Assembly (NCBI GenBank): GCA_018062205.1
Contig: JAGOSP010000006.1
Location: 1-52,282 of the forward strand
Length of the DNA: 52,282 nt
Direction of reading: 5' to 3'
From: Candidatus Moraniibacteriota bacterium
Lineage (GTDB): Bacteria; Patescibacteriota; Minisyncoccia; Moranbacterales; UBA1568
Part shown: piece after piece, positions 1 to 52,282 of the stretch
How positions within the stretch are numbered: position 1 is the first letter of the stretch
Layout of the letters: each line of letters starts with the position of its first letter
The notes under the pieces: generated by a model
What the model was told of the DNA's origin: nothing
Seen by the model: only the letters and a program-made list of their open reading frames with translations
The model's database searches: none
Position numbers and translations under genes: made by a program

Positions 1-53
1 CCCGAGGCGGTCGGTCCGGCGATGACGATCAGTTTGTGAGGGGGTAATTCCAT
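1..53 (-). CDS. miaA: tRNA dimethylallyltransferase MiaA, N-terminal fragment
   Basis: The 17 complete codons visible before the window edge encode a short lead followed by the phosphate-binding loop IVIAGPTASG, which is the hallmark N-terminus of MiaA. That enzyme transfers a dimethylallyl group to A37 of tRNAs reading UNN codons. The ATG at 53 puts the P-loop at the position usual for the family. No SD precedes it. The frame is also open upstream of this ATG (beyond base 260), so a longer protein cannot be excluded, but the usual MiaA N-terminus is short. It lies downstream of dnaE on the same strand. Confidence 0.8.
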   Translation of the reverse strand, partial: MELPPHKLIVIAGPTAS

Positions 54-216
54 AATAAGATGCGTTTTTTGAAAATGTCTTCTGTTGTTGTGGGATAGGG
101 AAAGATACTTTACCACATCCTGAAGCTCATATGAAGAGAGTGTTCTGTATCGGTGTATCTGATCAGTGAGCGTAAAGGTGATTTTTGTGGAATGTGTTAT
201 TGGCTGAGGCTGGGAG

Positions 217-279
217 GGTGATTTCTCTTTTTTTTGCAACGTGTTCGGAAACACCAGCATCAAAAAAAGAGAAATCACC
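217..279. repeat. Long inverted repeat between dnaE and miaA
   Basis: The arms at 217-236 and 261-279 are complementary over about 19 positions (GGTGATTTCTCTTTT... against its complement, with one extra T). A smaller hairpin (GTGTT/AACAC) lies inside the loop at 241-254. The run of T/A is inside the stem rather than after it, so this is not a textbook intrinsic terminator. It could end dnaE transcription or be a processing or regulatory hairpin before miaA. Confidence 0.75.
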
Positions 280-342
280 TTTCTTTTGCGCTTGAGAAAT
301 CTTCCGTATAGAGACTGTAAAAGGAACTTCTGAAGGTTTTTA

Positions 343-3300
343 CTATCTGACTGATTCGACACCCTGCAGCGCGCGTATCTGTTCGAGCGCAGTTTCTTCA
401 GCATGTATGCAAAAAGGCGTATCAATAGTGGTCCCATGCACGCTGACGAGTATTTTCACTTCACCTTTCTCAAGGGTACGAAGAAAGGCGGAGAGTTCGC
501 TAATGAGCTTGGCATCGGTTTGTTCTTCGAGGGTAATAAGGAGTTTGGGGGTTGTCGTTTGGTTTTCTTCTCCCTGGGTTTTTTCTGAAGCTGATTTTTC
601 TCGAGTTACGCGCACTCTTTCAAATTGAGTCAGAGTATCAAGAGAAAGTCGCTCGGCACTTTCGGCAATACAGCGAAGCTGTCCATCTTTGTGAGAAACT
701 CGGGCATTGACGAGTATAATATCATCTTCCTTCCAGAAACCGTCTGTTTGTTCGGCAATTTTCCCAAAAACGAGAATTTCGGTACGACCAGTCAGGTCTT
801 CGAGCCCAATAAAGAACATTGGGTGACCGTTTTTGGTGATCATCCTTCTCACAGAGGTGACAATGCCACCGATACGAACGCGACTGTCATTTCCTTGCTT
901 TTCAATATCGATAAGGGCTGTTGTGGTTTCTTTGAAGTAGTGTCGGTAGTCAGAAGCCGGGTGTCCGGTGATATAGAGTCCAAGAAGCTCTTTCTCCCAA
1001 GTCAGACGTTGTTGTTTCGAAGCGGGAATTGCTCGGGAAAGATGAATTTTGGTTTTTGGGAGTGGCATAGAACCAAAGAGACTTTGGGTGTGTGTTTCGG
1101 CGAGAGTAGATGATTGTTTCCCATAGCGGATAATGGCGTCAATACTTTCGAGTATTTGTTCGCGTTCGCCAAGTGTATCAAGAGCGCCTACTTTTGTGAG
1201 AGCCTCAACAGATTTTTTATTGAGGTCTTTGGTTTGGACGCGCTCGACAAAGTCTTCGAGGGTTTTAAATTTTCCTCCACGTTTTCGTTCTTTGACGATT
1301 TCTTCTGCGCAAACCGAGCCAACATTTTTGATAGCCTGCAGGCCAAAACGAACACGCTCAATGCCGTCATCGCCACGGATAACCGCGAAACTCTCAAAAC
1401 TTTCATTGATGTCTGGTTGGAGTACTTCGAGACCGATTTCGCGGGCTTCGCGCACCTCGATAGCGATTCGGTCAGTGTCATTCTGATCGCTCGTGAGGAG
1501 AGCGGCCATGAATTCGGCTGGGTAATGGGCCTTGAGATAGGCGGTTTGATAACCAATCATGGCATAACAAGCTGCATGGGAACGATTAAATCCATAGCCA
1601 GCGAACGGTTCGATAAAGGCGAAAACCTGTTCAGCAACATGTTTCGTAATGCCATGTTTGACACAGCCATCGATAAATTTGATGCGTTGTTCGGCGACTA
1701 ATTCCTTGATTTTTTTCCCGACTGCTTTGCGGAGCACATCAGCCTCACCAAGTGAGAAGCCGGCGAGATCGCGCGCGATTTGCATGAGCTGTTCTTGGTA
1801 AACAGCAACGCCGTAGGTATTCTTGAGAATCGGCTCGAGTTTTGGGTGAAGATATTCAATTTGCTTGGTGCCATGCTTGCCACCGATGAAGTCGGGGATA
1901 TATTCCATCGGTCCGGGACGATAGAGCGCGACCATGGCGATGATATCTTCGAAGACGGTTGGTTTGAGCTGCTTCAAATAGCGTTTCATACCAGTTGATT
2001 CGAGCTGAAAAACGCCGGTGGTGCGGGCTTCCTGAAGTACGCGGTAGGCTCCTTCATCATCAATAGGGAGTTTGTCCATGATATCGGAGACTGAAGCAGT
2101 GTCTGAATTGAGTCCAAGTTGTTTTGTGAGGGCCTCCATTTTATCGAGGGCGCGTACAATACGAAGCGTATTTTGAATAATAGTGAGGTTTTTGAGTCCA
2201 AGAAAGTCCATTTTGAGCAAACCGATTTTTTCGACCGCATTGTTTTTGGTTGAGGCAGCGTACTGCGTAACGACTCCCTCGCGTGAGCCAGAAATTCTTT
2301 GGAGAGGGGTGTATTCAGTAACGGGATCCTTGGTAATGACAACTCCACAGGCGTGCATGGAAGCATGGCGTGCAAGTCCCTCAATTTTTTGGGCATTGTC
2401 GACTAATCGACGCACTTCGACATTGTTCTCATAGTGTGTTTTGAACTCAGGGACTTCCTCAAGAGCTTTTCTGATGGAAGTGAACATGGGTATCATTTTG
2501 GCAGTCTGGTCGCAGAGAGAGAGGGGAATACCGAGGGCTCGACCAACATCACGAATGGCACCACGAGCAGCCATAGTTCCAAAAGTAATAATCTGCGCGA
2601 CATGGTCAGCCCCGAATCGTTCGCGAACATAGTTGAGTACGTCTTCTCGATGATCATCAGCAAAGTCCATGTCGACATCAGGCATGGAAATACGCTCAGG
2701 ATTGAGGAAGCGTTCAAAAAGGAGATCATATTGAATGGGGTCGAGGTTGGTGATACCGGTGAGATAAGCAACGAAAGAGCCGGCGGCTGATCCGCGGCCC
2801 GGGCCAACAACAACCCCATTATCTTTTGCCCAGTTGACGAAGTCCTGCACGATAAGGAAGTAGGATGCGAAGCCGGTTTTTCCAATAATATCAAGCTCGT
2901 AGTTGAGACGCGCGAGTTGTTCTTCTGTAGTTGGGGCGTCGCCAAAACGCTCCTTCAAACCAGTTTCGCAGAGCTCCCTCAAATATCCATCGGGGGTCAC
3001 ATTTTCGGGGAGAGGGTACACCGGAAGATGATTTACTCCGAAAGTGAAAGAAAAATGACAGGCATCAGCAATTTTTTGGGTATTCTCAAGAGCGTCGGGA
3101 AAGTCTTTGAAAATATCGCTCATCTCTTCGGAACTGCGAAGTGAAAGATCAAGTGACATCATTGAAAAACGATCGCGATCCTCAACGCGTTTGTTGTCAC
3201 GAATGCAGAGGAGCGTGTCTTGGACGGAGGCATCTTCACGATGGACATAGTGCACATCATTGGCTGCGACAAGCGGAATACCTGTTTCGCGAGAAAGGGC

Positions 3301-3873
3301 AATGAGCCCTTGATTCACGGTCGCCTGAGCCTCGTGTTCAAAATGAGGTTGAATTTCAAGATAGAAATTTCCAGCTCCAAAAATATTTTGATATTCAAGG
3401 GCGGCGAGTTTTGCCCGATCATAGTCACCATACATGAGTTCTGATGGCACTTCTCCTTGGAGTGATGAAGAGAGAGCGATGAGCCCTTCGTTATATTGGC
3501 GTAGCAGTGCTTTGTCAGTACGGGCTTTGTAGTAGAAGCCATCAAGTTGAGCAATGGAAATAATTTTGAGAAGATTCTTGTAGCCAATTTCATTTTTAAC
3601 CAAGAGAACGAGCGTATGACGTCGGCGGTCTTCGGCAGTGTTATTTTTACTGTGGAGGTCGTGGCAGATATACATTTCTGCTCCGATGATTGCTTTGATT
3701 CCGTAGTCTTTGGCTTTGGTGTAGAACTCAACCGCTCCGTAGAGGGCCGAAGTATCTGTGAGTGCGAGAGCAGTCTGCCCAAGCTCCTTGGCACGAGCTA
3801 AGAGCTCTTCTGGTCGGCCGAGAGCAGTCAGGAGTGTGTAATGCGAATGGACATGGAGGTGAGTGAAGTTCAT
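343..3873 (-). CDS. dnaE: DNA polymerase III subunit alpha
   Basis: This 1176-residue protein is the replicative polymerase catalytic subunit, a C-family polymerase of the DnaE type and usual length. The N-terminal PHP domain starts at FTHLHVHSHYTLL. The polymerase core carries the catalytic aspartates in PDVDMDF and a nearby GPGRGSAAGS motif. A helix-hairpin-helix region follows, and an OB fold with VRIGGIVTSVRR lies near residue 1000. The ATG at 3873 starts directly at the conserved PHP motif. No SD precedes it on the minus strand, as for most housekeeping genes here. A TATACT box lies about 205 bases upstream (4078-4083, minus), so the leader may be long. It is divergent from rnhB, and miaA follows downstream. 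Confidence 0.97.
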   Translation of the reverse strand: MNFTHLHVHSHYTLLTALGRPEELLARAKELGQTALALTDTSALYGAVEFYTKAKDYGIKAIIGAEMYICHDLHSKNNTAEDRRRHTLVLLVKNEIGYKNLLKIISIAQLDGFYYKARTDKALLRQYNEGLIALSSSLQGEVPSELMYGDYDRAKLAALEYQNIFGAGNFYLEIQPHFEHEAQATVNQGLIALSRETGIPLVAANDVHYVHREDASVQDTLLCIRDNKRVEDRDRFSMMSLDLSLRSSEEMSDIFKDFPDALENTQKIADACHFSFTFGVNHLPVYPLPENVTPDGYLRELCETGLKERFGDAPTTEEQLARLNYELDIIGKTGFASYFLIVQDFVNWAKDNGVVVGPGRGSAAGSFVAYLTGITNLDPIQYDLLFERFLNPERISMPDVDMDFADDHREDVLNYVRERFGADHVAQIITFGTMAARGAIRDVGRALGIPLSLCDQTAKMIPMFTSIRKALEEVPEFKTHYENNVEVRRLVDNAQKIEGLARHASMHACGVVITKDPVTEYTPLQRISGSREGVVTQYAASTKNNAVEKIGLLKMDFLGLKNLTIIQNTLRIVRALDKMEALTKQLGLNSDTASVSDIMDKLPIDDEGAYRVLQEARTTGVFQLESTGMKRYLKQLKPTVFEDIIAMVALYRPGPMEYIPDFIGGKHGTKQIEYLHPKLEPILKNTYGVAVYQEQLMQIARDLAGFSLGEADVLRKAVGKKIKELVAEQRIKFIDGCVKHGITKHVAEQVFAFIEPFAGYGFNRSHAACYAMIGYQTAYLKAHYPAEFMAALLTSDQNDTDRIAIEVREAREIGLEVLQPDINESFESFAVIRGDDGIERVRFGLQAIKNVGSVCAEEIVKERKRGGKFKTLEDFVERVQTKDLNKKSVEALTKVGALDTLGEREQILESIDAIIRYGKQSSTLAETHTQSLFGSMPLPKTKIHLSRAIPASKQQRLTWEKELLGLYITGHPASDYRHYFKETTTALIDIEKQGNDSRVRIGGIVTSVRRMITKNGHPMFFIGLEDLTGRTEILVFGKIAEQTDGFWKEDDIILVNARVSHKDGQLRCIAESAERLSLDTLTQFERVRVTREKSASEKTQGEENQTTTPKLLITLEEQTDAKLISELSAFLRTLEKGEVKILVSVHGTTIDTPFCIHAEETALEQIRALQGVESVR

Positions 3874-4176
3874 GTGTATAGGGAGGTGATAAGGGGGATT
3901 GGAATGTGTAGCTGGAGAAATATGGGGTAGATACTCAAAAAAATATCAACAAAAAACCGCATCGAGAACATCGAAACGGAATGTGGCACGTGAGCACGGA
4001 ATTTGTAGCATAATCATGTGTTTCTCTCAGCGCCCGGATCGCTCCATGGAGTTTGCAGAGAAGCTTAGGATAAGCCGAGTATAGCAGATTTTTGAGAAAA
4101 GAAAACCCCGAAAGAGCGTCCGGTTGGTTTTTCAAGGTTTGGAGTGACGAATTCAATAGAGATACATTTTTTGTTT

Positions 4177-4203
4177 TTGAGAAAAGGAAGTATACGCTAT
4201 ACT
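4177..4203 (+). promoter_or_regulatory. Candidate promoter of rnhB with -10 almost at the start codon
   Basis: TATACT at 4198-4203 ends six bases before the rnhB ATG (4210), with a weak TTGAGA at 4177-4182 and a short 15-base spacer. If it is used, transcription would begin at about the A of the ATG and the mRNA would be leaderless. No SD is present, which agrees with that reading. Confidence 0.45.
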
Positions 4204-4209
4204 AATGCT

Positions 4210-4920
4210 ATGCAAATCACAAATTTTGAGCTTGAAAAACTGAAATCACCGGAAGGTGGGCGTTTGGTGGTGGGAGTAGATGAGGTGGGGAGGGGTCCTC
4301 TTGCTGGGCCAGTCGTGGCAGCAGCGGTGACGTATCGTGACTTGCGTTTTGTCATTCCGATCGAAAAAGAAAAAGAGTTTGCGCTCATACGGGATTCAAA
4401 AAAATTATCTGAGAAGCAGCGTGAGCAGGTTTTCACAACGATACAGGAGTCTTTTTTTGTTGGTATTGGTATTATTGCACCCGAAACCATTGATCGGGTA
4501 AATATTCTTGAAGCGACTTTTCTGGCGATGAAAGCAGCTCTATCAGATTTGAAACGATCTTTGCCAGAGAAGAGTATACAAAACACCTGTTTTTTGATTG
4601 ATGGAAATCAGCAAATCCCGAATTTCTCTGGCGAGCAGGAGGCGATTATTGGCGGAGATGGCCTTTCGAAGTCTATTGCCGCGGCTTCCATTATTGCCAA
4701 AGTGACGCGTGATCGAATAATGGATGAATATGATCAAGAATATCCAGTTTATGGGTTTGCCCGGCATAAGGGGTATGGGACAAAAGAACATATGGATGCA
4801 TTGCGAAGATATGGGCCATGCCCACTTCATCGTCAGTCTTTCCGTCCGGTGCAGTTGTCTTCACCAGATACAGTAAATAAACGCTTTTCTCGAGATTTAC
4901 AGCCACGGCGTTCCCGATAA
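4210..4920 (+). CDS. rnhB: Ribonuclease HII
   Basis: The 236-residue product cuts the RNA strand of RNA/DNA hybrids and single ribonucleotides embedded in DNA. Diagnostic motifs are GVDEVGRGPLAGPVV (catalytic Asp and Glu), DSKKLSEKQRE, GDGLSKSIAAASIIAKVTRD with the third acidic site, and the C-terminal YGFARHKGYGT with the following PLHR. The frame is open upstream to 4144, but MQITNFELEKL at 4210 is a natural N-terminus and lies just after a -10 box, so the longer version is unlikely. It is divergent from dnaE and is followed by glycosyltransferase genes on the same strand. Confidence 0.95.
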   Translation: MQITNFELEKLKSPEGGRLVVGVDEVGRGPLAGPVVAAAVTYRDLRFVIPIEKEKEFALIRDSKKLSEKQREQVFTTIQESFFVGIGIIAPETIDRVNILEATFLAMKAALSDLKRSLPEKSIQNTCFLIDGNQQIPNFSGEQEAIIGGDGLSKSIAAASIIAKVTRDRIMDEYDQEYPVYGFARHKGYGTKEHMDALRRYGPCPLHRQSFRPVQLSSPDTVNKRFSRDLQPRRSR

Positions 4921-5005
4921 TTTTTTTGATATTTGGCTTAAGAGTGGGATATTTAAAAGAAAACAAGAATGTTCTGTGTTGGCGGCTTTTCGGGTATGGT
5001 GTACG

Positions 5006-6829
5006 ATGATTGATATGGAACAGAAATCGGGTCAAAGACAATGGCGTTGGCAGGTAGTAGCGATTCTCATCGGCATTCTTTGTGTGGGATTCTTTTTGCG
5101 AAGCTACCATTTTTCTGATTGGCTGCATTTTGAGCTTGATCAAGCTCGTGATGCTCGGGTAATTGATGTTGCAGCCGAAGGATCATTTGTAGATCTTCCT
5201 CTTCTCGGTCCAAAAGCGGGGGGAACATTTCTTCGCTTGGGGCCATTTTTCTATATTTTTCAGTACCTATCTGGTTTGGTATTTGGGATGAATCCGGTTG
5301 GGTACGCCCTTGGTGTTATGCTGCTCTCGGTTGCAACGCTTGGTGCTTTTTTCCTTTTCGCGCGACGGTTTTTTTCGGATCAATTGTCACTTGGATTGAC
5401 TGCGATTTTTTCAGTGTCGTTATTTTTTGTTTTGTATGGACGTTTTGCATGGAATCCAAATCCAATTCCATTTTTTATTATTTCAGGATTTTATGCCTTG
5501 TTAAGGTCTGTAGATATCCACGAGCAGCGTCGAGGAATGTGGTTTGTCCTATGTGTGGCATTTCTTGGTATAGCATCCCAGCTTCATTTTCTTGTTTTTA
5601 TCACTCTCCCGGTGTTCATGGCGAGCTTCCTTCTCATTCGTCGGCCAAAATATTCATGGAAGACGTGGCTGGCTGCTTTCGGAATCATAAGTATCTTGTA
5701 CTTGCCGGTTGTGTTGAATGAAATTGAAACACGAGGACAAAACTCGCAAGAGTTTTTCATGGCTATTACAAAAAAATCAACGAAGGAAGAGCGGAGTCTC
5801 CCGGAAAAATTTTTACGAGATGTGAGTGAGCATGGTCTTGCTAATCTGGTGATTTTGACTGGATTTGAAGGAGGGGCTTTCCCAGTTCTCCGTATTGAAA
5901 AAGGCGCTCTCACAAGCTTGTGTTTGGATCGATGCGACGAAGGGAAGTGGTATGGCGTAGCGGCAATACTCATATCCATGTTGTCTGTCTTCGCTTTAAT
6001 ATGGTTCTGGTGGCGAGAAAGAGACCGTGTAAAATCTGATTTTTTGTTGGTAGCACTCCTTTGGCTTGGGATTACTTTTCTGGTGTTTCTTCCTCTTTCA
6101 TACGGAATAGCACCTCGGTTTTTTCTTTTATCGGGACCGTTCTTTTTGCTCGCTTTTGGAGCTTTGCTGTTAGCGATTGAGCGACTATGGCACCGTCATC
6201 ATTTGGGGAGGATGATAAGTCTCTGTGTGATTGCTCTTCTTATCGGATCAAACGTGTTCTTTGTGACAGCACGTTTCCGCGAACTTTCACAGGCCGGATT
6301 TGAAGCGATTGAAAGTGCTCCGGACCGTATCCTGAAAGAGCGTATTCGCGTGACTCTCGAACAACAGAATTCTATAGTGTCCTTTCTTCAAGATCGATCG
6401 CAAGCGACTGGGTTTCCCGTGTATATGTTTAGTGAACCTCAACATCGGCGGGCCCTGAAGTATCTTCTTGAAGATCGTGGAATTGAAAATGCTGTTCTTG
6501 GGTTTGACGGGATTTATCGACAAGGAGTCTATTTCCTTATACTTCGGACGCGCTCGGATCATGAGGATGCACTCATGAAGTATTATACTTCGTACACGAT
6601 TGAGACTAAGACTTTATTTGGAACATTGGTTGTTTTCGAGCTTATTCCCAAGCCAGAAGCGATTATCGGTGAACGACAAGATTTTTCAATAAACAAATCA
6701 TCAAATTCATCGGCTCCACCACGTTATACATGGCGTGAATGGTTAAGTCGAAATCAATCAAATTCGAATGAGAATGAGAGGGAGGACGAGATTGATTCGT
6801 CGGTTGATGAAGGGGGAAACGAGCAGTAG
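5006..6829 (+). CDS. GT-C/GT39-family membrane glycosyltransferase
   Basis: This integral membrane protein of about 607 residues has roughly ten hydrophobic segments. The first TM helix is followed by an acidic loop containing FELDQARDAR, matching the aspartate-bearing first external loop of GT-C enzymes (ArnT/PMT, RgtA-D-like), which transfer sugars from polyprenyl-phosphate donors outside the membrane. A soluble C-terminal domain follows the last TM helix and ends in a very acidic, Ser/Asn/Glu-rich tail. ATG codons at 5006 and 5015 are both possible; an upstream TTG at 4976 is less likely. A second gene of the same class follows after about 45 bases, suggesting an operon for surface glycan or glycoprotein modification. 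Acceptor and sugar are unknown. Confidence 0.8.
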   Translation: MIDMEQKSGQRQWRWQVVAILIGILCVGFFLRSYHFSDWLHFELDQARDARVIDVAAEGSFVDLPLLGPKAGGTFLRLGPFFYIFQYLSGLVFGMNPVGYALGVMLLSVATLGAFFLFARRFFSDQLSLGLTAIFSVSLFFVLYGRFAWNPNPIPFFIISGFYALLRSVDIHEQRRGMWFVLCVAFLGIASQLHFLVFITLPVFMASFLLIRRPKYSWKTWLAAFGIISILYLPVVLNEIETRGQNSQEFFMAITKKSTKEERSLPEKFLRDVSEHGLANLVILTGFEGGAFPVLRIEKGALTSLCLDRCDEGKWYGVAAILISMLSVFALIWFWWRERDRVKSDFLLVALLWLGITFLVFLPLSYGIAPRFFLLSGPFFLLAFGALLLAIERLWHRHHLGRMISLCVIALLIGSNVFFVTARFRELSQAGFEAIESAPDRILKERIRVTLEQQNSIVSFLQDRSQATGFPVYMFSEPQHRRALKYLLEDRGIENAVLGFDGIYRQGVYFLILRTRSDHEDALMKYYTSYTIETKTLFGTLVVFELIPKPEAIIGERQDFSINKSSNSSAPPRYTWREWLSRNQSNSNENEREDEIDSSVDEGGNEQ

Positions 6830-6876
6830 ATGAGGAAAGAATATCTGAAATTTGACTCGATAATTTTGTGAGGTAT

Positions 6877-8424
6877 ATGATTTCTTGGCGACAAACAATA
6901 GTATTGTTAGGACTTATTTTGTGTGTTGGCTTTGGAATTCGAGCAATTGGTCTTGGAAATAATTCTTTTGCAGCCGATGAGTTCCTCGATATAAATTCTG
7001 CTTATGGCTATTTCAAAACAGGAGAATGGAAATCGTGGGATTTTAATCACCAAGAACCGAGTGTCATCAATATAAATGTTGCGCGGGATGAACGAGCCTC
7101 TCTGTATAAATGGCAGGTTGCTCAATTATTCCGCTTTTTGCCCCCTACAGAGGCTACTGCACGCATAGTGAGTGTTTTGTGGGGGAGTATTACTTTACTC
7201 GTGGTATTTTGGAGTACGCTGGTATTTACAAAGCGTCGTGAGATTGCCTTGGTAGCAACTTTTTTATGCGCACTTTCAGTTGCGGAAATTATATTTGATC
7301 GTCGGCTGAGAATGTATGCCATGTTTGCTCCTGTTTATCTCGCTTTGGCGACCGCTCTTTATCTATGTCTAGAACAAGCGCCGACTACACGGAGGCGTTT
7401 CGTACGATGGTTTTCAGAAAGAATGGGAATCCATATTGGGTATGCACTCCTTACAGGCGGTTTGCTTCTCATCGGGCTTGCAACACATCAATTGACAGCA
7501 ACCCTGATTTTTTCGGTTGCCTCGTATCTTCTGTGGGCGGGTTGGATGCAGTATCGAAAGACGCAGATTTGGAAGAATCGATACCTTGCTTTTCTTCTTC
7601 TTGGAATGGGGGCGCTTGTAATACTTCGCATTGGAGCTCCGAAATTTTTTGTTTCCTTTACAGCTGGTCTCATCTGGTTTGATAATCACTACAGTTATCT
7701 TGGATATGTGATGCAAGACTATGCGCATCCGCTTTTAGCCGTCTTTCTTATTGGTTTTGGTGTGTATAGCTTGGCGATACGGGAACATCGTTCCAAGGCG
7801 GCGGGATATCTCGCCTTTTCATTTTTGATACCTATTGCGTGTGCTATTTGGTTTTTCCGTCGGAACGCTGGCCCACAGTACATCTTTTTTGCGCAATCAT
7901 TTGGTATGATATTGGCAGCTGTGGGAATATTTGGTATATGGCAATTGTTACGAGAACATTTTCCAGAATGGAAGAAGTCCGTATCGCTTGCTGTCTTTAT
8001 AGGACTTTTTCTTTTGGTGCCAAATTTTGGGTATTTTCTTGAGGAAAATAACACGTATCACGAAACCTCTTCGGGGAGTAATCCAAATTATCGGAAGGTT
8101 TTTTCCTACGTGAAAAAGAATCTGCAACCAGGAGATGTCTTGGTGACACGAAATGTTCGAAACTACTATTGGAGCGGCGCTGATATTCCGGTCTATGATT
8201 TGGGTGATGAAGTGAATCGGGAGAAGCTTTCCAGAGATGCTCTGGAACAAGTTTTGGAGCAGTACAAAAGCGGATGGGTTGTTCTTTCGGACAATGATTA
8301 TGATTATGTTTCAAATGAAGCTGAAACCTTGATAAAACAACAAATGGAACTGGTAAGTAATTCAGCCGTTCGAGGTTCTATTGAAGTCTATCGCTTTGGA
8401 CAAAGAGGAGCAGAAAAAGAATAG
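6877..8424 (+). CDS. Second GT-C/GT39-family membrane glycosyltransferase
   Basis: This protein of about 515 residues has an N-terminal TM helix followed by the loop NNSFAADEFLDINSAY, the acidic donor-site loop expected in GT-C enzymes. Multiple TM segments and a C-terminal soluble domain (VKKNLQPGDVLVTRNVRNYY) follow. It is only distantly similar to the preceding gene, so the pair is probably not a recent duplicate. The start may be ATG 6877 or GTG 6868. The two genes are close together on one strand and probably co-transcribed. Inferred role: adding sugars from lipid-linked donors on the outer face of the membrane. Confidence 0.78.
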   Translation: MISWRQTIVLLGLILCVGFGIRAIGLGNNSFAADEFLDINSAYGYFKTGEWKSWDFNHQEPSVININVARDERASLYKWQVAQLFRFLPPTEATARIVSVLWGSITLLVVFWSTLVFTKRREIALVATFLCALSVAEIIFDRRLRMYAMFAPVYLALATALYLCLEQAPTTRRRFVRWFSERMGIHIGYALLTGGLLLIGLATHQLTATLIFSVASYLLWAGWMQYRKTQIWKNRYLAFLLLGMGALVILRIGAPKFFVSFTAGLIWFDNHYSYLGYVMQDYAHPLLAVFLIGFGVYSLAIREHRSKAAGYLAFSFLIPIACAIWFFRRNAGPQYIFFAQSFGMILAAVGIFGIWQLLREHFPEWKKSVSLAVFIGLFLLVPNFGYFLEENNTYHETSSGSNPNYRKVFSYVKKNLQPGDVLVTRNVRNYYWSGADIPVYDLGDEVNREKLSRDALEQVLEQYKSGWVVLSDNDYDYVSNEAETLIKQQMELVSNSAVRGSIEVYRFGQRGAEKE

Positions 8425-8529
8425 TTGGTTGAGTAAGAATAAACAGTGTCGTTTGCAAAAATTGATTCCTAAAAACGATCAGCTTAGAAAGAGTTAGTCG
8501 TTGGTTTTTTGGGCGGGAGACTCGAAGGT

Positions 8530-10002
8530 TTAAGATTTCTTTTTGAAGAGTTGTGTGAAAGGTGTCAAATCATCATTCGTAAGCTCCCCCGCAAAACGGA
8601 GAAGAACAAAATAGAGAAAGATGAGTAGTGTTCCGGAGAAGAGAAAGCTATATGATCCATGAGGAAGAATACGCGAGAAAGCCGATAAAAGAAGAACGCC
8701 TCCAAGAGACACAAGGAGTGTTCGTGGAGAAATTTGAACACGGAAATGTCGTTTAGTGGCGATGAGAATTGCGATAGTGACTGCGATGGAGATAATCGTC
8801 GTAGAAAGGGCGGCCCCGATAAGAAGCCATTGCGGAATAAGGAGAAAATTGAGCACAATCATGCCAAGAAATCCAAAAAAAGCGAGTTTCATAGGGATTT
8901 TGACAAGCCCTGCTCCGTTGAGAGCAAAGGAAAGAACGTAAAAAATTGTCAGAAAACCAACACCGAGAGCATAAATTTGCATGGGGCGTTCTGCAGCAGC
9001 GTATTGGCTTCCGTAGAAAAGGTGAAGGACTTGAGGGGTATACAGGATAAGAAAAGTGACCAGAGGGAAGAGAAGGAAAACCATAAGACGAAGTGCTTTG
9101 TTGACGAGGTTTTCGGTTTCCTTCGTATCTCGTTCGGCTGTGGTTTTGGAAATAGCAGGGAGAAGAATAATGGTGAGGGCATAGAAGAGATAGTAGGGAA
9201 TGCGCCCAGCGGTAATAGCAGCATTATAGATACCGGTGAGATAATCACTGCGGAGAAGACTCTTGATGAAGTAGAGGTCAAAAGTGAGAATACATTCATA
9301 GAAAAGAAGAAAGAGTGTGAGTGGCCCGGCATAAGCGAGTATGGTTTTTCCCGAGAAAGCCACAATTTTGTTTTTACTTTGTTTAACGTGAGGGAAATAA
9401 CGATGAGTGATGAGGATATCAGCAATAAGAGCAATCATGAAGACAAAAAGTGGTGCAGCGATATATCCCGAGACAGCACCGTGGACACCAAAGAAATAAG
9501 CAAAGCTAATGATAAATAGCATGCGTCCAAATGAGCGTATCATTTTGAGAGTTGCTTGGAGACGGAAGAAGTGTAGTCCGGTATAGTAGTAGAAATAGAA
9601 GGAAGCCGCGGCAAAAGCGGGAATAATGAGTGAAGAGAGATGGAAGAGGGGGGTGAGACTTGGGTCGTGAAGTGCGCGCGCAATGAGTGGCGCAGCGAGA
9701 AAGAAAAGAATGGTGACGGAAGACATAAGTATGACCTGGAGGCGTATAGCCTGGTGTTTGATGCCGAGGATTTTTTCGGGAGCGCTCTCAAATATTTCGG
9801 CCAGGTACTTAGACATCGCTGTCGGAATACCATTGCCAATCAAGATGATTACCATGGTAGTAAGCGTTACAACAAGACTGTAGCGGCCATAATCAGCCGG
9901 ACCGAGTATACGACCGACCGCTGATTGAATAATATAGCCAGCAATATTAAAAATAATTTCGGAGAAAGTGAGCCAAACGAGCGCCTGTGAGAATTTTTTC
10001 AT
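8530..10002 (-). CDS. Polysaccharide/lipid-linked oligosaccharide flippase (Wzx/MATE-like)
   Basis: The 490-residue protein has 12 to 14 predicted membrane segments. The N-terminus (KKFSQALVWLTFSEIIFNI, then GRILGPADYGRYSLVVTL) is typical of the oligosaccharide flippase/MurJ-like superfamily. A charged connection lies in the middle (TTAERDTKETENLVNKALRLM). Such proteins move undecaprenyl-linked sugar repeats across the cytoplasmic membrane. The setting, between two GT-C transferases and an O-antigen ligase-like gene, supports surface polysaccharide export. It is convergent with the preceding glycosyltransferase, and no clear terminator is seen in the 105-base gap. A MurJ role cannot be excluded without phylogeny. 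Confidence 0.85.
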   Translation of the reverse strand: MKKFSQALVWLTFSEIIFNIAGYIIQSAVGRILGPADYGRYSLVVTLTTMVIILIGNGIPTAMSKYLAEIFESAPEKILGIKHQAIRLQVILMSSVTILFFLAAPLIARALHDPSLTPLFHLSSLIIPAFAAASFYFYYYTGLHFFRLQATLKMIRSFGRMLFIISFAYFFGVHGAVSGYIAAPLFVFMIALIADILITHRYFPHVKQSKNKIVAFSGKTILAYAGPLTLFLLFYECILTFDLYFIKSLLRSDYLTGIYNAAITAGRIPYYLFYALTIILLPAISKTTAERDTKETENLVNKALRLMVFLLFPLVTFLILYTPQVLHLFYGSQYAAAERPMQIYALGVGFLTIFYVLSFALNGAGLVKIPMKLAFFGFLGMIVLNFLLIPQWLLIGAALSTTIISIAVTIAILIATKRHFRVQISPRTLLVSLGGVLLLSAFSRILPHGSYSFLFSGTLLIFLYFVLLRFAGELTNDDLTPFTQLFKKKS

Positions 10003-10048
10003 AGAGTATGTCTAGCGATATGTCTTGTATTGTAGCTTTTTTCTCTTG

Positions 10049-10087
10049 AAAAAGAAAAAAAGCCGTACTTTCAGTGAAAGGCCGGCT
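10049..10087 (-). terminator. Intrinsic terminator of the minus-strand RNA unit
   Basis: On the minus strand the hairpin pairs AGCCG with CGGCT and CTTTCA with TGAAAG. It is followed directly by a U-rich tract, seen as A-rich sequence at 10049-10060 on the plus strand. Confidence 0.85.
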
Positions 10088-10403
10088 GGTTTTTATGGTG
10101 GGGGCGCGGAGAGAGATGCACTCAGTGGAGATGAACGGCTTTGCGGGCGGCAGAGGAGGGGCGCCAGGTAAGCTTCTTTCCCTGCTGAGGGGCGTTCGGA
10201 AAGTCGATATCGAGTCGAAGATGGGGTGTTCCGACATCGACAAGGGCAAAAGTTTTTCACCCAACATTCCTACTGGCAGCACCATTTTTTGCGCAACTGT
10301 ACGATCATAGTTGTGTCCCCGCGCTCCCAAGAACCAAGCTCTTCTCTTTTGAAAAGCACATTTCTTGGGAGTGAAAAATGATTCTTGAAGAACTCTGAAT
10401 CGT
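10049..10403 (-). ncRNA. Candidate structured non-coding RNA, about 355 nt
   Basis: A minus-strand unit is bounded by an almost perfect promoter (10410-10438) and a strong intrinsic terminator (10049-10087). Near its 5' end a perfect 10-bp stem (CTCCCAAGAA, 10324-10333 with 10362-10371) encloses a smaller hairpin, and further complementary segments follow (TCGGAA/TTCCGA). Internal parts look richer in G+C than the flanks. The overlapping minus-strand frame from 10330 runs through the terminator to 9947 and resembles no known protein, so coding is unlikely. The size fits tmRNA or RNase P RNA, but the diagnostic motifs of those RNAs, of SRP RNA and of 6S RNA were not found. Identity is therefore unknown. 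Confidence 0.6.
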
Positions 10404-10409
10404 TGAAAA

Positions 10410-10438
10410 ATAATAGCAGCTACCTATTTTCCTGTCAA
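10410..10438 (-). promoter_or_regulatory. Strong sigma-70 type promoter, minus strand
   Basis: Read on the minus strand this is TTGACA (10438-10433), a 17-base spacer and TATTAT (10415-10410). Expected transcription start is near 10403. It fires away from the DUF559 gene into a region with no convincing protein frame. Confidence 0.8.
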
Positions 10439-10527
10439 GAAAATGTATGAAGAATACGAGAGTTGAGTATCGAGGAAATTTGGATAACCTGATGTGTTTC
10501 TGTCTGTAATTTTTTTCAAAAAATGAT

Positions 10528-10863
10528 TTATTGAAGGGATTTTTCTATTTTCGTCACAACCTCATTCAGATTCTCGTTAATTTCATTATTCCAAAAACGC
10601 AAGACCGTGTAATCAAAATCGGAAAAGTATGTTGCGCGGTCTCGATCGTGGTCTTTGTTATCTCTTCGTTTCCAGCCATCGATATCAATAGCGAGTTTCT
10701 TTTCAACACAACAAAAATCAACCCGATATGGACCGTGGGCATATTGACGAACAAAACGATGTCCGAGCGCTTGATTTTTGAGTCGTGACCAAAGTTTACT
10801 TTCTTGTGGGGTAGCATGTTTGACTTGTGCTCGTCGGGTTTTCTTGTGGGGTGAGAGAATCAT
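10528..10863 (-). CDS. DUF559 (Vsr/PD-(D/E)XK-like) endonuclease-domain protein
   Basis: This small 111-residue protein carries the DUF559 signature: an N-terminal ESKLWSRLKN helix, then GHRFVRQYAHGPYRVDFCC with the active-site Asp, then KKLAIDIDG, where the second acidic residue and the following strand sit. The C-terminal TYFSDFDYTVLRFWNNEI is typical of the family. DUF559 domains resemble very-short-patch-repair and restriction-like nucleases; their substrate is generally unknown. No restriction methylase is nearby. It lies between tmk and the candidate RNA unit, all on the minus strand. Confidence 0.88.
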   Translation of the reverse strand: MILSPHKKTRRAQVKHATPQESKLWSRLKNQALGHRFVRQYAHGPYRVDFCCVEKKLAIDIDGWKRRDNKDHDRDRATYFSDFDYTVLRFWNNEINENLNEVVTKIEKSLQ

Positions 10864-10923
10864 AGAAAAAAGAGAAGAGAAGTTAAGAGTATCGGTTGTG
10901 ATTCATGGTGGAGAAGAGTGATT

Positions 10924-11559
10924 TTATGGAAGAGCGTGAACTTTATTGAGAAGGGTGGTAGCAATAATACTTGCTGGTTGATCTGCCTGAATAATGTGCA
11001 TATTCCACTGAGAAAGTTTTTGCTGAAAGAGAGCTTGTTTCTCATGGAGATAGGCGATGCCTTGCTCCGGAGTTCGTTCTCGAGACATGATAATTTTTGG
11101 GTCAATATCGAAATAGAAAGCGATACTGGGTTTTGGCAGGGAAGATTCGATAAGATGAGCTCGGGTACGCCACAAAAGAAAACGGAGTATTTTTTGATGT
11201 GTGAGAGCAAGGTATTCAAGATGAATGAGGCTATCAAAAAATGAGCGATCCGAAAGGAGATAGTCGTACTTCTCGTGTTGCAGTCGTGAGAAAAAACGTC
11301 GAAAGCGAAGTATATCGATAAAGAGGAGTTTCTGACGGAGGAGAAGTGCAAGAAGCGAGGTTGTGGTCACGGCTTTTTCGTGGCCTGGTTGAAAGTTTTG
11401 AGAGTGCTTAAACCATCGTATAAGGCGATTAGCGAGAGAAAATTCAATCGCATGGAAATAGGCGACGCGATAGCCTTCGCTGATGAGGTATTCTTTCAGG
11501 AGCTCAAGTTGTGTGGATTTGCCGCTGCCATCCACGCCAGAGAAAGTGATGTATCGCAT
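10924..11559 (-). CDS. tmk: Thymidylate kinase-like protein
   Basis: The 211-residue protein is a P-loop kinase of the dTMP kinase family, which makes dTDP from dTMP. The N-terminus MRYITFSGVDGSGKSTQLE contains the Walker A motif. LLSDRSFFDSLIHLEYL corresponds to the family DR(Y/F) motif, and RERTPEQGIAYLHEKQALF to the lid and following helix. A long middle segment (RLIRWFKHSQNFQPGHE) is unusual, so a related nucleotide or sugar-nucleotide role is possible given the polysaccharide neighbours. No SD precedes the ATG. Confidence 0.78.
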   Translation of the reverse strand: MRYITFSGVDGSGKSTQLELLKEYLISEGYRVAYFHAIEFSLANRLIRWFKHSQNFQPGHEKAVTTTSLLALLLRQKLLFIDILRFRRFFSRLQHEKYDYLLSDRSFFDSLIHLEYLALTHQKILRFLLWRTRAHLIESSLPKPSIAFYFDIDPKIIMSRERTPEQGIAYLHEKQALFQQKLSQWNMHIIQADQPASIIATTLLNKVHALP

Positions 11560-11660
11560 AGACTGAGAGTAGCAAAAAGTGCTATTCTCAGCAATAAGGA
11601 GTTTGTCTGTCTAATTATGGAAAGCTGTTCAAGCAGAATTAGTAAGGCAACAGGATGATG

Positions 11661-11666
11661 TATAAT
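11661..11666 (+). promoter_or_regulatory. Candidate -10 box for the O-antigen ligase gene
   Basis: A consensus TATAAT lies 20 bases before the ATG at 11687, but no good -35 hexamer was found at the right distance. Confidence 0.45.
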
Positions 11667-11686
11667 CTGAATCTCTTGTTTGTGCT

Positions 11687-13099
11687 ATGAGAGCACTTCT
11701 CCACTTTCTTCTCTCCTTGTTTATTCTTTTTCTTCCGTTGCAAACGGTATATTTATTGCATGAGCCAATTATTGGTGGGGAGAAGTGGCAATATGGGACA
11801 ATCGGTATCTATGCCACGGATATCGTACTGATTTTATTATTATTGCTTTACGGAAGGATTCTTTTCCTCCGACGTACTTCTCAATGGTTTCGCAGATTTT
11901 TCACAGTTGTTTCTTGTTCGCAGAGTTTTCTCGTTCTGATGCTTTGTCTTTGGGTTGGTCTCTTGGTGTTCTGGGCGCCAGATAAGATGCTTGCCCTGTA
12001 TTTTTTCGTGAAATTTCTTTTAGCTGGTGGAGTATTTTTTGTGGCGCGGTCACTGAATCAATATGAGATATCTCGGGTCATCATATTACTGTTCGGTATG
12101 GCGGTATGTGAAAGTCTGCTTGGTATTGGACAATTTCTCTCGCAAAGCACTTTCGCATCGACATGGCTTGGAATGAGCGGACATGAAGTCTGGCAGGCAG
12201 GAACGTCAGTGTTGAAAAATGATACTGGTCGTTGGTTGCGTGCGTATGGCACCTTCTCTCACCCGAATATGCTGGGGGGATATCTGGGAGCCGTGTTGGT
12301 TTTGGGAATAGGACAGACTTTTTTGGGCTTACCCGAGAAAAAAGAACGAGTATTTTTGTTGATAGGCGGTGTGATCATTCTGTTAGGACTACTCATTACT
12401 TTCTCTCGGCTTGCTTGGTTTGGGACAGTACTCGGTCTTTTGACGCTTGTGGTTTTGTGTTTTTGGTATGTATTCACAAAGAGATCAGCTCCCTACGCAG
12501 GGGATATCCCTAGAGCACACACTTTTTTTCTGGGTATGATGGGAGCGCTTGGGATAGCAGCCATTGTTTTCGTGGGAGTACTACACGAAACCGTATTCCC
12601 TCGTTTTGATGGTGAAATAATTACGCACGAAGGCTCAGCGTCTGAACGCATGCAGTCATTCCGGGATGCTCGTGAACTGATGTCGCAAGAAAATATATGG
12701 TTTGGTGTTGGTGGTGGAAATTTTACGACGGCGGTAAAAGCTTCCAATCCAGAGCGGCCAATATGGAGTATTCAACCAGCGCATAATGTCCCGGTTCTTA
12801 TTTTTGTTGAGCTTGGAATTGTTGGTGGCATTCTCTTTTTCTGGCTTCTTTTGAAAACTGTGTGGGGAAGCAGTATTGCTATTCTAAAAATGAGTAAGCT
12901 ATTTCGGAAACAGCTACTTTTTATGCTGGCATTTGCTGTGCTTCTCCCGGGCTTTCTTTTGGATCATTGGTTATGGAGTTCGCACTTCGGGGTGTTTTTT
13001 GGGATGTTTTTACTCGGGTGCGCATCTCAATTAGATACAACAAAAGATTCATCGGAACTGACAGAATCGCAGCGTATGACTTCGTGCAAATCAGGTTGA
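11687..13099 (+). CDS. O-antigen ligase/polymerase family protein (Wzy_C)
   Basis: This 470-residue membrane protein has about 10 to 12 TM segments. A large external loop contains WLRAYGTFSHPNMLGGYL, the pattern characteristic of the WaaL/Wzy O-antigen ligase superfamily. A second conserved region, FGVGGGNF followed by PAHNVPVLIFVELG, carries the family His near the C-terminal half. These enzymes join or polymerise lipid-linked glycans on the outer face of the membrane. With the flippase and GT-C genes it suggests a complete route for a surface polysaccharide or protein O-glycan. An intrinsic terminator overlaps its stop codon. Confidence 0.85.
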   Translation: MRALLHFLLSLFILFLPLQTVYLLHEPIIGGEKWQYGTIGIYATDIVLILLLLLYGRILFLRRTSQWFRRFFTVVSCSQSFLVLMLCLWVGLLVFWAPDKMLALYFFVKFLLAGGVFFVARSLNQYEISRVIILLFGMAVCESLLGIGQFLSQSTFASTWLGMSGHEVWQAGTSVLKNDTGRWLRAYGTFSHPNMLGGYLGAVLVLGIGQTFLGLPEKKERVFLLIGGVIILLGLLITFSRLAWFGTVLGLLTLVVLCFWYVFTKRSAPYAGDIPRAHTFFLGMMGALGIAAIVFVGVLHETVFPRFDGEIITHEGSASERMQSFRDARELMSQENIWFGVGGGNFTTAVKASNPERPIWSIQPAHNVPVLIFVELGIVGGILFFWLLLKTVWGSSIAILKMSKLFRKQLLFMLAFAVLLPGFLLDHWLWSSHFGVFFGMFLLGCASQLDTTKDSSELTESQRMTSCKSG

Positions 13100-13119
13100 T
13101 CTATCTGATTTGTTTCTTT
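13088..13119 (+). terminator. Intrinsic terminator overlapping the stop of the O-antigen ligase gene
   Basis: AAATCAG (13088-13094) pairs with CTGATTT (13105-13111), followed by a T-rich tract. The TGA stop at 13097-13099 lies in the loop. It separates this gene from convergent murI. Confidence 0.75.
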
Positions 13120-13138
13120 TTTTACACGAAGATTATTC

Positions 13139-13969
13139 CTACTGTAACGTAGCTGGGAGAGGATGAATTGTGCTTCCGAAGAATTGACTGCCAAGGAATG
13201 TAAATTTTTCTGTTGGGTCAGTGGAATAGAATTGGAGAGTGCTCTCTTTTCCGAGCAGAGCTTCTTGTTCAGCATGCTTTTTCAAATAGAATCGAAGTTT
13301 TTCGGGAACCACCGTAGCTTCGGAAATGATATGGAGATCAGAGCCAGCTATTTTGCGAATGTGATGTTTCAGAATTCCGTAGTGGGTACAACCAAGTATG
13401 AGCGTATCTATTTTTTCATTGAGAAGCGGACGAAGGTATTGTTCAAGAATGGGCTCAATAATAGTTGAGTTGTGTTCACCAGTCTCGATTAAAGGAACGA
13501 GAAGCGGACAGGCCTGCTGGAATACTTTTGTCGCAGGATTGAGTTTGGTAAGTTCTCGGATAAAGGCGCCAGATGCTACGGTTCCTTCGGTGGCAATAAC
13601 GCCAATCCTTTGATTTCGGGTGTACACAGTGGCTTCCTCAGCGCCTGGGATGAGTACGCCGAGCACTTGTTTCCCTGGATATGTATGGGGGAGATACTCC
13701 GTCTGTATTTTTCGAAGAGCATCACTCGAGGCTGTATTGCAAGCGAGGATGATAAGCGAACAGTGATGCCGGAAAAGGAAATCAATTGCCTGCCGAGTAA
13801 ATTCGTAGACGATTTCAGGAGAACGATTCCCGTATGGGCTGCGTGCTGTATCGCCCAGATAAACATAATTGTACTCGGGCAACTCTTTGACGATGCCCTT
13901 CAATATGTCTAGTCCACCAAAACCAGAATCAAATACGCCAATGGATTGCTTCTTTGGAAGATATGACAT
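13139..13969 (-). CDS. murI: Glutamate racemase
   Basis: The 276-residue enzyme makes D-glutamate for peptidoglycan. Motifs are IGVFDSGFGGLDILK at the N-terminus with the catalytic Asp, YLGDTARSPYG, IILACNTASSDALR with the first catalytic Cys, and DTLILGCTHYGIL with the second catalytic Cys and neighbouring His. The frame is open upstream to 14203, but that extension is antisense-type sequence within rtcB; MSYLPKKQSIG at 13969 is the natural start. No SD. Its presence indicates a peptidoglycan wall. Confidence 0.95.
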   Translation of the reverse strand: MSYLPKKQSIGVFDSGFGGLDILKGIVKELPEYNYVYLGDTARSPYGNRSPEIVYEFTRQAIDFLFRHHCSLIILACNTASSDALRKIQTEYLPHTYPGKQVLGVLIPGAEEATVYTRNQRIGVIATEGTVASGAFIRELTKLNPATKVFQQACPLLVPLIETGEHNSTIIEPILEQYLRPLLNEKIDTLILGCTHYGILKHHIRKIAGSDLHIISEATVVPEKLRFYLKKHAEQEALLGKESTLQFYSTDPTEKFTFLGSQFFGSTIHPLPATLQ

Positions 13970-14051
13970 GGAAATTCTCTGATAGCTTGCAGTATCCAAT
14001 CTTCTCTCAGACTGAGAGAAGATCCCTAGAGAGGGCAGGCTAAGCGGATGG

Positions 14052-15557
14052 CTAATACATAATGACCGAGACGGGCTGTAAACGGGCGACAGGTTTGACA
14101 ATGTTGTTTTCTTTGACGCTTGCAATAACATCATCAGCCCTTTTGTAGTGGGCAGAATCTTGCTCGATAACCTTGGAGGAACGACCATTGTAGAGGTGAA
14201 CACCCTTTCCTTTCAGTTTCTGATCAAGCTCAGTTCTGTTTGTAGGGACAGAGTCCTCGGTTTTTTTGGTAGACTTTCCAGCGCCGTGATTGCAGGAGAA
14301 AAAACTTGAAGTATTTTGATCAGTACCAACACAAAGATAGGCTTCAGTAGAGAGAGAGGTTGGGATGAAAGCTGGTTCACCGGTTTCTCGGAACACAGGA
14401 TGATCTTGCATTCGGGCTGGACCATAGGCGCGACTCGTACCATTTCGATGTACCCAGACTTCTTTTTCGGAGTGCTCTTCTTGAGATACAAGAATATGTG
14501 GCATATCATAGAGGAGTTCAAGTCCGGGATCACGACCAAGGACGCGACGAATAGTTTTCGCGACATTATGAGTAATCACTGCCCGATTCGCATGGGCAAA
14601 ATTTGAGCAGGCTTGACGAGCAGCCATATACAGCTTGCCGTCCTCACCATCCCCATCGAAGGCAATAAGAGGCTCCTTCGTACCGAAATGGGACGCACGA
14701 ATTTTGGCAGCAATCGAGTGGATGGTCTTTTTAAAGGGTGTGAGCCAAAAGAAACGACCGATATTCATGAGAATAGCCGTTGAGAGATGCTCGCGTTTTT
14801 TGGCAGTGTACATATACATGGTGTATTGGCCAAGTATGCCTGAACCACAATGCACCATGAAGAGATAGTCCCCATTTCGAACACCGAGCTTGGTCGCTGT
14901 TTCTTCATCTTCGATGTTGGTTACCTTCATGAGGTCAAGGAAATGGTTCCCTGCTGCACCAAGAATTCCTGAGCGAAATTGTGCGAAGAAAAGAAAGAGT
15001 GGAGGAAGAATATGGAGCATATCGCGAGCGGAGAGTTCTTTTGAGAAGAAGTTTCCTCGATCAAGTGAGTTTTCAGCCTCGTATTTGGTTGCAATCCCAA
15101 GATAATCGATAAGTGGCACGATACCACGTCGGCAAATGTCAACAATGACACGGAAAGGAAGGTAGGTACCAAAGTAGGCTTTTGTGGGGACTACGGGGAC
15201 AAGCGCCTCAAAGAGACGATGGAGTTCTTCTGGGGTGGTGTTTCTTTCATTGAGGTTTGTACGGACGAGACGCATGCCACAGGCCGGATCGCTATCATTG
15301 AGCTGGGGGAGTATAAAATGCTCGGAAGCAATAGTGGTACCAGTTGCATTCTTGCGACCTGGTTTGCTGTGAACATCAGCCATGGCGGCTATATGATCAA
15401 ATAAACCGCTATTGGAGGCGACACTTTCGAGTTGGGCAAGCGTGGATTCATTAGGAAGAAGCGCATCTTGCACATGAAAAATAATCGGCACTTTCATTTT
15501 TTCAGTTTTGAATTCACTGCGGTATTCAGAAATTTTTTTGAGAGAATGGTGGGACAT
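14052..15557 (-). CDS. Divergent RtcB-family RNA ligase-like protein
   Basis: The 501-residue protein contains an ordered set of RtcB-type motifs in altered form: MADVHSKPG (compare MPDVHPGKG), DPACGMRLVRT (metal-binding Cys region), GAAGNHFLDL (GGGNHFIE-like), MVHCGSGILG, HRNGTSRAYGPA (RKGATRAF-like) and CNHGAGKSTKK, which keeps the histidine that carries GMP in RtcB. RtcB joins 2',3'-cyclic phosphate and 5'-hydroxyl RNA ends using GTP and manganese. All motifs are present but drifted, so substrate or chemistry may differ from tRNA repair. No archease gene is visible. Start at 15557, no SD. Confidence 0.8.
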   Translation of the reverse strand: MSHHSLKKISEYRSEFKTEKMKVPIIFHVQDALLPNESTLAQLESVASNSGLFDHIAAMADVHSKPGRKNATGTTIASEHFILPQLNDSDPACGMRLVRTNLNERNTTPEELHRLFEALVPVVPTKAYFGTYLPFRVIVDICRRGIVPLIDYLGIATKYEAENSLDRGNFFSKELSARDMLHILPPLFLFFAQFRSGILGAAGNHFLDLMKVTNIEDEETATKLGVRNGDYLFMVHCGSGILGQYTMYMYTAKKREHLSTAILMNIGRFFWLTPFKKTIHSIAAKIRASHFGTKEPLIAFDGDGEDGKLYMAARQACSNFAHANRAVITHNVAKTIRRVLGRDPGLELLYDMPHILVSQEEHSEKEVWVHRNGTSRAYGPARMQDHPVFRETGEPAFIPTSLSTEAYLCVGTDQNTSSFFSCNHGAGKSTKKTEDSVPTNRTELDQKLKGKGVHLYNGRSSKVIEQDSAHYKRADDVIASVKENNIVKPVARLQPVSVIMY

Positions 15558-15595
15558 ATATTTTGGAAATGTAAGAGATGTATAGGAGGTTTTTT

Positions 15596-15721
15596 ATGAA
15601 ACTTGAGGAAAAACAACACTATATTCGTAAGGGACAGATTTTAGAGCGAGTCATAGAGTCGCTCGTATTCTTTCACGGTATTTTGAAGGTCAAAATGGGT
15701 TTCAACGAAGGTTCGGGCTGA
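15596..15721 (+). CDS. Possible 41-residue ORF with consensus SD, antisense to a glycosyltransferase end
   Basis: A perfect AGGAGG (15584-15589) lies six bases before an ATG at 15596, opening a 41-codon frame (MKLEEKQHYIRKGQILERVI...) that ends at 15721. Its second half overlaps the 3' end of the GT4 gene in antisense. No family is recognised. In a region where most genes lack SD sequences this ribosome-binding site stands out, but chance cannot be excluded. Confidence 0.25.
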   Translation: MKLEEKQHYIRKGQILERVIESLVFFHGILKVKMGFNEGSG

Positions 15722-16759
15722 CTGACCGAGTCTGATTCTTTCTTCCGGATGGGCTTGTAATTTCGTGATAGCCAAAGAGAGCGCTTTCATATCACCGCGA
15801 GGAATCGTAACACAAATATCAGGATTGGCGAACTCTTTGAAGAGAGGGAGATCTGAGAGAATAACTGGTTTTCCACAAGCGTAGGCCTCAATGATAACAA
15901 GCGGAACATCGAATTTCCCTCGCATATCATTGACAGGGAAAACGATGATATCTGCTAGATTGTACAATTTTGGCATATCAGCATAGGTATCAGTGAAACG
16001 GATATGTTGAATGACGCCAGCTTCTTTGAAGCGTTTGGTAATTTCCATTTTTTTGAGTTGGTCATCCTCGTGTTTTTTGACACGGCAAGCAAAGATGAAT
16101 TTCATGTTTGAGTCTGGGTGATTGGTAAAATATTTAATGAGCCAATCCGTGAGCATGTCGGTGGCTCCAAGACGAGCGTATTCGCCGTTGTAAGTAACGA
16201 TGAAATCCTCAGAAGTGACATCAAAGTATTCAAGAGTCTGGGTATTTTTTTCGGCTGGTTGATAAAACGAAAGATCGACTCCGGGATAGATACGGCTCAC
16301 ATTATGAAAGCCGATGTTTTGGAGGAGCTTCTTTGAGTAATCAGAATAGACAACAATATGATGAGCGAAGAGGAGTTGTTTCCACTGCTTTGGTCCATAG
16401 AGGTCTTCGCGGAGAGTGGCGATAGTCTGAAGGGTTTTCCCATGAGTTGGGCGACTGAAAAAATTGATAAGAGAGGTGTTTTTTCGAGTCGGAGTAAAGA
16501 GATAGTGAGTGATATCGAATTTTCCTCGCAAATTTCGGAGAGTGGACAACAGCCTCATTTTTTCTGAGAAATCAAGCTCATTTTTGGTGTAGCAGGGAAT
16601 TTGCGTAATATTCGCGGGAAGATCAGGCAGCCAGGCGGGAGTTGTGAGAATACTTACGTGATGCGCGTTTATTGATTTGGCAAGGAAATAGGCGAAATTT
16701 TTTGAGGCCTCATCCCAAGGAGGAACAAGCGGGCGAGTGGCCAGAAGAATTTGTTTCAT
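15641..16759 (-). CDS. GT4-family glycosyltransferase
   Basis: This 372-residue cytoplasmic transferase has the GT-B fold. The N-terminal acceptor domain begins KQILLATRPLVPPWDEASKN. The C-terminal donor domain has the usual pattern: VTYNGEYARLGATD, MKFIFACRVKKHED, LYNLADIIVFPVND and PLVIIEAYACGKPVILSD, where the E...E-type glutamate binds the nucleotide sugar. RIRLGQSARTFVETHFDLQN closes the domain. The likely role is adding a sugar to a lipid-linked glycan or surface polymer, in keeping with the flippase and ligase genes nearby. The exact sugar cannot be told. No SD before the ATG. Confidence 0.88.
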   Translation of the reverse strand: MKQILLATRPLVPPWDEASKNFAYFLAKSINAHHVSILTTPAWLPDLPANITQIPCYTKNELDFSEKMRLLSTLRNLRGKFDITHYLFTPTRKNTSLINFFSRPTHGKTLQTIATLREDLYGPKQWKQLLFAHHIVVYSDYSKKLLQNIGFHNVSRIYPGVDLSFYQPAEKNTQTLEYFDVTSEDFIVTYNGEYARLGATDMLTDWLIKYFTNHPDSNMKFIFACRVKKHEDDQLKKMEITKRFKEAGVIQHIRFTDTYADMPKLYNLADIIVFPVNDMRGKFDVPLVIIEAYACGKPVILSDLPLFKEFANPDICVTIPRGDMKALSLAITKLQAHPEERIRLGQSARTFVETHFDLQNTVKEYERLYDSL

Positions 16760-16993
16760 AGATTTGAGACAGATTGTGAGTATATGCTTTTAAGAGAAAT
16801 GACTCCTTATGGATACTTCTATCATATATCATACAAGAAGCTTGGATTTCGGTCACTTCGCGTTGTGTACTTTCGGAGATTCTCTTTACAAAAAGAAAAA
16901 ATCCTGTCAAAATAAGGCGATTTCTCTCTGAGTATGAGAGAAGATGTTTACGAGAGAGTATTTTTTATTTGTTCGCACTAAGAGACCAGTATT

Positions 16994-18046
16994 ATGTCGC
17001 TGAAAGTCGGAATTGTTGGATTGCCAAACGTGGGAAAGTCCACGTTGTTTAAGGCGTTGACACGCAAGCCTGTAGATATCAATAATTATCCTTTTTGTAC
17101 CATCGAACCGAATATCGGTATTGTTGAGGTTCCAGATGAGCGACTTGCCAAACTCGCCAAACTTTCGGGAAGTAAAAAAATTATCCCAGCAGTGATTGAG
17201 TTCGTAGACATTGCTGGTTTAGTGAAGGGTGCGAGCGAGGGAGCTGGGCTTGGGAACAAATTTCTGGCCAATATTCGCGAGGTAGATGCCATCGTCGAAG
17301 TAGTGCGGGCATTTGAAAACACAGATATTATTCACGTGAATAACCGCGTTGAACCGGAAGATGATATCGCTATCATTAATACAGAGTTGATTCTGGCAGA
17401 CCTTGAGACCCTGACCAAGCGGAAGATAAAGACAGCCAAAGAAGCACGTGGTGGTGATAAGGACGCACCGATTGAACTCGCGCTCATCGGGCGATTAGAA
17501 CAAGAGTTGTCGAATGGTATTTTGGCTCACCAAATCTTTCTTTCGCTGACGGATGAAAAAGAGCGGAAGATACTGCAAGGGTTACAATTACTTACAGCGA
17601 AGCCTTTTCTGTATGTGTACAATATTTCAGATACCTATCAGACACTGACGCCTGCCCTCGAAGAGCGACCACATGTCAAACTTGATATCAAAATTGAGGA
17701 GGAATTGCTTGATATGACAACTGAAGAGATGACAGAGATGGAAATCACATCGCATATCGGTGATTTGGCTCGCCAGGCGTACGCATTATTAGGGTTGATG
17801 ACCTACTTCACGACTGGTCCCGAGGAGACGCGAGCCTGGACTGTTAAGCAAGGTTCGACTGCTCCGCAAGCTGGTGCAGCGATCCACGGGGATTTTGAAG
17901 AGAAATTTATTCGTGCGGAAGTGATTCATTGGGATACGCTGTTGGCTGCTGGGTCATGGAGTGCGGCTCGTGATCAAGGGACGCTTCGTATTGAAGGCAA
18001 AGAGGCTATTATTGTGGATGGCGATGTGATTGTCTTTCGGGTCTAA
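16994..18046 (+). CDS. ychF: Redox-regulated ATPase/GTPase YchF
   Basis: The 350-residue OBG-family P-loop protein binds ATP in preference to GTP and associates with ribosomes. Motifs are [17 protein letters not shown] (G1), [17 protein letters not shown] (G2 region) and [21 protein letters not shown] (G3). A coiled-coil arm follows in the middle, and the C-terminal TGS domain has [15 protein letters not shown] and [16 protein letters not shown]. The length is normal for the family. It starts at the first ATG without an SD. Divergent from the GT4 gene. Confidence 0.96.
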
Positions 18047-18202
18047 CTCATTGGCAGCGCAAGTGTATTTTTTGCAGGAGCTTTTTTTGAAATAAGACAA
18101 GGGGATATTATACGAAATGAGTCGCGCAAGAGAAATCGTCCTTTTTCTTTGGATGAAAAATTTTGAACGCACGAGTTGAAGTTATTTCGAAAGGCTTTTC
18201 CT

Positions 18203-18231
18203 TTGTGACATTTGAAAGTATTTGTTATACT
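18203..18231 (+). promoter_or_regulatory. Extended -10 promoter of the giant surface protein gene
   Basis: TTGTGA (18203-18208), a 17-base spacer and TATACT (18226-18231) with an upstream TG forming TGTTATACT. Expected start is near 18238, giving a leader of about 78 bases before the ATG at 18316. Confidence 0.75.
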
Positions 18232-18315
18232 AGAAGAGAGAATTTTTCTCAAAAAGGTTTGTGTCTTTGAAAGAATATTCTTTCTCTGAGCGAGATATTC
18301 GCGCAAAAATATTCC

Positions 18316-21300
18316 ATGCGCTTTTCAATAAGAACCAAAAAAGTAATATCAAAAGTAAGACAAAAATTCCTGTACACACGAGGATATTTTTTGGTTATGT
18401 TTAAAAAAACAAAGAAAAACGTATTGAGCCGTTTGTTTTCTCGTTTTGTGCAGACAGCAACTCGTCTGACAAAAATCTTCATTGATTCATTATTTGTCAC
18501 TCAGGAAAAAACCAGAACCCAGACCGTCATTGATGCGGAAAGTCTGGAAGAATTTTTTTCGAGTTATTCGGTAGCAAGAAAGAGTAGTTATGGTAAAGCC
18601 TATCTTCGACGCCGACATATAGTTGCCTTTGCTACTGCCTTGAAAAGGAAGGTATCTTTTGTGGTGGGTATTTTGCGGAGTTTGACCTGGCGAGGAGCCT
18701 TGATGCTATTTGTCTTAATCGTGATTTATGGAGCAACTCCAGGAGCACTGAGCGCCCCACAGTCAGTGTCGATTGACACGCGCGCTGAATGGGAGACAGG
18801 AACACAAACAAATACGACCACTCTGAGCTCTACAGATGCGATTCAGTTGCAGTCGTCAGGGAGTTGGAGTGAAAGAGTATGGGCACCGACCAAGGAACCG
18901 GTGAATGCTGGGCATTCTTCCGTTTTGGTGGGAAATTATTTGTATGCAACTCGCGGACAATCAGACAAGGCTTTTTGGCGATATGACACGGTAAATAATA
19001 TTTGGGAAAACCTTTCTGACCTCCCTCACCCAGCTTATCTTGGTGCTGATATGAGTTACGTCTCTGCAACGGGAGATATCTATATGATTTTTGGAGGGTA
19101 CTCGTTGAAATACTATAAATATTCTATCGCAAATCAGACCTGGACGCGTTTGACAGATTTGCTTGACGCACCCTACTCTGGAGCGTCTTTGGAAAACGAT
19201 GGCACTGATATTTACTTTGCTCGCGGTAACACAAGTACCGATTTTTACAAATATGACGTAGCGACTGATCAGTGGCTGAACCGAGCACCAGTAACAGGCA
19301 CTATTGGAGTGGGGGGTGATTTGATGAATGGCCAGAATGGGTTTTTGTATGCGATTCGTGGTACACCGGGGGTGCAGATGTATTTGTATAATATGTCGAC
19401 CAATGTCTGGTCAACAGGAACTTCGATTCCGACTGCGCCGGCAGGCGAACAACACGCTGTTTTTGCAAATAATTATATCTATGTCCTGCGTTCTGGAAGT
19501 ACGAATACGTTTTATCGCTATAGCGTGGCAGCCACTACTTGGCTCTCCATGACAGGAACGAACGAATTTGCCCCGATGACAACGAATTATTCCTCCTTGT
19601 CTTATAGTAGTACGGAGAACAAGATATACGCTCTGCGCGGTCTCAATACGACGGATATGTGGAAATTTGATCCGACGCTAGGAACAAATGGTGAATGGGT
19701 GGGACCAAAACAGGTCTTGGATGGAGCAGCTGGGTTGAATACCGGCAGTGATTTGATATGGAATGGACAGACAGGTGCCTCTGCCTATGTCTATGCAGTA
19801 CGTGGAGGAAATACGAATTCTTTTTATCGATATGATATCGCAACCAATGCCTGGAGCTCTAAGGCAGTATTACCTTATACTTTAAACACGGATACGAAGG
19901 GTGTTTGGTGTAATGGAAATGTCTACTATGCTCAACCGGGCAGTGTTAATTTTCATAGCTATACTGAGAATTCCTGGACCACATTTTCGTCATCACCGAA
20001 TACGCTTCCAGCGGCAGCGGGAGCGGGTTCCGCTCTTGCTTGTGCCGCGGATAATTCTATTTATGCGATTCGAGGAGGAGGGACGAACTCATTTTATCGC
20101 TGGGTTTCAGGAACAGGCTGGAGTACGCTTTCGACGATCACTATTGGAACCGTGAACTATTATCCAAATATTGGTGCTCGCACAGTTGCTATTGGCACGG
20201 ATATTTATGTTATGCCAGGAAATGGTGAAACCGCTCTGCTCAAATATAATGGAACATGGAGCACGCTAAAAGCTACACCATTTGCCCAGTATTTGGGTAC
20301 CGACATGACAGTGTATGGCGGAAAAATTTACGCTTTGGCTGGATACTACAAGAATGAATTCTGGGAATATGATCCAGGAACCGATGCTTGGAGATTGCTT
20401 CCGGCAAATCAGGCATACACTTTTGCTCGTGGTCCATACAGTGGAGCATCGATGGAATATGCCGGTGGAACATCTTTCTATTCAACTCCCGGATTTGGTT
20501 TGGCTGATATGTGGAGCTACACTGCTTCTGCATCAAACTATCCATCCTCTGGAACCTATCTGAGCAAAACACTCGATCTCTCGCACGTGGATACCTGGGG
20601 GAATTTCACACCGATTGAGACGAAACCAACGAATACAACCGTAACATATGAAACGCGGACGAGTAATGATCAAAGTTCGTGGTCGGGATGGCAGGCCGTT
20701 TCGGGGAGCACTATACAATCACCGGTTGCTCGATATATTCAAGTAAAAATCACTCTTGCAACGAGCGATGGAGCGAGTACGCCAACAGTTGGCAAATTTA
20801 CCATCGCGTATAATTCCGAAGAAACAGCACCGGTGAATCCTTCTGCAATAAATGCTTATTCTCAAAATGGAGGAGAAACGCTTTCCTCTGGTACTTCGTA
20901 TGCTTTTGACCATCCGTATTTTCAGTGGTCAGGAGCAAGCGACAGTGGTTCTGGGGTGGCTGGGTATTATGTGTACTTTGGAACGAATGCGAGCGCTGAT
21001 CCTGTTTCGGATGGTGTTTTTCAAACTGCACTTAACTATACATCGAATATTGTGCTTGAACAGACACTTATTCATGACCCTCAATCGTACTATCTTCGTA
21101 TTAAAACCAAAGATAGTAATGGAAATGTGAGCGCTACAGCATGGAGTGCTTTCACATATTCATACGATGGCGCTTCCCCAACATTGAGCCAAACTCTTTC
21201 ATCACAGGCTGAATTCAACACAGGGACTTTGAACAGCACGACCTCTCGGGCTGATGGTTCGGTGAGCTTGACCAATACCAGCGGACTTTGGAATCAGACT

Positions 21301-24300
21301 CGTTTGTCGCTTTCACCAGGGAATATCGGTTACGGAGCAGAGTTGGTTTTGGGAACATGTGCAGGGAATAGCAACCACTGTCTCTATACGCCTGCGGGGA
21401 ATAATACGAATACGTTTTATCGGTATGAAATCGAAACAGATACCTGGACTACACAAGCAGCCGTTCCAACTCTTGCTGCTGCAGTGTTCTATGGGGGAAC
21501 TCTTATTGAAGGGCCTCCAGGATATCTCTATCTCGCAAAAGGAAATCTCCAGTCATCTTTTTTGCAGTATGACATTGAAGCTAATTCCTGGACCAGTATG
21601 GATAGCGCACCGAAGACTTTTACTTATGGTGGCAACATGTCTTATGACGGAGCGCGTTATATCTATGCTATGCCGGGGAATGATGATGCATTTTATCGGT
21701 ATGATACCTGTAATGGTGTGGGGGGGTGTACGAGAGGATGGACGTCTCTTCCGAATACGGATTTTGGAAATCCAAATTCGGTGAACGGACAATTTATCTA
21801 TGAGGGTGCGGATAGTGTCTATGATGAACGGAATAATATCTATGCGATACAGGGTAATTTGTTCCCATATTTCGCAAAATATTCCATCCACACGAAGGCG
21901 GATTATGGGGAAGTTCAAAATACCTGGACACCGCTTACTCCAGCACCAGAAGGGTTGTATGATGGTGGAGCACTTGCTTTTGATGCGACCACACAGTCTA
22001 TTTTCGCAGTTGGTGGGAATAACGCGACTACTGCCAATATACAACAGAATTTCTACAAGTATGATATTTCAACCGGTACGTGGTTGACATTACCGAATGT
22101 TCCGGCATTGGTGAGCTCTGGAGCCTCTCTCCTTGTTTATGATGGGTACGTCTATTTGCAGAGAGGTGGAGGTACAACGAGTTTCTATCGGTATGATATA
22201 GCAAATAGCACGTGGGAACTTCCAAAAAGTGGCTTCTTTGGGCCATCTATTCCAACTGGAAATGGAGTCGGAACAAATTCATTTTTCCCATACGCAACGG
22301 GAACCTTCATGGCAGCAGATAACACTACGAATTTGTATATTATCCGTGGTGGCTCAGACAACACCTTCGGAAAATACAATGTGACCACGGGAACATTTTC
22401 TGAGCTTGCAAGGCTTCCGGTCGGCGCAACGACAGGTGCAAGTATTCTTTTTAATCAAACAGAAGGAACAATATACTATGTTCCGGGTGTGCTGAGTACG
22501 ACGCGAACTGGTTTTACAACCTATTTCTTTATTTATGATATTGCAACCAATGTCTGGACAGAGATTACTACCGATAGGCCACCTGGGCAGGTGACAACGG
22601 GATCTTCAATGACATATGATGGGAGTCGTTATATATATTTGACACAGGGAAATGCTCTCGTATGGTGGCGGTATGATACTTTGGCAGCGAGTGGGTCTCG
22701 TTGGTCAGTGATGACAGCAATGACAGCTGGTGCTTGTGGTGGCAATATCGGTGACGGATCGAAAATCGTTTATAAAAGCGGGTATGTGTACGTGACTCGA
22801 GGCGGAGGAACGACGAATACCTGTCGTTTTCAAATTGGCGGATCTTGGGTGGCACTTGGTGCTTTGCCTGCGGGAGCTGGAGCAGGGAGTAGTCTCACTG
22901 ATTCGGGAGATGGGTATCTCTATGTAACTCGTGGTGCTGGAACAAATAGTTATTATCGTTATGATACGACGCAATCAACCCCAGGATCATGGCAGACTGT
23001 GAGCTCGACGCCTGCTTTGAGTGTTCCTGCCTTGGTGACCACCGGTGGCTTCGGTGCATATAGTAACAATAAAAACTGGGTGACATCCGGAGCGGGAACC
23101 AATTCATATTCCGACGGTTTGTATAGCTATCTCGTTGGTTCTTCCAGTGGGAATACTGGATTTGTGAAGACCGGAACATTCACGACAGCAGCGATGAATC
23201 TTGTTTCTGTTTATCACTTTACGAATCTGGTTGTGAATTACACAACGCCAGTGAACACCTTCGTGAGTTTTGAAACGCGCACTTCTTCAGATGGCACTAC
23301 TTGGTCAAGTTGGGCGTCTGCCTTGAATGATTCAGTTTCAGGCACAACGCATACTCTCACCATCGATTCTCCTCCAAATCCTTTTATTCAAGTCCGTGCG
23401 ACCCTCTCATCGTCTGATCAGGTGTTTTCACCTAATATTACTGATATAACGGTTCGTTATTATCAAGATGTAGATGCACCAACCAATCCAAGCAGTGTAA
23501 CAGCATATACGGATGTTTCGCATATCACCACGATTGCTCCGGGAGCATGGAGCAGCCAGAGTGCACCAAGCTTTGTTTGGCCAGCGGCCAAAGCGGTGGG
23601 GGGGGCTATTGATACCCCCGGCGGGGCGGGTATTTCGGGGTACTATGTGTATTTTGGAACAAATAGCGGTGCCGATGCGTTTGGTTTGGGGAATTTCCAA
23701 ATAGGAACAACATATACTGCATCAGGGCTGACTCCCGGACAAGCGTATTATCTCAAAATCAAAGCAGTTGACCTTGCAGGTATGATTCCAGTTTCAAATT
23801 ACGAGGCCTTCACCTATCAGTATGATACAACAGCACCGACTAACCCAACCTCTGTTTCGGTAACACCGACTGGATACACCGCGCTAGATAACTATGCCTT
23901 TTTGTGGGCAGCAGATGTCACGGATGATTATTCTGGTGTGGCAAAATTTCAGTATCGGACAGATGGCGATACGCCTGGAGTATGGGTAGATATCAGTGAC
24001 CCGGGCGCATTTCAGGTGACTATTCCAAACGTAAATCATTTGGTTGGTGCTTATCAATCAGGGAAAAATAAGTTCTATCTTCGAGCTGTTGATGCTGCGG
24101 GAAATGCATCAACTCCGCTTGTGCAGGAGTATTATTATAGCGCGAGTGCCCCTACGCCACCACAGAATTTAACAGCAACACCGACGACTTCTACGGAAAA
24201 CTCCTTTGCCTTTTCCTGGGATGTGCCAGCTTCGTTTGTCGGAGACCCAACAAAACTGATTTATCATTACTCTGTTAATGTCCTTCCGACAGCGAACAAT

Positions 24301-25980
24301 ACAGTAGCAACTTCTTTGACAGCTGCTGGCCCAGGAGCTTTCGCGACTCAAAAAGGAGAAAATCTTTTCTTTGTTGTTGCAGAGGATGAGGCAACAAATA
24401 TTGAGTATAATAATTATTCTGTTGTTTCGTTTACCGCAGATACGAGTAATCCTCCGATTCCAGGAAAGGTGCAGATTTTCGACACCTCTGACAGAGAGAA
24501 TTCAAAATATGGTATTGCGGTGAAGTGGGTTCGTCCAGAAGGTCTGAATCTCGCGAACTTTGATGGGTTTGTGGTTTATCGATCGGCGGACAATGTGACG
24601 TTTACAGAAATTGCGAAAACAACTGGAAGTGCTTATGTTGATTCGGGAGAAATTCTACTGGCATCAGGGGATACAACACTGGAAAGTAAGCTCTATTATT
24701 ATTATGTTAAATCAAAAGATAAAACGAGTAATTATTCTGCGGCATCTTCGACGGTCTCAATTATTCCGACAGGAAAGTACACATCGGCACCAAAACTGGT
24801 GGGGACTCCAAGCTATACGACACAATCCTTTCAAAACGCATTTACCTGGGCAACTGATCGTGTGGCGAGCTCATTTATTGAATACGGAAAGTCTATTTCA
24901 CTTGGGGAAACAACTGGTCAGGTAGATTCAGTGACCTCGCATAGCGTACTGGTAAAAGGATTGTCTGCTGGTACAAAGTATTTCTATCGTACGAAATATA
25001 TCGATCCAGATGGAAACATTGGAACATCAACCATCGATACATTTGCCACTCTTCCGCCGCCAGTTATTTCTGATGTAGCTGTGACGGATATTCAGTTGTA
25101 TGCAGCATATGTAAGCTGGAAAACGAATGTGAGTGCCACTTGTACTCTAAAATATGGTTCATTTACTATTGAAGAAACATCGAGTGGTTCTGGCCATGTT
25201 CAAAAAATAGACCAGTTAAATCCAGCATCAGATTACCGAGTGCAAATAGACTGTATTGATGATGATCTTAATACTTTTTCTTCTGATGAGTACGCTTTTC
25301 GTACCCCAGAAGAGCCAGTGGTTTCAGATGTGAGCGTAGAAAACAAGGAAGATGTTGATTTGCCAACCATCGTGATTGCATACAAAACCAATGTTCCGAC
25401 ATCAACCCTTGTTTATTACAAATCAGCAGGGAGTTCAGAGAATCGTACCTATCTAACTAAGGAGTTGGCCACAGAGCATTCCGCAGAAATTTCTGACTTA
25501 GACCCAGCCGTGGAATATATAGTGACTATTACCGGAATGGATGTGCAGAATATTCAAGCGAAGCCATTTGAGCAAAAAATTACGACACGGACAGATTCTC
25601 GCCCCCCAAAAGTTCTCTCTAATAAAGCTATGGGTCGCGTATCGGGACGTGGTAGCAATGCTCAGGCAAGCGTGTATATTAAAATCGAAACAGACGAACC
25701 ATCTCGTTTGCGTGTGGTATATGCCAAAGGTATCGTGACCAAGTCTTTTGAGCAATCAACAAATGATGACTCATTGAATACGTATCATCTTCTTACCATT
25801 CCTGCTGAAGCAGGAGATGTTTATAGTTATCAAGCCGAGGTTTTTGATGAAGCAGGCAACAAGACAACTACCGATCCAGCAACTGTTCCGGTAGAACAGT
25901 CTAAGGCCAACGCAACAGAAGTAATTACGAGAACATTCTTGAATAATTTCGGATGGATGTCGAGATTGGGCGGGAATTAA
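18316..25980 (+). CDS. Giant secreted/surface protein with two kelch-like blocks and fibronectin-like domains
   Basis: The product has 2554 residues. Residues 1-125 are strongly basic, then one hydrophobic segment (about 125-148, ending ALSAPQ) serves as signal or anchor. Residues about 205-735 are kelch-like repeats of roughly 45-50 residues (NYLYATRG...FYRYD...W pattern). A beta-sandwich segment (about 755-835) and a fibronectin-like domain follow. The same order then repeats: kelch block about 1010-1620, sandwich, fibronectin-like domain. Five to six more fibronectin III-like domains fill residues 1840-2500. No C-terminal anchor or sorting motif is seen. Likely role, by inference, is adhesion or cell-to-cell contact. 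An ABC exporter pair follows directly. No SD; ATG codons further in (18397) are alternatives. Confidence 0.85.
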   Translation: MRFSIRTKKVISKVRQKFLYTRGYFLVMFKKTKKNVLSRLFSRFVQTATRLTKIFIDSLFVTQEKTRTQTVIDAESLEEFFSSYSVARKSSYGKAYLRRRHIVAFATALKRKVSFVVGILRSLTWRGALMLFVLIVIYGATPGALSAPQSVSIDTRAEWETGTQTNTTTLSSTDAIQLQSSGSWSERVWAPTKEPVNAGHSSVLVGNYLYATRGQSDKAFWRYDTVNNIWENLSDLPHPAYLGADMSYVSATGDIYMIFGGYSLKYYKYSIANQTWTRLTDLLDAPYSGASLENDGTDIYFARGNTSTDFYKYDVATDQWLNRAPVTGTIGVGGDLMNGQNGFLYAIRGTPGVQMYLYNMSTNVWSTGTSIPTAPAGEQHAVFANNYIYVLRSGSTNTFYRYSVAATTWLSMTGTNEFAPMTTNYSSLSYSSTENKIYALRGLNTTDMWKFDPTLGTNGEWVGPKQVLDGAAGLNTGSDLIWNGQTGASAYVYAVRGGNTNSFYRYDIATNAWSSKAVLPYTLNTDTKGVWCNGNVYYAQPGSVNFHSYTENSWTTFSSSPNTLPAAAGAGSALACAADNSIYAIRGGGTNSFYRWVSGTGWSTLSTITIGTVNYYPNIGARTVAIGTDIYVMPGNGETALLKYNGTWSTLKATPFAQYLGTDMTVYGGKIYALAGYYKNEFWEYDPGTDAWRLLPANQAYTFARGPYSGASMEYAGGTSFYSTPGFGLADMWSYTASASNYPSSGTYLSKTLDLSHVDTWGNFTPIETKPTNTTVTYETRTSNDQSSWSGWQAVSGSTIQSPVARYIQVKITLATSDGASTPTVGKFTIAYNSEETAPVNPSAINAYSQNGGETLSSGTSYAFDHPYFQWSGASDSGSGVAGYYVYFGTNASADPVSDGVFQTALNYTSNIVLEQTLIHDPQSYYLRIKTKDSNGNVSATAWSAFTYSYDGASPTLSQTLSSQAEFNTGTLNSTTSRADGSVSLTNTSGLWNQTRLSLSPGNIGYGAELVLGTCAGNSNHCLYTPAGNNTNTFYRYEIETDTWTTQAAVPTLAAAVFYGGTLIEGPPGYLYLAKGNLQSSFLQYDIEANSWTSMDSAPKTFTYGGNMSYDGARYIYAMPGNDDAFYRYDTCNGVGGCTRGWTSLPNTDFGNPNSVNGQFIYEGADSVYDERNNIYAIQGNLFPYFAKYSIHTKADYGEVQNTWTPLTPAPEGLYDGGALAFDATTQSIFAVGGNNATTANIQQNFYKYDISTGTWLTLPNVPALVSSGASLLVYDGYVYLQRGGGTTSFYRYDIANSTWELPKSGFFGPSIPTGNGVGTNSFFPYATGTFMAADNTTNLYIIRGGSDNTFGKYNVTTGTFSELARLPVGATTGASILFNQTEGTIYYVPGVLSTTRTGFTTYFFIYDIATNVWTEITTDRPPGQVTTGSSMTYDGSRYIYLTQGNALVWWRYDTLAASGSRWSVMTAMTAGACGGNIGDGSKIVYKSGYVYVTRGGGTTNTCRFQIGGSWVALGALPAGAGAGSSLTDSGDGYLYVTRGAGTNSYYRYDTTQSTPGSWQTVSSTPALSVPALVTTGGFGAYSNNKNWVTSGAGTNSYSDGLYSYLVGSSSGNTGFVKTGTFTTAAMNLVSVYHFTNLVVNYTTPVNTFVSFETRTSSDGTTWSSWASALNDSVSGTTHTLTIDSPPNPFIQVRATLSSSDQVFSPNITDITVRYYQDVDAPTNPSSVTAYTDVSHITTIAPGAWSSQSAPSFVWPAAKAVGGAIDTPGGAGISGYYVYFGTNSGADAFGLGNFQIGTTYTASGLTPGQAYYLKIKAVDLAGMIPVSNYEAFTYQYDTTAPTNPTSVSVTPTGYTALDNYAFLWAADVTDDYSGVAKFQYRTDGDTPGVWVDISDPGAFQVTIPNVNHLVGAYQSGKNKFYLRAVDAAGNASTPLVQEYYYSASAPTPPQNLTATPTTSTENSFAFSWDVPASFVGDPTKLIYHYSVNVLPTANNTVATSLTAAGPGAFATQKGENLFFVVAEDEATNIEYNNYSVVSFTADTSNPPIPGKVQIFDTSDRENSKYGIAVKWVRPEGLNLANFDGFVVYRSADNVTFTEIAKTTGSAYVDSGEILLASGDTTLESKLYYYYVKSKDKTSNYSAASSTVSIIPTGKYTSAPKLVGTPSYTTQSFQNAFTWATDRVASSFIEYGKSISLGETTGQVDSVTSHSVLVKGLSAGTKYFYRTKYIDPDGNIGTSTIDTFATLPPPVISDVAVTDIQLYAAYVSWKTNVSATCTLKYGSFTIEETSSGSGHVQKIDQLNPASDYRVQIDCIDDDLNTFSSDEYAFRTPEEPVVSDVSVENKEDVDLPTIVIAYKTNVPTSTLVYYKSAGSSENRTYLTKELATEHSAEISDLDPAVEYIVTITGMDVQNIQAKPFEQKITTRTDSRPPKVLSNKAMGRVSGRGSNAQASVYIKIETDEPSRLRVVYAKGIVTKSFEQSTNDDSLNTYHLLTIPAEAGDVYSYQAEVFDEAGNKTTTDPATVPVEQSKANATEVITRTFLNNFGWMSRLGGN

Positions 25981-25985
25981 TTTCT

Positions 25986-26018
25986 ACTTAGTGGTATAAT
26001 GAAAGAGTCATACTAAGT
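25986..26018 (+). promoter_or_regulatory. Extended -10 promoter of the ABC transporter operon inside an inverted repeat
   Basis: TGGTATAAT (-10 at 25995-26000) sits between ACTTAGT (25986-25992) and its complement ACTAAGT (26012-26018). The repeat surrounds the -10 and start region, so it may be an operator, or a hairpin ending the giant-protein transcript. No good -35 was seen. Confidence 0.55.
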
Positions 26019-26083
26019 CCCTTGTTTTTAAGTGGGGGAGTTATTTTGTATGAATGTGAAATGAAAACATAAAAAGAGAGAGA

Positions 26084-26863
26084 ATGCCCGAGGAAAAAGA
26101 AATTGTTATTAATGTGAGGGGATTGAAAAAGAGCTTCCATGTTGGTGAGCAAGACATTCCTGTTTTGTTCGGCATTGATCTTGAAATTCGGAGAGGGGAA
26201 TTTGTATTACTTGTAGGCCCTTCTGGTTGTGGGAAGTCCACACTTCTCCATACCATTTATGGTCTCGAAAATCCAACAGAAGGAACGGTATTTATTGAAG
26301 AAGAAGATATTTGGGCAAAAACCAAGAACTGGAGGGCGAACTTTCGAAATAGATATATTGGGTTTGTTCCGCAGCAACCATTTTGGATTAAGTCATTGAC
26401 CGTGATTGAGAATATCGCTATACCGGGAGTTATCGCGGGGAAAACATTTAGTGAGAGTATTATTATTGCGGCGAAGCTGATTGAATTGGTTGGTATGGGC
26501 AAATGGGCGAATCATCGGCCGTTTGATCTTTCTGGAGGGCAACAGCAGCGTATTGCTCTGGCTCGTTCATTGCTTTTGAATCCAAAGTTTATTATTGCGG
26601 ATGAACCAACCGGAAACCTTGATTTGAAAGCAGGGGAACAACTGATGAGTCTTGTGGGAAACATTTCTCGTCAGTTTCAGATTACAATCATCATGGTGAC
26701 GCATAATATGGACCAGTATAAGTTTGGGTCCAGGATTGTTAATATGGTAGATGGAAAAGTTACTTCTGATACTATCAATCAGCAGTTTATCGGAATGATA
26801 GATGATGATACGGTACAGCAAGCGATGCATCAGCAGTCACAAGGTGTACCTGAAAATATATGA
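26084..26863 (+). CDS. ABC transporter ATP-binding protein (LolD/MacB type)
   Basis: The 259-residue ATPase has Walker A GPSGCGKSTLL, Q-loop VPQQPFWIK, signature LSGGQQQRIALARSLL, Walker B KFIIADEPTGNLDLK and the switch His in MVTHNM. DEPTGNLD is characteristic of the LolD/MacB/FtsE group. Such ATPases drive type VII ABC systems that use mechanical force in the periplasm rather than classical import. Its stop overlaps the permease start (ATGA), so the two are translationally coupled. It lies 103 bases after the giant surface protein; a role in its release or maturation is only inference. Confidence 0.93.
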   Translation: MPEEKEIVINVRGLKKSFHVGEQDIPVLFGIDLEIRRGEFVLLVGPSGCGKSTLLHTIYGLENPTEGTVFIEEEDIWAKTKNWRANFRNRYIGFVPQQPFWIKSLTVIENIAIPGVIAGKTFSESIIIAAKLIELVGMGKWANHRPFDLSGGQQQRIALARSLLLNPKFIIADEPTGNLDLKAGEQLMSLVGNISRQFQITIIMVTHNMDQYKFGSRIVNMVDGKVTSDTINQQFIGMIDDDTVQQAMHQQSQGVPENI

Positions 26864-28203
26864 GTTTTCTTTCGCGTATCAAAAAAGGAGAAGGAAAAGA
26901 TCCCAACGGGGGACATCAGCTTGGTGGTGCATCACAACCTCTCTCGCATGACATGCATTTTTCGCACATGCTCCTCTCATCAGTTCTCTTCATTGGATGG
27001 CGGAATATGTTCGCGAATCGGATGAGATCTGTTTTGACAGTAGGAGGAGTGGCTATTGGTATTGGAATTATTACTCTCCTTATTGCTCTTGGTTTTGGCG
27101 TTCAGGGCATGGTCATTCGCGAGGTGACAAAAAATAATCCGAGCGATATTGTTGATATTAGCAACAAAAGTCTTGATAATTTCGCTTTGCTGGATAAGAG
27201 TGCGATTGCCAAGATACAAAACATAGCAGGAGTCAAAGAAGTTGAAGTTCGAGCGAGTATTGGGGGAAAATTTACGAACGGTGAATCTCAAACGGATGTG
27301 ACATTAAATGCGATCAGTCAGCATTTTCTTGATCTCGCGAGAACCGATATTAATAAAGAAACTCGAGAGGTACTATTTACCACACCGGATGCTATTTTGG
27401 TAACAACTAAATTAGCATCGCTTCTTGGATATGAGAATTCGGGAGATATCATAGGCAAAGAAATTGAGTACAGCGCCGTTGTAACGAAAGACATGATCTC
27501 GTCTGATATCGAAGAGGGTTCTGGTGAGGTAGCACTCGATGAGGGTCGGAATAAGCTGACTATTGTGGGGGTTGTTAAAGATCAGGCGAGAGATGATGCT
27601 GTGTATGCTTTCATTCCTTTGGAGGTGATTCGCGCTCGTTATGGGAATGTTGCGGGTCAGTTTGCGAAAGTAAGGGTTGACAATGAAGAGTCTATCGAAT
27701 CAGTCAGATTGCAAATTGAGCAGACGGCATTTGTGACAGAAAGTATTATTGATACGATTGCAGATATCAATTCTTTTTTCTCTATCGTTCGCGGAATCCT
27801 GATTGTCTTTGGAGTTATTATTATGTCTATCTCAGCGATGGGCATGTTGAATACGCTGAGCGTTTCTCTTCTGCAAAGAACGAAAGAGGTTGGCATTCTC
27901 AAAGCACTTGGAGCGAAAAGATCAGATATATTTAAAATGTTTATTTTTGAAGCATTTCTCATTAGTTTTCTCGGAGGATCACTTGGCCTTTTGTTTGGGT
28001 ATGGGAGCGCGAAAGGAATAAACACAATGATAAATTTTCTGGCAGAGAAGTACGGGGTGACTAATATGAACTTTGTAGAGTTGCCCTCAGCGTTTGTGAT
28101 GTCTATTGTTGTATTTATTTTCTTTCTCGGGCTTATCACCGGGCTTTTTCCGGCGATGCGCGCCTCAAGAATCCACGCTCTTGAAGCGCTTCGGTATGAG
28201 TAG
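26860..28203 (+). CDS. MacB/FtsX-family ABC permease
   Basis: The 447-residue protein has the MacB layout. After a cytoplasmic N-terminal stretch, one TM helix (about residues 57-80, following NMFANRMRSVLTVGGVAIGIG) leads to a large external MacB_PCD domain (about residues 85-285). The FtsX domain with three TM helices completes it, including TKEVGILKALGAKRSDIFKMF, the conserved coupling segment. The C-terminal GLFPAMRASRIHALEALRYE is the standard end of this family. It works as a dimer with the preceding ATPase. No MacA-like membrane fusion gene is present, as expected if there is no outer membrane. Confidence 0.93.
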   Translation: MSFLSRIKKGEGKDPNGGHQLGGASQPLSHDMHFSHMLLSSVLFIGWRNMFANRMRSVLTVGGVAIGIGIITLLIALGFGVQGMVIREVTKNNPSDIVDISNKSLDNFALLDKSAIAKIQNIAGVKEVEVRASIGGKFTNGESQTDVTLNAISQHFLDLARTDINKETREVLFTTPDAILVTTKLASLLGYENSGDIIGKEIEYSAVVTKDMISSDIEEGSGEVALDEGRNKLTIVGVVKDQARDDAVYAFIPLEVIRARYGNVAGQFAKVRVDNEESIESVRLQIEQTAFVTESIIDTIADINSFFSIVRGILIVFGVIIMSISAMGMLNTLSVSLLQRTKEVGILKALGAKRSDIFKMFIFEAFLISFLGGSLGLLFGYGSAKGINTMINFLAEKYGVTNMNFVELPSAFVMSIVVFIFFLGLITGLFPAMRASRIHALEALRYE

Positions 28204-28251
28204 TGTCGTTTTTGTGAAATGCACAGAGAAAATTTCGCGAAAAAATGGGTC

Positions 28252-28281
28252 TTGACATGGCTTGAATTAGCAATCTATAAT
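28252..28281 (+). promoter_or_regulatory. groEL promoter
   Basis: Perfect consensus TTGACA (28252-28257), 18-base spacer and TATAAT (28276-28281). The -10 lies inside the CIRCE spacer, so a bound repressor would block RNA polymerase directly. Confidence 0.92.
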
Positions 28282-28293
28282 AGAGAGTGCTAA
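28267..28293 (+). promoter_or_regulatory. CIRCE element (HrcA operator)
   Basis: TTAGCAATC-N9-GAGTGCTAA. The right arm is a perfect CIRCE half-site, and the left arm differs from TTAGCACTC at one base. HrcA binds this site and represses chaperone genes until heat stress. hrcA itself is not in the window. Confidence 0.95.
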
Positions 28294-28377
28294 ATGGTAA
28301 TTTGATTAAGAGACTGGGTAATTTCACTGAGATTTTTTCTATCCGAAAATGAATCAAGTGGGATTCCTCAATCATGA

Positions 28378-30033
<1,656 letters not shown>

Positions 30034-30062
30034 AAGGTTGTTAAAAAAGAACCGAAAATCAA

Positions 30063-30094
30063 AGAGACCCCTGGAGTAACAAGAGGGTCTTTTT
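30063..30094 (+). terminator. Intrinsic terminator after groEL
   Basis: AGACCC (30065-30070) pairs with GGGTCT (30085-30090), followed by TTTT. The A-run before the stem extends the pairing. Confidence 0.85.
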
Positions 30095-30135
30095 GATGTA
30101 CTTTCTCGTTGAAAGAGTAACAAAATAAGAGTAAG

Positions 30136-31275
30136 ATGGGAAGAGATTTATTCGCATTTTTTATTGGCATGCTCATTATTCTTCCGGTTATTTTTTTGGT
30201 GGTACTTCTTGGGGCACATACAATTCTTGCTTTTTCGGTAATTCATTTTTTTGATATTGTATCGTCAGTACAGCGTTTCTGGCTTTTATCGAGCACGCTT
30301 GTTCTTTCGGTGAGCTTTATGACGACTTCTCTCTTGGTTTACTGGAAAGATATATCGTTGACTCGATTTTTGTATCTTTTAGCTGGTTTTTGGTTAGGAC
30401 TACTTGTGCAATTACTGATAGCAGTTGTTTTGATATGGTGCGTTGTTCTTCTCGCACCACAAATTGGGTGGGAGCATCCGCATACCGCGTTTTTGGCGAG
30501 CAGCTTCTTCAGCATTGCACTTATTATTTCTCTTTTTGGGACATGGAACGCTTTTCATCCTCGAGTAAAAGAAATTACCGTTCGCATTCCCGGATTACCT
30601 GAGATTTGGAAGGGCAAGCGTATTGTGCAGTTGTCGGATATTCATCTTGGTGAGGTTTATCGGACAAATTTCCTCAAAGGTATTGTGAATCAGGTGAACG
30701 CGCTTCAGCCAGAATGCGTGGTAATCACAGGAGACCTTTTTGATGGAGCAAACGACCACTTAGATATTCTGGCAAGTCCGCTTGCTGAAATGCGCTCGAA
30801 TAAGGGGATTTATTTTGTGACCGGGAATCACGAAACCTATATTGGCGTAGACACCGCGAAACAAGCACTGAGTACTTTGCCAATTCGAGTATTAGAAAAT
30901 GAAGTCCTTGATGTCGATGGCCTTGCCTTGATTGGACTGAGTTATCCGGAGAGAGGGGTATCTTGGAATATGGCAGATCTTCTCAAACAATTACATCCTT
31001 CTTTCGATGGAAAGCCAAATGTATTACTTGTGCATGCTCCAACACATATTGAGATGTTCAAATCAGCCGGAATCAATCTTCAGCTTTCTGGGCATACGCA
31101 TCTTGGTCAGCTATTCCCCTTCTCTTTTATTACGAAGAGCCTGTATCACGGATATGACTATGGCTTGTATCAGGATGGCGCTTACACTCTCTATACTACG
31201 AATGGTATTGGTACTTGGGGGCCACCGATGCGAGTTGGCAACACACCCGAAATAGTATCTATTACACTTAAATAA
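30136..31275 (+). CDS. Membrane-anchored metallophosphoesterase (YkuE/YaeI-like)
   Basis: The 379-residue protein begins with four or so TM helices (residues 1-140). A calcineurin-type phosphoesterase domain follows with every metal motif: QLSDIHLGE (D-x-H), VITGDLFDG (GD), FVTGNHETY (GNHE), LLVHAPTHI and LSGHTHLGQ (GH-x-H). Members of this family hydrolyse lipid A- or UDP-sugar-linked pyrophosphates or other phosphodiesters; the substrate here is unknown. It follows the groEL terminator and has only a weak ribosome site (GAGTAAG). Confidence 0.9.
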   Translation: MGRDLFAFFIGMLIILPVIFLVVLLGAHTILAFSVIHFFDIVSSVQRFWLLSSTLVLSVSFMTTSLLVYWKDISLTRFLYLLAGFWLGLLVQLLIAVVLIWCVVLLAPQIGWEHPHTAFLASSFFSIALIISLFGTWNAFHPRVKEITVRIPGLPEIWKGKRIVQLSDIHLGEVYRTNFLKGIVNQVNALQPECVVITGDLFDGANDHLDILASPLAEMRSNKGIYFVTGNHETYIGVDTAKQALSTLPIRVLENEVLDVDGLALIGLSYPERGVSWNMADLLKQLHPSFDGKPNVLLVHAPTHIEMFKSAGINLQLSGHTHLGQLFPFSFITKSLYHGYDYGLYQDGAYTLYTTNGIGTWGPPMRVGNTPEIVSITLK

Positions 31276-31345
31276 TTGAAAGAGATTGAATTTCTTCTTT
31301 GGAAGAAGAGGGTCGAGAAGAAATATTCGGGGGAGGCTTTATCTG

Positions 31346-31648
31346 ATGAAGTACACGACATATATGGATCAAATCTTTTTTGGACTCGCAAGCTTTTTTC
31401 TTTTGATGAACGGAGTGGCTTTTTTGAGTATGGCTCTCGACAAACGTCGAAGCCGAAAAGCTGGATCAGAGAGAATTTCAGAAGGGATGCTCTTCTTTTT
31501 CGCAACTCTTTTTGGAAGCGTGGGTGTTTGGTTTGGGATGTTTGTTTTTCGACATAAGACACAGAAGTGGTACTTTTTGTTGGGGATTCCATTGTTGATG
31601 CTTGAGAATATTGCTTTTTTGGTGGTGATTTCTCGGTGGTTTCATTGA
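31346..31648 (+). CDS. DUF1294 small membrane protein
   Basis: The 100-residue protein has the DUF1294 pattern: an N-terminal TM helix, then FLSMALDKRRSRK, ERISEGMLFFFATLFGSVGVWFGM and FRHKTQKWYF, with three to four TM helices in all. Function is unknown for the family. The ATG at 31346 has a good SD (GGGGGAGG, nine bases upstream), preferred over a TTG at 31286. It lies 70 bases after the phosphoesterase gene and may share its transcript. Confidence 0.85.
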   Translation: MKYTTYMDQIFFGLASFFLLMNGVAFLSMALDKRRSRKAGSERISEGMLFFFATLFGSVGVWFGMFVFRHKTQKWYFLLGIPLLMLENIAFLVVISRWFH

Positions 31649-31660
31649 TAAAAAGACAAG

Positions 31661-31695
31661 AAAAAAGCCCCGGTGTCACAAAGCGTGATGGGGGC
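31661..31695 (-). terminator. Intrinsic terminator of the 176-nt RNA unit
   Basis: GCCCC (31667-31671) pairs with GGGGC (31691-31695), extended by TCAC/GTGA. It is followed on the minus strand by six U, seen as A at 31661-31666. Confidence 0.85.
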
Positions 31696-31836
31696 AACGT
31701 ATGAGGGTGAATGAGAAGAAAAAAAAGGTGAGAGGCCGAGAGAAGAGCTTGGAGAGTCTCTCTTGTCCCGACCTCGACCTAGAGGAACCCCATCGTGGTA
31801 GGATTCCATTCTCCAATCACTCTCCTTTGGATTTAC
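31661..31836 (-). ncRNA. Candidate structured non-coding RNA, about 176 nt
   Basis: A minus-strand unit has its own promoter (31843-31870) and terminator (31661-31695). Two strong helices are visible in the RNA: a 16-position stem with one mismatch (31760-31775 with 31732-31747), and a 7-bp stem (31801-31807 with 31784-31790). A protein frame (MESYHDGVPLGRG...) runs into the terminator and looks spurious. Length and hairpin-rich form resemble 6S RNA, but no diagnostic 6S bulge could be confirmed by eye, so the class is open. It lies between DUF1294 and yjbQ, antisense to both. Confidence 0.6.
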
Positions 31837-31842
31837 TATTTC

Positions 31843-31870
31843 ATTATACACCTTTTCGTTCTTTTGTCAA
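31843..31870 (-). promoter_or_regulatory. Consensus promoter, minus strand
   Basis: Read on the minus strand: TTGACA (31870-31865), 16-base spacer, TATAAT (31848-31843). Both hexamers are perfect. Confidence 0.88.
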
Positions 31871-31967
31871 TATCTCATTTTCTGCTGCTGGGATGATATA
31901 GCAAAAGAAAACAGATACCAGTATACTGAGCAGGAGATTCTTGAATATTTTTTAATACCCAAATTGT

Positions 31968-32411
31968 ATGCGTATCGTGAACCATATTATCAAGCTTTCA
32001 ACCAGTGCGACTTTGGATTTTATTGATGTCACTGACAAGATTCAAAAGAAAATTAAGGCTTCTGGCATCAAGAATGGAGTCATTAATATTCAGAGTCTGC
32101 ATACAACCGTTGCGGTTATTGTGAATGAAGCTGAACCTCTCTTGATTGAAGATATGAAAGTACTTCTCGAGAAGCTTGCGCCACGTTCCTATAAATACTT
32201 ACATGATAATTTTGAGATTCGAACTGAACACCTGTCTCCAGGAGAATATATTAATGGGCATGCGCACAACAAGGCAATCCATCTTCCGACCTCGACCCTT
32301 CTCAATGTGTTGGGCCATCAGCTGCAGATTGGCAAGTGGCAGCGGGTATTCGTCATCGAGCTTGATCAGGCTCGACCACGCCAGATAGCACTTCAGATTA
32401 TGGGGGTATAA
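31968..32411 (+). CDS. yjbQ: YjbQ/UPF0047 family protein
   Basis: The 147-residue single-domain protein has the family motifs SLHTTVAVIVNE, a central GHAHNKAIHLPTS (metal-binding His residues) and QIGKWQRVFVIELDQARPRQ near the end. The family is annotated as a secondary thiamine-phosphate synthase because it can rescue thiE mutants, but its true role is not settled. Length is typical. No SD precedes the ATG. Confidence 0.93.
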   Translation: MRIVNHIIKLSTSATLDFIDVTDKIQKKIKASGIKNGVINIQSLHTTVAVIVNEAEPLLIEDMKVLLEKLAPRSYKYLHDNFEIRTEHLSPGEYINGHAHNKAIHLPTSTLLNVLGHQLQIGKWQRVFVIELDQARPRQIALQIMGV

Positions 32412-32421
32412 TCTTTGAGGA

Positions 32422-32631
32422 ATGCAGATAGTACAAGGAGAAGAGGGCGGAACAAATGGGGGAAAAGAAACAAAAAATAGGTATGCAAACCAGACGACGA
32501 AGGATTGCGTGGAGACATCAGTTTTAGAGGAATGCATACTTTCATTCGGTCTACGGACGTATGAATTCTCTTGTTCTGGCAAGCTCCTTGACGAATTTCC
32601 GTATGTGACGGAACAAAGTGATGGTCTGTAG
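32422..32631 (+). CDS. Possible small hypothetical protein
   Basis: This 69-codon frame starts ten bases after yjbQ. A TATAAT (32407-32412) overlaps the yjbQ stop, and a GAGG lies just before the ATG. The hydrophilic product (MQIVQGEEGG...) matches no family I know. It fills the 230-base gap before convergent topA. Weak support. Confidence 0.3.
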   Translation: MQIVQGEEGGTNGGKETKNRYANQTTKDCVETSVLEECILSFGLRTYEFSCSGKLLDEFPYVTEQSDGL

Positions 32632-32643
32632 AATTTACGGCAC

Positions 32644-34803
32644 CTATTTTTTTAGTTTGTCTGGACGATGATTCGGACAGGCTTTTTGGCTGCAGCGCTC
32701 AGGGATGGTCTTGGTGCCTTCCATCATAAGAGAACCACAGAGTTTGCAGAGGGCACCAGTTGGCTTAGCTTTGATCGCATTCTTGCAGTCGGGGTAGTGA
32801 GAGCAGGAATAGAAGAGTCCGAAGCGGCCTTTGCGTTCGACCATATCGCCTTTCTTGCAGACAGGGCACTGCACACCACTTGAAACAACAGACTTCTCAT
32901 CGTTCTTGATGAATTTACATTTGGGGAAATTAGCACAGGCAATAAAGGATCCGTATTTTCCCTGTCGTTCAATAAGCTTGCCATCTTTACAATCAGGACA
33001 AGCTTCGCCGGTTTCTTTGGGAGGCTCGACTATTTTTCCTTCTTCGGTGAGAGCACCGTCGCAATCAGGAAACTTGGAACAAGAGAAAAACTTGCCATTA
33101 CGCGCGAGTTTAATGACCATATTTGAACCACATTTCGGACATTTGGTACCCTTTGGAGCATCTCCCATATTAGTGACTTTAGCAATTTTGTCTTTACTTT
33201 TGATTTCTTTGGTGAAGGGAGTGTAGAATTCTTTGAGTGTTTTTTCGTATTCGCGCTCGCCATTTGCGATATCGTCGAGTTTGTTTTCCATATCAGCCGT
33301 AAATTGTTCTGAGACGATCTCGCTAAAATGCGTGAAAAGGAAACCGTCGACGACGATTCCGGTGTCGGTGACCCGCAGGGCCTTCCCTTCTTTTTCCACA
33401 TACCCGCGATCCTGAATAGTTTTGACGATACTGGCATACGTGGATGGACGACCAATACCTCTTTTTTCCAGCTCTTTGACGAGTCCGGCTTCGGTGTAGC
33501 GCTTGGGAGGTTCGGTGGCTTTTTCTTCGGCGTCAATATTCTGAAGAGTGATTTTGTCTCCGGTTGTGACTTGTGGTACTTCGACATCATCTCCACGAGC
33601 AGCTGTATCCAGCGCCAACCAGCCATCAAAAAGCAGGCGTGATCCATTGACGGTGAAATCGGGAAGTAATTGATCAACCGTGTTGGCGGTGATTTTGGTT
33701 CGTAAAATTTCAGCATCAGTCATTTGTGAAGAGATTGTGCGAACACGAATGAGCGCATAGAGGCGTTTTTCATCATCAGTCAACCCGGCAGTTTTCTTGT
33801 CTGGGTCGGTCGGTCGGATAGCCTCATGGGCTTCTTGCGCATTTTTTGATTTGGTCTGGTATCGACGAGTGGTCAAATATTTTTCGCCAAACTCTTTGCT
33901 GATGAGAGATGCAATTTTGGGAATGATTTCTTCGGAAATAGAGACGCTATCGGTACGCATATAGGTAATCGCACCTTTTTCGTAGAGTTTCTGAGCGGCT
34001 CGCATCGTACGAGAGGGAGAAAGCCCGAGTCGTGAACTCGCTGCCTGCTGCAGAGTTGAAGTGGTAAAAGGTGGGTAGGGACGACGTTTGGCATTTGTTG
34101 CCGTGACAGCTGTTATTTCCCAAGGATTTTGTTTGGCGAGTGTTGTGATACGATCACATTCTTTTTGGGTCTTTGGCTGTTCAACACAAGTAAAAAGAAG
34201 GGATTCTTTCTTGGTGGTATGGCAGAGAGCGGTGACAAAAAAGTAGATTTCTGGGATGAAAGCATTAATAGTGTTTTCTCGTTCAGCAAGGATGTGGAGC
34301 GCTGGTGATTGCACGCGACCGGCAGAGAGTCCATAGCGGACTTTTTTCCAAACTAAACCAGAGAGATCATAGCCGACGAGCCGATCGAGTATGCGTCGTG
34401 CCTCCTGTGCCTTTCTCAGGTTTTGGTCGAGTGGTCTTGGGTGAGTGATAGCCTCATTGACTGATTTTTCGGTTATCTCATAGAAGAGAACTCGCTGTGG
34501 TTTTTTGATGCCACATGCATCAGCCACATGCCAGGCAATAGCTTCTCCCTCACGGTCGGGGTCAGTTGCCAAGAGGACCTCGCTACTTTTTTTGACGAGC
34601 GAGGCAATTTCTCGTACCACGTGTTCTTTTCCGGGACTGATGACATAGCGCGGGATAAAGCCAGCTTCGATATCGATGGCATCTTTGTTTGACTTTGGAA
34701 GATCGCGAACATGTCCAACTGATGCGATTACTTTGTAGCCACCTTTGAGATATTTCTCAATAGTTTTGGCTTTGGAAGGGGACTCAACGATGAGGAGTTT
34801 CAT
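32644..34803 (-). CDS. topA: DNA topoisomerase I (type IA)
   Basis: The 719-residue enzyme relaxes negative supercoils. The Toprim domain starts MKLLIVESPSKAKTIEKYL and has DPDREGEAIAWH. The catalytic Tyr is in AITYMRTDSVSIS. GLVKELEKRGIGRPSTYA and the following segment mark the core. Four C-terminal zinc-ribbon units (CPKCGS, CPDCKDG, CPVCKKG and CKLCGSL, each with paired Cys) bind DNA. Length is normal. No SD. It lies 56 bases after dprA on the same strand, a common bacterial arrangement. Confidence 0.97.
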   Translation of the reverse strand: MKLLIVESPSKAKTIEKYLKGGYKVIASVGHVRDLPKSNKDAIDIEAGFIPRYVISPGKEHVVREIASLVKKSSEVLLATDPDREGEAIAWHVADACGIKKPQRVLFYEITEKSVNEAITHPRPLDQNLRKAQEARRILDRLVGYDLSGLVWKKVRYGLSAGRVQSPALHILAERENTINAFIPEIYFFVTALCHTTKKESLLFTCVEQPKTQKECDRITTLAKQNPWEITAVTATNAKRRPYPPFTTSTLQQAASSRLGLSPSRTMRAAQKLYEKGAITYMRTDSVSISEEIIPKIASLISKEFGEKYLTTRRYQTKSKNAQEAHEAIRPTDPDKKTAGLTDDEKRLYALIRVRTISSQMTDAEILRTKITANTVDQLLPDFTVNGSRLLFDGWLALDTAARGDDVEVPQVTTGDKITLQNIDAEEKATEPPKRYTEAGLVKELEKRGIGRPSTYASIVKTIQDRGYVEKEGKALRVTDTGIVVDGFLFTHFSEIVSEQFTADMENKLDDIANGEREYEKTLKEFYTPFTKEIKSKDKIAKVTNMGDAPKGTKCPKCGSNMVIKLARNGKFFSCSKFPDCDGALTEEGKIVEPPKETGEACPDCKDGKLIERQGKYGSFIACANFPKCKFIKNDEKSVVSSGVQCPVCKKGDMVERKGRFGLFYSCSHYPDCKNAIKAKPTGALCKLCGSLMMEGTKTIPERCSQKACPNHRPDKLKK

Positions 34804-34859
34804 AGAAAAGGCTCGTAACTAAAAACTTATTCGCTTAATCATCATGACTGCTTGGTCAA

Positions 34860-35999
34860 TTATGAGTGATTGGTGATTCTTCTATAGTGCATGCCCCCGA
34901 TATTCTTGGCAAGCCCCTTCATTTCGAGCACGGTAAGATCGGAAGTGATTTCATGTGCAGAACGCTTTGTTTGCTGAATAATTTGATCGATATGAAGCGA
35001 TTCATGAGTGAGAAGCGCCAGAAGAGAATGCTCACGTTCCGAAAGAACAGGGAGGAGCTCTTGAGCCTGCGAAGTGGAGGGAGTGAGAGTGGGGAATTCT
35101 TCCAGGATATCTTCGAGACAGGTGATGAGTTTGGCGCCACGTTGAATCAGTCGGTGGCAACCGAGAGAGCTTGGAGAAAAAAGAGATCCTGGGATAGCGA
35201 GGACATCACGATTGTATTCGAGAGCGAGCCGGGCAGTGATGAGTGTACCGCCTCGATCGGTCGCTTCAATGACGAGTGTGGCGGGACTCATTCCTGCCAT
35301 GATGCGATTTCGAGAAGGAAATGTGTGAAGAGCCGCTTTTGTTCCGGGGGCAAGTTCGGAGATAAGAGCGCCTCCTTGGCTGATGATACGGTGCGCAAGA
35401 GTGAGATGCGATTGTGGTGAGAGAGAAGCATCATCAACACCACTTCCAATGACAGCGAGGGTGAGGCCATCACTTTCAAGTGTTGCTTGATGAGCCAGAC
35501 TATCAATGCCAAAGGCAAGACCAGAAATAACAACAAATCCCGCTTGTGAGAGATGACGAGCAAAATCTTGCACGACTTGCCTCCCATAGGTCGAAGGACG
35601 ACGAGTACCAACAATGGTAATCATCGGGCGATTTGTTTGCCAATCGTATGTACCACGAATATAGAGAAGTACTGGCGCATCGGGTATTTCCCGAAGCAGT
35701 GCTGGGAAGTCCGCATCGGCATGGCCGATAATTCTGATGTCCGGAGAGGAAGCATGAAACGTCTTCCAGAGCGCGTATGGGTCGAGAGTATGCGCGTGGC
35801 TGCGTAGGGCAGCAAGAGCGGCTGGTCGAATACCAGAAAATTCTTGTGTGGTATTGAGAGCGGCCTGCCAAATGGACTGCCCCGATCCAAAAGAGCGGAG
35901 AAGAGTGAGAAGTGTTTTGTTGCCGATTCCTGGGATGTGAGCGAGAGCAAATAACCAAGCGCTATCAGGAAAAATTTCTTGGTGGAGGGTATCACTCAT
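34860..35999 (-). CDS. dprA: DNA-processing protein DprA
   Basis: The 379-residue protein binds incoming single-stranded DNA and loads RecA during transformation. An N-terminal helix-hairpin-helix region (LAHIPGIGNKTLLTLLRSF) is followed by the Rossmann-like domain with ITIVGTRRPSTYG, ISGLAFGIDSLAH and FPSRNRIMAGMS, and a C-terminal winged-helix domain. ATG 35999 gives a normal N-terminus; the open frame upstream to 36107 reaches toward the tRNA promoter and is not used. Its presence hints at natural DNA uptake, common in candidate phyla radiation bacteria. Confidence 0.95.
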   Translation of the reverse strand: MSDTLHQEIFPDSAWLFALAHIPGIGNKTLLTLLRSFGSGQSIWQAALNTTQEFSGIRPAALAALRSHAHTLDPYALWKTFHASSPDIRIIGHADADFPALLREIPDAPVLLYIRGTYDWQTNRPMITIVGTRRPSTYGRQVVQDFARHLSQAGFVVISGLAFGIDSLAHQATLESDGLTLAVIGSGVDDASLSPQSHLTLAHRIISQGGALISELAPGTKAALHTFPSRNRIMAGMSPATLVIEATDRGGTLITARLALEYNRDVLAIPGSLFSPSSLGCHRLIQRGAKLITCLEDILEEFPTLTPSTSQAQELLPVLSEREHSLLALLTHESLHIDQIIQQTKRSAHEITSDLTVLEMKGLAKNIGGMHYRRITNHS

Positions 36000-36052
36000 A
36001 AGAAAATAGATACTCAAAGATACGGGTATTGTAGCATGCTGGAGCAGATGTA

Positions 36053-36080
36053 TAGACAAATACGGGGATTCGGTTATACT
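36053..36080 (+). promoter_or_regulatory. Promoter of the tRNA cluster
   Basis: TAGACA (36053-36058), 16-base spacer, TATACT (36075-36080), 20 bases before tRNA-Ala. Confidence 0.75.
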
Positions 36081-36099
36081 ATCGAAGTACCGATAGAGA

Positions 36100-36175
36100 G
36101 GGCCCATAGCTCATTTGGTAGAGCGCCTGCTTTGCACGCAGGAGGCGAGCGGTCCGAATCCGCTTGGGTCCACCA
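36100..36175 (+). tRNA. tRNA-Ala (TGC)
   Basis: 76 nt with CCA encoded. Acceptor GGGCCCA pairs with TGGGTCC (one G-T). Anticodon loop TTTGCAC gives TGC. D arm and GGTCCGAATCC T arm are regular. Confidence 0.97.
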
Positions 36176-36286
36176 CCCTTGATTTTTTCCGATAGTTTGG
36201 GTATTATTGTTCTGTTGGCTCGGAAGCCGGTTTTTTGTTGCCGAGTCTTTATAGGGGATATTTTTCGTTTCAAGGGGAAATTTCTT

Positions 36287-36360
36287 GGGCGATTAGCTCA
36301 GCTGGTTAGAGCGCGACACTGATAATGTCGAGGTCCCAAGTTCGAATCTTGGATCGCCCA
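36287..36360 (+). tRNA. tRNA-Ile (GAT)
   Basis: 74 nt, no encoded CCA. Acceptor GGGCGAT pairs with ATCGCCC. Anticodon stem CGACA/TGTCG with loop CTGATAA gives GAT. The T loop TTCGAAT is normal. Confidence 0.96.
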
Positions 36361-36438
36361 CACAGCCACTTCGGCGACTAAAAACCAAGGGTCTGATTTG
36401 AATAGACTCAAGAATGAAGAATCGCACAGACGATGAAT

Positions 36439-36512
36439 AGCGGGGTAGAGCAGTCTGGCAGCTCGCTTGGCTCATAACCAAGAGGTCGGTGGTTCAAATC
36501 CACCCCCCGCAA
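36439..36512 (+). tRNA. Initiator tRNA-Met (CAT)
   Basis: 74 nt, no encoded CCA. Closely follows the bacterial initiator pattern (AGCGGGG... GGTTCAAATCC... CCCCGCA, A73). Position 1 and 72 are A and A, so the end pair is unpaired as in initiators (usually C-A). The anticodon stem is CTTGG/CCAAG, giving TGG/CCA where most bacteria have GGG/CCC at 29-31/39-41. Confidence 0.9.
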
Positions 36513-36526
36513 CAAAGAGAATGAGA

Positions 36527-36600
36527 GGCAGGGTAGCTCAGCCGGTTAGAGCACAGCACTCATAACGCTGAGGTCATGGGTTCGATTCCCATCCCTGCTA
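36527..36600 (+). tRNA. Elongator tRNA-Met or tRNA-Ile2 (CAT)
   Basis: 74 nt, no encoded CCA. Acceptor GGCAGGG pairs with CCCTGCT (G-T at the end). Anticodon loop CTCATAA gives CAT, with one A-C mismatch closing the anticodon stem. Whether it reads AUG or, after lysidine modification, AUA cannot be told from sequence alone. Confidence 0.92.
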
Positions 36601-36690
36601 CATTAATTGACATCTTTCGCTGGCAGAGTCCAATCTCCATACTGCAAACTATGGGGGTTGGATTTTGGAAGAGAGGGGTTCCAAAATGGA

Positions 36691-36767
36691 GGGGGCGTAG
36701 CTCAGCTGGTTAGAGCGCCACACTGTCACTGTGGAGGTCGCGGGTCCGAGTCCCGTCGCTCCCGCCA
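36691..36767 (+). tRNA. tRNA-Asp (GTC)
   Basis: 77 nt with encoded CCA. Acceptor GGGGGCG pairs with CGCTCCC. Anticodon stem CCACA/TGTGG with loop CTGTCAC gives GTC. Its 3' 22 bases plus two more are repeated at 36941. Confidence 0.97.
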
Positions 36768-36964
36768 AGTCAAAAATCCCGGTCTTTTGACCGGGATTTT
36801 TGTGTCTTGCGGGAGATGAAGCGAGTGAACTGCTTCACTCGCGTAGGGACGAGGAAAGCGGAGCGATGTTTCGCGAGTACGCGAAACCGCGAGCCGGGGT
36901 CGAGAAATTTCTTGCGCGCCGGTGTAAGAAATATTCGTGACCGAGTCCCGTCGCTCCCGCCAAG
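36746..36964 (+). repeat. 24-bp direct repeat of the tRNA-Asp 3' end flanking a hairpin-rich insert (att-like)
   Basis: The 24 bases from CCGAGTCCCG to CCAAG occur exactly at 36746-36769 and again at 36941-36964. The interval holds a perfect 13-bp terminator hairpin (36772-36801), a 9-bp hairpin (36821-36842, GCGAGTGAA arms) and an 8-bp hairpin (36868-36887, GTTTCGCG arms), plus a weaker one near 36906-36928. A second terminator follows the distal copy. Duplication of a tRNA 3' end is the usual footprint of site-specific integration; no integrase lies inside. Confidence 0.8.
36772..36801. terminator. Bidirectional terminator after tRNA-Asp
   Basis: AAAAATCCCGGTC and its exact complement are separated by TTTT, with T or A runs on both sides. 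Confidence 0.85.
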
Positions 36965-36972
36965 AAATGGAA

Positions 36973-37000
36973 AAGAGGCTCTTGTTGAGTCTCTTTTTTT
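36973..37000 (+). terminator. Terminator after the distal tRNA-Asp 3' copy
   Basis: AAGAGGCTC (36973-36981) pairs with GAGTCTCTT (36987-36995), followed by T. Probably the original terminator of the tRNA cluster before the insertion. Confidence 0.8.
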
Positions 37001-37060
37001 GTACTGGTTGATTGGATTTGTGTAGTGAAGAAAATACGTACATCCATCCCTCCGTCCTTC

Positions 37061-37089
37061 TTGACAGAAATACAAATATATAGTAAAAA
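37061..37089 (+). promoter_or_regulatory. Promoter of the orphan gene at 37162
   Basis: TTGACA (37061-37066), 17-base spacer, TAAAAA (37084-37089). Confidence 0.55.
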
Positions 37090-37161
37090 GTAAGGTGATC
37101 CATTCAGGTGGACACGCGACATTTCAACGGCCATTTGGCCACAACCCAGAGGAGTTCTTTC

Positions 37162-37800
37162 ATGGCAGCTCATTCCAAGACCCTGTTTTCTTCCCTCGTT
37201 GGTGCCATTCTTGCGGGCGATATGCTTATCGTGCCCATCGGAAAACCGTTTGTTGAGCAGGAGACAGCCTACTTCGCAACGGTGTTGCGCGTCGACAGCG
37301 ATGGCTGGGTCTACCTCTCGTGGTTCTCGGATGACCCTCAGCACACTTCGACAAGGATGGCGCCCGATGGTCCGTTCCGCTGGAGCGATGAACAGTTGGC
37401 GCTGGTCGGCCGCGAGGGCGATGTGCCAATTTGGTATACCAATAACATCTCGTTCGAGCTTCGCGGTGCCCAGGAGGCTGCAGCCAAATACGCTGCCGTT
37501 CCCAGAATTGAGCAACTGCAGCACTCTTTCACGGGAGATGATATGCAGGGTTTCATCACAAGTGATCCGCGCTTCGAGGTGATTGTGGGCATCGGCACCA
37601 ATGGCGAAGCCGGCAATTTGGCCGAGCAGTTGTCGCTAGCACTCAATGTATTGGACGTCAATCATACCAAGGAACAACTGGTTGGCATAGCTTGCTTTCT
37701 GCTCGTCATCCAGAGCAATACCAAAGCGCAGGTGCGGGTACTTCTCGGACAAGGTGGCGCCGCCGCCGATTTGTCCAATGACGGGAACTTGCCTCACTAG
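37162..37800 (+). CDS. Orphan hypothetical protein with strong SD
   Basis: The 212-residue soluble protein (MAAHSKTLFSSLVGAILAGD...) matches no family I recognise. The start is fixed by GAGGAG at 37149-37154, seven bases before the ATG. Base composition is visibly richer in G+C than the housekeeping genes. The gene forms a closed unit with its own promoter (37061) and terminator (37836). It sits directly downstream of the tRNA-Asp insertion. The middle (ITSDPRFEVIVGIGTNGEAG) and C-terminal part (KEQLVGIACFLLVIQSNTKAQ) look globular. Possibly acquired. Confidence 0.75.
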   Translation: MAAHSKTLFSSLVGAILAGDMLIVPIGKPFVEQETAYFATVLRVDSDGWVYLSWFSDDPQHTSTRMAPDGPFRWSDEQLALVGREGDVPIWYTNNISFELRGAQEAAAKYAAVPRIEQLQHSFTGDDMQGFITSDPRFEVIVGIGTNGEAGNLAEQLSLALNVLDVNHTKEQLVGIACFLLVIQSNTKAQVRVLLGQGGAAADLSNDGNLPH

Positions 37801-37835
37801 AGGAGACACGTCTACTGCGGATTTCCGCGATTAAT

Positions 37836-37874
37836 GGCTACTTGGTTTCGACCCGGTAGCCGTTTTCTTTTTTT
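37836..37874 (+). terminator. Terminator of the 37162 gene
   Basis: GGCTAC (37836-37841) pairs with GTAGCC (37856-37861), with inner GG/CC pairs, then a T-rich tract. Confidence 0.8.
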
Positions 37875-38059
37875 GAGCCTGTCAGAATTTTTTACCCGTT
37901 CGCTCCGGAAATAATTAAGAAGACGTGCTGTTTTCTCAAAATTTTGAAATGAAGATAAAAAAACAGGCAATTATGGTTGAAAACATTTTGTATTAGAAAA
38001 ATAAAGTGATATAGTATATAGTGTGTTTGAGATAAGTAAGATAAAATAATAAATAAAAA

Positions 38060-38563
38060 ATGAGTATGGAGATCATAAAAAGTACAGGGGTAACCAAAGA
38101 TGTGAAGATTCTTATTGCTATTTTAGTGGTGATTTTTTTCTTTAGTGCCGGTGTTCTTCGGTGGTTTAGCATGGACAGTGTCCCTGATGATTCAGAAACT
38201 GTTCTTACACAGCAACCAATGGAAGAGAAAGATATGGTTGCTGCTGATCCAAACAATCCTCCTGAACCAATGGAAGAGAAAGATATGGTTGCTGCTGATC
38301 CAAACAAGGTGATCCCTATGGCGAAGTCAGTCACACTTGACGAAGTGATGCAGCACAAGAGCTCGGCAGATTGTCATACCATTATCCGCGGTGGCGTGTA
38401 TAATATTTCTTCATTTATCGAACAGCATCCAGATGGGAAGATGAATGTCGAAAATACCTGCGGTATGGATTCGACCAAATTATTTGAAGGGCAGTATGGC
38501 GGTATGCTAGATAAGGAAGAGCAACTCAAAGGTCTTTTTGTTGGAATTTTTATGAAGCAGTAA
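38060..38563 (+). CDS. Membrane-anchored cytochrome b5-like domain protein
   Basis: The 167-residue protein has one N-terminal TM helix (about residues 15-37), a linker with a 17-residue tandem repeat (PMEEKDMVAADPN core), and a C-terminal cytochrome b5-like domain (about 105-165). The domain shows TLDEVMQHKSSADCHTIIRG, VYNISSFIEQHPDGK with the first heme-ligand His, and FEGQYGG where the second ligand His of classical b5 is missing. Two Cys (DCHTI and NTCGM) could form a bond instead. The domain would face the cell exterior. Whether it binds heme is uncertain. Confidence 0.75.
   Translation: MSMEIIKSTGVTKDVKILIAILVVIFFFSAGVLRWFSMDSVPDDSETVLTQQPMEEKDMVAADPNNPPEPMEEKDMVAADPNKVIPMAKSVTLDEVMQHKSSADCHTIIRGGVYNISSFIEQHPDGKMNVENTCGMDSTKLFEGQYGGMLDKEEQLKGLFVGIFMKQ
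38214..38307 (+). repeat. Tandem 51-bp repeat in the b5-like gene linker
   Basis: A 43-base stretch (38214-38256) recurs exactly at 38265-38307, a period of 51 bases or 17 codons. The identity at DNA level indicates a recent in-frame duplication. Confidence 0.9.
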
Positions 38564-39031
38564 GATTCGCTGCTGATTCGCCCAATTTTCCACTAGGGAG
38601 ATTTGTATCGGTTTTGGTTTTAGAAGAAACGTTTCGTATGTTTTTCCTCGTAAAACCGTATTGATTCTGATCGTGTTTTTCGTAATCCATTGCGTCCAGA
38701 TTTCTTCTGTAGAGATTCCTTCTTCTGATTGTAGGGCTGTTAGTCGAAGCTCTTGTTTGGTGATTCGTGATTACTTCAATTAGAAAGAATTTTTCATCTC
38801 GGAAACAAGAACGATACTTGTTTCCGAGGGTAGATCTTTAAGCATCTTTTCTTAAATTGAGATGCTCTTCTTCTCGATATTGTTTCTGAATTTCTTAGGA
38901 TGCCAGCACTTTTTTTGTTGAGGAGATGATTCTTTTTGATTGGGTGACACCCAAGCTAAGCCATCAGAGTGAGTCTGAAATTTCTGGCACGTCTCCAAAA
39001 GATGCCCTTGACAGGCGAATTTAAATCGGGC
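38564..39031. other. Intergenic region with two strong hairpins and no clear gene
   Basis: About 470 bases. A perfect 12-bp hairpin (CTCGGAAACAAG arms, 38798-38809 with 38817-38828) is followed by a 7-bp hairpin (AGCATCT arms, 38841-38866). Minus-strand open frames with protein-like composition exist on both sides of these hairpins (for example around 38600-38770 and 38852-39060) but match nothing known and lack convincing starts. They could be remnants of a decayed element. Confidence 0.5.
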
Positions 39032-39060
39032 TTGACAACTTCTGTGTTTAGATGAAGAAT
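39032..39060 (+). promoter_or_regulatory. Promoter of the orphan gene at 39114
   Basis: TTGACA (39032-39037), 17-base spacer, AAGAAT (39055-39060). A second TTGACA lies at 39008. Confidence 0.6.
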
Positions 39061-39113
39061 AGGTGTCAAGCAGGTGGGTAGTCCTTTTTTTGTATGAAAA
39101 TGAGGAGAGAATC

Positions 39114-39641
39114 ATGGAACCCGTTCGTAGTACTGTCAGGCGTTCTCCACGTTTGACAGAAGTAAGATTGCTCGGCACGCTGTGCCGGTTTTGCCCTGAA
39201 GAAGGGGCGATGACGGCAAGTTTAATCCATGAGCGCGAAGAGGTATTCCGCGCCGTGGGTTTGCTGTGCATGCTCTATCGGTTTCAGGATAGGGGTATTC
39301 ACCAGCAGGCCAGAGCAAGAGATCCTGAACTCAGGATGACATTTGCTGAGCGCGAAGAATTCTGGATCGCTCAGGGTGGTCCGGCAAAGTTTTTTGCTCG
39401 GGTCGATTCGGCTCTCCAGAGGCATTATCCGGAGATTTTTGATCCGGAGCTGCTGCAGGCTGCCTGGGAGTTTTTTCAGATCCTGGCCACAGGGGTGCAT
39501 ATCGCCTATCTGGCTAGGGTGACAGGTCGTACTCCCGTACATGCGGAGTATCTCAACTCTGATCTGACGGCCTGGTACACTCGGTTGGCGCAACGCTTTG
39601 AACCACTTCGGCCACTTCCGAAGCAAAAAACACTCCATTGA
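39114..39641 (+). CDS. Orphan hypothetical protein with strong SD
   Basis: The 175-residue, arginine-rich, probably helical soluble protein (MEPVRSTVRRSPRLTEVRLL...) is not recognised. GAGGAG at 39102-39107 fixes the ATG at 39114 with a six-base gap. The gene is a complete unit with its own promoter and a long hairpin terminator. It looks richer in G+C than its neighbours. A frame upstream (from 39063) is not supported by the SD. Confidence 0.72.
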   Translation: MEPVRSTVRRSPRLTEVRLLGTLCRFCPEEGAMTASLIHEREEVFRAVGLLCMLYRFQDRGIHQQARARDPELRMTFAEREEFWIAQGGPAKFFARVDSALQRHYPEIFDPELLQAAWEFFQILATGVHIAYLARVTGRTPVHAEYLNSDLTAWYTRLAQRFEPLRPLPKQKTLH

Positions 39642-39669
39642 GTGCTGAAAGCAAAGCAGCGCCTTGTTG

Positions 39670-39721
39670 GTGCGGCGGGGAATGTCTTCGGACTTCTACC
39701 CTGACCGCACTTTGTTTTTTT
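39670..39721 (+). terminator. Terminator of the 39114 gene
   Basis: GTGCGG (39670-39675) pairs with CCGCAC (39705-39710), with inner pairing around GTCTTCGGAC, then a T-rich tract. Confidence 0.8.
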
Positions 39722-39734
39722 CTCTCGTATTATT

Positions 39735-40283
39735 ATGACATCTCTACCAGAAAAATTTCTCCTGCATACCTGTTGTGCGCCGTGCGGTATTACGGTGATT
39801 GATGAACTTCGTTTGAAATTTGATTTGAGTGTACTGTTTTTTAATCCGAATATTTATCCAGAAGAAGAATATATAAAACGGAAATCCGAAGTTATCCGTG
39901 TGTGTCGTGAGTGGTCAGTGTCCATGATTGATATGGATTATACGCCGGAAGAATGGGATGCGCGTGTGAGAGGGTTAGAGCAAGAGCCCGAGCAAGGGAA
40001 ACGTTGCTTTACCTGTATCGGCATGCGTCTTGATCGGTCGGCACGTGAAGCCCAAAGGCGAGGATTTCATATTTTTGGAACAACACTAACGATGGGAAGT
40101 CGGAAAAGTGCCAAGGTTATCTTTCCAGTCGGCGAGGCAGTTGCCAAGCGGTATGGTCTGACTTTTTATGCAGAGGACTGGAAGAAGAAAGGTCGCGAAA
40201 CCATAGCAAGGCAGATGGTGAAGGAGCGTGGTATTTATCGACAGAATTATTGCGGTTGTCGCTATTCGATTCGTGAAAAATGA
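39735..40283 (+). CDS. queH: Epoxyqueuosine reductase QueH
   Basis: The 182-residue enzyme performs the last step of queuosine synthesis in tRNA, reducing epoxyqueuosine. It is the QueH type (DUF208), unrelated to QueG. Motifs: LLHTCCAPCG, FFNPNIYPEEEY, EQGKRCFTCIGMRLD and YRQNYCGCRYS, providing the conserved Cys for an iron-sulfur cluster and metal site. Length is normal. No queuine synthesis genes are seen, so the organism may salvage queuine or its precursor. No SD. Confidence 0.94.
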   Translation: MTSLPEKFLLHTCCAPCGITVIDELRLKFDLSVLFFNPNIYPEEEYIKRKSEVIRVCREWSVSMIDMDYTPEEWDARVRGLEQEPEQGKRCFTCIGMRLDRSAREAQRRGFHIFGTTLTMGSRKSAKVIFPVGEAVAKRYGLTFYAEDWKKKGRETIARQMVKERGIYRQNYCGCRYSIREK

Positions 40284-40308
40284 AAAAAGAGCTTGAGTTA
40301 AGAGAAGC

Positions 40309-40833
40309 TTATTCTGAATGATGACGTTTCATATCTTGGATTTCTTGGAGGAGCGCTTGAAGTGAATTTTCGATACGATCGATGTGCTTTAGACTTTCCA
40401 GTTGTTCGGCGGCATCTTCTCGGTCATCTTTTTCTATTTCTTCACTTAATTCTTCAACGTCTTCAGAAATTTCTTCAACGTCTTCGCTAATTTCTTTGAC
40501 ATCTCCCTGAATGGTATCGATGTCTTTTGATATTTCTTCAACATCTTCACCAATCCCATCAATATTTTCACTCAATTCTTCAACATCTTCACTGACTTCC
40601 TCAATTTGTTTTGCATGTTGATTGACTGTCATTTGAATAAAGATAGCCAGATAAATAGCCTCAAGCGAAACTAGTGTCGTGAGGATGAGGAGTATTTGGT
40701 CGAGAGAAAATCCAAAGAATGCCAGACAGAAAATAGCGATGAAGAAAATCGTGTGGATTACAAGAGAAGGTGGTGATCCGATATATTGCGAGGTACGGAG
40801 AGCGATCGTTTCGAGTGGGGGAATAGTTTTCAT
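40309..40833 (-). CDS. DUF1003-like membrane protein with long coiled coil
   Basis: The 174-residue protein has two TM helices (about residues 23-65) that resemble DUF1003 (SQYIGSPPSLVIH, then LVSLEAIYLAIFIQMTVNQ). A very regular, acidic coiled coil follows (about 70-160), built from seven-residue units such as EDVEEIS and EDVEELS. The helices would anchor the coiled coil on the inner face of the membrane. The repeat probably grew by duplication. Function is unknown. It is convergent with queH, and the gap holds no clear terminator. Confidence 0.72.
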   Translation of the reverse strand: MKTIPPLETIALRTSQYIGSPPSLVIHTIFFIAIFCLAFFGFSLDQILLILTTLVSLEAIYLAIFIQMTVNQHAKQIEEVSEDVEELSENIDGIGEDVEEISKDIDTIQGDVKEISEDVEEISEDVEELSEEIEKDDREDAAEQLESLKHIDRIENSLQALLQEIQDMKRHHSE

Positions 40834-40896
40834 ACAATGAAAGATAAAAATAAACGGATGAATACTTTGGGGTTACTCTAAATATTGTAACTTCGG

Positions 40897-41047
40897 AAAG
40901 CAAAAAGCCCTCAATGCGGAGGAGTGGCTGAATCCCTGAAAATGAGTAACGGAAAAAATTTTACATTTTTCCCGGAAATAATCCAGGTGGGTTCCAGTTA
41001 GGAGTTCGAAAACCCCATCGCTTCTCGTTCTGAAGGCTTTTCGCTTT
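40897..41047. other. Structured intergenic element closed by a 17-position inverted repeat
   Basis: AAAGCAAAAAGCCCTCA (40897-40913) is complementary at 15 of 17 positions to 41031-41047. Inside is another A/T-rich hairpin (around 40950-40973). The interior begins like a class II tRNA (GGAGGAGTGGCTGA) and has a GTTCGAA T-loop-like stretch, but acceptor and anticodon arms do not form. It may be a decayed tRNA-Ser-like gene or a regulatory RNA between two divergent genes. Confidence 0.5.
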
Positions 41048-41090
41048 TAGTATAGGCTTTTTTTGAGAGAAGCGCTAGAGTAGAGGTAGT

Positions 41091-41594
41091 ATGAAAAGAA
41101 TAATTGTTCATGATCGTATGCAAAGCGGATATTGCTATTGGCTTGAGGCGCCGATAGGGAAAGATTTTGATGTGGAATTTCGACCGGATTTAACACCACA
41201 GGAAATGCTCGAGATGGGTATCTTTGGTGGAAAGTATCTGACAGATTGCCAGACAGAGTTTCCTGCAACATGGTTTGTTCAGGCAAAGCTTTCTCCAGAG
41301 AAAAAGGATATTTCACTGAATTATTTTGGTGTTGATGCGAGTCAGTCGCTTGCGGTATGGCAAGAAAAGGGATGGATTTTCCCAGATGATCCGCGGGGGT
41401 GGTTTCAGTGGTATTGTCGTTATTTCCTTGGCCGACGACTTCCCGAAGAAGATAGGCGTCAGATACGAAGATGGAAAATGATGCGCCGACATATTGCACA
41501 AATTGTTCAGAATTGTCGACCGGGAGATTTCTTTTGTCGCCGTCGACAGCGGCAAGCCTTACTCCATTGGGCGTATGATAGTCGGAAGTTTTAG
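41091..41594 (+). CDS. Conserved hypothetical protein
   Basis: The 167-residue soluble protein appears to belong to a widespread family of unknown function with conserved blocks such as FRPDLTPQEMLEMGIFGGKY, PRGWFQWYCRYFLGRR and RRRQRQALLHWAYD. Family recognition is from memory of similar sequences and was not checked. Several aromatic and Arg residues in the last block suggest nucleic acid or nucleotide binding, but this is only a guess. No SD. It is followed by a VOC gene after 37 bases. Confidence 0.75.
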   Translation: MKRIIVHDRMQSGYCYWLEAPIGKDFDVEFRPDLTPQEMLEMGIFGGKYLTDCQTEFPATWFVQAKLSPEKKDISLNYFGVDASQSLAVWQEKGWIFPDDPRGWFQWYCRYFLGRRLPEEDRRQIRRWKMMRRHIAQIVQNCRPGDFFCRRRQRQALLHWAYDSRKF

Positions 41595-41631
41595 GAAGAA
41601 GATGCGGTAATATCTTACAGAGTATAAGCGT

Positions 41632-42069
41632 ATGCAGATCAAAGAACTCGGACATGTCGTTTTGTATGTCACCGATATAACTCGGATGGCAGATTTTTAC
41701 CGAGATACGCTTGGTTTTCATGAAATGAAACGTCAGGCAGGCATGGCGATTTTTTCTTCTACGCGTACGCACCACGAATTATTGCTCATTGAAATTGGTG
41801 GCGTGCCTCGTGATCATCGAGCACCAGAACCAGGGCTTTATCACATTGGATTCAAAATTGGAGAGAGTGCGGAAGAGTTGAAGTCGGCATACCAGGAATT
41901 ATTGATGAAGCAGGTGAAGATTGTTGGGACAGCTGATCATTCCGTGACGCACAGCCTCTATGTGCTTGATCCGGACGGAAATGAACTTGAATTGTACGCT
42001 GATGTGTCGGATGAATGGAAGCAGAATCCAGAAGCCGTTCTTCGCCCCACCAAACGCCTCACCTTTTAG
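41632..42069 (+). CDS. VOC (glyoxalase/dioxygenase-like) family protein
   Basis: The 145-residue protein forms one vicinal oxygen chelate domain of two beta-alpha-beta-beta-beta modules. Putative metal ligands are the His in ELGHVVLYV, the His in LYHIGFKI and the Glu in GNELELYAD. DPDGNELELY is the standard C-terminal motif. The N-terminal ADFYRDTLGF matches glyoxalase and catechol 2,3-dioxygenase-like members. Substrate unknown. No SD. Confidence 0.9.
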   Translation: MQIKELGHVVLYVTDITRMADFYRDTLGFHEMKRQAGMAIFSSTRTHHELLLIEIGGVPRDHRAPEPGLYHIGFKIGESAEELKSAYQELLMKQVKIVGTADHSVTHSLYVLDPDGNELELYADVSDEWKQNPEAVLRPTKRLTF

Positions 42070-42079
42070 GTATCAGTCG

Positions 42080-42088
42080 TGGTATACT
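42080..42088 (+). promoter_or_regulatory. Extended -10 box before the DUF5671 gene
   Basis: TGGTATACT, 71 bases before the ATG at 42160. No recognisable -35. Confidence 0.5.
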
Positions 42089-42159
42089 CTGGGAAAAGTA
42101 TATCAAGAGTTAGAATATTTTCTTTTGTATCAGGACATAAAAAATAAGACTGTATATCT

Positions 42160-43311
42160 ATGGAAAGACCATCACTTGGAGGATATGTAGCGGATCGGAT
42201 AAAGTCGGGTGCGCGGAAGTCAGAAATCAAGGAAGAATTATTGGCAGTGGGCTGGTCCGATGAGGAAACAGACGCCGCCTATCGGGAGGGAGTCATTGCT
42301 CTCGGCGTACCGCTGCCAAGCGCGGGGACTCGTCCTACTCTGACGCGTAAGTCCTCGACGGTTGATATCATTATTCATCTCTTCTCTTTCATTCTGCTCG
42401 GTATTGTGGCCACCGCTTTTGGGACGCTCCTTTTTGGTATCATCGAGCAGACTTTTCCTGATGCGCTAGCCAGCTCTTCTCCTCTCGGTGTATCGGGAGC
42501 GATGGACAGTATTCACTATGCTATCGCGGCACTCTTGATTGGGTTTCCACTGTATGTGGGCGCTCTGCGTATTTGGTTTCGCAAATTCCGAGAGGATGAG
42601 GGACGGACGGAATCGCGCCTTTCGCAGTGGCTCACCTATCTGGTGCTCCTCATTGCCTCGGTGACAATCGTTGGGGATCTTATCGCGATAGTCTATACCT
42701 TTCTTCAGGGAGAAATCACGTGGCGATTTTTCCTGAAAGCGCTGACTATCTCGGGTATCGCCGGTGTCATTTTCGGCTTCTACTATTTTGAGCGCAAGAA
42801 GATACAGTATCATCAGGATATTGCCCGCAAGACATTTCAATCTTTTGGATGGTCGGTAGCGGGTGTGGTGTGCGTCAGTATTGTTTTGGGTTTTTTCGTG
42901 GGAGGATCGCCTGAGACAGCCCGCAAGCAGGGATTTGATATCAAGCGAGCGAATGATCTTTCGATGCTGGCAGGGTGTGTTCAGGGGTACGCGAGTGACT
43001 TGGGGACTCTGCCGACTTCGATGGATGTACTCAAGCGTTCCAGTGCGTACGCATATTGTTCAGGCTTCATGCAGGATCCAGAAACAGGGAAGATGTATGA
43101 GTACCGAGTCTTAGAGACATCGCTGACGCAGGGAGTGGGTCGTGTCGGATCATTTGAACTGTGCGCGGATTTTGCATTACCATCTGTTAAGACAACCGCG
43201 ACTGGTTATCAGCAAGAGGATTTAATCTGGAATGAGCATGCTGCTGGTCGTGATTGTGAGACGGTGACCACTCAGCTTGGAACGATTGCGCCGACTGTAC
43301 CGATGAAATAA
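42160..43311 (+). CDS. DUF5671-like multi-helix membrane protein with C-terminal extracytoplasmic domain
   Basis: The 383-residue protein starts with a SHOCT-like or helical segment (YVADRIKSGARKSEIKEELL). A membrane block of five TM helices (about residues 70-260) follows, whose first part (DIIIHLFSFILLGIVATAFG) is typical of DUF5671. After the last TM, residues 265-383 are soluble and begin KRANDLSMLAGCVQGYASDLG, resembling the pseudopilin-type pattern of an N-terminal helix. Paired Cys residues could form disulfides outside the cell. Function unknown; this arrangement is common in candidate phyla radiation genomes. Confidence 0.72.
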   Translation: MERPSLGGYVADRIKSGARKSEIKEELLAVGWSDEETDAAYREGVIALGVPLPSAGTRPTLTRKSSTVDIIIHLFSFILLGIVATAFGTLLFGIIEQTFPDALASSSPLGVSGAMDSIHYAIAALLIGFPLYVGALRIWFRKFREDEGRTESRLSQWLTYLVLLIASVTIVGDLIAIVYTFLQGEITWRFFLKALTISGIAGVIFGFYYFERKKIQYHQDIARKTFQSFGWSVAGVVCVSIVLGFFVGGSPETARKQGFDIKRANDLSMLAGCVQGYASDLGTLPTSMDVLKRSSAYAYCSGFMQDPETGKMYEYRVLETSLTQGVGRVGSFELCADFALPSVKTTATGYQQEDLIWNEHAAGRDCETVTTQLGTIAPTVPMK

Positions 43312-43321
43312 TGAGGTGATT

Positions 43322-44584
43322 ATGACTGCTCAGAAACAACAGATTAAATGTCCCGAATGCGGATCATCGATTTCGATTGATGATGTGTTAACGCATCAGA
43401 TTTCGGAACAAGTACGGGAGGAAATGCAAAAAGAACAACTTGGAAAAGAAGAAGCATTGTCTCATCAACAGCAAGAGCTTGATGCGGAACGAATGAGATT
43501 GGCAGAGGTGGCTCGGGATGCGGCGGCTACTATTGAAAAAACTGTCGCAGAGAAGATAGCAGGGGAAAGAACGGCACTTCTTCAGCAGGCGAAAGAGGCA
43601 GTCGAAAAGGAAAATGAAGGAGAAAAAAAGATGCTCGAAGAAGCGCTGGCGGAAAAGAGTGCTCGTTTGCGTGAGGCGAATGAGAAGGAGCTGGAGATGC
43701 GGAAAGAGCGCAATAGACTCGAAGAAGAGCGGCAAAATTTTGAACTTGAGAAGCAACGACAGCTTGATGCCGAGCGAGAGAAGATTAGTGAAGAAGCGAG
43801 CAAGAAGGCGACGGAAGAAACTCGTTTTGTCATCGCGCAGTTGCAAAAACAACTTTCGGATGCGACAAAAGCAAAGGATGATTTGGCACGTAAGCTGGAA
43901 CAGGGTTCACAACAGACTCAGGGTGAAGTGCTCGAGCTTGAATTGGAAACATCCTTGAAAACGGAATTTCTTCAGGATGCTATTATACCGGTTCCCAAAG
44001 GAGTGAAGGGCGCTGATATTCTCCAGCAGGTGCACGATCGATCTGGTCGGCTATGTGGACAGATTGTTTGGGAATCAAAGAATACTAAAGTTTGGAGCGA
44101 AGGCTGGATTCAGAAGCTAAAGGAAGATCAGCGGTTGGTGAAAGCTGACATTGCAGTCTTGGTTTCCTCAGTATTACCACAAGGAGTATCTGGATTTGTA
44201 CTCCGAGATGGTGTCTGGGTATGCGAGGTGCACATGGCACTGGCCCTCGCGAGTGCTCTTCGTATTACGCTCGAATCAGTCACACGAGAAAAAAACATGT
44301 CGGTAGGCAAGAATGAAAAGATGGAAGTGCTCTACGCGTATTTGACGGGTGTTGAATTCAAACAGCGAGTTGAGGCAATTGTCGAAGCATTTACGGGTAT
44401 GAGTGATGGTCTTCGCAAAGAGCGGTTGGCGTACGAGAAATTATGGGCAGAACGAGAAAAGCAAATTAGCAAAGTTATTACCAATACGGTCGGTATGTAT
44501 GGCGATCTGAGCGGGCATGTCACACTTCCAGAAATCAAGGCGCTTGAGCTTGGTGGTGGCACCGAGCCAGACCGATTGCTCTAA
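43322..44584 (+). CDS. DUF2130 coiled-coil protein with N-terminal zinc finger
   Basis: The protein of about 420 residues begins with a two-Cys knuckle (IKCPECGSSI). A long Glu/Lys-rich coiled coil (about residues 25-200) and the C-terminal DUF2130 domain follow (LELETSLKTEFLQDAIIPVPKG, then QIVWESKNTKVWSEGWIQKL). The E-x-K in WESKNTK and surrounding acidic residues recall PD-(D/E)XK nuclease folds, an inferred link. ATG 43322 has GAGGTG just upstream; GTG 43316 is the alternative. Ten bases separate it from the DUF5671 gene, so they likely share a transcript. Confidence 0.85.
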   Translation: MTAQKQQIKCPECGSSISIDDVLTHQISEQVREEMQKEQLGKEEALSHQQQELDAERMRLAEVARDAAATIEKTVAEKIAGERTALLQQAKEAVEKENEGEKKMLEEALAEKSARLREANEKELEMRKERNRLEEERQNFELEKQRQLDAEREKISEEASKKATEETRFVIAQLQKQLSDATKAKDDLARKLEQGSQQTQGEVLELELETSLKTEFLQDAIIPVPKGVKGADILQQVHDRSGRLCGQIVWESKNTKVWSEGWIQKLKEDQRLVKADIAVLVSSVLPQGVSGFVLRDGVWVCEVHMALALASALRITLESVTREKNMSVGKNEKMEVLYAYLTGVEFKQRVEAIVEAFTGMSDGLRKERLAYEKLWAEREKQISKVITNTVGMYGDLSGHVTLPEIKALELGGGTEPDRLL

Positions 44585-44622
44585 GTATCTCCGGCATAAC
44601 TGGCTGATTCTTCGATGAGCGG

Positions 44623-44652
44623 AAGAGTGACGTAATCGATTACGTCACTCTT
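44623..44652. repeat. Perfect 30-bp palindrome
   Basis: The half AAGAGTGACGTAATC is followed without spacer by its exact complement. It lies 38 bases after the DUF2130 stop. There is no T-run, so it is a poor terminator; it could be a protein-binding site (TGACGTAA/TTACGTCA core) or a cruciform. Confidence 0.9.
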
Positions 44653-44752
44653 ATAGAATATATGTCCTCGTATGGCGAGGGGAGGTTTTTTTGTATACTG
44701 GGGCGAGAATTTCTGTGCTTGTGATTTTGTGGTTTCACCTGAAGTGCTCACG

Positions 44753-45067
44753 ATGAGTATGAGAAATATGTTTTCGGCTCAGTTTCGAGTCGTCACCGAA
44801 TCAGAAGCCATACTTCGATACAAGTGGAAACGAGATACAAAGCAGCAGTATGCTCGTTTAGCAACTTCACTTCGAACGTCAGGAGACTGGATAGAGACGC
44901 ATTGTGTGCTCGCGAAAGATCAGACCCGAGTGATGCGTTTCGCACGTGACATCATGGATGATGACGATGACGACCAAGCCGATCGTCGGCCAATTCGAGA
45001 GAAGCTCCCAGGACGAGTGATTCCTGGTATACTGACGCAATCAGGGAAAGTACATATCGTGTATTAA
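44753..45067 (+). CDS. Small hypothetical protein
   Basis: This soluble protein of about 104 residues (MSMRNMFSAQFRVVTESEAIL...) has a run of acidic residues (MDDDDDDQ) in a likely loop and a C-terminal beta-type end (GKVHIVY). No family recognised. Translation is probably from ATG 44753; the frame is open to 44672 but that part lies over a TATACT box (44694-44699). No SD. Nine bases separate it from the next gene. Confidence 0.6.
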   Translation: MSMRNMFSAQFRVVTESEAILRYKWKRDTKQQYARLATSLRTSGDWIETHCVLAKDQTRVMRFARDIMDDDDDDQADRRPIREKLPGRVIPGILTQSGKVHIVY

Positions 45068-45076
45068 AAAATATAT

Positions 45077-45475
45077 ATGGAACAGAAAACATATTGGTGG
45101 AGGGTGCTGGTGATATTGTTTGCTGTGGTTTTATTTAGCTATGGGTTTATTGTCTCGAATGTAATAGACGGATTTGGATGGTATTACTCTTACGTAGATT
45201 CGTTTGATTTCGCCTCGGCTGCCTTTTTTTGCTCCTCCTTATTTCTTTTTTTCGTTTCGGATGCGGTGTTTCTGAAGTGGTTTAAATTTACTTTTGTATG
45301 GTGGTTCTTCTCGATAATATTGATTATATTGACTCCAGAATCTTATAATTCTTTTCTCAATTTGAGCCCAGACCGAGAATCCGTCTCCATCTGGCTCAGT
45401 ATACTCTTTGCCATCATTAGCCTCGCCAAACTTGTGTGGGATACCAAAAAATTGCGACAGGGTGGAGAGAAATGA
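45077..45475 (+). CDS. Small membrane protein, four TM helices
   Basis: This 132-residue protein has four hydrophobic helices separated by short loops (starting WWRVLVILFAVVLFSYGFIV). No conserved motif was recognised. It follows the preceding small gene closely and probably shares its transcript. Near the 3' end lies one copy of a 19-bp repeat found again at 46081. Confidence 0.65.
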   Translation: MEQKTYWWRVLVILFAVVLFSYGFIVSNVIDGFGWYYSYVDSFDFASAAFFCSSLFLFFVSDAVFLKWFKFTFVWWFFSIILIILTPESYNSFLNLSPDRESVSIWLSILFAIISLAKLVWDTKKLRQGGEK

Positions 45476-45588
45476 GAGAAGAAAATCTCTGGAACAGGAA
45501 ATAGACCGATCATGAGCATTGACTTTGAGTCTTACTTGTGATTGTATCATCTTGCCAATGTCGGCATATGTTCTTGAAAGGTTTGATC

Positions 45589-45975
45589 ATGCGCCAGATT
45601 CAAAGAGAAGATCTTGGTGTGATTCGCTTCACTTCTGTTCCTCGTGGTGGAGCACCACTTTGGGTCCGTGAGGCGTGGATTGGGGTCGAAGTGCCCTGCC
45701 TGTTTTTACACGATGGTGTGCCGCTTAGTGCAAGTGATACCGTGCATGATGTGGAAACAGGGTTTGAAGTTCCGGACTTCCCTGGCTACATCGTGCTTCA
45801 GACGCACGCCATTGAAGCACTTCTGCAGCAATCTCCCGCAGCCGTCGAATATTGGTTGGATCTCGGTTGTCCATCTGATGAGAATCCTTTGTTCCTCTTC
45901 GACCATGAATCAGCGGAAGTTGTGAGACCGGTCATGACTCGCGGGGAGTTCTGGCGATGCTTCAATGATGCCTAG
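45589..45975 (+). CDS. Orphan hypothetical protein
   Basis: The 128-residue soluble protein (MRQIQREDLGVIRFTSVPRGG...) is unknown to me. ATG 45589 has AAAGG seven bases upstream. The frame is open further up but without support. It appears richer in G+C than the flanking membrane-protein gene and ends in its own terminator at 46013. It belongs with the other single-gene orphan units in the last third of the window. Confidence 0.65.
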   Translation: MRQIQREDLGVIRFTSVPRGGAPLWVREAWIGVEVPCLFLHDGVPLSASDTVHDVETGFEVPDFPGYIVLQTHAIEALLQQSPAAVEYWLDLGCPSDENPLFLFDHESAEVVRPVMTRGEFWRCFNDA

Positions 45976-46012
45976 GTGTCACCTGATTTTCTGATGTGAA
46001 TTCGTCTTGAGT

Positions 46013-46045
46013 GCCGTTTGGTATCGTCCAGCGGCCTCTTTTTTT
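46013..46045 (+). terminator. Terminator of the 45589 gene
   Basis: GCCG (46013-46016) with CGGC (46032-46035), inner TGG/CCA pairs, then CTCTTTTTTT. Confidence 0.75.
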
Positions 46046-46174
46046 ATAAGCACCGGTTTTTTTTCGAGTAATCCAGAAAAAGAATCCGTCTCCATCTGGA
46101 TGAGAGGGCAGTGACGGTAGGTCTTGACTCCTAGGTGTGGTGTATACTAGAAGTGCGGGTAATTCACTTGATAT

Positions 46175-46585
46175 ATGAGGAGTATGAAAAAAGGCTATCA
46201 GGCTGATATTGAAAAATTGACTCGAGAGAATGCGAATTTTCGCCAGGTGCTCTACACCGCCACGGATTGTCAGCTGGTGCTTATGTCTCTCCTTCCAGGG
46301 GAGGAAATTGGTCTCGAGGTGCATGAGGAAGGGGATCAGTTTTTCCGTTTTGAGAAAGGTGAGGGTAAGGTGATTATCGATGAGACGGAATATATGGTGA
46401 AGGATGGGGACGCGGTCATCATTCCGATGGGAGCGCAGCATAATGTCGTCAATACGTCAGAGACTGATACTCTGAAGATGTATACCATCTATGCTCCACC
46501 GCATCATAAGGACGGGATTGTCCGGGCGACGCGTGCTGAAGCGGAAGCAGACGAGCCGGCATTTGATGGAGTCACGACGGAATAA
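46175..46585 (+). CDS. Cupin-domain protein
   Basis: The 136-residue protein has a single cupin barrel. Motif 1 is HEEGDQFFRFEKGEGKV (the HxxxxE/H-type metal site, with H and E) and motif 2 is IIPMGAQHNV with the last His. Cupins bind a metal and act as small-molecule enzymes or sensors; the substrate is unknown. ATG 46175 is used here. ATG 46184 has GAGGAG touching it, too close to work as a ribosome site. A TATACT box lies at 46143-46148. Confidence 0.9.
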   Translation: MRSMKKGYQADIEKLTRENANFRQVLYTATDCQLVLMSLLPGEEIGLEVHEEGDQFFRFEKGEGKVIIDETEYMVKDGDAVIIPMGAQHNVVNTSETDTLKMYTIYAPPHHKDGIVRATRAEAEADEPAFDGVTTE

Positions 46586-46631
46586 CAGAAGTCTTGCCAA
46601 AGTCCGTCATATTTCTTCAGGATACAAGCGT

Positions 46632-46859
46632 ATGAAAACAAGACCAATCAAACGGATGTATCGTAGTAGAACAGACAAAGTATTTGCGGGAGTGTGTGCT
46701 GGTTTGGGGGAGTACTTCGTGATTGACTAGGTGATTCTTCGATTGCTGTGGACTTTTGTGACGGTGTTTACCGTGTTTGCACCTGGTATCTTGGTATGTA
46801 TCTTCGCGGTCTTCATCATACCGGTGAAACCTCTGGAATCACCGGTGCTGCATCAGTAA
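46632..46859 (+). pseudogene. PspC-domain protein interrupted by in-frame TAG
   Basis: The first 32 codons give a PspC start (RMYRSRTDKVFAGVCAGLGE, then YFVID) and then TAG at 46728-46730. The same frame continues with VILRLLWTFVTVFTVFAPGI and a hydrophobic end to TAA at 46857. This is the normal second half of a PspC domain (compare DPVLLRLLW). One base change would restore the gene. It is either a fresh nonsense mutation or a read-through stop; other genes here stop normally at TAG. Confidence 0.75.
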
Positions 46860-46864
46860 TATAT

Positions 46865-47047
46865 ATGTACATGACGAGTGTGGAAAAAGTGAAAGTCGAA
46901 AATTATGTTTTTTCGGGAGGAGTGTGGATGGCGGCATGGATTTTTACAATTGGATTTTTGCAGCTCTCCTTCTGGTAGGGAGTATGGGCGGTGGTTATCT
47001 GGCCATACTATCTTGGAGTAGTTTTGCGTCCGTTCTTGTTTGAGTAA
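46865..47047 (+). pseudogene. Small membrane protein interrupted by in-frame TAG
   Basis: Frame from ATG 46865: MYMTSVEKVKVENYVFSGGV, a TM helix, then FLQLSFW and TAG at 46976-46978. It continues in the same frame with GVWAVVIWPYYLGVVLRPFL to TAA at 47045. The two parts make one plausible two-helix protein; a CAG (Gln) codon at the stop would be natural. This is the second adjacent gene with a single in-frame TAG. Confidence 0.6.
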
Positions 47048-47083
47048 TCCGAGCATGTACATGCACCGTGTAAGAGAAACCCT

Positions 47084-47332
47084 ATGTCAAGTACGAAGAA
47101 AAGTTGCGAAAGTTGTCTGATGCCTTTGGATAAGGAGCATGGTCAGACCAATCGAGAAGATGATCGGTATTGTAGCTATTGCTTTCGTGATGGCAAACTC
47201 TGTTATGAGGGGAATGATCTGAAAGAGTTTCAGCGAAAGGCGTACGAAGGGATGATCGAGCATGGGACTGGGAAACTTCAGGCGAAATTTTTTACTTTCC
47301 TGATTCGCTTTGCCCCGCGTTGGAAGAAGTAG
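47084..47332 (+). CDS. Putative zinc ribbon domain protein
   Basis: The 82-residue protein matches the zinc-ribbon family of PF12674 type: CESCLMPLDKEHG, then RYCSYCFRDGKLCYEG, with four metal-binding Cys. The second half is a helical region (EFQRKAYEGMIEHG) ending in basic residues. Such proteins are small and of unknown role. The 3' 124 bases of the gene are copied at 49532. No SD. Confidence 0.85.
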   Translation: MSSTKKSCESCLMPLDKEHGQTNREDDRYCSYCFRDGKLCYEGNDLKEFQRKAYEGMIEHGTGKLQAKFFTFLIRFAPRWKK

Positions 47333-47402
47333 TAAGGGGCCGCCTCGCGCGATTTTGGATGCATGATTTTTGAGTAATATTACTGGTATTTACACTTGCA
47401 TA

Positions 47403-47432
47403 TTGACTCGGACAAAGTTTTACTGTTAGACT
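47403..47432 (+). promoter_or_regulatory. Candidate promoter of the zinc-ribbon orphan at 47511
   Basis: TTGACT (47403-47408), 18-base spacer, TAGACT (47427-47432) with an upstream TG. Confidence 0.5.
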
Positions 47433-47510
47433 CTTGCTGGTGAAAGTAGCCGATTAACAATCTGAAATTTTCGCCTTTTTTCCACAATCTGCACACATTC
47501 TGAGGTTCAC

Positions 47511-47753
47511 ATGTTTAGCTCAGACCAAGCACCGACATACTGGTGCGCAAAGTGTCAATCTCGCACTTCCGGTATCATTCACAGAGATCGTGCTCCTGGC
47601 ACCCGGTGGTGCCTGGTGTGTAGTAGCCCGATACTCCACTGTAATCACTGCAACAGCAGGACGTCAGGAACGACACAGCCGAACGAAGGCACCACGTGCG
47701 ATCATTGTCAGCAACAGGTCACCCCTGCCGCGCTTCAAATCACGGCAGCATGA
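47511..47753 (+). CDS. Small double zinc-ribbon protein
   Basis: This 80-residue protein is Cys-rich with four CxxC pairs: CAKC, CLVC, CNHC and CDHC. These are arranged as two zinc ribbons. The spacers CQSRTSGIIH and CNSRTSGTTQ are similar, so the two halves arose by internal duplication. GAGG five bases before the ATG is a short SD. It has its own promoter and a strong bidirectional terminator. Likely nucleic acid- or protein-binding; no specific family recognised. Confidence 0.7.
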   Translation: MFSSDQAPTYWCAKCQSRTSGIIHRDRAPGTRWCLVCSSPILHCNHCNSRTSGTTQPNEGTTCDHCQQQVTPAALQITAA

Positions 47754-47770
47754 AGAAATGCATTTTGAGT

Positions 47771-47816
47771 AAAAAAAGAGTCCTTCGCCGGAGAATTTCC
47801 CGGCGGAGGACTTTTT
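47771..47816. terminator. Bidirectional terminator between convergent genes
   Basis: AGTCCT-T-CGCCGG (47779-47791) pairs with CCGGCG-G-AGGACT (47800-47812), with an A-run before and a T-run after. Confidence 0.9.
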
Positions 47817-47839
47817 CATTTTTTTGCCCTGCTCATTCT

Positions 47840-48538
47840 TCACTTGATAGGAGACTTCCAGATACAAAATACAGCATCTCCTTGATCCCGATTAATTTGA
47901 TTGAATACCTCCATATAGCTTGCTTCATTCACCGAGGCAAGTTCGGTCCCGTAGAGGCTTCCTTGATACGCACCCCGAGAGATGAGCGTATTTGGGTAAT
48001 ATTCTCTGTCTCCGAGTTGACGGGCTATTGTGATACCTACGTCCAGGATATCTCGAGGAAGCTGTTTGCCATTCGGATAAGAGAGGCCACCCACCGCAGC
48101 ATCAAAACACTTTTTCATCGATGGATTTTGAGTCCGCAATACGGTGTACCGATTTTGATCCGTAAGGTACATGTTCATGACATATCGCAGGAGACTCTCA
48201 CCGATGCCGATTCTCTGGAATGCCGCTTGTACACACATACCCGCTAGATAGAGAATACCCCCATGGTCAGAAGGAAATACCTGCCACATACGAAATGCAA
48301 CAGGAGTATCATTTTGCAGGACGACGATGAGGCCTTCCCAAGAAAACAGATGTTGATACACATCTTGCGAAAAAGCCGTATTTGCATCCTGATGGAAAGC
48401 TTCGCAAGCCACGGGGAGTAGCAGGCGAAGCAGTTCTTTTTTTGTTTCTGTCGGGAGGTCTTTTGGTGCGCGGATATACCTTGCGCTCAACGGGCCATTC
48501 TTTGTGTTGCAAGAAAACTTTTCAAACTGATCCCACAT
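47840..48538 (-). CDS. GNAT-family acetyltransferase
   Basis: The 232-residue protein has a GNAT core in residues about 45-150. Motif A is LAGMCVQAAFQRIGIGESLL, with the acetyl-CoA-binding QxxGxG (QRIGIG). SMKKCFDAAVGGLSYPNG lies where the substrate strand should be. The C-terminal 60 residues are extra. AAAGGAG seven bases before the ATG at 48538 is a good SD on the minus strand, unlike most housekeeping genes here. Substrate unknown. Confidence 0.8.
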   Translation of the reverse strand: MWDQFEKFSCNTKNGPLSARYIRAPKDLPTETKKELLRLLLPVACEAFHQDANTAFSQDVYQHLFSWEGLIVVLQNDTPVAFRMWQVFPSDHGGILYLAGMCVQAAFQRIGIGESLLRYVMNMYLTDQNRYTVLRTQNPSMKKCFDAAVGGLSYPNGKQLPRDILDVGITIARQLGDREYYPNTLISRGAYQGSLYGTELASVNEASYMEVFNQINRDQGDAVFCIWKSPIK

Positions 48539-48604
48539 GGCAATCTCCTTTGATGAACATTGATTCTTTTTGTTAAAGATCTAGAATATTCTACATATCA
48601 TTCT

Positions 48605-49420
48605 CTACTCTGACACGATGTCATTCCGAGGCACTTTTACACCCATGAATCCGAAAATGCTCGTGTAGGTATTTTTTCCAAAGAGGATAGGGTAGAAATC
48701 CTGTGGTGCAGTCAGTATGTGTTCGCCACTGCGTGCCACAATCCCTCCTTTTTGAACAAATTTGAAGTTTTGTATCGTCTTTTCGATTGCAAACCCTACT
48801 GGTTTTTCCAGTGTTTGAGACACTTCGTAGTATTCGCTGATACGCCGTTTACGTCTCAGGCGACCTTTCACCATGCCGAGACCAATCAAGATACTCATGA
48901 TACCACGCAGTGTTTCCTGATACGTTGACTCACTTTGGTCTGACCCGTATTCAAAAGCGATGCCGATTTTTGCCGAGGAGATAAGGGCGTGATTTCCGGA
49001 AATCGACATGATCAAGACTCTTTTCGGGTTGACAAAATCTAGCATGTTCTGGGTTGACTCGTCAATTTTGGTGACGATGAGAGACTCATGCCGACCTGAC
49101 TCGGTTGAGTGAATATCCAGCACGATATCGGCCGCTTGGATGAGCGGGAGTAATTCGTGAGCGAGTCGCTCCTCGGTATCGCCATCTGGTTTTCCTGGGA
49201 ACACGCGATTGAGATCTTGATCGATATAGCGTTTTCCCAAAGCAAAAGCTTCCTTGTGAGCGATATTTGTTACGAGGGTTCCCTTGAGAAGAGATATGGT
49301 CTGTAATGATTCGAGAATACGTGCGCCCACCCGTTCATTCCCATGGGTGCAGGCATTGACATGCACACGGGGGTGACTGCCTTTTTGGAGGCGTTCCAAT
49401 ATTTCTGCAGTCTGTAGCAT
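48605..49420 (-). CDS. Succinylglutamate desuccinylase/aspartoacylase family protein
   Basis: This zinc carboxypeptidase-like enzyme keeps ACTHGNERVG (first His and Glu zinc ligands), IDQDLNRVFPG and DIVLDIHSTES (second His ligand). It would remove an acyl group from an amino acid or a related amide. ATG 49420 gives 271 residues and the usual short N-terminus. The frame is open upstream to 49591, but the first 20 or so codons of that extension are antisense to a duplicated zinc-ribbon fragment, so it was probably added by rearrangement. No SD. Confidence 0.85.
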   Translation of the reverse strand: MLQTAEILERLQKGSHPRVHVNACTHGNERVGARILESLQTISLLKGTLVTNIAHKEAFALGKRYIDQDLNRVFPGKPDGDTEERLAHELLPLIQAADIVLDIHSTESGRHESLIVTKIDESTQNMLDFVNPKRVLIMSISGNHALISSAKIGIAFEYGSDQSESTYQETLRGIMSILIGLGMVKGRLRRKRRISEYYEVSQTLEKPVGFAIEKTIQNFKFVQKGGIVARSGEHILTAPQDFYPILFGKNTYTSIFGFMGVKVPRNDIVSE

Positions 49421-49531
49421 AGATGATGATTTTACCCATTTCTGAGAGAGAATCCAAGAAACTCCACCATACCGGAAAAAGGAGTTTGCGACAAGTTTGA
49501 GTAAGGGAGGTCGCTTTTTTATCCAGCCGGC

Positions 49532-49655
49532 TATGAGGGGAATGATCTGAAAGAGTTTCAGCGAAAGGCGTACGAAGGGATGATCGAGCATGGGACTGGG
49601 AAACTTCAGGCGAAATTTTTTACTTTCCTGATTCGCTTTGCTCCGCGCTGGAAGA
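49532..49655 (+). pseudogene. Truncated second copy of the zinc-ribbon gene (3' part)
   Basis: About 124 bases repeat 47204-47327 with two differences, encoding YEGNDLKEFQRKAYEGMIEH and the following residues but without the zinc-binding half. The copy lies at the 5' edge of the aspartoacylase-like gene on the opposite strand. It marks a local duplication spanning 2.3 kb. Confidence 0.9.
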
Positions 49656-49773
49656 GGGGTTAATATTTTGGAGACCCTTGTGGCTGATTGGCAGGGGATG
49701 AAATGGTGGTATCTTGTATGTGCCGGCCTGGTTCCGGTGGAGAAGTTTTTTGATTTTTTCGAGGAGAAGTGAA

Positions 49774-50148
49774 ATGAAGATTAACCTTCTTGGACCACAA
49801 CCCGAGAAGCACGCGGTGTTTTCGGTGCACGAGGGGAAACCGTACGGCATGCCGGACGGACATCGTATCGATGTCGTTTCTCTGGATGATGATGGTACGC
49901 TTCGTCCGCGTAGGGCAGACTCATTCACAGATTACTGTAATGATGTAGAGGTGTGGCTGTGTTGGTTGCCGCTGCGGGGATGGATGGGCTATTATCTGTT
50001 TTCTTGTCAGGAGAATGGCGCCGGACCAAGCGAGGAAGACGCGAAGGGTCCCTATCTGTTTCTCGATATAGCTCCACCGACATCGAAGGAATGGTGCGCC
50101 GCAACCCAGGCGAATACCCTGGTGGTTCGGTCACCGCAGGAATTCTGA
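49774..50148 (+). CDS. Orphan hypothetical protein with strong SD
   Basis: The 124-residue soluble protein (MKINLLGPQPEKHAVFSVHE...) is not recognised. GAGGAG at 49761-49766, seven bases before the ATG, fixes the start. The sequence looks rich in G+C and in Pro/Gly/Trp. A terminator follows at 50193. It is the same kind of single-gene unit as those at 37162 and 39114. Confidence 0.7.
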   Translation: MKINLLGPQPEKHAVFSVHEGKPYGMPDGHRIDVVSLDDDGTLRPRRADSFTDYCNDVEVWLCWLPLRGWMGYYLFSCQENGAGPSEEDAKGPYLFLDIAPPTSKEWCAATQANTLVVRSPQEF

Positions 50149-50192
50149 AGTGGACGGCATAATAACATTTTCTCCCTTCGGACGGGTTTTAC

Positions 50193-50227
50193 TGGCCTTG
50201 GTATGTGTATGCGAGGCCACTTTTTTT
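50193..50227 (+). terminator. Terminator of the 49774 gene
   Basis: TGGCCT (50193-50198) pairs with AGGCCA (50214-50219), followed by C and a T-run. Confidence 0.85.
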
Positions 50228-50253
50228 ATCCAGTCGGCTATTGGGGGAATGAT
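50222..50253 (+). repeat. Third, short copy of the duplication junction
   Basis: Thirty-two bases match 49514-49545 at all but about three positions, spanning the point where the zinc-ribbon copy begins. It carries no gene. Confidence 0.75.
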
Positions 50254-50259
50254 GGAGAA

Positions 50260-50268
50260 TGGTATAAT
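50260..50268 (+). promoter_or_regulatory. Extended -10 promoter of the exonuclease gene
   Basis: TGGTATAAT ending at 50268, about 61 bases before the ATG at 50330. Confidence 0.65.
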
Positions 50269-50329
50269 AAGGATGTTTTCCTTGGAGATTTATCAGGGAT
50301 GGTAGTATGAGTGTAAGCATTTTTTTACT

Positions 50330-51067
50330 ATGAACAAGAATCAACTTCTTTTTCTCGACACAGAGACGACAGGGACAGGACCGGAAGATCGTTTGTGTCA
50401 GGTCGCGTATCACTTCGCTTCGGAGGAACACGAAGCAATATTTAAGCCCCCAGTGCCTATCAGTATTGATGCGATGGTGGTGACACATATCACCAACCGT
50501 ATGGTGGCCGATCGGGAGCCTTTTCTCGGCTCACCTCTCTTCACGCACCTTCTGCGAATACTGGCGGATGGCAATATCCTCGTCGCCCACAACGCTCCTT
50601 TTGATATCGAGATGCTTCGGAGAGAGGGGCTCGCGGTGCCACAGAGTATTGATACATTTCGCTTGGCACATCATCTCGATGTATCCGGTACAGTACCGAA
50701 GTACAGCCTGCAGTATTTGCGGTATTTTTTTGATCTTGAGGTGGACGATGCCGCGGCGCACAGTGCACTCGGAGATGTTCGTGTGCTCATGGCTCTGTTT
50801 AATCGCTATTTTGAGGAGATGCTTGTGACCCTAGGGAGCGAAGAAGCGGTGCTTCAAGAAATGCTCGCCCTATCTCTTCGGCCTATTCTCATGAGAAAAT
50901 TCAATTTTGGTAAGTATGCCGGTCTCGAAGTGAAGCAGGTAGCGCATGATGATCCGGGTTATCTCGCTTGGCTCTTCAATCAGAAAATCATGGCTCGCGA
51001 GCGGGGCGAGGAAAATGACGAGCACTGGATCTACACGCTGGATTATTATTTGAAAGATGCAAAGTAA
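50330..51067 (+). CDS. DEDDh 3'-5' exonuclease (DnaQ-like) with C-terminal DUF3820-like domain
   Basis: The 245-residue protein has the exonuclease motifs LFLDTETTGTG (DxE), VAHNAPFDIEML (second Asp) and AAHSALGDVRVL (His and last Asp). It would remove nucleotides from 3' ends of DNA or RNA, possibly as proofreading help for the DnaE polymerase. The C-terminal FGKYAGLEVKQVAHDDPGYL resembles DUF3820-type tails. No SD. Three bases separate it from the CYTH gene, so they are co-transcribed. Confidence 0.9.
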   Translation: MNKNQLLFLDTETTGTGPEDRLCQVAYHFASEEHEAIFKPPVPISIDAMVVTHITNRMVADREPFLGSPLFTHLLRILADGNILVAHNAPFDIEMLRREGLAVPQSIDTFRLAHHLDVSGTVPKYSLQYLRYFFDLEVDDAAAHSALGDVRVLMALFNRYFEEMLVTLGSEEAVLQEMLALSLRPILMRKFNFGKYAGLEVKQVAHDDPGYLAWLFNQKIMARERGEENDEHWIYTLDYYLKDAK

Positions 51068-51070
51068 GAT

Positions 51071-51685
51071 ATGAATATCGAATACGAAGCGACATTCGCG
51101 GCGGTGGAAAAAGACGTGATACGAAAGAAACTTCTGGAGGCCGGAGCCGTCTTGGTGCGACCGGAATTTTTGCAGAAACGAGTGGTGTTTCGCATGCCAG
51201 TTGGACATGAGATTCCCGGTGGTTGGGTGCGAGTGCGTGATGAGGGAGACAAGATTACGATGAGTCTCAAGGTGATTGATGGCAGCCATATCGAAAATCA
51301 AAAAGAGATTTTTTTAACTGTCAGCAATTTTGAGGAGGCGATTCATTTTTTGCTCGCGCTCGGATGTACCGAGAAATCATATCAGGAGACACGGCATGAA
51401 ATCTGGACACTCGACGATACAGAAGTGACGATTGATGAGCGGCCATTTCTCGAACCCTTTGTTGAAATTGAGGGGCAGTCCGAAGATCTGGTTCGTTCGG
51501 TATCTCTGAAGCTTGGATCTGATTATACTCAGGCGATATTTGGCGCAGTCGATGTGTTGTATATTGGGCAGTATCCGCATCTCACGGCAGAGCGCATCAA
51601 TAATCAGACACCACTGATTGTCTTTTTAGGAGAGAATCCATTATGCCACTATCTTATTGGATCAAGGTCCAAGGAAGCGTTTTAA
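51071..51685 (+). CDS. CYTH-domain protein (class IV adenylate cyclase/ThTPase-like)
   Basis: The 204-residue protein begins MNIEYEATF, a form of the ExExK motif of the CYTH fold, and continues with GWVRVRDEGDKITMSLK and EVTIDERPFLEPFVEIEG. These acidic and basic residues line the tunnel that binds triphosphates and metals. Members cleave thiamine triphosphate, inorganic triphosphate, or make cAMP; which applies here cannot be told. It is coupled to the exonuclease gene upstream. Confidence 0.88.
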   Translation: MNIEYEATFAAVEKDVIRKKLLEAGAVLVRPEFLQKRVVFRMPVGHEIPGGWVRVRDEGDKITMSLKVIDGSHIENQKEIFLTVSNFEEAIHFLLALGCTEKSYQETRHEIWTLDDTEVTIDERPFLEPFVEIEGQSEDLVRSVSLKLGSDYTQAIFGAVDVLYIGQYPHLTAERINNQTPLIVFLGENPLCHYLIGSRSKEAF

Positions 51686-51990
51686 CATAAAGCTCGATCC
51701 TGTTGTGCCTGTAGTATCCAAGCAAAGCTCATCATAGAACAGCGTAGTAATACGGCTGGTGGTGAGTAGGGATCTTTTTTGATCCCCTCCGGGGTGTCTT
51801 CTGGCATCCCTCCCGGTGTGGCGTGGTCTGTCTCGTCCGATGCTCGTCGGCAGTTTGGGGCGCGTGAAGGGCGGCCAGCAGTGTCAAGGCCCGCGGTTTG
51901 TTCGATGTAATCACCTGGCTTTATCAGCTTCCTTGGCTGCTCGAACAGAAAGTTCTTTCCCAACACAAGTGTATTCAGGAGGAGAAGAGG
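51686..51990 (+). other. Leader region of the reverse transcriptase with hairpins, possible ncRNA
   Basis: The 305 bases hold no convincing gene. Visible pairings: GGGATC/GATCCC around TTTTTT (51769-51786), CCCC/GGGG just after, TGTTCGA (51899-51905) with TCGAACA (51941-51947) enclosing CAGC/GCTG (51925-51939), and ACAC/GTGT near 51964 before the SD. Retron RTs are preceded by an msr-msd RNA at this position, so this region is the place to look; no msr-msd was proven. A minus-strand frame covering it has no start signals. Confidence 0.45.
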
Positions 51991-52282
51991 ATGAATCAAA
52001 GCGCGAGTATTTCTCCGGTTGTCCTGGATTTAGGATATCTCGGTGGTAAACCAGAGATGTCTTTCTATTGGAAGGAGGTTCGTGGCAAGCGTCGTTTGAT
52101 TGGAAAGCCCAACAAACCCATGCGTGCTCTTCACCAGAATTTTGAACAGTCTATCCGACGTGCACTCTGGGCATGTGGTGACCAAGGTCGGGAGATTCTG
52201 AGATTTTGGTCGGCGACTGGCTGTGTGAAAGGGTCAAATTCTCAAAAGAACGCGCTTCGACATCGTTTGGGGCGTTTTTTTT
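51991..52282 (+). CDS. Reverse transcriptase, N-terminal part, cut by the window edge
   Basis: The open frame runs to the end of the window (97 codons). It contains GKRRLIGKPNKPMRALHQNF, matching the start of bacterial RT domains (basic strand then P-x-x-x-L-x-x-x-Q). TGCVKGSNSQKNALRHRLGR matches the G-x-x-x-G-x-S-x-x-x-N-A-x-x-H motif 2 just before the first catalytic Asp block, which lies outside. The SD AGGAGGAG (51977-51984) is six bases from the ATG. Motif wording fits retron or related RTs better than diversity-generating RTs, but the class needs the rest of the gene. Confidence 0.75.
   Translation, partial: MNQSASISPVVLDLGYLGGKPEMSFYWKEVRGKRRLIGKPNKPMRALHQNFEQSIRRALWACGDQGREILRFWSATGCVKGSNSQKNALRHRLGRFF

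What the first reader, a model, noticed from the sequence alone, without database searches (positions are those of the whole stretch)
10049..10438. Autonomous 355-nt minus-strand RNA gene of unknown class
TTGACA-N17-TATTAT is followed 315 bases later by a textbook intrinsic terminator, and the space between has no believable protein but many complementary segments, including a perfect 10-bp 5' stem. The motifs of RNase P RNA (GAGGAAAGTCC), tmRNA and SRP RNA are not present by eye, so this may be a new or very divergent structured RNA.
Basis: partly seen in the sequence, partly recalled or inferred. Interest (0 to 1): 0.75.

Follow-up and report, generated by a model that had tools for sequence, protein, structure and literature searches.

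The report
Species-specific orphan small-RNA-like insert
In one tiny uncultivated bacterium, a piece of DNA unique to that species has been inserted between two neighbouring genes and carries a strong start signal, a folding sequence and a stop signal, so it probably makes a small RNA, but no relative of it exists in any genome searched and it cannot be called a new RNA class.

Summary
In detail: TTGACA-N17-TATTAT with an extended -10 (10438-10410, minus), a perfect 10-bp stem (10324-10371) and an intrinsic terminator (10087-10053) frame a non-coding, fairly structured ~350-nt stretch (fold z about -2.2 to -3.1). The claim of a new RNA class is not supported. The whole 525-bp gap between the DUF559 gene and the flippase gene is specific to this genome. 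The closest relative has 9 bp there, and 17 of 23 family genomes have a compact junction. BLASTN (131 order and 384 class genomes), a single-sequence covariance model (131 genomes), Rfam, and phage, plasmid and viral collections gave no homologue, so covariation cannot be tested. RNase P RNA and tmRNA lie elsewhere in the genome. A new observation: in two other genera the same tmk-flippase junction also holds a strong promoter, a structured body and a terminator in the same orientation, with unrelated sequence. Two more relatives carry long palindromes there. Best reading: a young, autonomously transcribed orphan small-RNA unit (not shown to be expressed) at a junction that repeatedly acquires hairpin-rich inserts. 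A flippase leader or a functionless insert remain possible. Elsewhere in the window, 31838-31655 (minus) is a better conserved-RNA candidate.

The parts
10003..10527 (-). lineage-specific insertion between the DUF559 stop codon and the flippase start codon
   Evidence: 9 bp in closest relative G002/L006, 72 bp in G003, compact in 17 of 23 family genomes
10410..10438 (-). sigma-70-type promoter TTGACA-N17-TATTAT with TGC extended -10
   Evidence: 15 such strong sites in about 205 kb from 6 genomes
10053..10403 (-). predicted transcript, about 350 nt
   Evidence: promoter to end of terminator T-run; fold z -2.2 to -3.1; expression not shown
10324..10371 (-). 5' hairpin: perfect 10-bp lower stem plus 7-bp upper stem
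10099..10323 (-). multi-branched domain closed by a 9-bp helix, stacked on the 5' hairpin
   Evidence: closing helix is the same in MFE, MEA and centroid folds
10053..10087 (-). intrinsic terminator hairpin and T-run
   Evidence: dG -12.6, z -2.65; forcing the 5' arm to pair upstream costs about 10 kcal/mol, so no antiterminator is predicted
10511..10531 (-). 5' junction resembling the ancestral spacer plus flippase start (TCATTTTTTGAAAAAAATT), possible remnant of a target duplication
   Evidence: alignment to L006 post-stop sequence, shuffle p about 0.01; equalled by 0.4% of window 25-mers; suggestive only
8530..10002 (-). downstream gene: polysaccharide flippase (Polysacc_synt / MurJ-MatE superfamily)
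   Evidence: Pfam
10528..10863 (-). upstream gene: DUF559 protein
   Evidence: Pfam PF04480
10924..11559 (-). thymidylate-kinase family gene, first gene of the conserved tmk-(DUF559)-flippase block
   Evidence: Pfam PF02223

Best explanation
A young, species-specific transcription unit. About 515 bp of non-coding DNA was gained between DUF559 and the flippase, splitting a formerly tight tmk-(DUF559)-flippase gene block. Housekeeping RNA polymerase should start at about 10403 on the minus strand and make a roughly 350-nt RNA that folds into a 5' hairpin plus one closed multi-branched domain, then stop at the terminator some 50 nt before the flippase. The product would be a stand-alone orphan small RNA; any regulatory effect, in trans or by uncoupling the flippase from tmk, is inferred. 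Shown: the insertion, the signals and the fold statistics. Inferred: transcription, processing and function.
For: Near-consensus promoter with correct spacing and extended -10. Terminator in the right place with no competing antiterminator. No coding signal. Fold more stable than shuffles. Same promoter - structured body - terminator layout at the same junction in G007 (TTGACA-17-TATAAT, 12 of 12; 211 nt; terminator -18.8) and G010 (TTGACA-17-TATCAT; 169 nt), in genera whose other readable members lack it. Strong promoters are rare: 15 in about 205 kb, 3 of them at this junction.
Against: No homologue anywhere, so no sign of selection on the RNA. Both strands fold equally well, and other intergenic stretches of this window fold better, for example z -8 at 36768-37107. 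No expression data.
Confidence: 0.5

Rival explanations
1. Functionless hairpin-rich insert: the junction tolerates repeated gain of palindromic or structured DNA (MITE/REP-like or replication-error-born), and the promoter and terminator are incidental or only insulate the operon.
For: Two relatives carry long imperfect palindromes at the same junction with no strong promoter (G014 z -5.9, G027 z -4.65). The window insert is single copy with no protein. The 5' junction weakly resembles a target duplication.
Against: No terminal inverted repeats and no second copy. Three of the six expanded junctions have a strong co-directional promoter plus a terminator, which chance insertion does not readily give.
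Confidence: 0.22
2. A long 5' leader of the flippase mRNA: transcription from 10438 is attenuated at the terminator some 50 nt upstream of the start codon, and read-through is regulated.
For: Promoter, structured leader and terminator directly upstream of the flippase, same orientation, in three genera.
Against: No alternative antiterminator pairing; breaking the terminator costs about 10-12 kcal/mol with no compensating helix. Leaders of the three genera share no sequence, unlike known riboswitches. No Rfam leader family matches.
Confidence: 0.18
3. Decayed protein gene or other foreign fragment, or an assembly artefact.
For: The middle is richer in G+C (56%; 65% in 10096-10200) than the window (45%). 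The insert is unique to one draft genome in 24 contigs.
Against: No Pfam match in any frame at E up to 10, no coding signal, no similar DNA in phages, plasmids or viral contigs. Synteny is intact on both sides.
Confidence: 0.1

Closest known systems
Bacterial intergenic small RNAs with their own sigma-70 promoter and intrinsic terminator
   Same: Promoter, non-coding structured body, Rho-independent terminator, 170-350 nt
   Different: No known homologue, target or chaperone; expression not shown; confined to one species
Transcription attenuators / riboswitch leaders
   Same: Promoter, structured RNA and terminator immediately upstream of a co-directional gene
   Different: No antiterminator, no conserved aptamer sequence between genera, no Rfam match
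Palindromic intergenic inserts (MITE- or REP-like)
   Same: Hairpin-rich lineage-specific DNA gained at a gene junction; relatives carry long palindromes at the same site
   Different: Single copy, no terminal inverted repeats, carries promoter and terminator
FuFi-1 RNA (RF02986), best minus-strand Rfam alignment over the body
   Same: Weak covariance alignment over 10201-10397
   Different: 16 bits against a gathering score of 59.6, E 0.43: chance level

Membership tests
RNase P RNA (RF00010) | Covariance-model match at this place | tested here: not met
   No match in 9950-10560 at E up to 10; a 106.5-bit copy lies at G000:C15:12191-12611
tmRNA (RF00023) | Covariance-model match at this place | tested here: not met
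   No match here; tmRNA is at G000:C3:54089-54524, 94.6 bits
SRP RNA (RF00169, RF01854) and 6S RNA (RF00013) | Covariance-model match at this place | tested here: not met
   Not among matches at E up to 10 in the region. RF00169 is not found anywhere in 28 family genomes
Any Rfam 15 family | Score above gathering threshold | tested here: not met
   Only five tRNAs in the window; four chance-level matches in the region
New conserved structured RNA class | Homologues with compensatory base changes | tested here: not met
   No homologue by BLASTN in 131 order and 384 class genomes or by single-sequence covariance model in 131 genomes
Intergenic small RNA gene | Own promoter and intrinsic terminator, no open frame | tested here: met
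Intergenic small RNA gene | Discrete transcript in cells | not testable with these tools
   No expression data held
Transcription attenuator / riboswitch | Mutually exclusive terminator and antiterminator | tested here: not met
   Best structure with the terminator 5' arm paired upstream is about 10 kcal/mol worse
MITE-like element | Terminal inverted repeats, target duplication, multiple copies | tested here: not met
   No terminal inverted repeat, single copy, only a weak duplication-like 5' junction

The most novel reading that the evidence does not exclude
The tmk-flippase junction of this Moranbacteria family is a site where unrelated, self-contained promoter-RNA-terminator units are repeatedly installed or evolve so fast that orthology is lost, that is, a class of fast-turnover RNA cassettes (or one extremely fast-evolving flippase regulator) defined by architecture and position rather than sequence.
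Probability: 0.15. Interest if true: 0.6.

Novelty: new member of a known kind. Interest (0 to 1): 0.33.

Why it matters
If expressed, it is a clear case of a small RNA gene born within one species lineage, with the empty ancestral site preserved in close relatives, in a group (Moranbacteria, Patescibacteria) for which the library searches here found no small-RNA study. The repeated appearance of the same layout at one junction in three genera is testable and would bear on how orphan bacterial RNAs arise. As a single sequence it does not establish a new RNA class.

Tried and rejected
Rfam at gathering and at E up to 10. Homology by BLASTN in own genome, relatives, order and class (9, 34, 39, 40), by single-sequence covariance model, in phages, plasmids and viral contigs: only short chance matches. 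Protein readings of all six frames: none. Antiterminator: none. Terminal inverted repeats and second copies: none. Similarity between the three junction RNAs: none above chance. Literature searches for Patescibacteria small RNAs: nothing relevant. PMC8250186 (abstract) states that a single-sequence fold prediction is not evidence for a functional structure, which is why the z-scores are given little weight.

Full report
What was claimed. A minus-strand unit at 10049-10438 with a sigma-70 promoter, a ~355-nt body and a terminator, read as a new or very divergent structured RNA.

Observation. The sequence shows TTGACA-N17-TATTAT with TGC before the -10 hexamer at 10438-10410, and a hairpin followed by a T-run at 10087-10050. 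The promoter is the best in its 5-kb neighbourhood, 11 of 12, and one of four sites with at least 11 of 12 in the 52-kb window. The terminator hairpin has dG -12.6 and z -2.65; the 5' hairpin 10324-10371 has dG -25.8 and z -3.88. The transcript folds into that hairpin, then a 9-bp helix closing a multi-branched domain of about 225 nt, then the terminator; MFE, MEA and centroid agree on these main helices. The fold z-score is -2.6, -2.2 to -4.0 depending on the ends, and -3.1. The opposite strand scores about the same, and 5% of random stretches reach -2.5, so thermodynamic evidence alone is weak. No frame has a coding signal or a Pfam match.

It is not a known RNA. Rfam gives nothing at gathering scores other than tRNAs and only chance-level matches at E up to 10. 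RNase P RNA is at G000:C15 and tmRNA at G000:C3.

It is an insertion. The genome belongs to a Moranbacteria family, judged from the record titles of the relatives. In the closest relative (G002, the same contig as L006; flippase 82%, DUF559 72%, tmk 75% identical) the DUF559 stop codon lies 9 bp before the flippase start. In G003 the gap is 72 bp. In more distant relatives without DUF559, tmk and flippase overlap by 4 bp or lie 9-20 bp apart. Of 23 family genomes whose junction was read, 17 are compact (72 bp or less) and 6 are expanded (204-525 bp) (G021, G005, G016, G015, G018 and G027 were also read as L007-L011 and L027). The 525 bp in the window are therefore a gain in this lineage. The first 20 bp of the insert resemble the old spacer plus flippase start (p about 0.01), which hints at a target duplication but is not firm.

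It is an orphan. BLASTN found no homologue in 57 relatives (three 19-32-nt matches at E 0.004-0.008 are chance), 131 genomes of the order or 384 of the class, and no second copy in the own genome. A covariance model built from the single sequence and its fold found only itself in 131 genomes. Phage, plasmid and viral-contig searches found nothing.

A recurring layout. Reading the same junction in relatives showed that G007 has TTGACA-N17-TATAAT (12 of 12, extended -10) at the end of tmk, then 211 nt (z -2.3), then a terminator (dG -18.8) about 37 nt before the flippase. G010 has TTGACA-N17-TATCAT, 169 nt (z -3.1), and a terminator (dG -9.5) about 26 nt before the flippase. Members of their own genera that could be read are compact (G008, G013; G009, G012, G015, G017, G019). 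The three units share no sequence. G014 and G027 instead carry long imperfect palindromes (z -5.9, -4.65). Promoters this strong are rare: 15 in about 205 kb from six genomes, three of them here. My rough estimate for the two additional ones, allowing for enrichment of promoters in intergenic DNA, is a few per cent by chance. This is post hoc and not a formal test.

How it most likely works. The simplest reading is an autonomous small RNA unit: start at about 10403, stop at about 10053. An attenuator leader of the flippase is less likely, because no antiterminator competes with the terminator and the leaders of the three genera are unrelated. A functionless hairpin-rich insert is the main alternative. 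Transcription has not been shown.

Contrast inside the window. At 31870-31655 (minus) there is a perfect promoter (TTGACA-N16-TATAAT), about 185 nt and a terminator. In G002 the syntenic place beside the topoisomerase gene keeps the promoter, the 5' segment ATAGTAAATCCAAAGGAGAG, hairpins with altered but apparently still pairing sequence (read by eye), and the terminator. That is what a conserved RNA looks like at this distance; the finding has no such counterpart.

Verdict. Observation confirmed. Interpretation partly supported: probably an RNA gene, not demonstrably a new class. Ordinary in kind, with one unexpected point, the recurrence of the layout at this junction.

Noticed in passing
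window 31655-31870 (minus); L074 1290-1560 (minus): Second small-RNA candidate: perfect promoter TTGACA-N16-TATAAT, about 185 nt, GCCCC...GGGGC-T6 terminator, no Rfam family. The syntenic region in G002 keeps promoter, 5' segment, hairpins with changed pairs and terminator. Better candidate for a new conserved RNA than the finding itself.
   Followed up: partly
28 family genomes, including the window's: No small bacterial SRP RNA (RF00169) at E up to 0.1 in any genome of the family, although 12 of 14 control genomes ring. SRP RNA may be very divergent here; RF01854 and Ffh were not searched genome-wide.
   Followed up: no
window 36768-37107 (+): Very strongly structured non-coding stretch just after the tRNA cluster (z about -8 on plus, -7 on minus): a terminator-like hairpin followed by a closed multi-branched fold. 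No Rfam match at gathering score.
   Followed up: partly
L087 970-1240, L093 (reverse complement) about 997-1220, L094, L058: tmk-flippase junctions of other genomes hold sequence-unrelated promoter-RNA-terminator units (G007, G010) or long palindromes (G014, G027).
   Followed up: partly
L075 1251-1292 (G001), L076 1501-1542 (G002), window 31870: A promoter block of the form TTGACAAA-N-GTAAAGGTGTATAATATAAAATAGTAA recurs almost unchanged in front of different coding genes in the genus and resembles the promoter at 31870: possibly a reused strong promoter module.
   Followed up: no
window 10528-10863 (minus): The DUF559 gene sits between tmk and flippase only in the window's genus (G000, G002, G003); other family members read lack it there, so this junction gained a gene as well.
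   Followed up: partly

Follow-up and report, generated by a model that had tools for sequence, protein, structure and literature searches.

The DNA analysed here, referred to below as the window, is a single contig (C24) of 52,282 nucleotides from a Candidatus Moraniibacteriota genome (G000), which comprises 966 kb in 24 contigs and is estimated to be 97% complete. An intergenic stretch of 270-320 nt in this window harbours a small RNA unit on the minus strand, flanked on one side by a convergent gene for a small membrane protein of the DUF1294 family (PF06961; 31286-31648, plus strand, with an uncertain start codon) and on the other by a divergent UPF0047 gene (PF01894; 31968-32411, plus strand), with groEL and topA located beyond them. 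The proteins most similar to this UPF0047 in the databases come mostly from Candidatus Moranbacteria/Moraniibacteriota MAGs, which points to a Patescibacteria host of that group. Elsewhere in the window, five clustered tRNA genes (Rfam RF00005) occupy 36100-36764 on the plus strand, and a degenerate 21-bp tandem repeat of about eight copies at 40439-40604, equivalent to a 7-residue protein repeat, sits inside a predicted minus-strand ORF of 174 aa (40309-40833).

The preliminary description of this DNA had proposed an autonomous minus-strand RNA unit at this position, and the observation was confirmed by its promoter, its terminator and its conservation in G002, another species of this genus, whose TopA protein is 91% identical. 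The promoter, TTGACA-16-TATAAT (31870-31843, minus strand), scores 12/12, in line with the claim that both hexamers are perfect, and the -35 element (31865-31870) and the -10 element (31843-31848) are exact matches that recur unchanged in G002. Perfect promoters of this type number two in the window, compared to 0.03 expected in shuffled sequences. The other one, TTGACA-18-TATAAT, lies at 28252-28281 on the plus strand, about 100 nt upstream of groEL. Transcription of the unit likely starts near 31837, giving a predicted transcript of 177 nt (31661-31837, minus strand), give or take a few nucleotides, which begins with AGTAAATCCAAAGGAGAG at 31837 and terminates in GCCCCCATCACGCTTTGTGACACCGGGGCTTTTTT at 31661; the length of about 176 nt given earlier was thus roughly right, with the start now shifted to approximately 31837. 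As had also been described, the unit closes with an intrinsic terminator (31695-31661, minus strand), in which the stem GCCCC..UCAC/GUGA..GGGGC is followed by U6; between the two species the outer part of this stem is identical and the inner part carries one compensatory pair. Since the terminator scan by itself was not significant (two found versus 2.2 expected), the case stands on promoter, terminator and conservation combined.

The initial BLAST match in G002 spanned the promoter and the 5' end only, and led to a full orthologous unit with identical promoter hexamers, spacer length and first 18 nt, followed by a diverged body of 208 nt. The gene order topA, RNA, DUF1294 (convergent) and groEL is common to both genomes, with two insertions specific to G000, namely the UPF0047 gene between topA and the RNA, which is absent from this position in G002, and a metallophosphatase gene between DUF1294 and groEL. 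In neither genome is there a same-strand gene downstream of the promoter before the terminator, and the genes following the terminator are convergent, ruling out a cis-acting leader or riboswitch. The alternative that the transcript encodes a small protein, of 69 aa or shorter, from a Shine-Dalgarno (SD)-led start could draw on an open 69-aa frame at 31851-31642 and on an SD-like motif ahead of GTG, TTG and ATG codons. However, G002 has no start codon near this motif and its frames are unrelated, the indels between the two copies break the frames with lengths not divisible by three, Pfam gives no match for the 69-aa ORF, and the changes observed are of the pair-preserving kind. A conserved small protein, which had been named as the finding that would speak against an RNA, was therefore not encountered, and we consider a coding function very improbable.

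For the minus-strand RNA of G000 the folding energy is -61.6 kcal/mol, with a z-score of -3.1 relative to dinucleotide shuffles. Folding energy does not decide the strand, with values for the minus and plus strands of -61.6 versus -57.2 kcal/mol in G000 and -84.8 versus -86.0 kcal/mol in G002; the strand is set by the orientation of the promoter and the U-tract. Four stem pairs that are G-U in the minus-strand RNA of G000 are Watson-Crick in G002, which supports the minus strand and bears out the earlier argument from wobble pairs. Separate folding of each RNA yielded hairpins A and B, the terminator and a closing helix in both species, with one additional hairpin and helix in G002, giving a predicted branched body of two or more hairpins in each. 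Hairpin A (31784-31807, minus strand) has nine pairs and the loop CCACGA (CAUCGA in G002), with two two-sided and two wobble changes and none broken. Hairpin B (31727-31779, minus strand) corresponds to the long stem of 16 positions in the preliminary description, which resolves into 3 + 10 pairs around a conserved C/UC internal loop with a variable apical stem; it shows four two-sided and two wobble changes, again with none broken.

Covariation among relatives had been set as the test of the structure, and all 31 pairs of hairpins A and B and the terminator are retained in G002 despite 18 differing stem positions, with seven pairs changed on both sides, four changed on one side by way of G-U and none broken. 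This count comes from two distinct sequences and from an alignment that was adjusted manually to match the predicted stems and so leans towards the structure; it was N-padded and the extra G002 segment was excluded. The structure-guided alignment was used because sequence-only MAFFT misregisters hairpin B, and the sequence-only alignment gave a weaker consensus that recovered only part of the structure. Random placement of the 18 changes, repeated 200,000 times, never kept all pairs; with transitions as the only changes allowed, 0.08% of placements did so. For hairpins A and B and the terminator, the comparison of the two copies shows that the predicted fold is kept by selection as its sequence changes.

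The transcript starts with an invariant leader, AGUAAAUCCAAAGGAGAG (31820-31837, minus strand), which is identical in G002 at 18 of 18 positions and includes the SD-like AAAGGAG; its first 11 nt are predicted to be unpaired in both species with a probability above 0.9. Promoter escape requirements could be a partial cause of this conservation. The closing helix P1 (31703-31824, minus strand) is predicted in both RNAs and pairs a 5' side at 31824-31809 with a pyrimidine-rich 3' side at about 31720-31703, within a weakly conserved linker (31696-31726, minus strand; U8, CUUCUC and further pyrimidines; 35% identity). In both predicted folds P1 joins the GGAGAG region to the pyrimidine-rich stretch, while its exact pairing depends on the species and several alternatives have nearly equal energy. 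These features raise the alternative of a translation decoy or switch, in which AAAGGAG, sequestered or exposed by the pyrimidine-rich 3' strand, would let the RNA touch the ribosome or compete for it. The motif is invariant without a conserved start codon after it, and the GGAGAG part is paired with the pyrimidine tract in both folds; set against this, purine-rich SD-like strings are common and the two species do not share the details of P1 pairing. We regard this reading as rather unlikely.

The size and form of the unit had suggested a relative of 6S RNA that binds RNA polymerase. At gathering scores no Rfam family, 6S included, matches at the RNA locus, in agreement with the earlier remark that the known 6S motif is not evident. 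Relaxing the threshold to E values of up to 10 gave nine weak local matches, none of them to 6S, which are at chance level; the best of them, VrrA, reached 20.9 bits compared to a cutoff of 50. The 6S model (RF00013) was detected in none of 49 genomes of the order (G000 and 48 relatives) and in five of 14 control genomes, so that the order may be without 6S or may possess a strongly diverged version. Instead of the long unbranched rod with a central bubble that had been offered as the folding check, both species have the branched fold as their predicted structure. Thus, while the unit resembles 6S RNA in its size, its autonomous transcription and the pairing of its 5' and 3' parts, the missing model match, the branched fold without a central bubble and the occurrence in two genomes only led us to reject a 6S identity.

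A diverged 6S- or Ms1-like RNA, inhibiting transcription by mimicking an open promoter or by occupying the core enzyme, would still fit the size of the transcript, its strong promoter and terminator and its paired 5' and 3' parts, and the role could be vacant in an order where 6S was undetected. The Ms1 RNAs of Actinobacteria offer a precedent, as the versions found in related genera can have dissimilar sequences (PMC9130861). Like Ms1, the present RNA evolves fast and is best tracked by its gene neighbourhood; unlike Ms1, it lies beside other genes in another phylum, and any binding to polymerase is hypothetical. Given that there is no covariance match, that the central bubble is absent from both folds and that the distribution is very narrow, whereas a housekeeping RNA would be expected to be widespread, we judge this reading unlikely. 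Quite doubtful, too, is the broader idea of a new RNA type, bound to the polymerase or the ribosome of these reduced Patescibacteria, that takes the place of the undetected 6S and evolves too fast for present models to recognise the versions in relatives.

Searches of relatives delimited the distribution of the unit. A covariance model run on 28 genomes of the family recovered it in G000 and G002 only, as did a search of the same genomes for the 5' motif with up to two mismatches, and it was not found in the other 26. The remaining covariance-model matches (14.5 bits or less) have no promoter, lie in unrelated contexts and were taken as chance. A DNA search of 54 genomes gave, beyond G002, merely promoter-like or short matches, and no equivalent unit was found downstream of topA or DUF1294 in other relatives. 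G001 (76% complete) yielded no match to topA or DUF1294 either and appears to miss the region in its assembly, making the absence of the RNA from this genome uninformative. In G003, topA and DUF1294 are present about 48 kb apart on one contig, with no such unit beside either. In a further genome, G007, locus L011 (1501-1750) has a strong TTGACA-TATAAT promoter and, between it and a gene, noncoding DNA in which GGTCATAGCC...GGCTATGACC would form a long hairpin that looks perfect; this may be a further leader or RNA unit.

The neighbourhood also raises the reading that the RNA is a convergent antisense regulator of DUF1294, overlapping the 3' end or untranslated tail of its mRNA and affecting stability or termination. 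A gap of 12 nt separates the end of the RNA's terminator from the stop codon of DUF1294, and the convergent arrangement is retained in G002. On the plus strand the terminator hairpin is not followed by a U-tract, and DUF1294 transcripts therefore probably enter the RNA gene. Antisense action, though, needs no selection on the fold or the 5' leader, and many relatives have DUF1294 without the RNA, and we take this explanation to be rather unlikely.

We therefore prefer, with a probability of roughly one half, to read the unit as an orphan, genus-restricted, Hfq-independent regulatory sRNA with a structured body. It would be a stand-alone gene whose range, as far as visible, is part of one Moranbacteria genus. 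Judging from its motifs, a consensus promoter of its own would drive strong transcription, which would stop at its own terminator. The body would be a branched structure made up of hairpins A and B and the closing helix, with the rigid hairpins and the terminator serving as a scaffold for stability, and the unpaired, invariant 5' leader AGUAAAUCCAAAGGAG would be the likely contact surface. Action would most likely be in trans, by base pairing with mRNA, and without Hfq, because searches of the four genus genomes detected their controls but no Hfq. CsrA was likewise not found in these four genomes, with its controls detected, on which ground a CsrA-sequestering sponge was rejected. The four genus genomes were scanned for complementarity to the leader. 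In G000 there was a slight excess of sites, 19 with the unit itself included versus 10 for a reversed-pattern control, and among the sites inspected, at up to three mismatches in 16, no gene was common to G000 and G002; with no conserved pairing target, the trans pairing mechanism stays an inference.

In the features compared, the RNA resembles the trans-acting intergenic sRNAs of bacteria, of the Hfq-independent kind seen in Gram-positive bacteria, with its own sigma-70-type promoter and intrinsic terminator, an unpaired and conserved 5' segment, a structured body and a narrow phylogenetic range. As in this class, there is no coding frame and the stems show compensatory change (seven two-sided changes and 0 of 31 pairs broken, in two sequences aligned by hand). 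To the families described so far it has no sequence or covariance relation, and no sRNA studies of Moranbacteria-like Patescibacteria were found in the literature searched. The small RNA gene at this locus is real, ordinary-looking and previously undescribed, and it belongs to a group that has been little studied. Neither Hfq nor CsrA, both tested in the genus, nor 6S was found in these genomes. That a stand-alone RNA gene there has a consensus promoter, and a fold maintained by compensatory change, suggests the persistence of RNA-based regulation or of some other RNA machine. Together with its sister copy, the unit provides a precise probe for metatranscriptomes.

Follow-up and report, generated by a model that had tools for sequence, protein, structure and literature searches.

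The tRNA-Asp gene considered here is followed by a second copy of its own 3' end, and the question is what kind of sequence lies between the two copies and how it came to be there. The locus was studied in the window, a stretch of 52,282 nucleotides from a genome (G000) of 966 kb, whose named relatives belong to the Moraniibacteriota and other Patescibacteria. The tRNA-Asp(gtc) gene scores 66.5 bits with the Rfam tRNA model. The repeat, CCGAGTCCCGTCGCTCCCGCCAAG, is direct and exact; it consists of the last 22 bases of the gene and the two nucleotides beyond, and the copies are spaced by 195 bp. The 19-bp core of the repeat has only two sites in the window at three or fewer mismatches, the shuffled expectation being 0.00.

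Table 1. Features of the tRNA-Asp locus, in window coordinates
Feature	Position	Strand	Basis
tRNA-Asp (gtc), target gene, intact	36691..36767	+	ARAGORN, Rfam
Proximal 24-bp repeat copy, starting in the T-loop and extending 2 nt beyond the tRNA	36746..36769	+	
Terminator-like perfect 14-bp hairpin with T-run, between tRNA and element core	36771..36802	+	sequence
CTTGCGGGAG, complementary, save for one bulge, to CTCCCGCCAAG (acceptor strand, 3' side) in both repeat copies	36806..36815	+	sequence, fold
H1 hairpin GCGAGTGAA-CTGC-TTCACTCGC; family consensus loop AACTGCTT	36821..36842	+	R1 model positions
Guide region GGGAC-GAGGAAAG	36846..36858	+	fold, family comparison
H2, conserved hairpin domain GCGGAGCGATG..CCGCGAGCC	36857..36895	+	covariation
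H3, conserved hairpin GGTCGAG..TATTCGTGACC, its end being the insertion junction	36898..36942	+	covariation
Distal copy of the tRNA-Asp 3' end	36941..36964	+	
Terminator-like hairpin behind the distal copy	about 36971..36999	+	sequence, fold

The preliminary description of this DNA had reported the exact repeat and, between its copies, an insert that has no integrase, holds its own terminator and is packed with perfect hairpins. The repeat, the terminator and the lack of an integrase gene in the insert were all confirmed. The insert together with the downstream terminator folds at -122 kcal/mol, the mean for shuffled sequences being -75.6 (z = -9.6, reached by 0 of 200 shuffles), and so the dense packing is real, but not all the hairpins are perfect: H2 and H3 contain conserved internal loops and bulges, and H3 has a conserved G.U pair, a mismatch and a bulged A. 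The hairpin behind the distal copy had been called the old terminator; a terminator-like hairpin does stand there, and it is presumed to be the original one of tRNA-Asp. The window copy contains no gene, and its own terminator separates the tRNA from the element core. The genes that follow had been described as accessory orphans. The genes within 37108-44581 do include an orphan, but the same region encodes a Cyt-b5 protein, QueH, a glyoxalase and a DUF2130 protein, which are not orphans. There is no unit between these genes and no further unit copy among the downstream genes of the window, and a tie between them and the insert is unproven.

The insert belongs to a family. When it was used as a query against 54 relatives, it was found in 23 genomes, almost all from the same taxonomic family, behind many tRNA genes, and many of these copies are flanked by tRNA 3' repeats, as the preliminary description would have it for a mobile element. 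A covariance model retrieved it in 25 of the 28 genomes of the family (up to 10 copies each), in 49 of 128 genomes of the order and in 35 of 286 genomes of a phylum sample, the last count being an undercount due to strict filters and the small number of candidates scored. Positive genomes carry from one to ten copies. The exact core pattern occurs in GTDB genomes on 86 contigs, nearly all from Patescibacteria, with two Elusimicrobia MAGs in addition. On one contig named Elusimicrobia (L277) the 3' end of a tRNA-Arg is repeated around the unit; the units there and on a second contig with that name (L307) reflect transfer or misbinning. Similar architecture at more than 100 independent loci rules out a read-assembly artefact. 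The family had no match in IMG/VR or in phage or plasmid records, and an origin from any of these was rejected; a known RNA family was ruled out by the lack of an Rfam match over the insert core. No description of the family was found in the papers searched on tRNA-associated integrative elements in Patescibacteria. This is apparently a large and undescribed family of structured mobile elements of Patescibacteria, which are tiny bacteria of the parasitic type.

The units are as short as 120-195 bp, with a core of about 130 nt, and have a constant order: H1, the guide, H2, H3 and a copy of the 3' end of the local gene. The common structure, derived from 15 aligned copies, has 43 pairs, including a helix between the guide and the copied tRNA 3' end; the guide region is single-stranded between H1 and H2. 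In the alignment, 95.9% of the cells are paired and 31 of the 43 pairs show double-sided changes; these values were reached by 0 of 500 shuffles, and no slid register approaches the observed pairing. The covariation is in favour of a structured RNA, or else of a single DNA strand in folded form. Moreover, G.U pairs exceed A.C pairs (241:95), hence it is the displayed, tRNA-sense strand that folds.

Several variants of the structure were seen. In two genomes (L116:1690-1900 and L110:1683-1850) a structured insert of about 220 nt (GAGCCCGGCAACAATCCC...GGGATTTTGACGGGCTC), with no Rfam match, replaces H1. At L203:1501-1625 the guide complements the sequence preceding H1 (CTGTTTTATAATAA) instead of the target, producing one long hairpin. 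L018 and L209, situated behind tRNA-Asp in G023 and G014, have a different core, GGACTCGAACAAGAAAAGGGTCGG..., with a similar logic of guide and tRNA 3' copy; this core is apparently that of a second family.

Directly behind a tRNA gene of the same strand lie 124 of 153 copies, and 35 kinds of tRNA are used; the other targets include a tmRNA and the 3' ends of topA (in nine genomes) and rpsI. The tRNA sites fall into two classes, one in the T-loop (GTTC|RA..) and one at the tRNA 3' end (..CAC|AA..). The T-loop, topA and rpsI targets have little in common beyond C|RA, and the remainder is matched by the guide. The distal repeat is at least 17 nt long in 72 of 107 first copies, and in 70 of these 72 it reaches the tRNA end or passes it by 0-69 nt; thus the gene is kept whole. 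At topA, too, the end of the coding sequence is part of what is duplicated. The tRNA genes upstream of the units in L085 and L081 appear to be split by an intron of group I type (GAAGATATAGTCC motif).

The guide, that is, the stretch between H1 and H2, is antisense to the end of the local target gene, and its 8-14 nt span both flanks of the insertion point. It covaries with the tRNA downstream of the junction and upstream of it as well. In 100 T-loop copies, the guide has the complement of the upstream bases C56, Y55 and T54 in 96, 94 and 94% of cases, respectively. Where Y55 is T, the guide has A in 84 copies; where Y55 is C, it has G in ten of ten; there is one T:G combination (Fisher p=1e-12, a value that overstates the number of independent events, as the copies share ancestry). 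The tRNAs with TCC in place of TTC are accompanied by guides with GGA in place of GAA. These upstream bases are absent from the distal copy, which reads ..GACC at the corresponding place. The same is seen at topA, where in nine genomes the guide follows the synonymous differences of the host gene (GGG/GGC, ACA/ACG, AAA/AAG) with one mismatch (L315), and several of the differences so tracked are absent from the distal copy. Hence the guide matches the intact host site across the insertion point, and folding of the guide onto the distal copy only is ruled out. The preliminary description had taken the repeat for the simple mark of classical integrase targeting; this is not supported: the insert is itself conserved and structured, and it carries a guide that fits its target.

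The junction bases R57 and A58 are unpaired in about half of the T-loop copies (type A guides), so that the guide is two-part. The window copy, too, has this weaker type of guide: GGGAC pairs with GTCCC of the 3' strand of the T-stem, in the distal copy and equally in the proximal one, and the GAA/TTC upstream match common in the family is missing. Alternatively, the guide could owe its complementarity to a hairpin formed in cis with the copy upstream, and not to target search.

Comparison of genomes shows that the element is mobile or has been so recently. Empty tRNA-Asp sites are present in G010, which belongs to the same genus as the filled G008, and in G025, G006, G013, G011, G004, G024 and G021. 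The spacer of a tRNA-Met pair is 12-13 nt long and has no unit in the window's genus, and G011 has there a unit with repeats of about 31 nt. Near-identical units of 120 bp occur as two in tandem in G015 and as a single one in G009, with the same flanks, and different units are stacked at one tRNA in L090 and L020. At L102:1501-1603 and downstream, the distal repeat continues through the sequence preceding H1 into H1, as after the loss of a tandem unit. Many copies are located at contig ends. A tree of the cores, based on few columns and weakly supported, clusters by genus (16 changes vs 33 in shuffled data) and in part by target, and it places the topA copies of two different genera as sisters; this pattern implies that retargeting has happened and that targets have also been retained. 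Some copies may be old residents and not new insertions, given the clustering by target in addition to that by genus.

Copies that enclose genes also speak for mobility. Some units stand at the end of longer insertions. One of these, 6.8 kb behind tRNA-Asn (L230), carries genes for MazG, an IMP cyclohydrolase-like protein and a radical SAM protein. A 4.8-kb insertion behind tRNA-Ser (L242) carries a TdeIII restriction endonuclease, a methyltransferase and a pPIWI-associated nuclease, and its distal copy matches at 18 of 18 positions. In two genomes, a GIY-YIG gene (Pfam) lies between tRNA-Ser and the unit. Other cargo comprises a VWA gene (L231), a gene of 308 aa flanked by two units whose 18-nt copies are identical (L237), HlyD/FtsX genes accompanied by an ABC-ATPase-like ORF, and a methyltransferase (L243). 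This layout resembles that of integron cassettes, the tRNA being comparable to the entry site. A pair encoding a MerR-like HTH protein and a DUF4325 (STAS-like) protein was seen beside units in two distant genomes (L232:5176-6278 and L248:7009-8060), and a double unit at tRNA-Asn has an AbiEi/AbiEii toxin-antitoxin pair in its vicinity (L232:6454-7798). The window insert had alternatively been proposed to be the trace of an excised larger element. This is not supported. The insert is itself a conserved unit, of which larger, cargo-bearing versions exist, and hence a minimal cassette without cargo, from an integrative element family widespread in Patescibacteria, is the more fitting description; the idea of a mobile miniature element is supported.

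These elements are probably guide-directed, integron-like cassettes moved in trans by an enzyme. The tRNA-sense strand folds into H1, the guide, H2 and H3; the 5' half of the guide is complementary to the sequence immediately downstream of the insertion point, and the 3' half to the three or four bases immediately upstream. The insertions fall at C|RA, a minimal site, within the tRNA T-loop, or else at another gene 3' end (the tRNA end, tmRNA, topA, rpsI), with duplication of the gene end leaving the gene intact. Units are stacked in tandem at one tRNA and can carry genes, in the manner of integron cassettes with their folded attC-type site. The analysis shows the family and its structure, the guide match on two sides, the repeats, the arrays, the cargo and the empty sites; from there it is an inference that pairing directs the insertion, that a single strand, RNA or ssDNA, is the active form, and that the enzyme acts in trans. 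Counted against the guide-directed reading are the junction mismatches of the type A guides, the missing upstream GAA match of the window copy, the terminator lying between tRNA and core in the window, and the variable length of the repeat (about 6 to 85 nt), which is unlike the work of a simple transposase.

No cognate integrase was seen in or near the element at the loci examined. Tyrosine recombinases (PF00589) are present in 278 of 286 genomes of the phylum sample, including all 35 positive ones, and exactly one such gene is found in the window's genome and in the element-rich genomes G152, G216, G366, G375, G358, G401 and G288. The preliminary description had proposed to look for an integrase elsewhere in the genome; the only tyrosine recombinase there is Xer-like. 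The PF00589 proteins scanned are XerA/XerC/D-like, and the single genes of G216, G366 and G401 are far below the NCBIfam cut-off for the integron integrase IntI. The IS110 DEDD transposase (PF01548) is present in 11 of 286 genomes (2 of 35 positive) and the TnpB-type nuclease (PF07282) in 10 of 286 (0 of 35 positive). The Nop domain (PF01798) was found in 0 of 18 element-carrying genomes, with a model that may miss a diverged Tas Nop. G152, G216 and G281, with six or seven copies each, have neither RVT_1, nor Y1, IS110 or TnpB. Reverse transcriptase, Y1 transposase, TnpB, IS110 and Nop were rejected as obligatory partners, since many genomes rich in elements lack them. For the trans enzyme, the universal, single recombinase of Xer type is no more than a candidate. 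The CTX phage uses XerCD at dif, and by this analogy the host Xer could act on the folded strand, recognition of the T-loop by Xer being hypothetical.

One rival explanation is that of ordinary tRNA islands or CIME-type remnants, with a tyrosine integrase acting in trans on att sites in the T-loop or at the tRNA end; the 3' copy would correspond to the usual block of attL/attR identity, with the guide as no more than an arm of an inverted repeat in att. T-loop and 3'-end targets with gene restoration are typical of tyrosine integrases (Islander, PMC4383910), and tandem stacking, cargo islands and the PF00589 genes of all 35 positive genomes agree with this. We nevertheless regard it as unlikely: the element-rich genomes have a single gene of this kind, Xer-like in those scanned, the T-loop, topA and rpsI targets share too little for it, and a covarying folded structure is not a feature of double-stranded att sites. 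The strong bias to same-strand positions directly behind tRNAs, the structure in the tRNA sense and the ability of the guide to pair with the upstream tRNA in cis would suit a non-mobile RNA of tRNA operons, a 3' trailer regulator or processing signal antisense to its own tRNA. Such an RNA is not expected at topA, rpsI and other protein gene ends, and patchy presence with empty sites, tandem copy-number differences, cargo genes and terminators upstream of the core make it improbable.

Two further explanations depend on specific enzymes. If reverse transcriptase copied a retroelement or a SINE-like RNA, with a variable target-site duplication, this would account for the variable repeat length, the folded RNA-like core and an insertion point abutting the 3' end of the core; such an origin is very improbable, as only 16 of the 35 positive genomes have RVT_1 (103 of 286 overall) and several with six to nine copies lack it. 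In IS608 and REP elements, hairpins are combined with a guide pairing with the flanking sequence, and the present family resembles them in this respect. Mobilisation of an IS200/IS605- or REP-type element by a Y1 transposase through pairing of the guide with the cleavage site has a slimmer chance still, given that Y1_Tnp is found in 16 of 35 positive genomes vs 136 of 286 overall and in none of several element-rich ones, that a guide of this length spans both flanks, and that gene ends are duplicated.

The guide-directed cassettes might tentatively be taken as a new kind of guide-programmed integration, in which folded elements, with a guide pairing on both sides, enter a nearly motif-free C|RA at host gene 3' ends by means of a universal host protein or another recombinase and bring in gene cassettes while the host gene stays unharmed. 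The kind of element may be new, though less so if an ordinary tyrosine integrase turned out to be the enzyme. Should the site be selected by guide pairing, programmable DNA insertion, so far represented by CRISPR-transposons and bridge RNAs, would have one more principle, and this in a bacterial group that is among the largest and the least cultured. Even if the guide does not select the site, this is a phylum-wide cassette system, which can explain the gain of defence and transport genes at tRNA loci in streamlined Patescibacteria. The covariation of guides and host genes makes the targeting directly testable.

None of the known families compared shows its full set of defining features in these elements. 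As in group I introns, where the internal guide sequence pairs with both exons, the guide reads two sides; unlike them, the core has no recognised group I elements, the target is duplicated and removal is unnecessary for gene function. TIGR-Tas systems (PMC12045711), known from CPR bacteria, likewise have short guides beside palindromic stem-loops, but Tas spacers target both strands, whereas the guides considered here match host gene ends, and Nop is lacking. The bridge RNA of IS110 and IS1111 (PMC11208160) is also a structured guide reading both sides of a small target core; the guide of our element is, however, single and contiguous, the gene end is duplicated, and the DEDD transposase is rare in positive genomes. 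With tyrosine-integrase tRNA islands, CIMEs and tycheposons the family shares the T-loop or 3'-end target, the duplicated gene end, restoration and cargo; it differs in having no integrase, in its small size, antisense guide and folded core, and in the use of topA and rpsI ends. Integrons and CALIN (PMC9024848) differ in entry at attI and not at tRNA or gene 3' ends, in a pairing arm that does not vary with the target and in the lack of the H2 domain, and no IntI was found here. They are alike in tandem cassettes with or without an ORF and in arrays situated beside a fixed entry site with no integrase nearby, and the fold of the units is analogous to the attC-type recombination site, which is conserved in structure and not in sequence.

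Follow-up and report, generated by a model that had tools for sequence, protein, structure and literature searches.

Which kind of reverse transcriptase (RT) is encoded at the very end of this stretch of DNA, and what is the long leader in front of its gene? The window, by which we mean the whole stretch analysed, is contig C24 (52,282 bases) of a 966 kb genome in 24 contigs. A preliminary description of the window had noted a truncated RT gene with a structured leader in the place where retrons carry their msr-msd RNA. We consider it very probable that the window RT is a retron RT provided with its own RNA, and the element is best read as a retron of no named type that stands alone and belongs to a lineage of Patescibacteria. 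The retron interpretation is supported by the YxDD block on contig C9 of the same genome, by the position of the RT among retron RTs and by the presence of inverted ends.

The upstream CYTH gene stops at 51685 and the RT frame begins with ATG at 51991, leaving a leader of 305 bases, and the frame stays open up to 52282, i.e. to the end of contig C24; the truncated gene and its leader are therefore as previously described. The features of the gene are:

51977 to 51982, plus strand: Shine-Dalgarno site AGGAGG of the RT gene, read directly, 8 bases upstream of the ATG
51991 to 52282, plus strand: N-terminal 97 codons of the RT gene, retron-type (ORF; in-frame continuation; junction alignment with the L115 RT)
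contig C9, 33341 down to 32577, minus strand: remainder of the RT gene, giving a joined product of 350 residues

By sequence, the other half of the RT gene lies at the end of contig C9. This assignment is based on a shared run of T, the same frame, synteny with a congener and end-to-end identity with an intact homologue. A search with the RT family detected three places in the genome (C18:18-494, C9:32889-33125 and C18:3399-3668). The piece on C9 extends to the contig end and begins with TTTTTTTACATC, and the window terminates in eight T (a T8/T7 overlap); with eight T at the junction, the frame is continuous (...RLGRFFYITDIKDAYPG...). The joined RT aligns end-to-end with the intact RT of locus L115, with 141 of 350 residues identical (40%) and no break across the junction. 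In the congener G007, a DEDDh gene (68% identical) is located 1.5 kb before the same cold-shock gene, so that its gene order agrees with the C24-C9 join. Another genome of the genus, G009, retains the last 31 RT residues (74% identical) in frame at a contig end, where they precede the same cold-shock gene and the genes following it. The YxDD block, which the preliminary description expected downstream, is absent from the window and present as YVDD on C9. Its remarks on ribosome binding also hold: the RT has a consensus Shine-Dalgarno site, and most other genes of the window lack one, with a 4-base match in 6 of 37 other ORFs as opposed to 13% of random 15-mers. Such matches precede 12 of 16 RTs of the clade defined below, compared with 9 of 64 neighbouring ORFs (15 loci) and the 6 of 37 ORFs in the window, an excess that may partly reflect how starts were chosen, RT starts in the clade loci having been set partly by judgement.

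The genome contains a second RT (L001, C18:1-683), which is cut by the contig start and is of the DGR type, grouping with the BPP-1 and Photobacterium DGR RTs (100/98). A 129-base piece of this DGR RT recurs at C18:3517-3645 (93%; within L003, C18:3399-3668), where it is joined to a copy of window positions 46722-46883 (97%). In the window itself, 47204-47327 and 49532-49655 form a direct duplication of 124 bases, 98% identical, in different gene contexts. This duplication and the case on C18 suggest scattered short duplications or assembly chimaeras.

Relatives of the RT were collected with a profile (A2), which matched 174 stretches of genome contigs; 132 of these encode relatives, and 80 loci were kept. 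The same profile detected six distant loci in viral contigs; searching with the query protein alone gave no match in either genome or viral contigs. As the clade, we took the 14 best loci and L130 (15 loci, or 16 with the window), leaving out a Neomarinimicrobiota RT (L129). Thirteen of the 15 relatives are titled as Patescibacteria groups, and the other two (L119 and L122) are titled bacterium only.

By its sequence, the window RT is a retron-class RT. Its best NCBIfam match is the retron St85 RT (9e-22), with a score of 77.7 bits far under the cut-off of 235, so that no named retron type fits it. In PADLOC, 54 families were matched at E<=1, and the best 25 of these 54 are all retron RT models. 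Fifteen sequences of the PDB were matched, twelve of them named retron proteins; the remaining three (9kjx, 9n69 and 8bgj) are named RNA-directed DNA polymerase, although the titles of 9kjx and 9n69 identify these two as retron entries. Matches on plasmids are named retron or unspecific RT. In a maximum-likelihood tree of 39 RTs, in which the bootstrap had not fully settled and the query occupies a long branch, the query grouped with five Patescibacteria RTs (98/93) inside the retron group, which stood apart from group II and DGR RTs (100/98). A second maximum-likelihood tree of 41 rows, including the closer L115, paired the query with L115 at 100/99, again set the retron group apart (99/100) and united the 16 clade members as one group with moderate support (87/78). 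The classification by phylogeny proposed in the preliminary description thus places the RT with retron RTs, not with group II or DGR RTs. As the joined query protein is not on one DNA piece, the structure was modelled for the L115 RT instead (AlphaFold, 13-row alignment, mean pLDDT 79.9). The first 14 Foldseek matches of this model are retron RTs. In VIA-align, retron RTs take the first 12 places (Z 19.4-21.2), and G2L4 and group II RTs score 18-19; the predicted structure sets retron RTs only weakly apart from group II RTs.

The region X motif NAXXH is present in the query RT as NALRH (residues 87-91) and is followed by YVDD. According to the available part of PMC6868368, NAXXH, located between motifs 2 and 3, is shared by 14 of the 16 retron RTs that have been validated and is absent in group II and DGR RTs, and the available part of PMC4244168 gives frequencies of 59% for NAXXH and 47% for VTG in its set of retron and retron-like RTs. 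The region Y triplet VTG, typical but not obligatory, is absent from the query RT, which reads VFMTQVG in the alignment with L115; L115 has VTKVG, and in the majority of the remaining clade members the triplet is ING or ITG.

Other identities of the RT were rejected. As for a group II intron RT, the group II RT/maturase family TIGR04416 gave no NCBIfam match to the query RT at E<=1 (2.7e-30 for the other RT of the genome), and the group II RTs are separate in both trees. As for a DGR RT, the query is separate from the BPP-1 and Photobacterium DGR RTs in both trees.

The RT could also belong to another defence system in which it is protein-primed and the leader serves as scaffold or template RNA, as in some DRT systems. 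Non-coding RNAs in front of the RT are also known from DRT systems, a DRT2 RT is among the structural matches of the L115 model, and both the missing VTG triplet and the lack of an effector (see below) would agree with such a system. Nevertheless, we regard it as improbable: no DRT or UG model is among the best 25 of 54 PADLOC matches, the Drt2 match of the query RT in NCBIfam reaches no better than 4.6e-4, NAXXH is present, and several relatives carry retron-type terminal arms.

Known retrons restrain a toxic effector, as stated in the available part of PMC12548924. The preliminary description proposed to look for an effector gene downstream; none was recognised next to the window RT, either among ORFs or in profile scans of the genes on the window side. 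Retrons usually have such a third component, and its apparent absence counts against the retron reading; an effector would lie at another place in the genome, or these retrons have another role. The ORF maps of the 15 loci revealed no recurring gene beside the RT. When 95 ORFs from the clade loci were compared all-against-all, neighbours were shared in seven pairs; these are ordinary genes, which we take to include infB, trpS and uvrB, and by a rough estimate their number is about what chance gives. Neighbouring tRNAs were found in 6 of the 15 loci. The relatives are mostly solitary RT genes, and an RT without a partner gene is the normal case in this clade.

It is quite unlikely that the element is a three-part retron with the CYTH protein (triphosphate or cyclic-nucleotide enzyme fold) as effector, possibly together with the DEDDh exonuclease. 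Such a unit would be consistent with the position of the CYTH gene (51071-51685), which lies directly upstream on the same strand and overlaps the 5' arm of the predicted RNA with its last codons, and with the fact that CYTH is missing from the other three genomes of the genus. However, a tblastn search of the 15 clade loci, extending about 3 kb to either side, detected no homologue of CYTH or of DEDDh, the corresponding G007 site has DEDDh with neither CYTH nor RT, and CYTH gave no match in PADLOC. Moreover, CYTH is present in 14 of 142 genomes of the class, and among the other 13 an RT match occurs only in G142, on a different contig. DEDDh and CYTH were accordingly rejected as conserved partners of the RT, given their absence near the 15 relatives and the presence of DEDDh without RT in G007; the preliminary description had allowed that they were part of the same unit or unrelated, and for the former there is no sign. 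Matches of the best CYTH homologues stop at 192-196 of 204; the residues beyond this point, whose codons overlap the 5' arm, are unmatched in those homologues. This tail would fit an arrival of the retron at the 3' end of the CYTH gene.

The clade is rare. Five of 379 genomes of the phylum match at E<=1e-30, one of which (G572) falls outside the clade in the tree, and among the 128 genomes of the order, matches at 1e-15 were obtained only in the own genome, G013, G755 and G750. This patchy occurrence, along with the absence of the RT at the G007 site, could indicate a decayed or non-functional retron retained by chance, which we find decidedly unlikely: the query and its 15 relatives alike have an open frame and an intact catalytic motif, the ribosome binding site is strong, and the C-terminus is kept in frame in G009 of the same genus at 74% identity. 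In two clade members, the RT is fused in frame to another domain, namely to a DnaG zinc ribbon in L123:2959-4206 (2e-24) and to a YaaA domain in L128:2842-4764 (4.7e-63). Two further Patescibacteria RTs (L043:4080-5660 and L042:7126-8913) have long C-terminal parts which presumably resemble serine proteases; they are perhaps relatives of RT-protease retrons.

If the RT is a retron RT, its RNA should be sought in front of the gene. Retron RNA genes have complementary ends of about 8-30 bases and lie upstream of the RT, according to the available part of PMC6868368, and in the window such ends comprise 10 + 7 nested pairs. The predicted RNA and the parts of it discussed here are:

51669 to 51936, plus strand: predicted retron RNA (msr-msd), about 268 bases (terminal arms; fold z -2.82 for 51665-51940; homology with the L115 leader)
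51669 to 51678, plus strand: 5' arm (a1) CCAAGGAAGC, the longest perfect inverted repeat in 51600-52060
51687 to 51693, plus strand: inner helix strand ATAAAGC, nested within the arms and pairing with 51918-51924
51702 to 51710, plus strand: block GTTGTGCCT, common to the L115 leader, in the same order
51720 to 51726, plus strand: block AAGCAAA, common to the L115 leader, in the same order
51743 to 51750, plus strand: block CGTAGTAA, common to the L115 leader, in the same order
51887 to 51898, plus strand: block AGGCCCGCGGTT, common to the L115 leader, in the same order
51918 to 51924, plus strand: inner helix strand GCTTTAT, nested within the arms and pairing with 51687-51693
51927 to 51936, plus strand: 3' arm (a2) GCTTCCTTGG, perfect complement of a1 (inverted-repeat search, 51600-52060)

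The inverted a1/a2-type ends for which the preliminary description suggested a search are thus present (51669-51678 and 51927-51936). Its placing of an msr-msd RNA in the leader was right in that a retron-like RNA is predicted there; this RNA does not coincide with the 305-base gap but spans about 51669-51936, starting within the CYTH gene and ending 54 bases upstream of the RT start. With the 5' arm sought from -440 to -150 and the 3' arm from -110 to +5 relative to the start codon, the perfect run of 10 bases had a p of 0.0185-0.02 in dinucleotide shuffles. The chain of 17 formed by the 10 + 7 nested pairs, a measure defined only once the arm pair had been seen, was reached in 0 of 2000 dinucleotide shuffles, and none of 36 other ORFs of the window, taken as control, reached a run of 10 or a chain of 17. 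An ungapped helix score admitting G-U pairs and mismatches gave p about 0.3 for the window arms. A test based on duplex energy showed nothing for the window (z 0.10), and 3 of the 36 control ORFs had z <= -2; this test is uninformative because it sums scattered pairs over whole segments, and the perfect-run test was used instead. The exact leader (51686-51990) did not exceed shuffles in fold energy (z -0.84, 21/100), and the stretch 51665-51940, whose boundaries were picked after the arms were known, folded better than shuffles (z -2.82, 2/200). The several hairpins reported earlier do not of themselves exceed chance, since the exact leader folds no better than its shuffles; the pair of terminal arms enclosing the leader does. 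No retron family of Rfam was matched (two matches, SNORD11 and rsmX, were at chance level), and no promoter-like site was found.

Comparison with other leaders of the clade provided further evidence. In a scored pairwise alignment, the leaders of the window and L115 are similar (z 4.15, 0 of 1000 shuffles), their RTs being 40% identical, and seven other leaders showed no similarity to that of the window (z -1.6 to 0.9). A MAFFT alignment of the whole window and L115 leaders was discarded, as its untrimmed version misaligns the arms; leader homology rests on the scored pairwise alignment. The 5' arms of both end in AGC, followed by G. A perfect arm run at p<0.05 was found in 7 of 16 loci (window, L115, L116, L117, L121, L124 and L126), with the other 9 falling short of this threshold, and an arm chain at p<0.05 in 6 of 16 (window, L116, L122, L124, L126 and L127); L121 and L124 are near-copies and do not count as independent. 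In the leaders of these two, which are 90% identical, 6 of 62 predicted pairs differ in both partners, and the terminal helix contains three of these six. Clearer perfect terminal arms are found outside the clade, upstream of the Patescibacteria retron-like RTs L037:4206-5159 (16 bases) and L081:3403-4437 (15 bases). The leader could also be a plain cis-regulatory 5' UTR, with the RT working on some other RNA; this would suit the fold energy of the exact leader but is highly improbable in view of the retron-like position and arms, the blocks common with L115 and the compensatory changes in L121/L124.

The priming sites listed for retrons in the available part of PMC6868368 are TAGC, CAGA, CAGC, GAGC and ACGC. 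The inner end of the 5' arm is GAGC in L115 and CAGC in L130, so both fit this list, and that of the window, AAGC, is not among the listed sites and fits nearly. We propose the G at 51677, within this AAGC, as the priming guanosine.

Under the retron reading, the transcription of the element, its priming base, its DNA product and its function are inferred as follows. A transcript running from the 3' end of the CYTH gene through the RT gene would fold, with 51669-51678 pairing with 51927-51936, and the RT, translated from the AGGAGG-led ORF, would bind the folded RNA. The RT would then prime on the 2'-OH of a guanosine where the 5' arm ends on its inner side, putatively 51677, and, with the RNA preceding the 3' arm as template, synthesise a short single-stranded DNA that remains bound to RT and RNA. 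The resulting RT-RNA-DNA particle may serve as a decoy or as a sensor; by comparison with known retrons, its role would most likely be in defence against phages, with an effector that would be encoded elsewhere or be absent.

Among known systems, the retron Ec78/St85 and Ec67 families share the retron RT fold and motifs and provide the best profile, sequence and structure matches. They differ in that the window RT scores 77.7 bits against the 235 of St85, and in that no PtuAB, Toprim or other effector was recognised beside it or fused to it. The myxobacterial retrons (Mx162, Sa163 and Mx65) are not known to have an effector. They belong to another phylum and RT lineage, and the RNA described here has its own sequence blocks. 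Their priming site is CAGC or GAGC, the sequences found where the 5' arm ends on its inner side in L130 and L115, respectively, and they are vertically inherited and near-universal in myxobacteria according to the available part of PMC6868368, in contrast to the patchy distribution seen here. Retron-Bth1 is likewise a lone retron RT outside the 13 types; in the available part of PMC12548924, however, the two untyped cases are retrons disrupted by intervening genes, whereas in the present clade partner absence is the rule. For clade members L115, L121 and L126, the PADLOC profiles RT_outgroup and RT_other rank with the better matches, yet the scores (54-91 bits) are no higher than those for several typed retrons. 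In the open PMC literature, we recognised no paper on retrons of Patescibacteria/CPR; the main retron surveys, Mestre 2020 and Khan 2024, lie outside that scope, and an earlier listing is possible. To our knowledge, few defence systems have been studied in Patescibacteria.

We put forward tentatively, and with somewhat more doubt than confidence, that there is a solitary retron lineage specific to Patescibacteria, consisting of RT and RNA in genomes of about 1 Mb, with an occasional fused YaaA domain or DnaG zinc ribbon, and using its single-stranded DNA for defence or DNA maintenance in these ultra-small bacteria, with no toxic effector of the usual kind. The YaaA domain and the zinc ribbon fused to RTs suggest effectors that are not named for any retron type covered by the libraries searched. 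If true, retrons would form a lineage of their own in Patescibacteria, in very small genomes and mostly without an effector gene. These RT-RNA pairs would be new and compact ones for the production of single-stranded DNA in cells, and the question of what a retron does without a toxin would become testable.
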